IMG/VR virus record: IMGVR_UViG_3300031841_001051
Coordinates: 1 to 32,030 of that record
Direction: 5' to 3' (one strand)
From: a virus
DNA length: 32,030 nt
Of this stretch, positions 1-32,030 are shown piece after piece; within the stretch, counting starts at the first letter, position 1; each line of letters opens with the position of its first letter. The notes under the pieces are model-generated. The model saw nothing but the letters and a program-made list of their open reading frames with translations. It ran no database searches and was not told where the DNA came from. The position numbers were made by a program, and so were the translations under genes.

Positions 1-41
1 CCTACATCGTTGCTTGTATATCTTCTAAAGTTTTGTGCCAT
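1..41 (-). CDS. 5' end of a virion-type gene, cut by the window edge
   Basis: Only the first 13 codons and part of the next are present; the minus-strand reading begins MAQNFRRYTSNDV and runs off the left edge. The ATG at 41-39 is preceded by AGGAG (complement of 48-52) at good spacing, and it lies 14 bases downstream of the tail fibre stop, so it is the next gene of the structural operon. This N-terminus resembles small structural proteins that I associate with marine phages. The fragment is too short to assign a function. Confidence 0.6.
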   Translation of the reverse strand, partial: MAQNFRRYTSNDV

Positions 42-55
42 ATTTATCTCCTATA

Positions 56-1429
56 TTATAATGCGATTGCCATAGCAATAGCGAATCCGTTTGAAGCCAA
101 TCCAGTTGCATCCACAGCTGCGACCTGCCAAGATGATCCATTATAGACTTTTAGTTCGTTACTTGTTGTATTAAAATATAAATCTCCAGCAGTCAAAGCA
201 TCTCCATCATTATCCACTGTAGGATCAGACGCTTTAGCTCCTAAATAAGTATCGTCAAAATTATCTGCTGCTGCTTCGGCAGCTGCCTGAGCTGCTTCGG
301 CAGCAGTTTGAGCTGTACTTGCAGCTGTTGCACTTGTAGCCGCATTCGTTGCACTGGTAGCTGCATTGGTTTCTGAAGTTGCGGCATTAGTAGCAGAGGT
401 ACTTGCCTCACTTGCCTTTGTGGTAGCAGTCGTAGCAGAGGTTGCTGCATTCGTTTCACTCGTAGCTGCATTCGTAGCTGAAGTTGATGCTTCACTCGCT
501 TTAGTCGTAGCAGTAGTTGCTGACGTAGAAGCTGAAGTCGCTGATGTTGCAGCGTTAGTTTCTGAAGTTGAAGCGTTAGTTTCACTTGTTGCTGCGTTAG
601 TCGCTGAAGTGGCTGCATTTGTTTCAGATGTACTCGCATTAGATTCTGAAGTAGCGGCATTTGATTCGGATGTTGCCGCAGCTGTAGCTGAGTTCGCTGC
701 CGCTGTAGCAGAAGCTGCTGCATTAGTTGCAGACGTTGCCGCTGATACTGCATCAACAATGAGTTCAAAGTGATCCGTGTCAGTAAGTAAATCACCTACC
801 ACACTATCAGCTGTACAAATGTAAACATTATTTAGTTGTGCAGCAGTCGTTGATTTAATTAAATCTCTTACATTATAATTTGAAGTTGTGGTTGTGGTAT
901 CTGTACCTTGGTAAGTACCAATCTCTTGAGTAACTGAAATATCTCCATTCTCATCAAAAGCTAAAATCTTTCCTGATCGTGTTGTTTGACCTACAGTAAA
1001 TGTACCCGCATCTTCGGCATTAGAGTTAAAGTCATTGGTTTTAGAAAACTTAATAGTACGATCCACTTCTTCTTGAAGTTGTTGAATTGCCATCATTGAG
1101 CGATCCAATCCCTCTTCATGGCTCTCCGCAGGAAAAGGATCATTCGCAATATAATCTATTGCTTGTGTTTGCGGGATAGCTCTTCTAAGAACGACTGTAA
1201 TACCACTTGCAGGAGCAGTGACAAAAGTTACTGTTCCACCATTTGCATTCCCAGCACCTGTCATAGTGTAATGGGTTGTGATTGTCTGTACAGTTTCTGA
1301 ACCTGTAGAGTCTGTTCTTAAAATAACCTCAAGATCGCTATTCTCAAAAATCTTAAATGTGTAGTTAAACGCAGTAGTAGATCCGTCACCTGAGTATGAA
1401 TTTCTAACTGTTGTAGATGATATTGTCAT
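56..1429 (-). CDS. tail fibre protein with T7 gp17-like N-terminal domain
   Basis: A 457-residue fibre. Residues 1 to about 130 match the T7 gp17 N-terminal module that anchors the fibre to the tail: an opening with SYSGDGSTTAFNYTF, then a pattern including LRRAIPQTQ, DYIANDPFPAESHE and a helical LDRSMMAIQQLQEEVDR. Residues 227-389 are a long Ala/Ser/Thr/Asn repeat with a 7-residue period, probably a coiled shaft. Residues 390-457 form a short non-repetitive tip containing GDLYFNTTSNELKVYNGSSW, a motif common near the ends of phage fibres. No chaperone or depolymerase domain is visible, so receptor binding may need other proteins such as the paralogous set at the right end. It follows the internal virion genes, as in T7-like phages. 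The start has an AGGAG-like site just upstream. Confidence 0.88.
   Translation of the reverse strand: MTISSTTVRNSYSGDGSTTAFNYTFKIFENSDLEVILRTDSTGSETVQTITTHYTMTGAGNANGGTVTFVTAPASGITVVLRRAIPQTQAIDYIANDPFPAESHEEGLDRSMMAIQQLQEEVDRTIKFSKTNDFNSNAEDAGTFTVGQTTRSGKILAFDENGDISVTQEIGTYQGTDTTTTTSNYNVRDLIKSTTAAQLNNVYICTADSVVGDLLTDTDHFELIVDAVSAATSATNAAASATAAANSATAAATSESNAATSESNASTSETNAATSATNAATSETNASTSETNAATSATSASTSATTATTKASEASTSATNAATSETNAATSATTATTKASEASTSATNAATSETNAATSATNAATSATAASTAQTAAEAAQAAAEAAADNFDDTYLGAKASDPTVDNDGDALTAGDLYFNTTSNELKVYNGSSWQVAAVDATGLASNGFAIAMAIAL
263..751 (-). repeat. heptad-type Ala/Ser/Thr repeat tract in the tail fibre gene
   Basis: This stretch encodes residues 227-389, built of 7-residue units such as NAATSET and NASTSET. 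Two adjacent 28-residue blocks (residues 303-330 and 331-358, DNA 440-523 and 356-439) are identical in protein, yet by hand count their DNA differs at 22 of 84 positions, all synonymous. This is a protein-level tandem repeat, likely the fibre shaft. Confidence 0.8.
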
Positions 1430-1452
1430 GCTTCTCCTATATATATTTTTGC

Positions 1453-4400
1453 CTATCTAGGCAAGAACTCCTTTGGTCCTTTTTTAATTTCAGATATACT
1501 CATTTTTTTTCTCATACCATATTTTTGTTTGATTGCACTCTTAATGGCATTTTTTACTTCTGGATATTCATCTAGCATTTCTCTATATGCTTTTCTTTTA
1601 TATGCATTTATAATATTCTTCAATCTTTGTTCTTTTCCTCCAATAAAATTCTCATCTCCTTCTTTTGATCTTAAATATGATGTTTTTTCTATCTGTTTTT
1701 CTAATCTTTCTTTTAAGGTTAATCCATTTATTTTAATTTTACCTATATGCTCCATTTGCCAATCATATGCAGTTTGATTATTTTTCTTATATTTGGTTAA
1801 ATCAACGATACTTTGTTTTATTTTATCTGGTGGTCTTATAGATAGCTTTAATCTACCAAGTTCAAATAATACCGGGTCATCTTTAATCGTTGCTTGTCTA
1901 CCTACCATAACCGGTCCTTGAAACCAAAAAGAAAAAGATAAAGGTCCTTCAGGATTAAGAAAAACAGAGTTTGGATTTTTTTCAATAGGCTCTCCAGTAA
2001 GTATATCTCGTTTAGGTTCTAAACCATCTTTTGATGCAAAAGGTGATTTAGCAATAATCTCATCTGCAAAATCTCTTGCTTCATATAAATCTTTATCTGC
2101 CTCTATAATACCCGGTACACCCTGATTAATTAAAGAAGCATAAGGTATAAGATTACCAACTTGTTTACCCACAAATCTTTCTATTTTATTTGGACTAGGA
2201 TCTTCTATTAATTCAAACGCATCAGATACACCTCTTAAATATGCCTTGTTGTTAATACTTCTCATAGTAGATAACATAACAACTCCTAACATATTTTCTT
2301 TATCTTCATTATTTATGTTAGATATATTTTCTGAAATATCTGCAGCAATTCCCAATGCATAAAAACGAGGGTCCATTCTATTATATTGTTTATAAACAAT
2401 TGTTCCATCTTTTTGTTTTTCTGCAATAGAATATGGTTGCCATCCATTGTTCAACCATTGTTTTTTAATATTAAAATCTTTTGGTCCATTACCAGTTATT
2501 TTTCTGTATTTATTTCCATCTTTATCAATGACATCTTCTTGAGTTAGATGCCATGCATACAAAGCAGTAGCTGTACCCATCATCTGTCTACCAATCACTT
2601 CTGCTCTAGCAACTCTTGATCCTGAATTCCACATATCTTTCATTTGTTTTGTAAACAAACCAAAGAAAGGAATACGTTGTTCAAAATGTCTCCATAAGTT
2701 TGTAGGAGTTCTTACAAATGGAATTAAAAATCTAAAGTATGGCGCTTGATTTAAAAATGCTTGAACTGCTCCACCAATATCTAGATAAGCTCCATTTTTT
2801 AAAGTATTTGTAAAAGTAGATACCCTTGCATATTCTAATGCTCTTGCAGCAAAATCTGATTCTTCAATATTTGCTCTTCCATTTTTATCAAATGCTTCAT
2901 CAAATATTCTTTTAAAATTATCTTTCGCTTCTTTTGATCCTAATTTTAAACCATTTTCTAAAGTATTATTCATAGCTTCAGCATATAATTTTCCTCTAAA
3001 ATTAAGTTGTTTAAAAAACTCATCACCACTCATTAATAATCTTGTAGGAAGTTCTGCAAAAAAACCAATAACATCTATTGCAGTACCAAATTTTCCATTA
3101 AATCCTAAATTAGAACCACTGATTGGTCTTACTGCTCTACCACCCACAATTTCCAAATTATCTTGTGTTCTTTGTATAGGATCTAGTACCGGGTCTCCTT
3201 GTCTCATAGAAGTTTTTAACATTCTCCAAGTTTCTCCAGCTTGAGTAGCCATTCCATAGTATTGTGAAAATCCATATCTAAATGTTCTAAGATCACCGGT
3301 AGCAAGTCCGCCAACCGAGGTTACAATAGGTCTTAATAATAATTCATATGAGTTTGATAAAAAGTTTACTGCATGCGTATATCCACCTGATAATAATGAA
3401 TTGATATATAATGAATTAAACACCTCTACTGCTTTTTGACCTTTTGATTTTGAAGCAATATCAATAACTTCTTCTGGTGTTGCTTTTGACCATTTCTCAG
3501 CAAGTACAGCAACATTTGCATCAAAATTTTTTGCTTGATTTGCCATTTGCTCAACATTAAAAACTTTACCTGCTGGTCCTATTTGAATTTTTCCAGCTTG
3601 GGTGGTTCTTGCTCCACCCCTAACCTGTTCTTTTAAAGAATAAGTTAATTTTTGCATTAGATCACTTAATTGAGCAATTTCCATTCTTGCTTCTTTAGTC
3701 CAAAATTCTGCATCTCTTCCAAATGCTTTTAAATATTTTTCTCCAACTTCTTTTGCTTGTTTTCCTATATCTTGTAAGACAACTTTAGTTGCGAGCATTC
3801 TGATAACACCATCTTTAGCTCTTGAACCTTCTTCTATTAATGATTGTAATATTTCATCTTTATCAGCTCTACCCATAACTTTTCCAAGCTCTTCAGCAAC
3901 TTCATTTGCAAGAACATCATTTTCTAAAAATTTTTTAACATCGTCAGGCATGACAGTGTCAACAACTGAATCAATAGTTCTTAATACATGCTCTGCACTT
4001 TTAAATGATTTTACATTTAATATTCTTGATAAAAATGATTCAGCTACTTGTTTAGCATTTTCTTTTGTTGCACCAATTGCTTTTACTGCTTCATCGGTAT
4101 TGATAGCCTCATTATCAATCGTTTCAAATATTTTTCTTCTTTTTGTTTTTTTTCCATTATTAGCATCTTTGATTGCTGCAGCTGTTTCTTTTTGAATTTT
4201 TTCTTTTTGTTTTAGGTCTCTTGTACCTTTCATTCTTTTGTAACCTTTAATACCATACATAACTGCTTCAATAGGTCCACCAATCAACATTCCTTCTAAA
4301 ACATTTTTTATTCTACCTAACATTTCAGAATCATCTTTGTCAGTTTGTAAATATTGAGTGACTGCATTGTTCAAGACCGGGGAATCAAACTCAACAAGCA

Positions 4401-4920
4401 TATCAGATAAACGACCTTCATTTGGATCAAAGCCAGTAAGGTCTGAAATTGCACCAGCGCCTAAACCTCTTGCTGTTGCCTTAACAGCTGTGCCTCCAAG
4501 ACCTGCACCTTTTAAGAATTTTGCTGGTCCTATAAATCCTGTAATAAATCTAGACATTCCTTCTGTCATTTTACCAGCAGCTGTTTGAGGTTTATGAAAA
4601 GAGGGTAAATTTCTATCTTCTGATTTCCATCTTTCAGGTGTTACATATGTTGGTATAAAATCTTTAAAAGTTAATTTATCATCATCATCACCAAACTTAA
4701 GACCACCAAGACCTGTAACATTTTCTTCTAAAAAATCTCCTGCTTCTTCAACATAGTTAATTGCACCTTCAGGTACTGACAAAGCCATGTCTTGCAATGT
4801 TCTAAAAAAACCCGGACTATTTTCTTCTGGAGTTTTTACTAAACCGGGTTGTTTAGGTTTAATTTTTTGTCTAGGTTCTTCTTCTAATAATTTTCTGACT
4901 TCTGGAGACAGTTCTGTCAT
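1453..4920 (-). CDS. large internal virion (ejection) protein, gp16-like by position and size
   Basis: This 1155-residue protein is the largest in the window. By size and place (after the gp14- and gp15-like genes, before the tail fibre) it corresponds to the T7 gp16 class, an internal protein ejected into the cell with the DNA. I see no lytic transglycosylase motif at the N-terminus, unlike T7 gp16, so wall digestion in trans is not supported. The sequence has amphipathic helical stretches, Gly-rich segments around residues 130-160 (FIGPAKFLKGAGLGGTAV) and a Lys-rich C-terminus. The ATG directly follows the stop of the upstream gene (4921), with AGGAG inside the end of that gene. Assignment rests on synteny more than on recognised motifs. 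Confidence 0.7.
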   Translation of the reverse strand: MTELSPEVRKLLEEEPRQKIKPKQPGLVKTPEENSPGFFRTLQDMALSVPEGAINYVEEAGDFLEENVTGLGGLKFGDDDDKLTFKDFIPTYVTPERWKSEDRNLPSFHKPQTAAGKMTEGMSRFITGFIGPAKFLKGAGLGGTAVKATARGLGAGAISDLTGFDPNEGRLSDMLVEFDSPVLNNAVTQYLQTDKDDSEMLGRIKNVLEGMLIGGPIEAVMYGIKGYKRMKGTRDLKQKEKIQKETAAAIKDANNGKKTKRRKIFETIDNEAINTDEAVKAIGATKENAKQVAESFLSRILNVKSFKSAEHVLRTIDSVVDTVMPDDVKKFLENDVLANEVAEELGKVMGRADKDEILQSLIEEGSRAKDGVIRMLATKVVLQDIGKQAKEVGEKYLKAFGRDAEFWTKEARMEIAQLSDLMQKLTYSLKEQVRGGARTTQAGKIQIGPAGKVFNVEQMANQAKNFDANVAVLAEKWSKATPEEVIDIASKSKGQKAVEVFNSLYINSLLSGGYTHAVNFLSNSYELLLRPIVTSVGGLATGDLRTFRYGFSQYYGMATQAGETWRMLKTSMRQGDPVLDPIQRTQDNLEIVGGRAVRPISGSNLGFNGKFGTAIDVIGFFAELPTRLLMSGDEFFKQLNFRGKLYAEAMNNTLENGLKLGSKEAKDNFKRIFDEAFDKNGRANIEESDFAARALEYARVSTFTNTLKNGAYLDIGGAVQAFLNQAPYFRFLIPFVRTPTNLWRHFEQRIPFFGLFTKQMKDMWNSGSRVARAEVIGRQMMGTATALYAWHLTQEDVIDKDGNKYRKITGNGPKDFNIKKQWLNNGWQPYSIAEKQKDGTIVYKQYNRMDPRFYALGIAADISENISNINNEDKENMLGVVMLSTMRSINNKAYLRGVSDAFELIEDPSPNKIERFVGKQVGNLIPYASLINQGVPGIIEADKDLYEARDFADEIIAKSPFASKDGLEPKRDILTGEPIEKNPNSVFLNPEGPLSFSFWFQGPVMVGRQATIKDDPVLFELGRLKLSIRPPDKIKQSIVDLTKYKKNNQTAYDWQMEHIGKIKINGLTLKERLEKQIEKTSYLRSKEGDENFIGGKEQRLKNIINAYKRKAYREMLDEYPEVKNAIKSAIKQKYGMRKKMSISEIKKGPKEFLPR

Positions 4921-6342
4921 CTATTCTCCTTGAGTTTGACTTTTTAATATTGGCAAATAATCATTAAAAAATGCATTTAAATCAACTTTTCCTTTTTTGT
5001 CTACGAAGCCATTAAGTTTTGCAAGTGTCTCATATTTAGCTTTAGTGTTTGGATCTAAAACACCTTTTTGTAATTCTTTTAAATCAGCTACTACAGTATT
5101 ATATTGTCTTACAATATTAAATCTGTTTCCACCTTCTTGACTAAAAGATCTAATATTTTTATATTCTGCATCTTCATATTTATCTTGTAACAAAGCTCCT
5201 AATTCAAATGCATATGCTTTTTTTTCACCCTTTGTTGCTTTTGGATTTGATCTTATAAAAGATTTAAATCTTGTATCATATTCATTTCTAATTTCATTTG
5301 CTTTGACAGAATCTCCATATTCTTCCATTCCACTTGGATCAGCAACTGATCTTGCAACCGCTTCTCTTTGTCTGTCTGCATATTTTTGAACTTCTTTTGT
5401 ATCTTCCTTATTTCTCATTAAAGATTCATGTCTACTTAATTCTGTATTTATTTTTTCTTTTAATGCTGATACTTGGCTTTCAAGTGCTTTTGATGGAACA
5501 AAGCCATTTGATCTTTTTATTTTTTCATATTCTTCAACTAAATCTTCAGCTCTATCAAAATCTGCATTTTCATCACCAACAATTGTTAAACTATCAATTT
5601 CTTTTTTTACCGCATTAAAACTTAATGCTGCAAACTCTTCATTTGATAAAACTTTTTCACCTCCATACGCTTCATCTATTTTAGATATATTATCTAAATT
5701 TTCTTCTTTACTTACAATAGAACTAAAATCTCCAGATAAAATATTTTTTCTAAATTTTTTTAACATATCTTGAGTTTTGTTTTCAGGAAATTCAAAATCT
5801 TTTGCTAAATCATTAATTAAATTTTCACCATCTGTTTTGTATTTTGATTTCAATATAGGGTTATCTGATGTTGAATATTTCATAATCACATCATTTAATT
5901 TATTATTTGTTTGTTTTATTGTTTCAGTCTCTAGTGCAGTATAAGAATTTTTTTTAACTTTATTTACATATTCAGAGTATTCTATGTCTAATAAATTTTT
6001 TACTCTTTCTTTTACTCTTTTGTTTTTTATGTTTGCTAATTTAGCATCTCTAGTTGATTGATATGATTTTTCAAGTTTACCAATTGCATCATCTTCGTTT
6101 ATATTATCTTTGTTTTGTTGAATGGTTTTATCAATCTCACCTTTAATTGAATTTACAATTTGCAAACTTTCAGTTTTTTCTGCAATGTTTCTTTTTTTAA
6201 TGTGATATTGAGTTACTTGTTCTGCTGCAGGTAATAATGCAGCCGCAACTCCACCAGTTGGACTTATTTGAATGTTAGATCTAACAGCACCAACTTCTGT
6301 TGTTGGTCTACCTTGTGCAGTATATGTAGGTATTTTTGGCAT
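4921..6342 (-). CDS. internal virion protein, gp15-like by position
   Basis: A 473-residue, strongly charged and almost entirely helical protein, rich in Lys, Glu, Asn and Asp, with a short ordered N-terminus (MPKIPTYTAQGRPTTEVGAV). Such N-termini are common in podovirus internal core proteins, where the first residues contact neighbours. It sits between the gp14-like gene (2 bases upstream) and the 1155-residue gene (adjacent downstream), the place of T7 gp15, which forms part of the ejected trans-envelope channel. No enzyme motif is visible. The function is inferred from gene order and composition; a scaffold-like or tail-needle role cannot be excluded. Confidence 0.62.
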   Translation of the reverse strand: MPKIPTYTAQGRPTTEVGAVRSNIQISPTGGVAAALLPAAEQVTQYHIKKRNIAEKTESLQIVNSIKGEIDKTIQQNKDNINEDDAIGKLEKSYQSTRDAKLANIKNKRVKERVKNLLDIEYSEYVNKVKKNSYTALETETIKQTNNKLNDVIMKYSTSDNPILKSKYKTDGENLINDLAKDFEFPENKTQDMLKKFRKNILSGDFSSIVSKEENLDNISKIDEAYGGEKVLSNEEFAALSFNAVKKEIDSLTIVGDENADFDRAEDLVEEYEKIKRSNGFVPSKALESQVSALKEKINTELSRHESLMRNKEDTKEVQKYADRQREAVARSVADPSGMEEYGDSVKANEIRNEYDTRFKSFIRSNPKATKGEKKAYAFELGALLQDKYEDAEYKNIRSFSQEGGNRFNIVRQYNTVVADLKELQKGVLDPNTKAKYETLAKLNGFVDKKGKVDLNAFFNDYLPILKSQTQGE

Positions 6343-6344
6343 AA

Positions 6345-6794
6345 TTAAGGTTTACCTGTTCCTTGGCTATTCATTAAACTTGTTGCAGCTTGCGCATAGT
6401 AACCAAGTTCAGCTGCTTTAGCTTGATTTCTAGCAACTTGACCTTGCATTCTTGCAAAATTAGCTTCTTCAAATTTTTTTTGTTTTCCTATTTTTGCATT
6501 ATACTCAATAATATCTTTTTCTATTTCAGCTTGCTCAGCATTCTGTCTTAATATTCTTAAACCTGTTCCAGAAAGATCTACACCTGAAGTTAATATTCTT
6601 GTTTTAGTTTGACCTTGAAGTTGTTGGAATTGTTGATCAAATTTTGCAATATCAAATTCAGCTTGTTTTTCAATTCTTTCACCTTCCATCTCAGCAACTT
6701 GAGCATTTCTATTTTGAATTGCTTGATTATATTTTCCTGCTGCGCTTGCTTGTCTGGCTGCTGCTACTGATACTGCTGCTGAAACCCAACTCAT
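6345..6794 (-). CDS. internal virion protein, gp14-like
   Basis: A 149-residue protein with an Ala-rich N-terminus (MSWVSAAVSVAAARQASAAG) followed by a long helix with many Gln, Ala and Glu residues, then a Gly-containing turn (TSGVDLSGTGLRI) and a second helix. This two-helix pattern with SG(V/I)DLSGTGL is typical of the gp14-type internal proteins of podoviruses, which form the outer-membrane part of the ejection channel. Its ATG overlaps the stop of the GNAT-like gene as ATGA. The next gene starts 2 bases later. The call rests on pattern and order; no experimentally characterised close relative is implied. Confidence 0.68.
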   Translation of the reverse strand: MSWVSAAVSVAAARQASAAGKYNQAIQNRNAQVAEMEGERIEKQAEFDIAKFDQQFQQLQGQTKTRILTSGVDLSGTGLRILRQNAEQAEIEKDIIEYNAKIGKQKKFEEANFARMQGQVARNQAKAAELGYYAQAATSLMNSQGTGKP

Positions 6795-7249
6795 GTAAAT
6801 ATCCTCGCATATCTGTTGTGATCTGTTTTATCAAATCCGTATTGTTTCATTACACCTTCATCCTCTAATCCTAACCATTTTGCAAATCTTAAACCTTGTG
6901 CAAAGTTAGATCTTACTGCAGTTTGTACTCTCCATAAACCATGTTCTTTAGCAACACGAGCAAAATCTTTTTTGATTGCACGAGCCACTAGCAAAGGATG
7001 ATCCCAGACTTTTGATGTCGCTAACACCCAACCTTCAGCTACACCTTTCCAGATAGGTTTCATACCTGCAGCAAAGATAGGTTTGTCATCAACTAAACCT
7101 GTGAATGCTAATCCGTTTTCTTCTAAGTTCATGGCTTCTCCTTCAAACTTTGCATCCTTATCCATAAGGATATGGTTCATTTGTTGTGACAGAATATATA
7201 TGCCATGATCTTTAGTGAATGGCACAATATGTAGTATGTTATCCGTCAT
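6791..7249 (-). CDS. GNAT-fold-like internal virion protein (T7 gp13 type)
   Basis: A 152-residue protein. Its middle has the layout of a shortened GNAT acetyltransferase fold: a strand GLAFTGLVDDKPIFAAGMKP, a Trp-rich stretch GVAEGWVLATSKVW, then a helix HPLLVARAIKKDFARVAKEH and a strand VQTAVRSN. Podoviruses often have such a protein between the tail tubular B gene and the internal proteins (T7 gp13, internal virion protein A). The usual acetyl-CoA loop (Q/RxxGxG/A) is not obvious, so a structural role is likelier than catalysis. It overlaps the tail tubular B gene by 11 bases and the next gene by 4. The family call is moderate to good; activity is not claimed. Confidence 0.7.
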   Translation of the reverse strand: MTDNILHIVPFTKDHGIYILSQQMNHILMDKDAKFEGEAMNLEENGLAFTGLVDDKPIFAAGMKPIWKGVAEGWVLATSKVWDHPLLVARAIKKDFARVAKEHGLWRVQTAVRSNFAQGLRFAKWLGLEDEGVMKQYGFDKTDHNRYARIFT

Positions 7250-9500
7250 TTGTCTGTAATCTAGGATATAACGATAAAATCGTTAAAGGTAAAGGTTGAG
7301 TTTGTCTTACAAACACAAAACCATCCGTTTCATAGTTACCCCTAAATTCTACTTCTTTATCTCCTGTAAATACTGGAACTCCTTCATCCATTTCATCTGC
7401 GGATGATCTAAATGGTATACGCTCCATATTACTTAAATCTGGTCCTACTTCCACACCAATAGATTCATATAATCTAATCGTGACATCATAAATTCTTTTT
7501 GTTTTACCTTGTGATGTTCCATCTTGAGATCCTGCATCTATTCTCATGGTTTGTAATAATGATGTATATGATAATCCTACTTTCACTTTTGATGATGATC
7601 TATCTAAAGTAATAGATCCAGAACTCACAGTCTTGTCAGGGTGAGTTGCACCATCTGCAAGAACAGATACTGTCTCACCTTCTAAGTGATCTAATCCTGA
7701 AATCGTTGTTGTTGCACTTCCATCATATTCTAATTGTGAATCTAAAAAATTAAATGATGTGTCATCAGTTTCATCAAAGTCAAAGTTGTGTAAGTATTCT
7801 ACATATCTTCTTGTTACACTATTTACAGTTCTTTTAATGATTACATAAACTTGATATTCATTATCATCAGTTGGTATCACCGCAACACTTTCGCATACTG
7901 CATTACCAGATCCAAATGATCCACCAAAGATATGTCTATGCCAAGCAGTAACCTGTTGATCTCTTTGATAAGTAAAACCTATTAACTCTCCATCGCCTCT
8001 TACCATCCAAACAATTTGATTAGGCTCTTGTTGAAATGCCATTTGAGTTACACCACCTTCAGTAATATGCTCAGCAAGGATTGTCATATCAGGTGCAAGA
8101 TAACCATCTACATCAAAGTTATAAGCAAGTTCTCTTACTTTTCTTTTTGCACGTTGTAAAAATAATGTTGCATTACCTGCAGCAATAGCATCTACATTAG
8201 CTGCACCATGGTTAGATTGTTTTTTAATTAAAATATTTGTTGGAGTAATTGCTGCATCGGTTGCTCCACCTGATACAGTAAACTCACCACCTGCTGTACC
8301 AATAATTAAAGTTCGTGTGGCAGTCATAAAACGTACAGCGTTTACTTGATTAGATGCAATGGTATAGATAATAGCATCGTCATCTGCAATCGTACCACCT
8401 CTATTCTCATTCATATTTTCATAATCACCTGATTTAGAAAAGAATATCGTTTGTGGTTGATCAGTTGTTCCAGCAAAGACAAGTCTTTGTTCAAAGAAGG
8501 TTACGCAAGTTGGATGACCTGTAGTATCTGAAAATGAACCTAATGCAAAATCTGTAGAAGCTGTAGCAGAACCCATATCTTCTAATATTTCCATAGTAAA
8601 ATTTAATGTATCTGTAACCGCTGTAATTTTTCCATATCCATCTACAAATCTTATTAATCTTCCAACATCAGTGGATTGAAATCCGCTACCACCATTTATT
8701 CCTGTTGTAGAAGAAGCGACTACTGTAACTCCTGTTCCAACTGTGTGTGATGAAGGATTTAATGTTGTTGTTGTAACGTTATCATCTAAATATGGTCCAT
8801 CAGTAAATTCAACATCTGCTAGTGTCCATGATGTATGACCTGTTCTTGAAAGTTTTTCTACTTCGTGATCCGGGTGACAGATATACATTACGTCAGCTGA
8901 CTGAGCAAACTTAAGGTCAAATAAATCATCAGTTCCGTATGGGGTAGATATTTCATACACTCTATTTGCAGTACCCCCAGATGTATATGCTGTAAATCCT
9001 GTACCATCTATATTGTTTCCATCTATGTCTGTAATCTCAAATGTATTGGTTGTTTTGTTTGCAACTCTATAGCGTTTGCCATTAAGTTCAGTCATCCCAA
9101 CCACACCTGAGATTTCTATTTCATCATCGTTTGAATACCCATGAGCAGTCGCAGTAATCACAACTGGATCTGCTTGGGTTGCACCAGAAATCGTTACATC
9201 GCTTTCTAAGATTGCGCCATTGTTTCTATAAAAACGAATATATTGATTTCCAAACTCAAGCATATACGTTTGTGTGGTAGAAAATTCAAATGGAATTAAT
9301 CTTGTTTTAGCAGCACTATCTTTAACCTCTGCAACAAACTGAGTTCCTGATCTTCTTGCTGCTGATCCATGAGGATAGATAACAAAGTTTTCTAAAGTCT
9401 TACACGCAGATGTATATTTAGATAAATCATTACGACCATCTAATCTTGGTGAAAATTCTCCACCTGTAAAGTTTGTAAGCTGTGCGGCTACCCTTGCCAT
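7239..9500 (-). CDS. tail tubular protein B / stabilisation protein
   Basis: A 753-residue, beta-rich protein. The N-terminus (MARVAAQLTNFTGGEFSPRL, then ENFVIYPHGSAARRSGTQFV) is the signature of podovirus tail tubular protein B and related tail nozzle proteins; FTGGE(F/L)SPRL...YxxG...NF is highly conserved. Later segments (TFFEQRLVFAGT, then PQTIFFSKSGDYENM) are also family hallmarks. It forms the distal tube of the short tail below the tail tubular A adaptor. Its gene follows tail tubular A after 3 bases. Length agrees with the family (about 700-850 residues). No oddity is seen. Confidence 0.9.
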   Translation of the reverse strand: MARVAAQLTNFTGGEFSPRLDGRNDLSKYTSACKTLENFVIYPHGSAARRSGTQFVAEVKDSAAKTRLIPFEFSTTQTYMLEFGNQYIRFYRNNGAILESDVTISGATQADPVVITATAHGYSNDDEIEISGVVGMTELNGKRYRVANKTTNTFEITDIDGNNIDGTGFTAYTSGGTANRVYEISTPYGTDDLFDLKFAQSADVMYICHPDHEVEKLSRTGHTSWTLADVEFTDGPYLDDNVTTTTLNPSSHTVGTGVTVVASSTTGINGGSGFQSTDVGRLIRFVDGYGKITAVTDTLNFTMEILEDMGSATASTDFALGSFSDTTGHPTCVTFFEQRLVFAGTTDQPQTIFFSKSGDYENMNENRGGTIADDDAIIYTIASNQVNAVRFMTATRTLIIGTAGGEFTVSGGATDAAITPTNILIKKQSNHGAANVDAIAAGNATLFLQRAKRKVRELAYNFDVDGYLAPDMTILAEHITEGGVTQMAFQQEPNQIVWMVRGDGELIGFTYQRDQQVTAWHRHIFGGSFGSGNAVCESVAVIPTDDNEYQVYVIIKRTVNSVTRRYVEYLHNFDFDETDDTSFNFLDSQLEYDGSATTTISGLDHLEGETVSVLADGATHPDKTVSSGSITLDRSSSKVKVGLSYTSLLQTMRIDAGSQDGTSQGKTKRIYDVTIRLYESIGVEVGPDLSNMERIPFRSSADEMDEGVPVFTGDKEVEFRGNYETDGFVFVRQTQPLPLTILSLYPRLQTNDG

Positions 9501-9503
9501 GGT

Positions 9504-10085
9504 TTAAAACCTTGAGTTAATAAATGAACCTGCATCAATAACATTTGCTGAGCCATCTTCTTGTGTTGTATTCTGACCTTCAGTTGAATCAACAAATCTT
9601 GCTTCTTTTAATTTATCTTGAAACAATCTATACATATTTTGTGTAAGTGGATTTGATGATGTCACTGCATAAGCAATGTCAGCAGCTAATGCTGCAGATA
9701 ATGTTTCTCTTAATAATTCGTCATACTCATTTGGATCTTCTACTCTTGCAATATACAAGATCTTCATTGAAGAATTGTTTGTTAAAATCTTTCTACCTTC
9801 TACTTTGTGGTCTGAGTCGTAGTCCAATATTCTGAGCAATCGTAAACAATCTGGTGGCAAAGTATATTGGTTAGAAAATCCCCATGGTGGAGTGTCTGTA
9901 TCTTTTGCAAGTTGAACTCGTTTTTGTAAACAATTCCAAGTGTGAGATCTGAATAATGAATCTCGTACTTGATTGTATCGTGCATTACATAGTCTTGCAT
10001 TTTTAGAATCTTCAGTCAATGAAAGGATTGTAGATGCACCCAGTTGATTTAATGCTCCGTTACAAATATCTACTACTGATGCCAT
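9504..10085 (-). CDS. tail tubular protein A (gatekeeper/adaptor)
   Basis: A 193-residue protein of the tail tubular A family, the ring between portal and nozzle. Evidence is the N-terminus DICNGALNQLGASTI followed by CNARYNQVRDSLFRSHTWNC, a helix with the conserved R(D/E)xLLRxxxWxxA pattern, then the strand NQYTLPPDCLRLLRI, in which the LPxDcLRv motif is diagnostic. The C-terminal helices (ETLSAALAADIAYAVT) also fit the family. It starts 26 bases inside the preceding small gene (10,060-10,284) and ends 3 bases before tail tubular B. Confidence 0.9.
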   Translation of the reverse strand: MASVVDICNGALNQLGASTILSLTEDSKNARLCNARYNQVRDSLFRSHTWNCLQKRVQLAKDTDTPPWGFSNQYTLPPDCLRLLRILDYDSDHKVEGRKILTNNSSMKILYIARVEDPNEYDELLRETLSAALAADIAYAVTSSNPLTQNMYRLFQDKLKEARFVDSTEGQNTTQEDGSANVIDAGSFINSRF

Positions 10086-10284
10086 ATTTATTATAAATCT
10101 CCTGTTGCGTTAGACCTTGCTCGTCTTTCTTTTGCTTTGATCTACCATCAATATCTTTTTCTGAAATAATTTCAACCAAAGCATATCTATATACTCTAGT
10201 ATCGTCTTGCCATTGAAAATGCAATAACTTCTTAGGTTCTTTGTATTGTCCTAGGTTACGAGGATCAAAATCATTTTTTGTCAT
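10060..10284 (-). CDS. small conserved-type phage protein, function unknown
   Basis: 74 residues; I do not recognise a characterised family. It begins MTKNDFDPRNLGQYKEPKKL and contains an aromatic, possibly beta-hairpin segment (LHFQWQDDTRVYRYALVEII), then a charged tail (GLTQQEIYNKYGI). The upstream gene has the same scheme: KK...LHYKKGNYVYRFILVDR followed by GMTEEEIWQM. The two are therefore probably tandem paralogs. Its start overlaps that gene by 14 bases and its end overlaps tail tubular A by 26. The position between capsid and tail genes suggests a small virion or assembly role, which is only inference. Confidence 0.6.
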   Translation of the reverse strand: MTKNDFDPRNLGQYKEPKKLLHFQWQDDTRVYRYALVEIISEKDIDGRSKQKKDEQGLTQQEIYNKYGISSRYL

Positions 10285-10480
10285 CTTTTATAATATATTT
10301 ACGTCTAATCTTTCTAGGCGTAGACATTTGCCAGATCTCTTCTTCGGTCATTCCTTGATCTGTATTCCAACCATAGTGTGCTTTGGATGTATGTTTAAAT
10401 CTATCTACTAAGATAAATCTGTAAACGTAATTGCCTTTTTTATAATGAAGTATTGTTTTGAGTTCTTTAAGTTTTTGCAT
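10271..10480 (-). CDS. small phage protein, likely paralog of its downstream neighbour
   Basis: 69 residues, basic, ending RRKYIIKDDKK. It shares with the next gene the order: aromatic strand pair (LHYKKGNYVYRFILVDR), a turn, then an acidic helix starting G(M/L)T(E/Q)(E/Q)EI. No known function was recognised. It is the first gene after the strong hairpin at 10,487-10,506, so it and its neighbours may be expressed at a lower level than the capsid genes. Confidence 0.58.
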   Translation of the reverse strand: MQKLKELKTILHYKKGNYVYRFILVDRFKHTSKAHYGWNTDQGMTEEEIWQMSTPRKIRRKYIIKDDKK

Positions 10481-10486
10481 AAACTA

Positions 10487-10506
10487 GGGGGGTGTTACCA
10501 CCCCCC
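10487..10506 (-). terminator. strong GC hairpin after the capsid genes (attenuator or partial terminator)
   Basis: On the minus strand: GGGGGGTG, loop GTAA, CACCCCCC, a perfect 8-bp stem of mostly G-C pairs in an AT-rich genome. It sits between the decoration gene stop (10,520) and the next gene start (10,480). The following bases TAGTTTATG give only a weak U-tract, so it is likelier a partial terminator or an mRNA end-protecting hairpin. This would keep capsid transcripts more abundant than tail transcripts. Confidence 0.7.
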
Positions 10507-10519
10507 ACAGTCATTATGA

Positions 10520-11002
10520 TTAGTTTACAACGTAGTTGATGATGAACGCCATGTCACCAGCAGTACCACCAGTTGCTGTCATAGTTGCAGCAACATAGTA
10601 GAATCCACCAGCATCAGAGCTATCACCAGCAAGTTCGTACATCTTCTGACCTGTAGTATTTAGGTTAGCAGCTTCGTAACGAACTTCTGCGATTGCAGTA
10701 CCATCAGCGACAGCACTAGCAAAAGCATCTGCGTCTTTTACTGTTCCACCTGTTGTGTAGATTCCTACATCAAATGCACAGCTTCCACCAAGAGCATCAG
10801 ATCCGATCTGTACAGATGTTACTGTTGCGTTACTTGGAATTGGAGCTAACATTACGATGTCACCTACCTCATTAGTGTCTCCAGCAGCTAAGGCAATGTT
10901 ACCTGAAGCTACTCTTACAACACCATGCAGGTTGCTTGATTCGTTAGCAACTTGAGGGGAAGCCTCAAAATTTGCTACTAAGTCTGAATTTTTAGTACCC
11001 AT
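10520..11002 (-). CDS. probable capsid decoration/cement protein
   Basis: A 160-residue protein, rich in Ala, Gly, Thr and Val, with alternating hydrophobic patterns typical of beta structure. It lies directly downstream of the major capsid gene and before the hairpin, the usual place of cement or decoration proteins in BPP-1-like and pelagic podoviruses. It contains VRVASGNIALAAGDTNEVGD, then IPSNATVTSVQIGSDALG and FDVGIYTTGG, a sequence type I have seen in marine phage head genes. Codon composition is slightly richer in GC than the neighbours, as expected for a highly expressed gene. Function is inferred from context; a minor head protein is the alternative. Confidence 0.68.
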   Translation of the reverse strand: MGTKNSDLVANFEASPQVANESSNLHGVVRVASGNIALAAGDTNEVGDIVMLAPIPSNATVTSVQIGSDALGGSCAFDVGIYTTGGTVKDADAFASAVADGTAIAEVRYEAANLNTTGQKMYELAGDSSDAGGFYYVAATMTATGGTAGDMAFIINYVVN

Positions 11003-11020
11003 ATTTTTATCCTCCTCCTA

Positions 11021-11884
11021 TTATGATTCAGTTGCTTGGATTTCAACTACTTTAGCTTCTTCCATTCTAGTAGCACCGAATGATGCACAGTAGTAAACTT
11101 GAGTAGCATAACCTTTGTCAGCTCTCTCGTCTATTCTTGCTGTTACATCTTTTCCTACACCGATAGCTAAGCCATCTTGAGCGTAAGCGATACACTGTCT
11201 TTTAGAACCAGTAGCATTCAATCTGTTTGATACAATAAAGTTAAAGCCTAAGAATTGATTTACATCACCTGAAGCTAAAGCTTTTACTGTATTGAAGTCA
11301 CTTGAAGTCACTTCTGTTGTACCTAATAAATCAGTAATCTGCTTAGGCGACACGATGATGTGTCTAGTGATTGACGGATCAACAGACGCTGCATCTAAGA
11401 TTTCTTTTGCAGATCTTAGTTTTGCGATTGTTAAACCATCAGTATCAGCAGTACCTAACTTTTGAGCTGAAGGTAATACAGTAGCTGTAGAACCAGTCTC
11501 GCCAGTTTGTGCTGTGCCTAATGCTGCAGTTATGATTTCATCATCCATTGCTCTACCCATAGCGTAAGCTGCTGCTTGAGCGTAAGATGAAGTTGGATCA
11601 ATTAAAAGTCTCACTTTGTCTTGATCGTCAATTAAGTCTGCGAACTCATAGTCCACTAATGAAACTCTTCTTCTCTCGTGAGGAGTATCAATTTGTGGAG
11701 TGTCTCCGTGTCTGCTCGTTCTTTTTTGAGCAGTTACAGAACCAACTTGGTCAAAGAACGCATTCTTTCCAACGACTGATTCAAGACGAACTTTGTCTCT
11801 TAATAACGATCCCATTTGTTGAGATAGCATTTGTATGTTAGCAGAATACTGCTGTACAAAAGCTGTTGTTACTTGTGTAGACAT
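11021..11884 (-). CDS. major capsid protein
   Basis: 287 residues, matching phage major capsid proteins of the Phage_capsid_2-like/BPP-1-like group. Features are an N-terminal helix (FVQQYSANIQMLSQQMGSLL) with VRLESVVGKNAFFDQVGSV, a central DTPHERRRVSLVDYEFADLI segment that corresponds to the strand before the spine helix, and KLRSAKEILDAASVD ... HIIVSPKQITDLLG typical of the A-domain. The strong ribosome site AAGGAGAG precedes the ATG. It follows scaffold and a 57-residue gene and is followed by the decoration gene. The size agrees with an HK97-fold protein lacking a delta domain, which fits a separate scaffold. Confidence 0.9.
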   Translation of the reverse strand: MSTQVTTAFVQQYSANIQMLSQQMGSLLRDKVRLESVVGKNAFFDQVGSVTAQKRTSRHGDTPQIDTPHERRRVSLVDYEFADLIDDQDKVRLLIDPTSSYAQAAAYAMGRAMDDEIITAALGTAQTGETGSTATVLPSAQKLGTADTDGLTIAKLRSAKEILDAASVDPSITRHIIVSPKQITDLLGTTEVTSSDFNTVKALASGDVNQFLGFNFIVSNRLNATGSKRQCIAYAQDGLAIGVGKDVTARIDERADKGYATQVYYCASFGATRMEEAKVVEIQATES

Positions 11885-11987
11885 ATTTGTCTCTCCTTAT
11901 TTGTTATAGTTTAATTGAACAAAACAGAGAGGTTCTCCATCAGAATTGATAGGCATCTCTTGCATTTAAGGTCTGTTAGACCAGAGT

Positions 11988-12161
11988 CTATTCCTTCTTG
12001 TCAGTAAGGTTCTTTTTACGAATTGTCTTACTATTAACCCACTTAACGTATTCGTCAGCGATTGGCAAGGGGTTTTGTTTCTGATACTCAGTTCCGCACT
12101 CCTTAACCAATCGTAAGACTTCTAACCTAAGTTCTCTATCTGTTAGATTATTTTCCGCCAT
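11988..12161 (-). CDS. small protein between scaffold and capsid genes
   Basis: 57 residues, read MAENNLTDRELRLEVLRLVK then a segment with Cys and Gln and the end SKTIRKKNLTDKKE. It starts inside the end of the scaffold gene (14-base overlap) with a GAGAG purine stretch upstream, and ends 103 bases before the capsid ATG. It looks like one amphipathic helix with a basic tail. The function is unknown; because it is co-transcribed with head genes, a minor head-assembly role is possible. The coding call rests on overlap with its neighbour, an uninterrupted frame and sensible composition. Confidence 0.6.
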   Translation of the reverse strand: MAENNLTDRELRLEVLRLVKECGTEYQKQNPLPIADEYVKWVNSKTIRKKNLTDKKE

Positions 12162-13029
12162 TCATCATCTCTCTCATCGTAAAGACTTGTTGTACGATTT
12201 TAGCGTGTTCTGGATGACCCTTGTTCCAATATGGACTATTCTTGTCATTCATAATCCTAGAGATTTCACCTTCAAGATCTCTGCCTTGATCTACAGATTC
12301 AGATTCAGTAGTGACCATTTTATCCTCAGATAACATCCCGGCAATCTTAGCAAATCCTTTAATGACATCTGGATGATCTCCAAGTCTTGTGCCATCTTTC
12401 ATTTGCATATCTAAAACTTCAGCAGACATATTTGCATTCGCAATAGATGCAGCTTTCTTAATGTTCTCATCATACTGTTTACCCCACTCTTGTCTCAACT
12501 GTTGTTGAGCTTGAGCTTGTGCAGTTTCAGTATCTACTTGTGCTTGTTGCAAAGATTGTTCTGAGTTTGTTTTATAAAAATCCAAGATTGCTTGAGCTTG
12601 TCTTTCATTTAAACCTGTCTTGTGAGCCACATCTGCAAATGCTTTGATTGCATTTTCATCTACAGGAGCAACTTCCGATTTAAAATCTAGCTTATACTTG
12701 TCAGGCGTTTCTGGTCGTCCAAGTTTATCATAGACTTCATTCCACTGATCTTCAGTAGAGTTGTTATTCGGTACAGCAACTTTGTCTTGACCAATCATTC
12801 GTGTTGCGTTGATGTATGACTTTGCTAACGCATCAATCTCTGTGAACTTAGAAATGTTTGGATCGTTTCTAAACTCTTCACTAATCGTGTCTTTCCAAGA
12901 GGTTGCAGTTTGTACTGTACTATCTGTTGTTGATGATACAGTGGTTTGATTTGTTTCTGTAGATGTTGTTGGTTGTGTTGGTGTCTCTACAGGCGGAGTG
13001 TTACTCTCCGTTATCTGTTCGTTTGACAT
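12148..13029 (-). CDS. scaffolding protein
   Basis: 293 residues from MSNEQITESNTPPVETPTQ. The frame stays open further upstream, but this ATG has AAGGA at 7-base spacing and the upstream codons are the shadow of the preceding gene. The Thr/Pro/Gln-rich disordered N-terminus, the middle segment SWKDTISEEFRNDPNISKF, the block RMIGQDKVAVPNNNSTEDQW and the segment LGRPETPDKYKL are typical of podovirus scaffolds. A Gln-rich helix (QQAQVDTETAQAQAQQQLRQ) follows. The last 45 residues include KNSPYWNKGHPEHAKIVQQV, a conserved end in this family that binds the capsid protein. Position immediately upstream of the capsid gene agrees. Confidence 0.88.
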   Translation of the reverse strand: MSNEQITESNTPPVETPTQPTTSTETNQTTVSSTTDSTVQTATSWKDTISEEFRNDPNISKFTEIDALAKSYINATRMIGQDKVAVPNNNSTEDQWNEVYDKLGRPETPDKYKLDFKSEVAPVDENAIKAFADVAHKTGLNERQAQAILDFYKTNSEQSLQQAQVDTETAQAQAQQQLRQEWGKQYDENIKKAASIANANMSAEVLDMQMKDGTRLGDHPDVIKGFAKIAGMLSEDKMVTTESESVDQGRDLEGEISRIMNDKNSPYWNKGHPEHAKIVQQVFTMREMMNGGK

Positions 13030-13237
13030 TTTCGTTTTCCTTTTGCAGCATTGATTTAATAAATAGAAGAACGCTGCGTTGTCCTTCCATATATGCACTT
13101 TCGTGGCTATCACCTTTTACATTGGTGGTAGACCAAAAGTGACATCGCTTTTCTAAATCATCCATGACAAACTTGCCTTGGTCTGATCCAAAAACTATTT
13201 TATAAACTTCTTTGAGTTTTTTGATTTCTTTTATCAC
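13001..13237 (-). CDS. Bbp19-like small phage protein
   Basis: 78 residues. The core (YKIVFGSDQGKFVMDDLEKR, then HESAYMEGQRSVLLFIKSML) matches the small Bbp19-type family found between portal and scaffold genes in BPP-1-like and many marine podoviruses. The family pattern is F.s..G..VL.DL ... EGqRsvvl.I...L. The function is unknown. It starts on the last base of the portal stop codon and overlaps the scaffold start by 29 bases. Family membership is judged by eye. Confidence 0.75.
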   Translation of the reverse strand: MIKEIKKLKEVYKIVFGSDQGKFVMDDLEKRCHFWSTTNVKGDSHESAYMEGQRSVLLFIKSMLQKENENVKRTDNGE

Positions 13238-14856
13238 TATTCAATTTCAGCGTTTGCTAGAGCCTTTGCTTCTTCGGGTAATGCTTTAGCAAGTGGTGCT
13301 ACTTTTCCTCCAGCTTCAGCAACTTGTTGAAGTGCCTGCATATCTTGCATCTGCTGTTGTTGTTGTTCTTTTTGTTGTCTTTCTGCATTCACTTGTGATT
13401 GTGGTTTTAACACTTTTTGTGGCACACCAACAATATCTAATAAATGTTTTACTAGCTTATCAAAGTTTACATAATCAAATACAGGTGCAACATTTGCAAG
13501 TGATCCCATAATTTCTATACCACGCATGATAGATTGTAACTCTGTAGACTTTTGAGCTTTGGCTAATGGTGATACATATTCAATCTCTACATCTTTACCT
13601 GCTAAAAATTCTGGTGCAGGTCTAAACATATTCTTTCTAAGTAAAATATTAAACGCTCTATCAATTAATGGTTTGAGTAATTCTGATTGTAATCTTCCTA
13701 ATACTGGTCCTAGTAATCTCATCTTCTCTTCGTTTCTTTGAATGACTTCTGTTGCTGTCATTTGTGGACCTTGTTGCATCATTAGTTGATTGACATAGAA
13801 ACTATTTCTAATTGAGTTTCTTCTTTGCTCCTCCATATTTAAACCTAATGGATTATTTGCTCCAATATTAAGTGGTTCAATTCTATCTCTTGTACCTGCT
13901 CTATAAAAATTTAGACCACCCGGTACAGTTCTAACAGGAAGTAAGAAACCATCGTCAGGCACAAGTAAAGGGGGATCTACTTGTTTCTGTGCAGCTTTGA
14001 TTGTGGTCTTAGACATTTCATTTAACATCTTCACATCAGGTAAAGCTGTCATCGCTGGTGATCTTCCATAAATTTCATGTGATGCTTTTAAGTATCTTGG
14101 TACAACAAATGGAAACTCTCTGTAACCTGATACCGATAGCTCTTCACCTTTTTCACTCATGTATACCGATTCAAAAGGCATATTCTTTTGATCTTGTTTA
14201 GTGACATCAAAATCTGATCTTGGATAGACTGCATGAATAATTTCTACTTCTTCGTATGGATCTTTTTTTGCAATCACTTCAAACTCTGTTGTTGATCCAA
14301 ATTTTTGTATTGCTGCTCTTGCAGATAATTTAAACTTTCTAAAGATCGTATCTATTCTACCTTTGTCGTTTTCTGAAATGTACATTTCATTAATGTGTCG
14401 TGTAGAAAATTTTAAGATGTCATCTTCATCTTCTTCAATAAACATTGCAGCTGTACCAAAGGTAATGAGGTCGTGATATAATTCAAAGATCTCTTGTTGA
14501 AAGTTAGATCTATTAAATGCTGTATACATAACATCTGTTGCAGACTCTAACCATTCCTTTGCTTCATCTTCAAATTCCATATCCTCTTCTTTGAATCTCA
14601 AGGAGAACCAAGGAGTAGATGGATTTGTTAGCATTCCATGAAGTGATGCTGCAAGAAGCTCTACTGCTTGTAAAGGAGAACTATCAAAGATGAGTTCTGT
14701 ACGCTTATCACCTTTAGATCTTAGTTTGGTAACATCTGCTTTTCTTGGCATCATGTAATCTGCTACTTCTTGCCAATGCGTTTCCCAGTTTTGTCTTTGA
14801 CTTGATAAACGATCAAATCGTTTCATTAATGCTTTTGTTAAATCTGTCTTTGCCAT
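13237..14856 (-). CDS. portal (head-tail connector) protein, T7-like
   Basis: 539 residues of the T7-type head-tail connector family. Clear marks are the N-terminal WETHWQEVADYMMPRKADV, the following RTELIFDSSPLQAVELLAAS with LHGMLTNPSTPWFSLRF, and the wing region around VPRYLKASHEIYGRSPAMTA and LPDVKMLNEMSKT. MTATEVIQRNEEKMRLLGPV follows, and a Gln-rich, disordered C-terminus. The dodecameric portal forms the DNA entry channel and docks the terminase. It begins on the last base of the preceding stop (TAATG) and is followed by the Bbp19-like gene. Length is typical (T7 gp8 is 536). Confidence 0.95.
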   Translation of the reverse strand: MAKTDLTKALMKRFDRLSSQRQNWETHWQEVADYMMPRKADVTKLRSKGDKRTELIFDSSPLQAVELLAASLHGMLTNPSTPWFSLRFKEEDMEFEDEAKEWLESATDVMYTAFNRSNFQQEIFELYHDLITFGTAAMFIEEDEDDILKFSTRHINEMYISENDKGRIDTIFRKFKLSARAAIQKFGSTTEFEVIAKKDPYEEVEIIHAVYPRSDFDVTKQDQKNMPFESVYMSEKGEELSVSGYREFPFVVPRYLKASHEIYGRSPAMTALPDVKMLNEMSKTTIKAAQKQVDPPLLVPDDGFLLPVRTVPGGLNFYRAGTRDRIEPLNIGANNPLGLNMEEQRRNSIRNSFYVNQLMMQQGPQMTATEVIQRNEEKMRLLGPVLGRLQSELLKPLIDRAFNILLRKNMFRPAPEFLAGKDVEIEYVSPLAKAQKSTELQSIMRGIEIMGSLANVAPVFDYVNFDKLVKHLLDIVGVPQKVLKPQSQVNAERQQKEQQQQQMQDMQALQQVAEAGGKVAPLAKALPEEAKALANAEIE

Positions 14857-15074
14857 TATTGTCCTAATAAACTTCTTCTACCTAGTGTTGTTGTTTGATC
14901 TTGAACACCTGCAGGTCCAGTTAGTATTGTTGCGGATCTTCCTCTTCGTTTTGTTTTTCTGCTATCGTAACCATCCATAGATGTTGCAGTTGATTGAGAG
15001 ACTTCTGCTTCAGTTGGAGCTGGAGCAGGAGGTGGTGGTGCAGGGGGTGGTGATGATCTTCTAGGTCTACCCAT
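14856..15074 (-). CDS. small proline-rich virion-module protein, paralog of next gene
   Basis: 72 residues. A proline-rich N-terminus (SPPPAPPPPAPAPTEAEVSQ) is followed by a basic segment and the C-terminal motif SATILTGPAGVQDQTTTLGR then RSLLGQ. The upstream gene (15,076-15,297) has the same plan and the same end motif, so the pair is a tandem duplication. Such proteins lie between terminase and portal in several marine podoviruses; their function is unknown. Its stop overlaps the portal start (TAATG). A linker or portal-associated role is speculation. Confidence 0.7.
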   Translation of the reverse strand: MGRPRRSSPPPAPPPPAPAPTEAEVSQSTATSMDGYDSRKTKRRGRSATILTGPAGVQDQTTTLGRRSLLGQ

Positions 15075-15075
15075 A

Positions 15076-15297
15076 CTATTCTCCTAATAAAGTTTTCTTA
15101 CCAATCTCTGCTTCTTCTTCAACACCCATAGGTCCAGTTAATATTGTAGATTTTCTTCCTGTTCTTTTACGATCTCTTCTTAATTGATCTTGTCTAATCT
15201 TTTCTTTTTCTTCTGCTGATAGTTCTGCCTCTGGCGGCTCTATCGGTTCTGGTAGAGGTGGAGGTGCTGGCATTTTTGGCGAAAAAATTGATCCCAT
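15076..15297 (-). CDS. small proline-rich virion-module protein, paralog of its neighbour
   Basis: 73 residues: a hydrophobic start MGSIFSPKMPAPPPLPEP, an acidic helix AELSAEEKEKIRQDQLRRDR, then KSTILTGPMGVEEEAEIG and KTLLGE. The shared end motif TILTGPxGV...LG(K/R)(K/R)(S/T)LLG ties it to the downstream gene. It starts 3 bases after the end of the large terminase gene. The C-terminal motif is the conserved part and is therefore the likely working part, perhaps a docking peptide; I know of no demonstrated function. Confidence 0.7.
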   Translation of the reverse strand: MGSIFSPKMPAPPPLPEPIEPPEAELSAEEKEKIRQDQLRRDRKRTGRKSTILTGPMGVEEEAEIGKKTLLGE

Positions 15298-15299
15298 AA

Positions 15300-16574
15300 T
15301 TATATAATCCTGTATTCGTTATCTGCTACACTTTGTGGTGCAGTTTGTCTAGTATTAAGTTCCTGTAGTCCAACCGCAAGATACCTCATGGCATCACAAG
15401 CATGTGAACTCCAATCGTGTACAGGTTTTGATCTAAACATTCTTGTCTTGTCTATATACTTCCTGTGATAATGTCTTAACGCATCAATGAGTTTTTTGCA
15501 ATGGTCTACATCAATCCAAACTCTTGGTAGCAGCATGGTCGTTGCATGTATTCCATCTTCTAATGGTAATTTTGGTACGACTTTAAATCGTATTCCTAAT
15601 TGATAGGCGACCTCTCTACGGGTCTTACCATTACTAAAATCTGTAACTTCAATGTCATGCGGAGCGAAATGATCTTGATAGATATAATCTTTTTCTTTAA
15701 CAAGCTGAGCAAAGAAAGGAAGTCCTTGTCCGCGCTCTTCAATATAATCTATGACATTAACACTTCTACCCATTTGCTGCCAGAATATAATCGCCGTATG
15801 ATCTGATACACCTAAATCCCAGCTCGTATTGACTGGCAAGGAAGGATCGTATGGTACACGACCTATCTGTCTTTTGTTTTCCATATCTGCAATGACTTTG
15901 CCGTAAATTGCACCTTCAATGTTTGCAGTCCATTCGCATTCAAACTCTTGTTTAAACTTGTTCTCACCCATAATCTCTTTTGCTTTCTCAAGCTCTTCCT
16001 CATCTACAATCTGTGTCTTGCTTGCCTTAGCCTTAAAATAAAACCAGTCTTTTGTATTTTGCTGTGCATGCTGATAAAGTTCATAGAAGTTATTATTCAT
16101 ACCTTGAGGTGTTCCAATAAATACACAAAATCCTTTTCTGTCTGATAATGCCGGTCTTATAATCTCCGGAAACAATCGTTCATTTACGTTTGCATATTCA
16201 TCAATAACACATCCATCTAAATAAATACCTCTGATACCATCACAGTTTTCAGATCCTAATAATGTTATTCTTGCTCCATTTGGAAAATCTACTCTAAGTT
16301 CTGTTTCGTTATATTTGATACCCGGAATGCCGTAAGTAAACTGTTTAATGTAATCCCATGCAATTGATTTGGATTGTTTGAATGTAGGCGAAATATAGGC
16401 AAATCTTGGGTTCTTGTTTTTATTTTCCAATGCCGCCATAATCAAATGACAGATCATCATCACAGTTTTGCCAAATCTTCGGTGACATACAAGTACAGAC
16501 CAACGATAATCTCTAAGTTTATGATGTATAAACTCCTGATGTTTACGCGCTGTGTAAGGTACAGTTGAAATCAT
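15300..16574 (-). CDS. terL: terminase large subunit
   Basis: 424 residues with both expected domains. ATPase: Walker A-like CHRRFGKT (residues 30-37), Walker B CVIDE (122-126), and coupling motif IGTPQG (153-158). RNase H-like nuclease: first Asp in SWDLGVSDHT (D253), a middle HDIEV (D307) and the final DWSSHACDAMRY (around D387/D394). It packages DNA through the portal and cuts it. The ATG overlaps the preceding stop as TAATG. TerS does not adjoin it but lies about 2.7 kb away on the same strand, behind an oppositely oriented island. The length is at the short end of the family but all motifs are present. Confidence 0.95.
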   Translation of the reverse strand: MISTVPYTARKHQEFIHHKLRDYRWSVLVCHRRFGKTVMMICHLIMAALENKNKNPRFAYISPTFKQSKSIAWDYIKQFTYGIPGIKYNETELRVDFPNGARITLLGSENCDGIRGIYLDGCVIDEYANVNERLFPEIIRPALSDRKGFCVFIGTPQGMNNNFYELYQHAQQNTKDWFYFKAKASKTQIVDEEELEKAKEIMGENKFKQEFECEWTANIEGAIYGKVIADMENKRQIGRVPYDPSLPVNTSWDLGVSDHTAIIFWQQMGRSVNVIDYIEERGQGLPFFAQLVKEKDYIYQDHFAPHDIEVTDFSNGKTRREVAYQLGIRFKVVPKLPLEDGIHATTMLLPRVWIDVDHCKKLIDALRHYHRKYIDKTRMFRSKPVHDWSSHACDAMRYLAVGLQELNTRQTAPQSVADNEYRII

Positions 16575-16762
16575 TAATGTATATTGCTCTGTGTAAACTT
16601 ATCTGGATCACCTATTTCAAAACCAATGAACTCCATGAGCCATCCGGTATACATCTTTGCAAAGCTGTTACTAGGAAAGCCAGTAATCTTAATAACTACA
16701 TTATTTGTTTTGGGTTCTACAAATACTTGTGATTGTATATCTTTGGTATCAAACTCATTCAT
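16574..16762 (-). CDS. first gene of the structural operon, unknown
   Basis: 62 residues starting MNEFDTKDIQSQVFVEP, then NNVVIKITGFPSNSFAKMY, and the end DKFTQSNIH. A GTG two codons upstream (16,768) is the alternative start. No Shine-Dalgarno sequence is visible, and the 13-bp motif at 16,767-16,779 lies only 4 bases upstream of the ATG, so the message may be nearly leaderless. The strand-helix pattern suggests a small folded domain; I do not recognise the family. It is translationally coupled to TerL (TAATG), so a terminase accessory role is possible. Confidence 0.62.
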   Translation of the reverse strand: MNEFDTKDIQSQVFVEPKTNNVVIKITGFPSNSFAKMYTGWLMEFIGFEIGDPDKFTQSNIH

Positions 16763-16766
16763 AACC

Positions 16767-16779
16767 ACTACATATAGTA
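16767..16779 (-). promoter_or_regulatory. 13-bp motif shared with the lysis operon start; candidate promoter/operator
   Basis: The minus-strand reading is TACTATATGTAGT. The same 13 bases occur at 29,962-29,974, again just upstream of the first gene of a minus-strand operon. It contains -10-like TACTAT/TATGTA; a TTGAAA lies at 16,796-16,791 with a short 15-base spacer to TATGTA. Whether it acts as a promoter, an operator or both is unresolved. Confidence 0.45.
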
Positions 16780-17128
16780 AAAAAATAATTTTTCAAAGGA
16801 GGTCTAGCAATAAAAGGGTGTGGGTGGTTTTGTGAGGCTGGCTGTCTAAAGGTGTCCTGCAGTCCCATGTAATATACGTACATGACCGGCGCGCGGTTTT
16901 TTGGCTACACCCCCTTTCGTAATTGTCAATTTTTTGTTTTTGCTGGCGTAAATATAGCCTAATTGCACACGCGATAAGTTATTAGTTATCACTATAATAA
17001 CAAAAAAATAAACCGGACCGGGTATTGATTAAGAAATATTAGAGCCGCCGTTGTTATTCACGTAAAAGCCAGCCGCGACGCTGTTTAATTATAGCGAAAT
17101 ATAAAGACAATTATTTTATATTTAACTA
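16780..17128. other. long non-coding region with GC-rich islands
   Basis: This is the only long stretch with no convincing gene. On the plus strand it has a ribosome-site-like AAAGGAGGT near 16,796 with no start codon behind it, a G-rich run (GGGTGTGGGTGG, about 16,817), the inverted repeat at 16,866-16,884, the GC-only run CCGGCGCGCGG near 16,886, and ACCGGACCGGG near 17,012. Near 17,054, TTATTCACG differs from the DnaA-box consensus TTATNCACA by one base. It separates the structural operon from the divergent island. It could hold packaging, end or replication signals; nothing here decides which. Confidence 0.5.
16866..16884. repeat. inverted repeat CATGTA-N7-TACATG
   Basis: A perfect 6-bp dyad with a 7-base centre (ATATACG) just upstream of the GC-only run CCGGCGCGCGG. 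It could be an operator half-site pair or part of an end or packaging site. There is no T-run consistent with a terminator for a known transcript on either strand. Confidence 0.5.
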
Positions 17129-17156
17129 TTGCAATGTTATCCAATTAGTCTATAAC
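17129..17156 (+). promoter_or_regulatory. putative promoter for the plus-strand island
   Basis: TTGCAA (17,129-17,134), 16 bases, then TATAAC (17,151-17,156), a sigma70-type pair. Transcription would start near 17,163, about 25 bases before the ATG at 17,188, which has GGAAGG upstream. It is the only good candidate before this operon. Confidence 0.5.
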
Positions 17157-17187
17157 AATATTAAACAAAATAATGGAAGGTGTAACA

Positions 17188-17457
17188 ATGAAAACAATAA
17201 ACTACAAAAATAAAACTTATAAGTTGCCATTTAATGTAGCTTGTAATCAATCAACCGCTTGTCAGTTGGTTGAAGTTGAAAACCCTTTTAGCGGTGAAAA
17301 ATGTTTTTTACCGGGTTTTGCTGTAGCTGTTTATGATGCGATTAAAGGCGCTGAATATTTAGCCGAGACAAACCCGTCATTATATAAAACAGTTGAAACC
17401 GGTGTTAGTTGGTTTTCAAAAAATTTTACAAACGAATATTTCGTTTTATTAGATTAA
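17188..17457 (+). CDS. unknown small protein, first gene of the island
   Basis: 89 residues starting MKTINYKNKTYKLPFNVAC. I chose the ATG at 17,188 rather than the in-frame ATG at 17,173, because GGAAGG lies at proper distance before it and the upstream ATG overlaps that ribosome site. The gene at 18,799 has nearly the same leader (AATGGAAGGGGTAAACATG). The protein has three Cys, a Gly-rich centre (NPFSGEKCFLPGFAVAVY) and a possible amphipathic helix AIKGAEYLAETN. No family was recognised. Early expression is plausible because it is the first gene behind a sigma70-like promoter. Confidence 0.65.
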   Translation: MKTINYKNKTYKLPFNVACNQSTACQLVEVENPFSGEKCFLPGFAVAVYDAIKGAEYLAETNPSLYKTVETGVSWFSKNFTNEYFVLLD

Positions 17458-17466
17458 GGGGGTTAT

Positions 17467-17646
17467 ATGTTTAATTTAATAACTAGAAATAAAAAACCTA
17501 AGACAAGGGACGATTATAGAAAAATTAAACGTCAACTTGAAAGTGATCCGGATCATGGTCAATTATTTACTTATATGACACTGGACCACTTTATTAATCT
17601 AGTATCTAAATATTTTGATACTTCACCAAAAAAGCTATACAATTAA
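17467..17646 (+). CDS. unknown small protein
   Basis: 59 residues: a basic start MFNLITRNKKPKTRDDYRKI, an acidic turn LESDPDHGQL, then a helix TYMTLDHFINLVSKYF. It lies 9 bases after the preceding stop with GGGGG just upstream of the ATG, and 10 bases before a strong intrinsic terminator, so it is the last gene of the first transcript. I do not recognise a family. The clean position between operon neighbour and terminator supports it as a real gene. Confidence 0.6.
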   Translation: MFNLITRNKKPKTRDDYRKIKRQLESDPDHGQLFTYMTLDHFINLVSKYFDTSPKKLYN

Positions 17647-17656
17647 ATCACTAAAC

Positions 17657-17695
17657 AAAACCCCTGTTAAATTAATTTTTGACGGGGGTTTTTTT
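17657..17695 (+). terminator. intrinsic terminator
   Basis: AAAACCCCTGT pairs with ACGGGGGTTTT (11 bp with one U-G pair), loop of 14 bases, ending in a run of seven T. This is the clearest rho-independent terminator in the window and ends the two-gene transcript started near 17,163. Confidence 0.88.
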
Positions 17696-17698
17696 ATA

Positions 17699-17726
17699 TT
17701 GACTATATAGACTAAAAGGTTATAAA
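17699..17726 (+). promoter_or_regulatory. putative promoter after the terminator
   Basis: TTGACT (17,699-17,704), 16 bases, TATAAA (17,721-17,726). It directly follows the terminator and would start transcription about 20 bases before the ATG at 17,756, which has GGAGG upstream. It would restart transcription for the rest of the island. Confidence 0.55.
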
Positions 17727-17755
17727 CATAATTAAACAATGGAGGATATAAAACA

Positions 17756-17911
17756 ATGAGAGATGAGTTAAGACAATTAATAAACAAAGTTATTAAATTA
17801 TCTATTTATGCTGATGAGCAAAACTATCACCCGTCAACTGTAAATGGTTTAATAACAATTGAGTTAAAATTACAAAAAATACTAGAAGGGATAAAAAACA
17901 ATGAGAATTAA
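17756..17911 (+). CDS. unknown small helical protein
   Basis: 51 residues starting MRDELRQLINKVIKLSIYAD, middle EQNYHPSTVNGLITIELKLQ, ending GIKNNEN. It is predicted by eye to be two helices joined by a Pro-containing turn. ATGGAGGATATAAAACAATG gives a good GGAGG site before the start. The next gene overlaps its end by 11 bases. No known family; its place as the first gene behind its own promoter makes translation likely. Confidence 0.6.
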   Translation: MRDELRQLINKVIKLSIYADEQNYHPSTVNGLITIELKLQKILEGIKNNEN

Positions 17912-18074
17912 AAAGAATGATCTAAGTTACTATTTCATATTTGATAAAAAAGACCTGCCTAAATCATACGTTGATAGCTGCGAGTCATTTTTTAATGAAA
18001 TAAGACAAATTAAAAACCCGGCTGCAACATACAAGGCAGCCGTTAATAGACTTAAAAAAAGGGTTAAAAAATGA
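17901..18074 (+). CDS. unknown small basic protein
   Basis: 57 residues: MRIKKNDLSYYFIFDKKDLP, then a helix SYVDSCESFFNEIRQIKNPA, ending NRLKKRVKK. It overlaps the preceding gene by 11 bases and the Gp88-like gene by ATGA, so the three are translationally coupled. AAGGG lies before the start. The basic C-terminus suggests nucleic acid contact, which is inference only. Confidence 0.6.
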   Translation: MRIKKNDLSYYFIFDKKDLPKSYVDSCESFFNEIRQIKNPAATYKAAVNRLKKRVKK

Positions 18075-18772
18075 ATTATAAACCTCAAAAAAAACTATTA
18101 AGTTTTGCTAATTACAAAATGCAAAAATCAATAAAATTTGGTTATGCGAGCGCAATTTTACATTTAGCGCCATATAATTTAAGCGGCGTTAATATTTGTC
18201 CTATGGCTTCTAAGGGTTGCGCTGCAGCCTGCTTAAACACAGCTGGACGGGGTCAAATGAATAGCGTGCAAAAAAGCCGGGTTAATAAAACGAGATACTT
18301 TTTAAAAGACCGCGCTAAATTTTTAGATCATTTAGACCGCGAAATAAAAACCTACCATAGAAAAGCAATAAAAGACGGTTTAAAATTAAATATTCGTTTA
18401 AATGGTACAAGTGACCTGCCGTTTGAGCGCTATAAATTGCCAAACGGTAAAAACTTAATGGAAAACAATCCGGGGGTTATATTTCATGATTACACCAAAA
18501 TTAAAAATAGATGTGATCAAGTGTTACCTAAAAATTATAAATTAACTTTTAGCCGGTCTGAAAGTAATCAAAATGATGTTGAGGACCTAATAAAAACTAA
18601 AACTAACATTGCTGTAGTTTTTAATAAATTACCAAAAAAATATTTAGGACGTAAAGTTATTGACGGTGATATATCGGACCTTAGGTTTAAAGACCCTAAA
18701 GGCGTAATTGTAGGTCTATTGGCTAAAGGCAAGGCTAAAAAAGACCCGTCAGGATTTACAGTTAAATTATAA
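18071..18772 (+). CDS. Gp88-family phage protein
   Basis: 233 residues. The N-terminal half holds the family signature: LSFANYKMQKSIKFGYASAI, then NICPMASKGCAAACLNTAGR (C43-x6-C50-x3-C54), then a basic helix KSRVNKTRYFLKD. It is followed by LNIRLNGTSDLPFE and FHDYTKIKNR, LTFSRSESNQ and near the end DGDISDLRFKDPKGVIVGL. The family is named after mycobacteriophage gene 88 and occurs in many phages. The three close Cys suggest a metal or cluster site, and the strand pattern suggests a barrel-like fold. Its activity is not known to me. It is coupled to the small gene before it. Confidence 0.8.
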   Translation: MNYKPQKKLLSFANYKMQKSIKFGYASAILHLAPYNLSGVNICPMASKGCAAACLNTAGRGQMNSVQKSRVNKTRYFLKDRAKFLDHLDREIKTYHRKAIKDGLKLNIRLNGTSDLPFERYKLPNGKNLMENNPGVIFHDYTKIKNRCDQVLPKNYKLTFSRSESNQNDVEDLIKTKTNIAVVFNKLPKKYLGRKVIDGDISDLRFKDPKGVIVGLLAKGKAKKDPSGFTVKL

Positions 18773-18798
18773 CAATAAAAACAATGGAAGGGGTAAAC

Positions 18799-19014
18799 AT
18801 GAAAAGATACAAAATAACAATCTATGAGACAATTTCTTATGAAATTGAATTTTGCGCTAATTCGGAGGATGACGCGGAAACACTGGCAGCGGTAGAGTAT
18901 AAACAAAACGGGATTAAGAATTTTTATGACCCGGAAACCATAGACTGGAATATATGCACCGTTGATGAGATTGACAATGTCATAAAATTTAAGGGGGTGA
19001 AGCGTGACCAATAA
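18799..19014 (+). CDS. unknown small acidic protein
   Basis: 71 residues: MKRYKITIYETISYEIEFCA then NSEDDAETLAAVEYKQNGI and the end DNVIKFKGVKRDQ. The strand-helix-strand pattern with the hydrophobic alternation YKITIYETISYEIEF resembles small phage proteins that fold as a beta-hairpin plus helix. The ATG at 18,799 is preferred over 18,784, since GGAAGGGG lies between them. The next gene starts within its end at GTG 19,004. The first TCGGAG of the cluster lies in this gene as Ser-Glu codons. Confidence 0.62.
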   Translation: MKRYKITIYETISYEIEFCANSEDDAETLAAVEYKQNGIKNFYDPETIDWNICTVDEIDNVIKFKGVKRDQ

Positions 19015-19153
19015 AAAAGATTATCAAGAAGCGCTCAAAAATAAAAGAGCGTTTGATAATGCAACAAAACGCTTTGAGAGAATTTCGGAGCTATTTTCGG
19101 AGCGTAAAACAAAAAACAAGAAAGGAAAGCATGCCAAAAACAAAAAAAAATAA
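19004..19153 (+). CDS. tiny basic protein, GTG start
   Basis: 49 residues: MTNKKDYQEALKNKRAFDNA, then TKRFERISELFSERKTKNKK, ending GKHAKNKKK. GGGGGTGA lies just upstream of the GTG, which overlaps the preceding stop region. It is a single charged helix with a Lys-rich tail. Three of the TCGGAG hexamers lie in or beside it, two as Ser-Glu codons. It is coding by ribosome site and frame; function unknown. Confidence 0.5.
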   Translation: MTNKKDYQEALKNKRAFDNATKRFERISELFSERKTKNKKGKHAKNKKK

Positions 19154-19274
19154 ACTATCGGAGCGAAAAAAAGATAGTTTTCACAAGGCATTAAAAAAGA
19201 AACTCAATCAACAATTCGGAGGTTTAAAAATTAAAAATCTCGGGGATGGGTTGACTGAAATTTCAATTAAATAA
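19131..19274 (+). CDS. tiny basic protein at the end of the island
   Basis: 47 residues: MPKTKKNKLSERKKDSFHKA then LKKKLNQQFGGLKIKNLGDG and LTEISIK. The ATG at 19,131 is preceded by AAGAAAGGAAAGC. The frame remains open upstream, but that part overlaps the previous gene and has no ribosome site. It ends one base before the stop of the converging TerS-like gene. No terminator is seen at this junction, so the transcripts may overlap. Function unknown. Confidence 0.55.
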   Translation: MPKTKKNKLSERKKDSFHKALKKKLNQQFGGLKIKNLGDGLTEISIK

Positions 19275-19275
19275 A

Positions 19276-19752
19276 TTATTTAGTATCTGGCGGGGTATAC
19301 TCATATTCCGCTGGGTCTAATTCTATTGGTTCGTTAAAACTAGATTCAAATCTTACCGTAATATCGGAGTCAGTTTTAACGTGCTGTGGTTTATTATCGG
19401 AGTAAATATCGGTTAGTTTGCTCGCTAACCACTGGATAAACTTGGTACGCTCCCGGAGGTATAACACGGCATTCGGAGAATCAATGTCCTCTTTGTTATA
19501 AACCTTCATAAGTTTATCTATAAGTGTTTGAATACCATACTTCCTAGCTTCCATTACTCTTTTTTCTATTTTCGGATCTTTTTTGCATAACCTGTAAAAA
19601 TCGGTCAAGCTCATCTCCCAGTCCTTCTCCTTTTCTTCTAAGATTTCCGAAAGGGTTCTTCCTTTTAAAAGCATGTTTTCTAGAATAACGAGACGGTTCT
19701 CTGTCACCTCGGGTAAGGACTTCTTGTTTGATATATTTTTTAATTTCTTCAT
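19276..19752 (-). CDS. terS: terminase small subunit-like protein
   Basis: 158 residues. An N-terminal helix-turn-helix region (TLSEILEEKEKDWEMSLTDF, then YRLCKKDPKIEKRVMEARKY) is followed by a helix GIQTLIDKLMKVYN and by YLRERTKFIQWLASKLTDIY, which matches the TerS pattern R...i.WlasKL.p..Y. TerS recognises the packaging site and loads TerL. The start is uncertain: ATG 19,752 has no clear ribosome site, TTG 19,776 is possible, and the frame is closed above 19,783. The first two fifths overlap the zinc-finger gene in another frame, so it could be translated by coupling or by a +1 frameshift. The TCGGAG cluster lies across its 3' half. Confidence 0.68.
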   Translation of the reverse strand: MKKLKNISNKKSLPEVTENRLVILENMLLKGRTLSEILEEKEKDWEMSLTDFYRLCKKDPKIEKRVMEARKYGIQTLIDKLMKVYNKEDIDSPNAVLYLRERTKFIQWLASKLTDIYSDNKPQHVKTDSDITVRFESSFNEPIELDPAEYEYTPPDTK

Positions 19753-19966
19753 CTGTTTTTGTTGTAAATTGTGCAAGTCCTTTTAATTGTCGGACTCTAC
19801 TTTCTAATGTATAGTTTCCTTTTTTGAATTTGTCTACATTTTGGCTTCCATGAAACCGGCACAAAAGTTTACCTTTTGCTGTGGGAAACCCTTTAGCATA
19901 ACATCTCGTACCTCTCCTAGTAATGCCTTCACAAAATACACGTTTATGTTTCTTTCCGCCTCTCAT
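19544..19966 (-). CDS. CxxxC/HG-type zinc-finger phage protein overlapping TerS
   Basis: 140 residues. Residues 10-40 (FCEGITRRGTRCYAKGFPTA, then KLLCRFHGS) match the small phage zinc-binding motif C-x9-C-x13-C-x2-H-G, with C12, C22, C36 and H39. A basic region and a helix (KGLAQFTTKTDEEIKKYIKQ) follow. The last 77 codons lie over the TerS-like gene in a different frame and are basic and low in order (YSRKHAFKRKNPFGNLRRKG), so the functional protein may end earlier or shift frame. It starts directly after the initiator-like gene. Such proteins are often near terminase genes; the role is unknown. Confidence 0.65.
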   Translation of the reverse strand: MRGGKKHKRVFCEGITRRGTRCYAKGFPTAKGKLLCRFHGSQNVDKFKKGNYTLESRVRQLKGLAQFTTKTDEEIKKYIKQEVLTRGDREPSRYSRKHAFKRKNPFGNLRRKGEGLGDELDRFLQVMQKRSENRKKSNGS

Positions 19967-20650
19967 TTATTTCCAAGGCTTAATTCCGTTTCTAATATTA
20001 TAAGCCTTAACTTGCTTATATCGTGTGTTAGTCTGCTTAGCAACGTTGCGGATAGCAGCTTGTATGGTCTTTGGGTCTACAAGGTTTTGATTTTTTTCGG
20101 CGTCTAGTTTCCTCTCTAACGCCAGCTTACAATAATATATCATATAATTGTTTTCTATAGACTTGTTTAGGATAGGCAGCGGGAGTACACTTAAGAGTTC
20201 TATAGACTTTTCCTTATCATAACCCTTACTACAAATATCTTTAACTTCCTTAATTTCACCTTTAATAGTAATAGTATTGTTTCTACTAATATAGCCAGAA
20301 TTTGACACTTTACTGTCAGAATTTGACAATTGACTGTCAAAATTTGACACCTCAGATTTTAAAAACTTCTCGTTTATAGAGTAAGTACAGCCAGATCTAC
20401 CCTTCTTAATTTTAATGATATTTAGCTTGGCAAGTGAATTAAGAGCTGCCTTAACGCTATTCCGGGATAGATTTGTATCCTTTACAATCGTGCTATGCCT
20501 CAAATCACATCTATAATTATTCATCTTCCAAGCATATTTCATAAGAGATAAATACACATTTAGCGCTCGTCCCTTTGCAGGACCTGATAATTTGTCCAAA
20601 AAATGATATAATTTGTAAGTAATATGTAGAAAACCCCTTACTTTTGGCAC
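19967..20650 (-). CDS. winged-helix replication initiator-like protein
   Basis: 227 residues with a winged helix-turn-helix in residues 25-95: KGRALNVYLSLMKYAWKMNN, then LRHSTIVKDTNLSRNSVKAA and LNSLAKLNIIKIKKGRSG. This resembles the DNA-binding part of phage replication organisers (lambda O/DnaD-like, HTH_36 type). A middle 7-residue repeat (VSNFDSQ/LSNSDSK/VSNSGY) is encoded by the three 21-bp repeats at 20,288-20,350. The C-terminal part (IRNVAKQTNTRYKQVKAYNI) is basic. The GTG start overlaps the upstream gene by 13 bases and has only a weak ribosome site. A transcription regulator is the alternative; the iterons favour an initiator. Confidence 0.65.
   Translation of the reverse strand: MPKVRGFLHITYKLYHFLDKLSGPAKGRALNVYLSLMKYAWKMNNYRCDLRHSTIVKDTNLSRNSVKAALNSLAKLNIIKIKKGRSGCTYSINEKFLKSEVSNFDSQLSNSDSKVSNSGYISRNNTITIKGEIKEVKDICSKGYDKEKSIELLSVLPLPILNKSIENNYMIYYCKLALERKLDAEKNQNLVDPKTIQAAIRNVAKQTNTRYKQVKAYNIRNGIKPWK
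20288..20350 (-). repeat. three 21-bp iteron-like repeats with palindromic core
   Basis: On the minus strand, three units in tandem start at 20,350, 20,329 and 20,308. Each begins (G/T)TGTCAAATT(C/T)TG, and the first two contain the near-palindrome TGTCAAATTYTGACA; the third reads ...TGGCT. The period of 21 bp equals two helical turns, so protein would bind on one face. AT-rich sequence lies next to it (20,264-20,293). Lambda-type origins carry iterons inside the initiator gene in just this way. Confidence 0.75.
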
Positions 20651-21063
20651 TTTTTACACCAATTCTTGTGATTTTCATGCAATTTATATAACTCCTGAGA
20701 CCAAACAATCTCATCTGTCTCCATAAAGGCTGTATTTTCGCTCAAATTCCTCCAAATGAACCGAAGGCTCATAGGATACTCTTTCGTGCGTATATGAGGC
20801 TCTGATGCGCCGTAATCAGCTGTTTTAACCTCATAGTAAAACACCATATAAGCTGGCACATCCAATTTATTAGCTACAAACTCAGTTACATATGTTGTTT
20901 TTTGTAAATGTCCTTTATACATAGCTGTCTCAATACAAGCTATCGGTTCGTAACATTTGGGACAGACTTCAAGACTATCCAAATCCAACATGCACAAATC
21001 ATCCATTTTGCGATGCCAAAAGGAATATTTATCCTTTGAATAATTATAAACGTGTCTAGTCAT
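20638..21063 (-). CDS. Zn-ribbon protein, possibly PD-(D/E)XK nuclease-like
   Basis: 141 residues from the ATG at 21,063, which has AAGGA upstream. Two Cys pairs (CPKC at 34-37 and CKKC at 136-139) suggest one zinc site. Between them is a pattern like a nuclease core: MLDLDSLEVC (D27, D29, E32), then EPIACIETAMYKGHLQK (E45), then a strand after DVPAYMVFYYEV. Some phage proteins with D-x-D-x2-E ... (I/L)E(T/Y) are predicted nucleases, but the canonical ExK lysine is not clearly placed here, so activity is only a suggestion. It lies between a coiled-coil gene and the initiator-like gene. Confidence 0.55.
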   Translation of the reverse strand: MTRHVYNYSKDKYSFWHRKMDDLCMLDLDSLEVCPKCYEPIACIETAMYKGHLQKTTYVTEFVANKLDVPAYMVFYYEVKTADYGASEPHIRTKEYPMSLRFIWRNLSENTAFMETDEIVWSQELYKLHENHKNWCKKCQK

Positions 21064-21064
21064 A

Positions 21065-21280
21065 TTATTTCCTTTCATAGTTTTTAATATTAAGTTGATG
21101 CTGGTTATCGTGAAGATCTTTTTGTAGTTCTAATTTTTCACTTTGTAATTTTGAAATAATAATTTTGAGATTTGTATTTTCTTCAGTGACAGTCTCAAGA
21201 ACTTTATCCATAGTTTCAAGTCTAATTTCAAGTTCATCAATTCTTCGTGTTAAATCTAATGGTCCTCTATCGTCTATCAT
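21065..21280 (-). CDS. small coiled-coil protein
   Basis: 71 residues; after MIDDRGPLDLTRR nearly the whole chain is a heptad-repeat helix (IDELEIRLETMDKVLETVTE, then ENTNLKIIISKLQSEKLELQ). It is likely a dimeric coiled coil. Its ATG overlaps the preceding stop (ATGA) and it ends one base before the next gene, so all are in one operon. No function can be named; it may be an adaptor or spacer protein of the early module. Confidence 0.62.
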   Translation of the reverse strand: MIDDRGPLDLTRRIDELEIRLETMDKVLETVTEENTNLKIIISKLQSEKLELQKDLHDNQHQLNIKNYERK

Positions 21281-21528
21281 AATTCTTTAATGTGTTTGAT
21301 ACATCCTTTAGGAAATGCAGTGGCAAAACCAAACTCATAATTATCATTGCCGTTAGAATTAATAGAAGCAAATGTAAAAATCTTATCGTCTGTCTCGCGA
21401 TAAATATAACAAATGTCTTTGCATAACGCGACATCGTGTGTATCCATTTCTTCCTTTGACATCCAGCTTCCATCACTTGCATTAATATCGTGCCAAGTAA
21501 TCTCAACTTTTTTAAAATCATTTTTCAT
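21277..21528 (-). CDS. small conserved-type phage protein
   Basis: 83 residues from ATG 21,528, chosen because GAGGAAG lies just upstream. The chain reads MKNDFKKVEITWHDINASDG, then SWMSKEEMDTHDVALCKDIC, YIYRETDDKIFTFASINSN and FPKGCIKHIKEL. A first strand with W.D, a GW/SW.s.ee helix, a strand YiyrEtDd.i.fa and an end (I/F)PKxxIk.IkeL occur in a widespread group of small phage proteins of unknown function, probably a small beta-barrel. It overlaps the regulator gene by 11 bases and is coupled to the coiled-coil gene. Confidence 0.65.
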   Translation of the reverse strand: MKNDFKKVEITWHDINASDGSWMSKEEMDTHDVALCKDICYIYRETDDKIFTFASINSNGNDNYEFGFATAFPKGCIKHIKEL

Positions 21529-21775
21529 TGACTTCCTCATGTCGTTTAATCCAAGCATCAATTAAATTTTTTCTATTCACTTCCTTACCGGTTGCTTTTT
21601 CTATTCTAAGAATTGCATCCCATTTTGGAAACCTCCATTTACTTGGATCATCTTCAATTAAACAGTAGCGTCTGATATTAGTTGCCGGATTGATATTTTG
21701 AAAACCAAATTGCCACCCTAAAGTGTAATAAGATTTCCCGGTCTTTTCTTTGTATTGTAGTATTGGGTGTGTCAT
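21518..21775 (-). CDS. Cro/CI-type helix-turn-helix regulator
   Basis: 85 residues from ATG 21,775, with GAGG at 5-base spacing; an in-frame ATG at 21,811 lies upstream of the predicted transcription start. The chain (MTHPILQYKEKTGKSYYTLG, then WQFGFQNINPATNIRRYCL, then WRFPKWDAILRIEKATGKEV) fits the short Cro-like class: Y....G.t...LA...G...a..i.ry ... R.P......i...T.g.V....l. It is the first gene of the minus-strand operon and lies beside the divergent palindrome at 21,819-21,831, its likely operator. It may control both early operons. DNA contacts are inferred. Confidence 0.65.
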   Translation of the reverse strand: MTHPILQYKEKTGKSYYTLGWQFGFQNINPATNIRRYCLIEDDPSKWRFPKWDAILRIEKATGKEVNRKNLIDAWIKRHEEVNEK

Positions 21776-21802
21776 GTATCCTCTTTGTTTATTCTTTTTG
21801 GC

Positions 21803-21831
21803 TATATACATTTAGGACTTGACAAAGTCAA
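21803..21831 (-). promoter_or_regulatory. leftward promoter of the regulator operon
   Basis: On the minus strand TTGACT (21,831-21,826), 17 bases, TATATA (21,808-21,803). Transcription would begin near 21,796, some 20 bases before the ATG at 21,775. Its -35 box is one arm of the palindrome TTGACAAAGTCAA. Confidence 0.65.
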
Positions 21832-21847
21832 TAGGCTAGATTATGTG
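21819..21847 (+). promoter_or_regulatory. rightward promoter with operator palindrome
   Basis: On the plus strand TTGACA (21,819-21,824) is followed after 17 bases by TATGTG (21,842-21,847). The -35 box is the other arm of the palindrome TTGACAAAGTCAA (21,819-21,831), so one bound protein could block both divergent promoters. The weak -10 box overlaps the DnaA-box sequence at 21,844-21,852, which suggests that this direction is activated or controlled separately. Confidence 0.55.
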
Positions 21848-21852
21848 TATAA
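21844..21852 (-). promoter_or_regulatory. perfect DnaA-box sequence TTATACACA
   Basis: The minus strand reads TTATACACA, an exact match to the bacterial DnaA-box consensus TTATNCACA. I found no other exact match in the window. It lies on the -10/start region of the rightward promoter of the operon that ends with a stand-alone DnaA domain IV gene. A single 9-mer can occur by chance, but the context makes it interesting. Confidence 0.55.
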
Positions 21853-21921
21853 AAAAATATGAAAGAAGAACAATTACATTTTTTAAGATCGTGCCTCAAT
21901 AATGGAAAAGGCGGAGATCAC

Positions 21922-22779
21922 ATGAGTCCAACACAAATTGGTAAATATAAAACCATGTCAGATTGGTGCGTTGAGTATCTTGCAATGGATCAAGACCAAA
22001 GAAGAAAAGAAAAGAAAAAATACAAAGTTGGTTTTGGAGCTGTGGTTGGAAACGTTGCACAAAGAATGACATCTAAATATATTTTTGAAGGACCAGATAA
22101 AGTAGCAGTCAAAGAACAAAAAATTGAAGAAGCATTTAAGGAAGAAAATGAAACTTTTATTTCAGAACCATTTGATCAAGAAGATAAAGAAATTAGATTA
22201 AGACTTGCAGAGATTGCAATGGAACAAACTAAAAATGCAATCCGAGCATACAAAGAAGTATTTGGACATCAACCTACCCAAAGCGAAAGATATGTGCACA
22301 CTTCACCTGAAGGTTTGTTTGTAGATATTTTAGGCAGGCTAGATTGGGAGAGCGCTCTTTCAACATTAGAGTTGAAGTCAAAACCTCCATCAGTAAAATG
22401 GTTTGTACCAAAGAAAGGTGATCCCGGATATAGATTTTATACTCAGACCATACCAAAAGATCCAAGTAAAAATATAGATCAAGTAGCCTTTTATTATGCA
22501 GCAACAAAAAAAGAACCACACATTTGTTATGTCAATGAAAAAGAATATGTTATTTTTGACAGCTCACATGAAATGCTAAGACCAGATTATTTAGAAGAAG
22601 TGTATCAACAAATGTTAAACAAAGCATTTAAGATACAAAAACTTCTTATACTCTCTAATGGAGACCCAAAAGAATTTGCATCATTAACTGATATGCCTGA
22701 CCTAACCAATTGGATGTATCAGGATGCAAGTGAAGAAAAAAAACAACTGGTAAAACAATTATGGATGAGCAAACGATAA
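21922..22779 (+). CDS. PD-(D/E)XK exonuclease (RecB/Cas4/lambda-exo-like)
   Basis: 285 residues from ATG 21,922, chosen for its GGAG site; an in-frame ATG at 21,859 has none and lies very close to the predicted transcription start. The chain opens MSPTQIGKYKTMSDWCVEYL, the usual 'LS.S.i..Y..CP' start of the PDDEXK_1 group. It has a VGFGAVVGNVAQRM helix and the catalytic block LGRLDWESALSTLELKSK, with D141, E150 and K152 as D...ExK. Later residues (DQVAFYYAATKKEPHICYVN) fit the Q..lY motif. It probably resects DNA ends for the annealing protein two genes downstream. Confidence 0.78.
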   Translation: MSPTQIGKYKTMSDWCVEYLAMDQDQRRKEKKKYKVGFGAVVGNVAQRMTSKYIFEGPDKVAVKEQKIEEAFKEENETFISEPFDQEDKEIRLRLAEIAMEQTKNAIRAYKEVFGHQPTQSERYVHTSPEGLFVDILGRLDWESALSTLELKSKPPSVKWFVPKKGDPGYRFYTQTIPKDPSKNIDQVAFYYAATKKEPHICYVNEKEYVIFDSSHEMLRPDYLEEVYQQMLNKAFKIQKLLILSNGDPKEFASLTDMPDLTNWMYQDASEEKKQLVKQLWMSKR

Positions 22780-22787
22780 GGAGGCTT

Positions 22788-23021
22788 ATGCATCAAAAAA
22801 GAAAGGATGAGTATAAAGTGGATGCACTTAAATTAAGAAAAGAACTTGAGAATTTGGATAAACAAAAAAGTTTAAACAAATTCTTAAAAACAATGCAATA
22901 TATTTTAATTGCTATGATGATGATTGTATTTGTTGGCATTATTACAACAGACCAAAACGCTGAAATATCAATAGGTGAAAAAACATTACAAATGATGCAA
23001 CAGAAGGGATGGATTGAGTAA
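22788..23021 (+). CDS. small single-pass membrane protein
   Basis: 77 residues: a charged N-terminal helix (MHQKRKDEYKVDALKLRKEL), a hydrophobic segment MQYILIAMMMIVFVGIITT at about residues 38-56, and a short tail. A perfect AAGGAGG lies 3 bases before the ATG at 22,788, somewhat close; ATG 22,761 is the alternative without a ribosome site. It is inserted between the exonuclease and the annealing protein genes. Topology is probably N-in. Function unknown; a membrane anchor for the recombination or replication complex is speculative. Confidence 0.62.
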   Translation: MHQKRKDEYKVDALKLRKELENLDKQKSLNKFLKTMQYILIAMMMIVFVGIITTDQNAEISIGEKTLQMMQQKGWIE

Positions 23022-23699
23022 ATGAAAGGTGATGATTTACAACAAATGGTAGATGAATGCATGAGTGATGCATATCAAGATAGGCAAGGTAAAACACATT
23101 TACCTACATTCTGCATGGTTAAAAGATTAAGAAATAAGTTTGGTGACACATATACAATTGTCACTGATCCTGTGCCAGAATTTTGTACTGATCGTTTAGT
23201 TACGGTGAGTTCAAAAATTTTAAAAGATGGAAAATTAATTTCATCTGGTATGGCGAGCTGCAATAGGATTGAGAAAGATGCAATTGAAATTGCCGAAACT
23301 CAAGCTGTAGGTCGCGCGCTTAGTTTTTTTGGGATGCTCGTAGATAGCGTAGCTCCCAAAGAATCAATGGAACAGTATGAGAAAGATATGGGGTTAAAGG
23401 TTGTTAATCGTTCAGCCTCTCCGTTACCCGTAGATGACTTAGATGATCCATTGCCGACTACTTCACCTGAACCTCTTAAACATTTAAAGTCAACTAAGTC
23501 AGGTGGAGTGGTCAATGTAGATAGTATCAAAATGAAACTTTCAAAAGCTCCTACGTTGTCAAAGTTAAATGATCTTTGGAACAGGGTACATAGAAATGAA
23601 ATTGATACTTTAATAAAGAACAGCAAAGCGATTTATGGAGAAGTTTATAATACTTTCAATGATCGTAGAGCTGAAATTAAAAGACAAGGAGACATATAA
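23022..23699 (+). CDS. single-strand annealing protein, Rad52/ERF-like
   Basis: 225 residues. The first 115 residues look like the beta-beta-alpha core of ERF/Rad52-type annealing proteins: DTYTIVTDPVPEFCTDRLVT, VSSKILKDGKLISSGMAS, then the conserved helix EIAETQAVGRALSFFG (residues 89-104), whose AxTxAxGRAL(x)xxG pattern is diagnostic. A Pro/Ser-rich linker and a C-terminal helical domain (KAPTLSKLNDLWNRVHRNEI) follow, the latter typical of such phage proteins. It starts directly after the membrane gene stop. With the exonuclease it would form a Red-like recombination pair, and it may bind the SSB-like protein encoded next. Confidence 0.72.
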   Translation: MKGDDLQQMVDECMSDAYQDRQGKTHLPTFCMVKRLRNKFGDTYTIVTDPVPEFCTDRLVTVSSKILKDGKLISSGMASCNRIEKDAIEIAETQAVGRALSFFGMLVDSVAPKESMEQYEKDMGLKVVNRSASPLPVDDLDDPLPTTSPEPLKHLKSTKSGGVVNVDSIKMKLSKAPTLSKLNDLWNRVHRNEIDTLIKNSKAIYGEVYNTFNDRRAEIKRQGDI

Positions 23700-23700
23700 C

Positions 23701-24027
23701 ATGTCAGTAGTAAAAGATACTCTATACGTTGATATAGAGGAAAACACCGACAGAGTAGAAGGTGATAAGAAACCTATATTCGTTGGTGTAAGAAACGAGA
23801 AGAACCCTAAAGTAAAAAAGGGTGTTAAGATAGGCGACGACTGGTATTCGGTTGCAGTATTTCAAGGCAAAGACTTTGAGACTGGTGATCCGATACCGGG
23901 TAGATTGACCATTAAATTGGAAAAAAATAAACCAATGCAAGGTCAACAGCCACAAGGTGGCTATCAACAAAGGTCTTTTGGAAATAATAACTTTCAAAAG
24001 AAACAAAACTACGGTAACTATAGATAG
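23701..24027 (+). CDS. putative ssDNA-binding protein
   Basis: 108 residues from ATG 23,701, with AAGGAG upstream; the frame is open further up but has no ribosome site. Residues 1-80 are strand-rich (VVKDTLYVDIEENTDRVEGD, GVKIGDDWYSVAVFQGKDF, IPGRLTIKLEKN), compatible with a small OB-like barrel. The C-terminal 30 residues are Gln/Asn/Gly-rich and disordered (GQQPQGGYQQRSFGNNNF), as in SSB tails, but lack the acidic DDDIPF-type tip. The place directly behind the annealing protein supports the call. No close family was recognised. Confidence 0.5.
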   Translation: MSVVKDTLYVDIEENTDRVEGDKKPIFVGVRNEKNPKVKKGVKIGDDWYSVAVFQGKDFETGDPIPGRLTIKLEKNKPMQGQQPQGGYQQRSFGNNNFQKKQNYGNYR

Positions 24028-24038
24028 GTTATAACCGT

Positions 24039-24155
24039 ATGGATCAAGCGGGGTTTTATCCTAATGACTCAGAGTTTATTGTTATGCTCTGCCTTTCTTT
24101 TTGGATATCCTTTCTTTCATTGTTTTCCCCGCTTGGTCTGCTTTATTCATCATGA
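24039..24155 (+). CDS. possible 38-residue membrane peptide before the methyltransferase
   Basis: The frame reads MDQAGFYPNDSEFIVMLCLS then FWISFLSLFSPLGLLYSS. It holds one hydrophobic segment (about residues 13-36) and its TGA overlaps the methyltransferase ATG as ATGA, which suggests translational coupling. Against it: only a weak TAGG ribosome site, and the same DNA forms a long inverted repeat (24,042-24,138), so this may be a structured RNA leader rather than a gene. Confidence 0.4.
   Translation: MDQAGFYPNDSEFIVMLCLSFWISFLSLFSPLGLLYSS
24042..24138 (+). repeat. nested inverted repeats upstream of the methyltransferase gene
   Basis: GATCAAGCGGGG (24,042-24,053) pairs with CCCCGCTTGGTC (24,127-24,138): 11 Watson-Crick pairs and one U-G. 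Inside, CAGAG pairs with CTCTG around a 12-base loop and TATCC may pair with GGATA. No T-run follows. As RNA this could fold into a branched leader ending 13 bases before the methyltransferase ATG. Confidence 0.6.
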
Positions 24156-25012
24156 AATTATTAGATTTATTTAGTGGGATCGGTGGTTTTAGTTTAGGTC
24201 TAGAGTCTACCGGGTATTTTAAAACAATAGCTTTTTGTGAGAAGGATGAGTTCTGTCAAAAGGTATTAAGAAAACATTGGAAATATGTACCAATAGAAAG
24301 TGAGATAAGAAATGTCAAAGGATCAAACTACGAAGCAGACATCATTACAGGAGGATTTCCTTGCCAACCCTTCTCAGTCGCAGGAAAAAGAAAAGGAACA
24401 AACGATGATCGTTACCTCTGGGATGAAACTATTAGAGTCATTAGAGAAACAAAACCAAGGTGGTTTATTGGAGAAAATGTTGAAGGTATTATTAACATCC
24501 AAGACGGCATGGTACTCAGACAGGTGCAAAATGATTTGGAAGAGCAAGGTTTCCAAGTCCAATGTCTTGTTATTCCAGCTTCAGGCATCGGTGCGTGGCA
24601 TCAAAGGAAAAGAATCTGGATTATTGCCAACACCAAACACAATGGATCATATACACCGAAAAGGAATGAGACCATCAAGAGCAGCAACCAATCGGAAGAG
24701 TGGTTATTTGTCGGAGATGATAGGTTCAATGTATCCAACACCCCAAGCGAGGGATTACAAGGATTCTGGGATACATACGAATTACAAGAAATTAGAAAAA
24801 AAATCAAAACTAACCGGGAAGGTAATGATGGAACAAGACAAAGTTGGTGGCAAACTCAATCCAGAATTTGTGGAGTTCCTCATGGGGTATCCTTTGAATT
24901 GGACAAAGATAGAAACAACAGAATAAAATCACTTGGTAATTCTATTGTTCCTTTGATTGCAAGACAATTAGGATTAGCTATAATAGAGGCAGAACATGAC
25001 AATCAATCTTGA
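24152..25012 (+). CDS. DNA (cytosine-5) methyltransferase
   Basis: 286 residues. The start MKLLDLFSGIGGFSLGLEST is motif I (AdoMet binding), so ATG 24,152 is chosen over an upstream in-frame ATG at 24,101. Motif IV GGFPCQPFSVAGKRKG has the catalytic Cys (C71); motif VI is ENV (108-110); motif VIII is QRKRIW (151-156); motifs IX-X are KSLGNSIVPLIARQLG (about 259-273). The target recognition region between VIII and IX is short (about 90 residues). No partner restriction enzyme is seen, so it probably protects phage DNA or marks it. The coding sequence also carries a second open frame (24,312-24,926). Confidence 0.92.
   Translation: MKLLDLFSGIGGFSLGLESTGYFKTIAFCEKDEFCQKVLRKHWKYVPIESEIRNVKGSNYEADIITGGFPCQPFSVAGKRKGTNDDRYLWDETIRVIRETKPRWFIGENVEGIINIQDGMVLRQVQNDLEEQGFQVQCLVIPASGIGAWHQRKRIWIIANTKHNGSYTPKRNETIKSSNQSEEWLFVGDDRFNVSNTPSEGLQGFWDTYELQEIRKKIKTNREGNDGTRQSWWQTQSRICGVPHGVSFELDKDRNNRIKSLGNSIVPLIARQLGLAIIEAEHDNQS
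24312..24926 (+). CDS. possible overlapping gene inside the methyltransferase gene
   Basis: An uninterrupted 204-codon frame runs in another phase inside the C5 methyltransferase gene. It reads SLQEDFLANPSQSQEKEKEQ, TSGMKLLESL, then SGLLPTPNTMD, MYPTPQARDYKDS and GGKLNPEFVEFLMGYPLNWT. The motifs LPTP...ARDYK...LNPxFVExLMGxPxxW recur in phage proteins in databases, as I remember them, sometimes as separate ORFs. This may mean true double coding, or simply the shifted reading of conserved methyltransferase motifs. The ATG has no clear ribosome site (AAGAA just before it). Its stop falls before motif X of the main frame. Confidence 0.35.
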   Translation: MSKDQTTKQTSLQEDFLANPSQSQEKEKEQTMIVTSGMKLLESLEKQNQGGLLEKMLKVLLTSKTAWYSDRCKMIWKSKVSKSNVLLFQLQASVRGIKGKESGLLPTPNTMDHIHRKGMRPSRAATNRKSGYLSEMIGSMYPTPQARDYKDSGIHTNYKKLEKKSKLTGKVMMEQDKVGGKLNPEFVEFLMGYPLNWTKIETTE

Positions 25013-25280
25013 AGAAGAAATTAAGAAGAAACTTAGAGAAGTTAAAAACAACGAATATGGTGATTATAAAACTAATTTTACAGTTGCAGCTAATCTTTGG
25101 TCCATGATTTTACGCAAGAAATTAAAGGTAAAACTATCAGCGCACGAAGTTGCAATGTGCATGGTATTATTTAAAATTATGCGCACATCAGAAAATTATA
25201 AGGCGGATTCATATTTAGATGCTAGTATCTATTTAGATATGGCAAAACAATTACATAAAGATATAGACAAAAAGGAGTAA
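24996..25280 (+). CDS. DUF6378-like small phage protein
   Basis: 94 residues: MTINLEEEIKKKLREVKNNE then YGDYKTNFTVAANLWSMILR, LSAHEVAMCMVLFKIMRTS and DSYLDASIYLDMAKQL. The order YGDy..nf..aa.lWs..L ... .a.dVa..mvlfKi.R ... DsylD...Y is that of a small helical phage family (DUF6378-like), reminiscent of MazG-type all-alpha NTP pyrophosphohydrolase folds. Catalytic residues of MazG (EExxE pairs) are not evident. It overlaps the end of the methyltransferase gene by 17 bases. The family name is from memory. Confidence 0.65.
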   Translation: MTINLEEEIKKKLREVKNNEYGDYKTNFTVAANLWSMILRKKLKVKLSAHEVAMCMVLFKIMRTSENYKADSYLDASIYLDMAKQLHKDIDKKE

Positions 25281-25281
25281 T

Positions 25282-25488
25282 ATGTTTATAAAGAAAGAGA
25301 GCGGAAGTTGTAATTTTGTAAGAGAGCAAAAGTTCAGTTCCGTTGAGAATGCTGCTGATAATAAAGATCCTTTATCAGTAGAAGTAAAAGTCGGTGAAGT
25401 AAAGATTGACTTTACAACAGTGAGGAGAGATGATGAAAGTCATACAGAAGATCCAAAAGCTAGAGGATCAAGCGAGGAGAAAATATGA
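25282..25488 (+). CDS. unknown small protein
   Basis: 68 residues: MFIKKESGSCNFVREQKFSS, then VEVKVGEVKIDFTTVRRDD and a polar, disordered end HTEDPKARGSSEEKI. AAGGAG lies directly before the ATG and the preceding stop is one base away. The middle VKVGEVKIDF could form a beta-hairpin. The last 20 codons overlap the next gene in another frame. No family recognised. Confidence 0.58.
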   Translation: MFIKKESGSCNFVREQKFSSVENAADNKDPLSVEVKVGEVKIDFTTVRRDDESHTEDPKARGSSEEKI

Positions 25489-25588
25489 AAGACATCTTTT
25501 GCATTTGCAAAAAAGTAGAAAAGATGAAGCAGAATATAAATCGCTTGTATTCAAAGCTCAAAGACTTCGTGAACAAGTTACTGTATAA
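25430..25588 (+). CDS. small charged helical protein
   Basis: 52 residues: MMKVIQKIQKLEDQARRKYE then RHLLHLQKSRKDEAEYKSLV and FKAQRLREQVTV. GAGGAGAG lies before the first of two ATG codons. The chain is one long amphipathic, coiled-coil-like helix. A shorter frame at 25,485-25,595 on the same DNA is judged a shadow. The stop lies within the first dyad (25,577-25,596). The function is unknown. Confidence 0.55.
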   Translation: MMKVIQKIQKLEDQARRKYERHLLHLQKSRKDEAEYKSLVFKAQRLREQVTV

Positions 25589-25631
25589 ACAGTAACAACA
25601 AATTAAAAAAAACAATAACTGTGCAAACAGT
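25577..25631 (+). promoter_or_regulatory. two similar dyads before the DnaA-like gene
   Basis: GTTACTGTATAAACAGTAAC (25,577-25,596; perfect 8-bp arms) and ACTGTGCAAACAGT (25,618-25,631; 5-bp arms) share ACTGT-N4-ACAGT, 41 bp apart (start of ACTGT to start of ACTGT is 38). The second ends 11 bases before the ATG at 25,643. They could be paired operator sites or mRNA hairpins controlling the DnaA-like gene. No T-run makes them terminators. Confidence 0.5.
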
Positions 25632-25642
25632 GAAAGGAAACT

Positions 25643-26182
25643 ATGTCCCGAAATACAAGTTACAATCTATTAGAAGAATTTAAGTACAAACAAAGTATAT
25701 CAGCTTACACCAACCTAACCGATAGAGAAAAAGAAATACATCTATCCGCATTCATGTCTGGATATAAACTAGGTCAGGATCATATGTTGAGAACAAAACA
25801 AAAGATTAAAGTCATTCATGTTAAGTCTGCACAAAATAAAGATGTAAGATTAGGTATCTCTAAGATGGGTAACAAGCAAGCAAGAGATATATTTTATAAA
25901 GTCATTCAGTTTTATAAAAGAACTGAAGCAGAAATTATATCACCAAGAAGATTAAGAGAGTATGCTGAAGTTAGATCTGTGATTATTAATTTGTTAAGAG
26001 AACTCACTTCATTATCTTTACCTGAGATTGGAAGAATTTTAGGAGGTAGAGATCATACTACAGTGCTGCATCACTTAAGATTAAAATTTGATGAAAAAAG
26101 ATTTTGGTCCAGCGATAGTCCGACTTGGAAATACTTTAATGAATTGAAAGATGAAATAGAAAAAGAATTTTCTAAGTTCTAG
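25643..26182 (+). CDS. stand-alone DnaA domain IV-like DNA-binding protein
   Basis: 179 residues. Residues 98-150 match the C-terminal DNA-binding domain of bacterial DnaA: ISPRRLREYAEVRSVIINLL, then SLPEIGRILGGRDHTTVLHH (125-144) with the GRDHTTV signature that contacts the DnaA box. There is no AAA+ ATPase domain; the first 95 residues are a different, helical and basic region (KYKQSISAYTNLTDREKEIH, then KMGNKQARDIFYKVIQFYKR). It could recruit or compete with host DnaA at a DnaA box such as the one at 21,844. It is the last gene of the rightward operon, with AAAGGAAA before the ATG, and overlaps the converging gene by 11 bases. Confidence 0.82.
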   Translation: MSRNTSYNLLEEFKYKQSISAYTNLTDREKEIHLSAFMSGYKLGQDHMLRTKQKIKVIHVKSAQNKDVRLGISKMGNKQARDIFYKVIQFYKRTEAEIISPRRLREYAEVRSVIINLLRELTSLSLPEIGRILGGRDHTTVLHHLRLKFDEKRFWSSDSPTWKYFNELKDEIEKEFSKF

Positions 26183-26420
26183 CTCTATTAGGTCGTTTAC
26201 CTTTTCTTGGTTTACTCTCAGCTTTCTTTTTACGTCTTACCGCAGCTGCTCTTTGACTTGGACTCATAGCTCTTGCTTTAGAGAGTGGTACGCATTTAGG
26301 ATAGTTACGTCTTTTTTCTCCACCACTACGACCACACTTTGGGAAACCACCACCTTTTTTAGGATTAGCAATATCAACCCAGTTTTGTTTTACCCAATTT
26401 CTTAAACCACCACGAGCCAT
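26172..26420 (-). CDS. small basic protein, DUF5872-like
   Basis: 82 residues, very rich in Lys and Arg. The order GLRNWVKQNWVDIANPKKGG, then FPKCGRSGGEKRRNYPKCVP, then ARAMSPSQRAAAVRRKKKAE is like a family (DUF5872 from memory) in viruses and bacteria with W.D.g..kK.ggy..CGR ... yPkCvP...a..ms..q...av.rK. The two Cys suggest a metal site or disulphide. It is the last gene of the leftward operon; TAATG links it to the previous gene. A role in DNA binding or condensation is plausible from the charge, not shown. Confidence 0.68.
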   Translation of the reverse strand: MARGGLRNWVKQNWVDIANPKKGGGFPKCGRSGGEKRRNYPKCVPLSKARAMSPSQRAAAVRRKKKAESKPRKGKRPNRART

Positions 26421-26572
26421 TATCTTTTTTTACGTTTGGTTTTTTTCTTTTTACCACCGGGTGTAACTTTGCCAGAGCATACTGCTGATGCATACATGTT
26501 AGCATACGCTGAAGGATATACCTTAAACTTACGCTTCGCTGCAGCTTTACCTCTGGCACAAAGTTTAGCCAT
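26420..26572 (-). CDS. tiny basic protein of a marine-phage type
   Basis: 50 residues: MAKLCARGKAAAKRKFKVYP then SAYANMYASAVCSGKVTPGG and a Lys/Arg-rich end. The block K.CarGKaaAKrKFkVYPSAYAN.YAsavC is, as far as I recall, widely repeated in marine phages. Both ends overlap their neighbours as TAATG. Two Cys are conserved in the pattern. Function unknown; possibly nucleic acid binding. Confidence 0.7.
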   Translation of the reverse strand: MAKLCARGKAAAKRKFKVYPSAYANMYASAVCSGKVTPGGKKKKTKRKKR

Positions 26573-26688
26573 TACGCTCTCTTCTTTTTCTTTTTTAATT
26601 TTTTAAAATCAGCACCAGTAATTTTTTTTCTTGGTGGCGCTACCGCTGCTAACTTTTTTTGTTTCTTACTATATTTACTATATGGCAT
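26572..26688 (-). CDS. tiny basic protein
   Basis: 38 residues: MPYSKYSKKQKKLAAVAPPR then KKITGADFKKLKKKKKRA. It is one of the shortest genes in the window but starts and ends with TAATG overlaps, and the sequence pattern Y.kKQkKLAavApPr.kITgaDFkkLkk is familiar from marine phages. About 40% of its residues are Lys or Arg. Function unknown. Confidence 0.68.
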   Translation of the reverse strand: MPYSKYSKKQKKLAAVAPPRKKITGADFKKLKKKKKRA

Positions 26689-26999
26689 TATATTCTTCCT
26701 CTTAGTTCTTTTAAATATGTTTCAGCTTTGGCAATTACTTTTTGCCTTTCTTTTTTTTCTTCTTCATTGAAGATTTTTTTACCATAGACCCTTTGCCTTT
26801 TTTCTTCATACCGTACACGTTGCTCCTCCTTCTCTTTTTCTTTTTGTTTCATGTAAAGAGACCAGCAATCTGGTTCTCTACAAAATCTTTTACCGCTAGC
26901 ATATATAACATAATCACTTCCGCAATTAATATTTTCATGTTCTTTATCACAGTAATCGCATTTATAAACAAATATATGTTTAGGCTTTCTTCTTCTCAC
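26688..26999 (-). CDS. Cys-rich zinc-binding-type small protein, GTG start
   Basis: 103 residues from GTG 26,999, chosen because it overlaps the preceding stop as TAGTG, in line with its neighbours; the frame reaches 27,005. The N-terminal half has YKCDYCDKEHENINCGSDYV and RFCREPDCWSLY, giving two CxxC-like knuckles and further Cys and His, probably a zinc-ribbon. The rest is a long charged helix (QKEKEKEEQRVRYEEKRQRV). It lies among basic small proteins. No family recognised. Confidence 0.6.
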   Translation of the reverse strand: MRRRKPKHIFVYKCDYCDKEHENINCGSDYVIYASGKRFCREPDCWSLYMKQKEKEKEEQRVRYEEKRQRVYGKKIFNEEEKKERQKVIAKAETYLKELRGRI

Positions 27000-27283
27000 T
27001 AGCACTTCCAGCGTCTGCGCGCTTGTCTTAATCTTGAATTAGGATTTTTTGCAGCTTTAGGAAATCTTTTCATTTGTCCGGCAGATCTAGCACAATAAGA
27101 TTTACGTCTTTTTGCAGCTGCTGATCCTTTTTTAACTTTACCGGTTACAGCAGTTTTAAGTTTAGATCCCGGATTTTCTCTTCTATATCTAGCAACACCG
27201 GCTTTAGTCATACCTGCTCCAGACTTGGTAGACCTATAATATTTTTTTGTTCTTGGTGGTTGCTTATCTTGTTTCCTAGCCAT
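26999..27283 (-). CDS. small basic protein, DUF6321-like
   Basis: 94 residues, strongly basic. The pattern KYYRSTKSGAGMTKAGVARY, RRENPGSKLKTAVTGKVKKG, SAAAKRRKSYCARSAGQMKR recalls the DUF6321-type family of phages and some other viruses. Two Cys occur, one at the very end. It is followed (TAGTG) by the zinc-ribbon gene. Its charge and disorder fit nucleic acid binding, possibly as a minor internal virion protein; this is inference. Confidence 0.7.
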   Translation of the reverse strand: MARKQDKQPPRTKKYYRSTKSGAGMTKAGVARYRRENPGSKLKTAVTGKVKKGSAAAKRRKSYCARSAGQMKRFPKAAKNPNSRLRQARRRWKC

Positions 27284-27284
27284 A

Positions 27285-27467
27285 TTATTTCTTGTTTAGT
27301 AATTTATATCCTATGTATAATAAAATACAACACATGAACCAATACCAGAAACAGTAGGGAAACAGGATCTTAAATCTTTCTGGATGAAGTAGATAACCAA
27401 TCTTATTTAAAAGCTCCTGCCATGCTGGTAGGTCTTTAGTCTCAGATAAAAAATCAAACCCCGTCAT
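27285..27467 (-). CDS. small membrane protein
   Basis: 60 residues: MTGFDFLSETKDLPAWQELL, then HPERFKILFPYCFWYWFMCC and ILLYIGYKLLNKK. One transmembrane segment (about residues 35-56) with a basic C-terminal end suggests C-in topology. It overlaps the preceding gene by 14 bases. It lies behind the lysis genes and may be an accessory lysis or envelope protein, though nothing more specific is visible. Confidence 0.6.
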   Translation of the reverse strand: MTGFDFLSETKDLPAWQELLNKIGYLLHPERFKILFPYCFWYWFMCCILLYIGYKLLNKK

Positions 27468-27672
27468 AACTCACCTCAGTGCATTTGAATTTAATAAAGA
27501 ACTTTTCTTTATTGACTGGTTTAATACCAAGATCCTTTACAATAGCCAAACTTTTTTCATAACCTTTTTCCATGCACTGATAGTAATCATTATAAAAGCC
27601 ACCTTCTATGGGAGGCATACAAGCCATCTGTGTTTGGGTACACAGAACAAAGGTAAGTAATATTTTAGTCAT
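27454..27672 (-). CDS. small exported-type protein with Cys
   Basis: 72 residues. A short hydrophobic start MTKILLTFVLCTQTQMACMP looks like a signal sequence, but there is no good lipobox. Further Cys at positions 33 and 64, with YNDYYQCMEKGYEKSLAIVK between, suggest disulphides in the periplasm. Similar sequences occur in marine phages after lysis genes. The function is unknown; an outer spanin-like role is conceivable from position alone. Confidence 0.6.
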   Translation of the reverse strand: MTKILLTFVLCTQTQMACMPPIEGGFYNDYYQCMEKGYEKSLAIVKDLGIKPVNKEKFFIKFKCTEVSYDGV

Positions 27673-27870
27673 TTAATTACTGGCTATGTTTATAATCTTA
27701 CCATCTTTGATTGTCGCCTTAACTTCGGCACATTGATAAGTAGCATTGTTAGAATTTCTTGATGCTATTCTTTTTTTAGATAAACATTCACCAAAACTAG
27801 ACATAAGTGTATGCTCCTTAAGTTTAGCTGGTTCTCCAAGATACATTAATAAAGCTACCACAACTTCCAT
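27673..27870 (-). CDS. small exported-type protein with Cys pair
   Basis: 65 residues: hydrophobic start MEVVVALLMYLGEPAKLKEH, then MSSFGECLSKKRIASRNSNN and YQCAEVKATIKDGKIINIAS. C29 and C47 form the pattern S..eCL..kR.a.r......yqCa.vkA that recurs in small phage proteins of the lysis region. Stop/start overlap with the spanin-like gene (27,870). Likely periplasmic or membrane attached; function unknown. Confidence 0.62.
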   Translation of the reverse strand: MEVVVALLMYLGEPAKLKEHTLMSSFGECLSKKRIASRNSNNATYQCAEVKATIKDGKIINIASN

Positions 27871-28238
27871 TAGTGTCCATTTCCATTTGCAAATTCTCTT
27901 TGCTTATCTTTTAATTTTTCTACATCTTTTTTTATTTTTGTAATTTCTTTTGAATGTTGATTTAACATCACACCTGTATGAACATTATCTTCTAATTGCT
28001 TTTGCATCTTTTCTATTTGTTTAGATTGCCATTCTAATATCATAAACTGTTCTTGGTCTATGGGTTTTTGTACTGATGCTTCAAGTAAATCTTTTTCAAA
28101 GAGTTGGTTCTTAGTTTCAAGTCTATTCAATCTTTCAATCACACCAAAAGCAAACCATGCACCCATAGCCACTGCACCAATTAAACCTATTAAATTTCTT
28201 AAAGGTAAACCAATATTAGTATTGTCGCTAATCTTCAT
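27870..28238 (-). CDS. membrane-anchored coiled-coil protein, possible inner spanin
   Basis: 122 residues. One transmembrane segment (about 15-35: NLIGLIGAVAMGAWFAFGVI) is followed by a long coiled coil (about 36-115: ERLNRLETKNQLFEKDLLEA, then KEITKIKKDVEKLKDKQREF). This is the plan of an Rz-like inner spanin, which links inner and outer membranes at the end of lysis. It lies about 0.9 kb downstream of the endolysin/holin pair. A clear outer spanin lipoprotein partner is not seen, so the call stays tentative. Confidence 0.5.
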   Translation of the reverse strand: MKISDNTNIGLPLRNLIGLIGAVAMGAWFAFGVIERLNRLETKNQLFEKDLLEASVQKPIDQEQFMILEWQSKQIEKMQKQLEDNVHTGVMLNQHSKEITKIKKDVEKLKDKQREFANGNGH

Positions 28239-28365
28239 TTCTTAATATATCTTTCTTTACTCTTGGTCTGGATTGTCTTTGTTTATAAGAATACACAGAC
28301 AGAGCTTTCTTTTCTCTATCAGAAGTTTTTTCTTTAATTAGTTTTTTAAAATCTTTATGGTCCAT
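28228..28365 (-). CDS. tiny basic protein
   Basis: 45 residues: MDHKDFKKLIKEKTSDREKK then ALSVYSYKQRQSRPRVKKDI and LRNED. The ATG overlaps the preceding stop as TAATG and the end overlaps the next gene by 11 bases. Highly charged, probably disordered or a single helix. No function recognised. Confidence 0.55.
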   Translation of the reverse strand: MDHKDFKKLIKEKTSDREKKALSVYSYKQRQSRPRVKKDILRNED

Positions 28366-28574
28366 TATTTTAAATTATCAAACATATTCTTACAAGGTAA
28401 TGTTCCCTTTATAAATTGTTCAAATAATCCTTTATCTTTATCATTGGATCTGCACTTACAATACTTGCGAGGTCTTGCATAAATTTTACGCCATAGTCTA
28501 TTTTCTAATCTTGAAACATAAGTCAGCAGCTTACCTGACACCCATCTATCTAATTTATAAATTAAACATTTCAT
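28365..28574 (-). CDS. unknown small protein with Cys pattern
   Basis: 69 residues: MKCLIYKLDRWVSGKLLTYV then SRLENRLWRKIYARPRKYCK and CRSNDKDKGL, ending GTLPCKNMFDNLK. It overlaps the preceding basic gene as ATGA. Four Cys (positions 3, 39, 41, 61) may bind a metal. A basic amphipathic N-terminal half could touch membrane or nucleic acid. No family recognised. Confidence 0.55.
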   Translation of the reverse strand: MKCLIYKLDRWVSGKLLTYVSRLENRLWRKIYARPRKYCKCRSNDKDKGLFEQFIKGTLPCKNMFDNLK

Positions 28575-28705
28575 ATCTTACCTTGTCCCCTATACTTTTT
28601 TTTGTGTTGTAATCTTTTAGATTTAGAGGGAGACTTACTATGTCTACCTTTTCTTTTTATTCTTTTTCGCTCTAGTGGTGCGTACTCTTTTACTTTTCGT
28701 GCCAT
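28571..28705 (-). CDS. tiny basic protein overlapping another in a different frame
   Basis: 44 residues: MARKVKEYAPLERKRIKRKG then RHSKSPSKSKRLQHKKKYRG and QGKI. The end RHSK...K...KKYRGQG is familiar from marine phage small proteins. Its first 62 bases overlap the gene 28,644-28,784 in another frame; both look like genuine basic proteins. The stop overlaps the next ATG (ATGA). Likely nucleic acid binding by composition only. Confidence 0.58.
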   Translation of the reverse strand: MARKVKEYAPLERKRIKRKGRHSKSPSKSKRLQHKKKYRGQGKI

Positions 28706-28784
28706 AGCCTAAACCCTGTTGTGATTTTAAAGTAATCTTTGTACCAAATTGTTGTGAAAACATTTTAGCGATTTGATTACTCAT
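28644..28784 (-). CDS. tiny protein coupled to the holin gene
   Basis: 46 residues: MSNQIAKMFSQQFGTKITLK then SQQGLGYGTKSKRVRTTRAK and KNKKKR. It starts on the last base of the holin stop (TAATG). The first half has an amphipathic helix, the second half is very basic. It overlaps the next gene by 62 bases in another frame. Function unknown. Confidence 0.52.
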   Translation of the reverse strand: MSNQIAKMFSQQFGTKITLKSQQGLGYGTKSKRVRTTRAKKNKKKR

Positions 28785-29161
28785 TACTTTCGCTTTATCA
28801 AATCAGTGGCTTTAAGTCCATACACAGAAGCAATAACTCCTACGAATATGGTTTGATACCAGAAAGGAAGCTGAGAAAAGTATTCAAAAAATAACTTCAT
28901 TTTTTCCATGTGCGTTGGATCATCACTCCATACAGCAAAGCCTAGCATAACAATAGGCACAGAGAGCAAAAGTAAAATGAATTCGTCTTTCCAATCTGAT
29001 TGTCGTGCTTCTAATAACTTACCTTGATACTCCGCTTCACCATTCGCCATCTTCTCAGCGTGTCTCATCTGAGCATCTGCCATAAGCATTTTTGTCTTTT
29101 GTCTATTCTTATAGATATGACTACCTGCTTGAACTGCTAATTTAATTGCACTGATCCACAT
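28784..29161 (-). CDS. holin (3TM/GTA-holin-like)
   Basis: 125 residues. An amphipathic charged N-terminal half (QKTKMLMADAQMRHAEKMAN, then QGKLLEARQSDWKDE) is followed by two hydrophobic segments at about 61-78 (FILLLLSVPIVMLGFAVW) and 101-116 (WYQTIFVGVIASVYGL), with a basic C-terminus. This is the plan of the holin group called 3TM or GTA-type, in which KDE(f/w) marks the start of the first membrane segment. It starts one base after the endolysin stop, so the two form a lysis cassette. Confidence 0.78.
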   Translation of the reverse strand: MWISAIKLAVQAGSHIYKNRQKTKMLMADAQMRHAEKMANGEAEYQGKLLEARQSDWKDEFILLLLSVPIVMLGFAVWSDDPTHMEKMKLFFEYFSQLPFWYQTIFVGVIASVYGLKATDLIKRK

Positions 29162-29162
29162 A

Positions 29163-29624
29163 TTACCAAGGTCTATATTTTACTTTTCCTTCTTCGTCTC
29201 TAAATGCTCTGAGACTTTGTTTCCTATTCTTCTTGCCGACATACGACACATGAATCCATCCACTATTGGGTTCATCTTCACCTTTCCAGAACTCTAAAAT
29301 GAGCTGGTCAAAGTCAAGATTATTTTTAATCCATAACGCAACATCATAATTGGAAACGCCAATAATTTCAAGATCCGCTGCTTGACCTTTTGCGTGTTGG
29401 CTTTCAATACTAGAACCAATAGCTATGCAAAGCTCAGCACTACGATAACCTGAAGTAATAATCACTGGACTCTCATAGTGATTTCTTAGTGGTTGTAGTA
29501 CAGACTCTGCAAGTCTTTTTAAATTATTAATGTGATCTCCCGATGGATTGTTTGGAATACCTTTACGATCTGCGACCTGAGATTTAGTCAGTTCATTTAA
29601 GTTAAAGTTTTCTGTAAGTTTCAT
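29163..29624 (-). CDS. endolysin: M15-type zinc peptidase
   Basis: 153 residues of the peptidase M15 group (D-Ala-D-Ala carboxypeptidase/L-Ala-D-Glu endopeptidase-like). Evidence is ITSGYRSAELCIAIG, then SSIESQHAKGQAADL with zinc ligands H77 and D84, a catalytic Glu in QLILEF (E111) and the third ligand in GWIHVSY (H125). The N-terminal NFNLNELTKSQVADRKGIPN is the usual wall-binding-free start of this family. It cleaves peptide bonds in peptidoglycan and no signal peptide is present, so release depends on the holin encoded next. The gene overlaps the nuclease-like gene by 4 bases. Confidence 0.92.
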   Translation of the reverse strand: MKLTENFNLNELTKSQVADRKGIPNNPSGDHINNLKRLAESVLQPLRNHYESPVIITSGYRSAELCIAIGSSIESQHAKGQAADLEIIGVSNYDVALWIKNNLDFDQLILEFWKGEDEPNSGWIHVSYVGKKNRKQSLRAFRDEEGKVKYRPW

Positions 29625-29947
29625 CTGTTTTTAAATTTACGTTTAGGAATTTGGTAAACTTCTCCTTGTTCAGTTACATATATAATTGTTACGTTAAGAT
29701 CTTTTTGTCTCTTTGATGGTGTACGATTAATTCTTGTCCCAGCTTTACACCTATGGGTCTGGTTCTTTCTAAATGATACCGTTTTAACATCATAGTTCTT
29801 ATACTCTTTTGTTTTAGTATTGTAAGTCACAATGTCAATAGGACCAACCCCATCAAGAGGGGTAAAAACTATAGTGTTTTCTTGCTTTGCAAGATGAGAT
29901 TGTGCAAGTAACTGAGATGTAATACCTTTAACTTGTTTCTTGTTCAT
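29621..29947 (-). CDS. PD-(D/E)XK-type nuclease-like protein
   Basis: 108 residues. The order Q..ITSQLLAQSHLAKQENTI, FTPLDGVGPIDIVTYN, then EYKNYDVKTVSF resembles small PD-(D/E)XK proteins: a first helix, an Asp in GPIDIV (D38), and a D-V-K strand in place of ExK. The C-terminal strand VTIIYVTEQGEVYQIPK closes the fold. The family includes endonucleases and Holliday junction resolvase-like proteins. It is the first gene of the lysis operon, directly behind the palindrome at 29,953-29,979, and has no clear ribosome site. Confidence 0.62.
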   Translation of the reverse strand: MNKKQVKGITSQLLAQSHLAKQENTIVFTPLDGVGPIDIVTYNTKTKEYKNYDVKTVSFRKNQTHRCKAGTRINRTPSKRQKDLNVTIIYVTEQGEVYQIPKRKFKNR

Positions 29948-29952
29948 TGATA

Positions 29953-29979
29953 CAACTACTACTACATATAGTAGTTGTT
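29953..29979 (-). promoter_or_regulatory. perfect 10-bp palindrome with the shared 13-bp motif
   Basis: ACAACTACTA and TAGTAGTTGT form perfect 10-bp arms around CTACATA. Inside lies ACTACATATAGTA (29,962-29,974), the same 13 bases as at 16,767-16,779, in the same orientation to the downstream minus-strand operon. It is the probable control site of the lysis operon (promoter, operator or both). TATGTA at 29,970-29,965 with TTCATT 16 bases upstream is the best, though weak, sigma70-like reading. Confidence 0.6.
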
Positions 29980-30005
29980 AAATCAATGAATACTAATTGT
30001 GGATA

Positions 30006-30140
30006 TTACTTATCTAAATACTTTTGAATATCGTTGAACCAATCTTTCCAGAATTGTTTTACATCTGCATTAAACTTTTCTGCAGACTCTTTTACTTCTG
30101 AGTAAGTTGGAACTTTAAAAGGATTAAAGTTATTAAACAT
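30006..30140 (-). CDS. small phasin-like helical protein
   Basis: 44 residues: MFNNFNPFKVPTYSEVKESA then EKFNADVKQFWKDWFNDIQK and YLDK. AGGAG lies 6 bases before the ATG. An aromatic start followed by one amphipathic helix resembles a truncated phasin (granule-surface) segment. It stands in a gap between operons with its own ribosome site. The function in a phage is unknown; interaction with a host surface or with the virion is only a guess. Confidence 0.6.
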   Translation of the reverse strand: MFNNFNPFKVPTYSEVKESAEKFNADVKQFWKDWFNDIQKYLDK

Positions 30141-30193
30141 ATTGTTCTCCTGTTTTTGTTATAACTGGGATATATGTTGCGTTGCAATAGATG

Positions 30194-30370
30194 TCAAGAT
30201 TGATTAAAGTATTGTAATATAGCTGTGACAATCCCGGCAAGGAAAATAAGAATCCAAACAGCACCTTTACCTTTGTTTAGATCTTCTTTAATTTTCTTTT
30301 GCTCGTCTTTGAGTTCCTTGATTTCTCTGCAAATAAATTCTAATTTAACTTCTATTGCAGATTGATCCAT
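30194..30370 (-). CDS. small membrane protein with N-terminal coiled coil
   Basis: 58 residues: MDQSAIEVKLEFICREIKEL then KDEQKKIKEDLNKGKGAVWI and LIFLAGIVTAILQYFNQS. A charged helix (1-35) precedes one transmembrane segment (about 38-53), as in XhlA-like haemolysin/holin-associated proteins. It starts 2 bases after the preceding stop, so it is probably coupled. A role as antiholin or holin partner is possible. Confidence 0.6.
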   Translation of the reverse strand: MDQSAIEVKLEFICREIKELKDEQKKIKEDLNKGKGAVWILIFLAGIVTAILQYFNQS

Positions 30371-30372
30371 AA

Positions 30373-30660
30373 CTATTCAGGCTTAGTTGGGAAAGTAACA
30401 GCATTAGCTTGTTCTAATGTTGTAACACCTTCAGTTATATCTCTTAACTCTTGTCTATATGTTGTCATTTCATCAGACAGTGTATTATCAGATAACGCAA
30501 GGTAATCTGTATCAGCTAATAATCTGTTTCTTTCTTGTCTAATGTCTTGCATTTTTCTATCAAATGCACCATCATTCCATGCTTGTTCTTGTGCAGCTAT
30601 TGCAGCTATCTCTTCTGCTGTGAGTTCTACTTGTTGTCCATTTACTATTTTGTGTGGCAT
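30373..30660 (-). CDS. tail assembly chaperone-like protein (Phage_tail_APC type)
   Basis: 95 residues. The second half, RQERNRLLADTDYLALSDNT, TYRQELRDITEGVTTLEQAN and VTFPTKPE, is the conserved end of tail fibre-associated proteins: R.RN.LL..TD....D...........YRq.LRDit......(V/I).fP.kP. This pattern occurs both as a domain in small assembly chaperones and at the C-terminus of fibre-adjacent proteins. It follows the tandem paralogs after 17 bases and may help assemble them. The first half is Ala/Glu-rich and helical. Confidence 0.78.
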   Translation of the reverse strand: MPHKIVNGQQVELTAEEIAAIAAQEQAWNDGAFDRKMQDIRQERNRLLADTDYLALSDNTLSDEMTTYRQELRDITEGVTTLEQANAVTFPTKPE

Positions 30661-30677
30661 AATACTCCTATGTTATA

Positions 30678-31277
30678 TTAGTTTAGTCCGAACATCAATA
30701 TCTTACCATCATCTATATTTCCGCTAGACATTTGGAATTTAATGTTTGTTAAAGCTGATGTGGTGTTTGCGTAACCAGCTATAAATCCATTGTGAGAAAA
30801 ATCATTTGCGGCATTTTGTTCTCCAGTCGCAATAAAGTGTTTTACAAATGTGTTACTTGATGGATTAAAAACTGACATAACACCACTAAATGCTTCATCA
30901 TTTCCATTTCCTACACTTGATAAATCTAATACTTGAAAACCAGTACCTTGTGCCAAATCAGAACCACTTTCATAAGATAATTCGGTACTTGCATCGTTTT
31001 CTGAATGATATGCTCTAAAAGAGGTTGAGGTTTTAGTTACATTGTAATTACTTCCATTGTCAATAGAAAAATTAAATTGAAACCTAACACTATTTGTAGC
31101 TGGGTGCATATTCACAAAGAAAAACTTGTACTCCTTATATGAACCTAAACTAAACTCTATACTAGCACTGCTTGATGCAGTAGCAGATGATACTAATACC
31201 ATATCACCAAGACTAGCTGAACCTTCAAAACTTGTAAGGTTATCCAATGCGTTATTTTTTAATTTAATTAAACTCAT
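30678..31277 (-). CDS. beta-rich virion-type protein, tandem paralog 3 of 3
   Basis: 199 residues, beta-rich with many Ser, Thr, Asn and Phe. It begins MSLIKLKNNALDNLTSFEGS and ends GYANTTSALTNIKFQMSSGN then IDDGKILMFGLN. The two upstream genes share the start (M.LIK..NNAL), the middle (hF.y.n.HP.t..v.FqF) and the end (FQMSSG..ddG.I.(M/L)(F/Y)G). The type is frequent in uncultured marine phages near fibre genes and would fit a jelly-roll head or tail decoration or receptor-binding protein. It overlaps the neighbour as ATGA. Confidence 0.65.
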   Translation of the reverse strand: MSLIKLKNNALDNLTSFEGSASLGDMVLVSSATASSSASIEFSLGSYKEYKFFFVNMHPATNSVRFQFNFSIDNGSNYNVTKTSTSFRAYHSENDASTELSYESGSDLAQGTGFQVLDLSSVGNGNDEAFSGVMSVFNPSSNTFVKHFIATGEQNAANDFSHNGFIAGYANTTSALTNIKFQMSSGNIDDGKILMFGLN

Positions 31278-31870
31278 GCTGATATTCCATACATTTTAAT
31301 TGTTCCGTCAAATGTTCCTGATGACATTTGAAATTTTATATTTGTAAAAACATCTGTGGTATTAAAATAACCAGCGGCATAATGTTGACCAGAGTAATCT
31401 GTTACGCCATAAAAATTACATTCAGCTACAAAATGCTTAACATATGTTGGTGATGAATGTCCAAACAAAGTAACATAACCAGAACTACTTGCATCATTAT
31501 CAGTTTTTATTCCTTTGACTACATTTTGAAAACTTGTACCTTGTGCTTGGTCGTTTCCAGTATTGTAATTCAAAGAACCAGCCGCATCATTTTCATAATG
31601 TAAAGCAACAAAATAAGTTGAAGTTATTGTTTTATTAAAATTAGTTCCATCTGAACTGCATTGAAATTGAAAACCTACAGCACTTGTGCTGGGGTGTATA
31701 TTTGTATATTCAAAATGATGAATGTCGTAACTATTGTTAAATGTAAATTCTACTGATGATGAAGCTGAAGCTGTGGCAGTTGATAATAGTACAGGTTTGC
31801 CAGTTGGTACAGCACTAGGAAAAGCTGTTACAGATGATAGTGCGTTGTTTCCATGTTTGATTAATGCCAT
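31274..31870 (-). CDS. beta-rich virion-type protein, tandem paralog 2 of 3
   Basis: 198 residues: MALIKHGNNALSSVTAFPSA, then HHFEYTNIHPSTSAVGFQFQ, FVAECNFYGVTDYSGQHYAA and FQMSSGTFDGTIKMYGISA. It is co-linear over its whole length with 30,678-31,277, with highest identity at both ends and most variation in the middle, where exposed loops (NDASSSGYVTLFGHSSPTYV) would lie. This pattern fits a surface protein under diversifying selection. It starts on the last base of the preceding stop (TAATG). Function inferred only from type and place. Confidence 0.65.
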   Translation of the reverse strand: MALIKHGNNALSSVTAFPSAVPTGKPVLLSTATASASSSVEFTFNNSYDIHHFEYTNIHPSTSAVGFQFQCSSDGTNFNKTITSTYFVALHYENDAAGSLNYNTGNDQAQGTSFQNVVKGIKTDNDASSSGYVTLFGHSSPTYVKHFVAECNFYGVTDYSGQHYAAGYFNTTDVFTNIKFQMSSGTFDGTIKMYGISA

Positions 31871-32030
31871 TATGATACTCCGTATAATTTTATGATGCCG
31901 TCATCAATATTGCCTGAACTCATTTGAAACTTAATAGCATCTATTGCAGATGTAGTGTTAAAATATCCAGCAACATAAGCATCAACTGAATAATCTGAAG
32001 CATGATAGTTATTTAATCTAGCTATAAAGT
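31870..32030 (-). CDS. 3' end of a third paralog, cut by the window edge
   Basis: The last 53 codons are present. The minus strand ends with a YFNTTSAIDAIKFQMSSGN stretch, then IDDGIIKLYGVS and TAA, clearly the same C-terminus as the next two genes. A preceding segment (ARLNNYHASDYSVDAYVAG) matches the (H)FVAEC...DYSG...AAG region of paralog 2. The 5' part lies beyond 32,030. Confidence 0.7.
   Translation of the reverse strand, partial: FIARLNNYHASDYSVDAYVAGYFNTTSAIDAIKFQMSSGNIDDGIIKLYGVS

Follow-up and report, generated by a model that had tools for sequence, protein, structure and literature searches.

A cluster of TCGGAG hexamers, all facing the same way, was found across the 3' border of the small terminase gene (terS) in a linear metagenome contig of phage DNA, the IMG/VR record of 32,030 bases analyzed here (the window). 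The clustering is strongly non-random, and we consider it somewhat probable that it represents a lineage-specific, unidirectional recognition (pac) array for the small terminase protein (TerS).

The phage and its terS region

The terminase-to-capsid part of the window has 74–78% DNA identity to HTVC010P-type pelagiphages, and by this sequence relationship the phage is itself a marine, SAR11-type pelagiphage of the HTVC010P type. The family name Ubiqueviridae was proposed for this group (PMC10504331). The large terminase gene, terL (15300–16574, minus strand; PF03237, phrog_2), is separated from terS (19276–19776, minus strand; PF20901, 2.2e-6; phrog_1482, 8.8e-6) by a block of small plus-strand genes (17173–19274) that converges on terS, and the small-gene block converges on terS likewise in the annotated isolates that were read. 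Located in this block beside the cluster is a GP88-family gene (18071–18772, plus strand; PF17338, 4.1e-41); several isolates' annotations have only short hypothetical genes in its place. A gene for a basic protein of 140 residues adjoins terS, and an O-like replication initiation gene (19967–20650, minus strand; phrog_678, 7.5e-9; HTH_36) is located upstream of it. Also encoded in the window is a small DnaA domain IV protein (25643–26182, plus strand; PF08299, 2.8e-18), which is annotated in many relatives as well.

Several other features of the window were observed. The tail-fibre gene (56–1429, minus strand) contains long Ala/Thr/Ser-rich repeats (NAATSETNAATSATNAS...), and these explain why further hexamers are clustered toward the left end of the window. 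An ORF for an m5C methyltransferase (24101–25012, plus strand; PF00145, 3.7e-52; phrog_363) overlaps, on the same strand and in a different frame, a 204-residue ORF (24312–24926, plus strand) that matches phrog_1008, "DNA methyltransferase" (1.3e-28). It is possible that this overlap reflects dual coding or a spurious family.

The preliminary description of this DNA had already called the gene at 19276–19776 terS, and both profile and fold searches agree with it. The product scored 28.1 bits against PF20901 (Sf6_terminase), above the cut-off of 27, and its AlphaFold2 model (mean pLDDT 61) has a predicted N-terminal helix-turn-helix (HTH) and a helical oligomerization core, as in the Sf6-type fold. 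When the PDB was searched with this model using Foldseek, the top six matches were all Sf6 gp1 (prob 1.00), with E-values of only 0.03–0.12. Judged by profile and by modelled fold, the gene is that of an Sf6-type small terminase. Sf6 is a headful pac phage whose TerS is octameric (PMC9611059), and pac headful packaging was inferred for Skadi, a close family member (PMC10504331).

Location and reading frames of the hexamers

TCGGAG occurs nine times in the window (at 18862, 19085, 19097, 19158, 19216, 19364, 19397, 19473 and 24711), always on the plus strand, and its complement, CTCCGA, is found nowhere in the 32,030 bases. Eight copies are located within 617 bases (18862–19478) and seven within 394 bases (19085–19478); our recount agrees exactly with the spans, counts and orientation reported previously. 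All eight clustered copies have the form WTCGGAG, a heptamer that is absent elsewhere in the window on both strands. Site 1 (18862–18867) is in a small plus-strand gene (18784–19014), and sites 2 and 3 (19085–19102) are in a small plus-strand ORF with a GTG start near 19004; all three are read as Ser-Glu codons. Sites 4 and 5 (19158–19221) are in a plus-strand ORF ending at 19274, and sites 6, 7 and 8 (19364–19478) fall within terS, on the strand opposite to the coding one and in two further phases. Three copies are inside the gene that would encode the reader of the array, and five are within about 414 bases of its 3' end.

Because the cluster straddles a switch of coding strand, an explanation by coding bias is awkward. 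The preliminary description had stated that the copies fall in genes of both orientations and in several frames; the former is correct, but the frames are less varied than this implies, as four of the five copies in plus-strand genes correspond to Ser-Glu and the remaining one to Phe-Gly-Gly. Its argument that a peptide repeat is no explanation holds, since the copies are on both coding strands. The word is also sharply defined, because the surrounding 1 kb has only 3 one-mismatch variants on the same strand (1.3 expected). Spacing between the sites is irregular, and no helical phasing was detected among them. A contig that is 99.85% identical to the window over 4 kb (L009) retains all eight copies, which argues against an assembly error.

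Statistical analysis of the clustering

The total number of TCGGAG copies is modestly high (9 versus 3.5 expected, a number reached in 1 of 100 shuffles), and it is their clustering that is extreme. A Poisson scan gave p of about 1e-13 for the cluster on Markov expectation, and when all hexamers were scanned, only the homopolymer T6 ranked alongside TCGGAG. Among 300 simulated versions of the window (order-3 Markov), the top count for a hexamer with at least three G/C, on the same strand and within 617 bases, was 6, compared with 8 observed, so the enrichment persisted against a Markov background, the check suggested at the outset. As a positive control, the P1 pac hexamers were subjected to a similar scan and reached 10^-7.3, versus 10^-14.2 for the TCGGAG array.

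Codon bias had been dismissed as an explanation, and the simulations agree: when terS was recoded synonymously with the codon usage of the genome, none of 3000 runs contained three or more TCGGAG copies (mean 0.047), and when codons were shuffled within terS the same number was reached at P = 0.002. On the other hand, the absence of the complement, although true, is not significant alone, since about 1.7 copies are expected per strand.

Different words at the same place in related phages

TerS was found in 159 loci, from which 106 non-redundant regions were kept. With the exception of L009, TerS relatives in IMG/VR were at most about 50% identical to that of the window, and GTDB genomes yielded one distant TerS match; a search with the neighboring 76-residue gene returned only the same contig. 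One TerS-bearing phage contig (L227) was within a genome labelled Woesearchaeota (PBPJ01000001.1), which is probably a binning error.

The exact TCGGAG cluster was absent in all sampled relatives and isolates (TerS at most about 50% identical) except L009, and exact conservation of the word was rejected on this basis. The original proposal of a pac-like array is partly supported: its statistics hold, as do its argument for a DNA-level feature and the location at the terS border. It had also been stated that terS-containing relatives without any such cluster would refute the proposal. For TCGGAG this is what we observed; however, the TerS proteins compared are at most about 50% identical, and Greip-type relatives have arrays of other words.

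The whole genome of Greip EXVC021P has 10 forward copies of GGATAC and one reverse copy, and nine of the 10 are in 1.67 kb spanning terS and the adjacent block. In L197, all copies (11 forward, 0 reverse) are in 2.8 kb around terS and reach 2.2 kb past it. Across the Greip-type TerS clade, 88 forward and 5 reverse copies were detected in 79 kb of terS region, and in the sister clade 8 forward and 1 reverse in 78 kb. Forward density in the Greip-type clade was 4.5/kb in the 500 bases ending at the terS stop, 0.4–0.9/kb in the 2 kb after it, and ~0.1/kb past 2.5 kb. Some members (L115, L117 and L195) prefer GGATAT. Arrays of CAGAGG were observed in L169 (8 forward, 0 reverse) and L126 (8 forward, 2 reverse). 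The Greip-type arrays of GGATAC or GGATAT have the same place and orientation as TCGGAG in the window, and terS is included in the array in every lineage that has one. At least one clade (Greip-type), and probably two, carries a different word while keeping the place at terS and the orientation, as a lineage-specific recognition array predicts. The Greip-clade bias recurred among 15 new loci, though in small samples: three genomes of that clade had 7 forward and 0 reverse copies of GGATAC in total (none at all in one of them), and for CAGAGG the count was 8 to 1 across three further members of its own clade.

Several other words were considered. CAACTA in L098 and L077 looks similar, is weaker and AT-rich, and was not relied on, and ATG-containing words (ATGACA, TGATGA) were discarded since start-codon or coding effects are probable. 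In Skadi-1, HTVC203P and a relative (L013, L019 and L175), GGAAACA repeats in one orientation are located about 1–3 kb downstream of terS, where the small-gene block approaches terL, and in Skadi they are close to ACCAAAG/CAAAGGA. These look like a different feature, perhaps a regulatory repeat.

We also compared the predicted recognition helix of TerS between lineages. It is nearly identical (SLMKFYxYL) in GGATAC and CAGAGG genomes, and that of the window (SLTDFYRLC) is clearly unlike it. A His in this helix (FYxYL) was considered post hoc as the determinant of CAGAGG and then recorded as a prediction; this failed on the 15 new loci, and with it the single residue-level test of covariation between TerS and the motif.

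Controls for shared ancestry and coding bias

With naive scoring, no general excess of exact-hexamer arrays was detected at terS borders relative to control windows, although single lineages stood out, and repetitive coding sequence gave low p values in some of the relatives' control windows as well. Moreover, many GGATAC sites inside terS are at conserved codons and are co-inherited, and some downstream sites are common to several genomes, so that raw counts overstate independence. There was no sign of selection on the GGATAC codons in terS beyond shared ancestry.

As a cleaner test, we looked for same-strand recurrence of words repeated on the terS side in the downstream block of each genome, which is coded in the opposite direction. 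Words with at least three G/C that were repeated in terS occurred downstream 34 times on the same strand and 4 times on the other (about 10 expected), and AT-rich words had the opposite strand pattern, matching the prediction from coding bias. When a coding-strand-aware background was used, a log10 p below -8 was reached in 8 of the 106 genomes versus 0.65% of 2622 control pairings, in which terS-side and downstream sequences came from different clades, and below -10 in 4 genomes versus none of the pairings. The significant words were TCGGAG, GGATAC, GGATAT and CAGAGG; spaced-seed words gave the same picture and added more Greip-clade genomes. In about nine-tenths of the relatives no array was detectable by the exact-word test. 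With the coding-strand model and the mismatched-genome controls, an excess is seen that is confined to some lineages.

Possible roles of the array

A pac array is the best-supported reading of the cluster, and position, the headful-type TerS family, one-way orientation and the precedent of phage P1 are in keeping with it. In such an array, short, exact, same-facing sites around terS would initiate packaging, and their reader would be the ring of the phage's own Sf6-type TerS, through its HTH domains. On a cyclic ring, DNA that touches several of the protomers would encounter every HTH in one polarity, a property that direct rather than inverted repeats would fit. Several sites jointly would mark phage concatemers for the first cut by TerL, after which headful packaging would continue. 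We infer all three elements of this scheme, namely TerS as the reader, packaging initiation as the reaction and the polarity argument.

In a broader version, one exact short word, repeated in a single direction at scattered places in 0.6–2.8 kb of coding sequence at terS, would guide TerS throughout this phage family, and the word would change along with the terminase between lineages; this is possible, though we would lean against it at present. If true, packaging would be restricted to each phage's own DNA when relatives co-infect one SAR11 cell, which would hint at how phages with a common host keep packaging apart, and the pac code would be readable from sequence alone. How headful phages recognize their own DNA is still an unsettled question, and in vitro most pac TerS proteins studied showed weak DNA binding with no clear specificity (PMC9611059, PMC4737164). 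Should TerS read these arrays, the existence of several exact words, one to a lineage, would provide natural experiments in one of the most abundant phage families of the ocean, and isolates of array-bearing phages, e.g., Greip, have been described.

The array may also be a real DNA-level feature of the terS border that serves replication, transcription or recombination and is read by another protein, such as the O-like initiator, the DnaA-domain protein, the basic protein beside terS or a host factor. We regard this as rather unlikely, although it is the alternative that deserves most attention: genes for the O-like and DnaA domain IV proteins are nearby, changes of the word are not clearly mirrored in the TerS recognition helix, and the sites in L197 extend 2.2 kb outside terS. 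However, the array takes in terS in every lineage that has one, its spacing is irregular and unphased, and neither a cluster of DnaA boxes nor regularly spaced iterons, as expected of a replication origin, was found at it. The O-like gene holds three 21-base tandem repeats of its own (CAGAATTTGACAC...; 20296–20350), which are candidate origin iterons and better candidates than the array, and DnaA boxes are neither in excess nor clustered in the window; a role in replication is less likely for these two reasons.

That the cluster is a functionless accident, either a statistical outlier or a passing local bias for repeated Ser-Glu codons (TCG GAG), is improbable. The predominance of Ser-Glu among the plus-gene copies, the lack of exact conservation and the low p values of some control windows are in its favor, but the copies on the other coding strand and in other frames, the 300 Markov copies and 3000 recoded terS genes, none of which matched the observation, and the finding that independent words take up this place and orientation in relatives at a higher rate than in mismatched controls all oppose it. 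Very little weight can be given to recognition at the RNA level, for example by a CsrA-like protein binding a GGA motif on a plus-strand transcript that runs antisense into terS. All copies are indeed read from a single strand, and GGA or AGG is contained in each of the words TCGGAG, GGATAC and CAGAGG; however, the sites have no common hairpin context (one or two are in a plausible loop and the others are not), and the phage has no known reader of this kind. An effect of restriction-modification appears just as remote. Phage T7 keeps an asymmetric recognition word in one orientation against a type III enzyme, and here too all nine sites are one-way and the phage encodes an m5C methyltransferase whose target the word might be. 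Such an effect would leave the clustering unexplained, the zero count on one strand is unremarkable at the expected frequency, and no PF00145 gene was present in the 12 relatives examined, Greip included.

Comparison with known packaging systems

A pac function would be consistent with the location of the array in and next to terS, and several phages offer a comparison. The pac site of P1 is inside pacA and has seven TGATCA/G hexamers in 161 bases, and these hexamers have been disrupted synonymously so that less P1 DNA is packaged (PMC10028697). In both cases, several exact hexamers compatible with coding (eight TCGGAG in 617 bases here) are clustered in or at the gene for the packaging recognition subunit. 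Unlike the compact P1 site with its palindromic TGATCA and Dam GATC sequences, which functions with PacA/PacB and whose PacA is not an Sf6-type TerS, the window array is non-palindromic, one-way, spread over 617 bases (about 2.8 kb in relatives) and variable in its word between lineages. Since TCGGAG contains no GATC methylation site, we liken the array to P1 pac in its working and do not classify it as one.

The pac site of Bacillus phage SPP1 (boxes a, b and c) also consists of direct repeats at terS, and TerS domains of the Bacillus phage SF6 showed little or no preference for the pac repeats in vitro (PMC4737164). However, the SPP1 repeats occupy the beginning of terS and its promoters, whereas the window array covers the 3' end of the gene and the genes converging on it. 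Shigella phage Sf6 has in common with the window the family and predicted fold of TerS (gp1), and its terS surroundings contain no comparable unidirectional hexamer array (the best word, a coding-biased TGCTGA, reached 10^-5.6). In having several direct repeats close to a gene for a replication initiator, the array also recalls iterons of the lambda O type, from which it differs in its irregular spacing, lack of phasing and words of 6–7 bases. It is plausible, then, that the array belongs to a known kind, the hexamer pac array, and that what is new here is a longer, one-way form with a non-palindromic, GATC-free word specific to the lineage.
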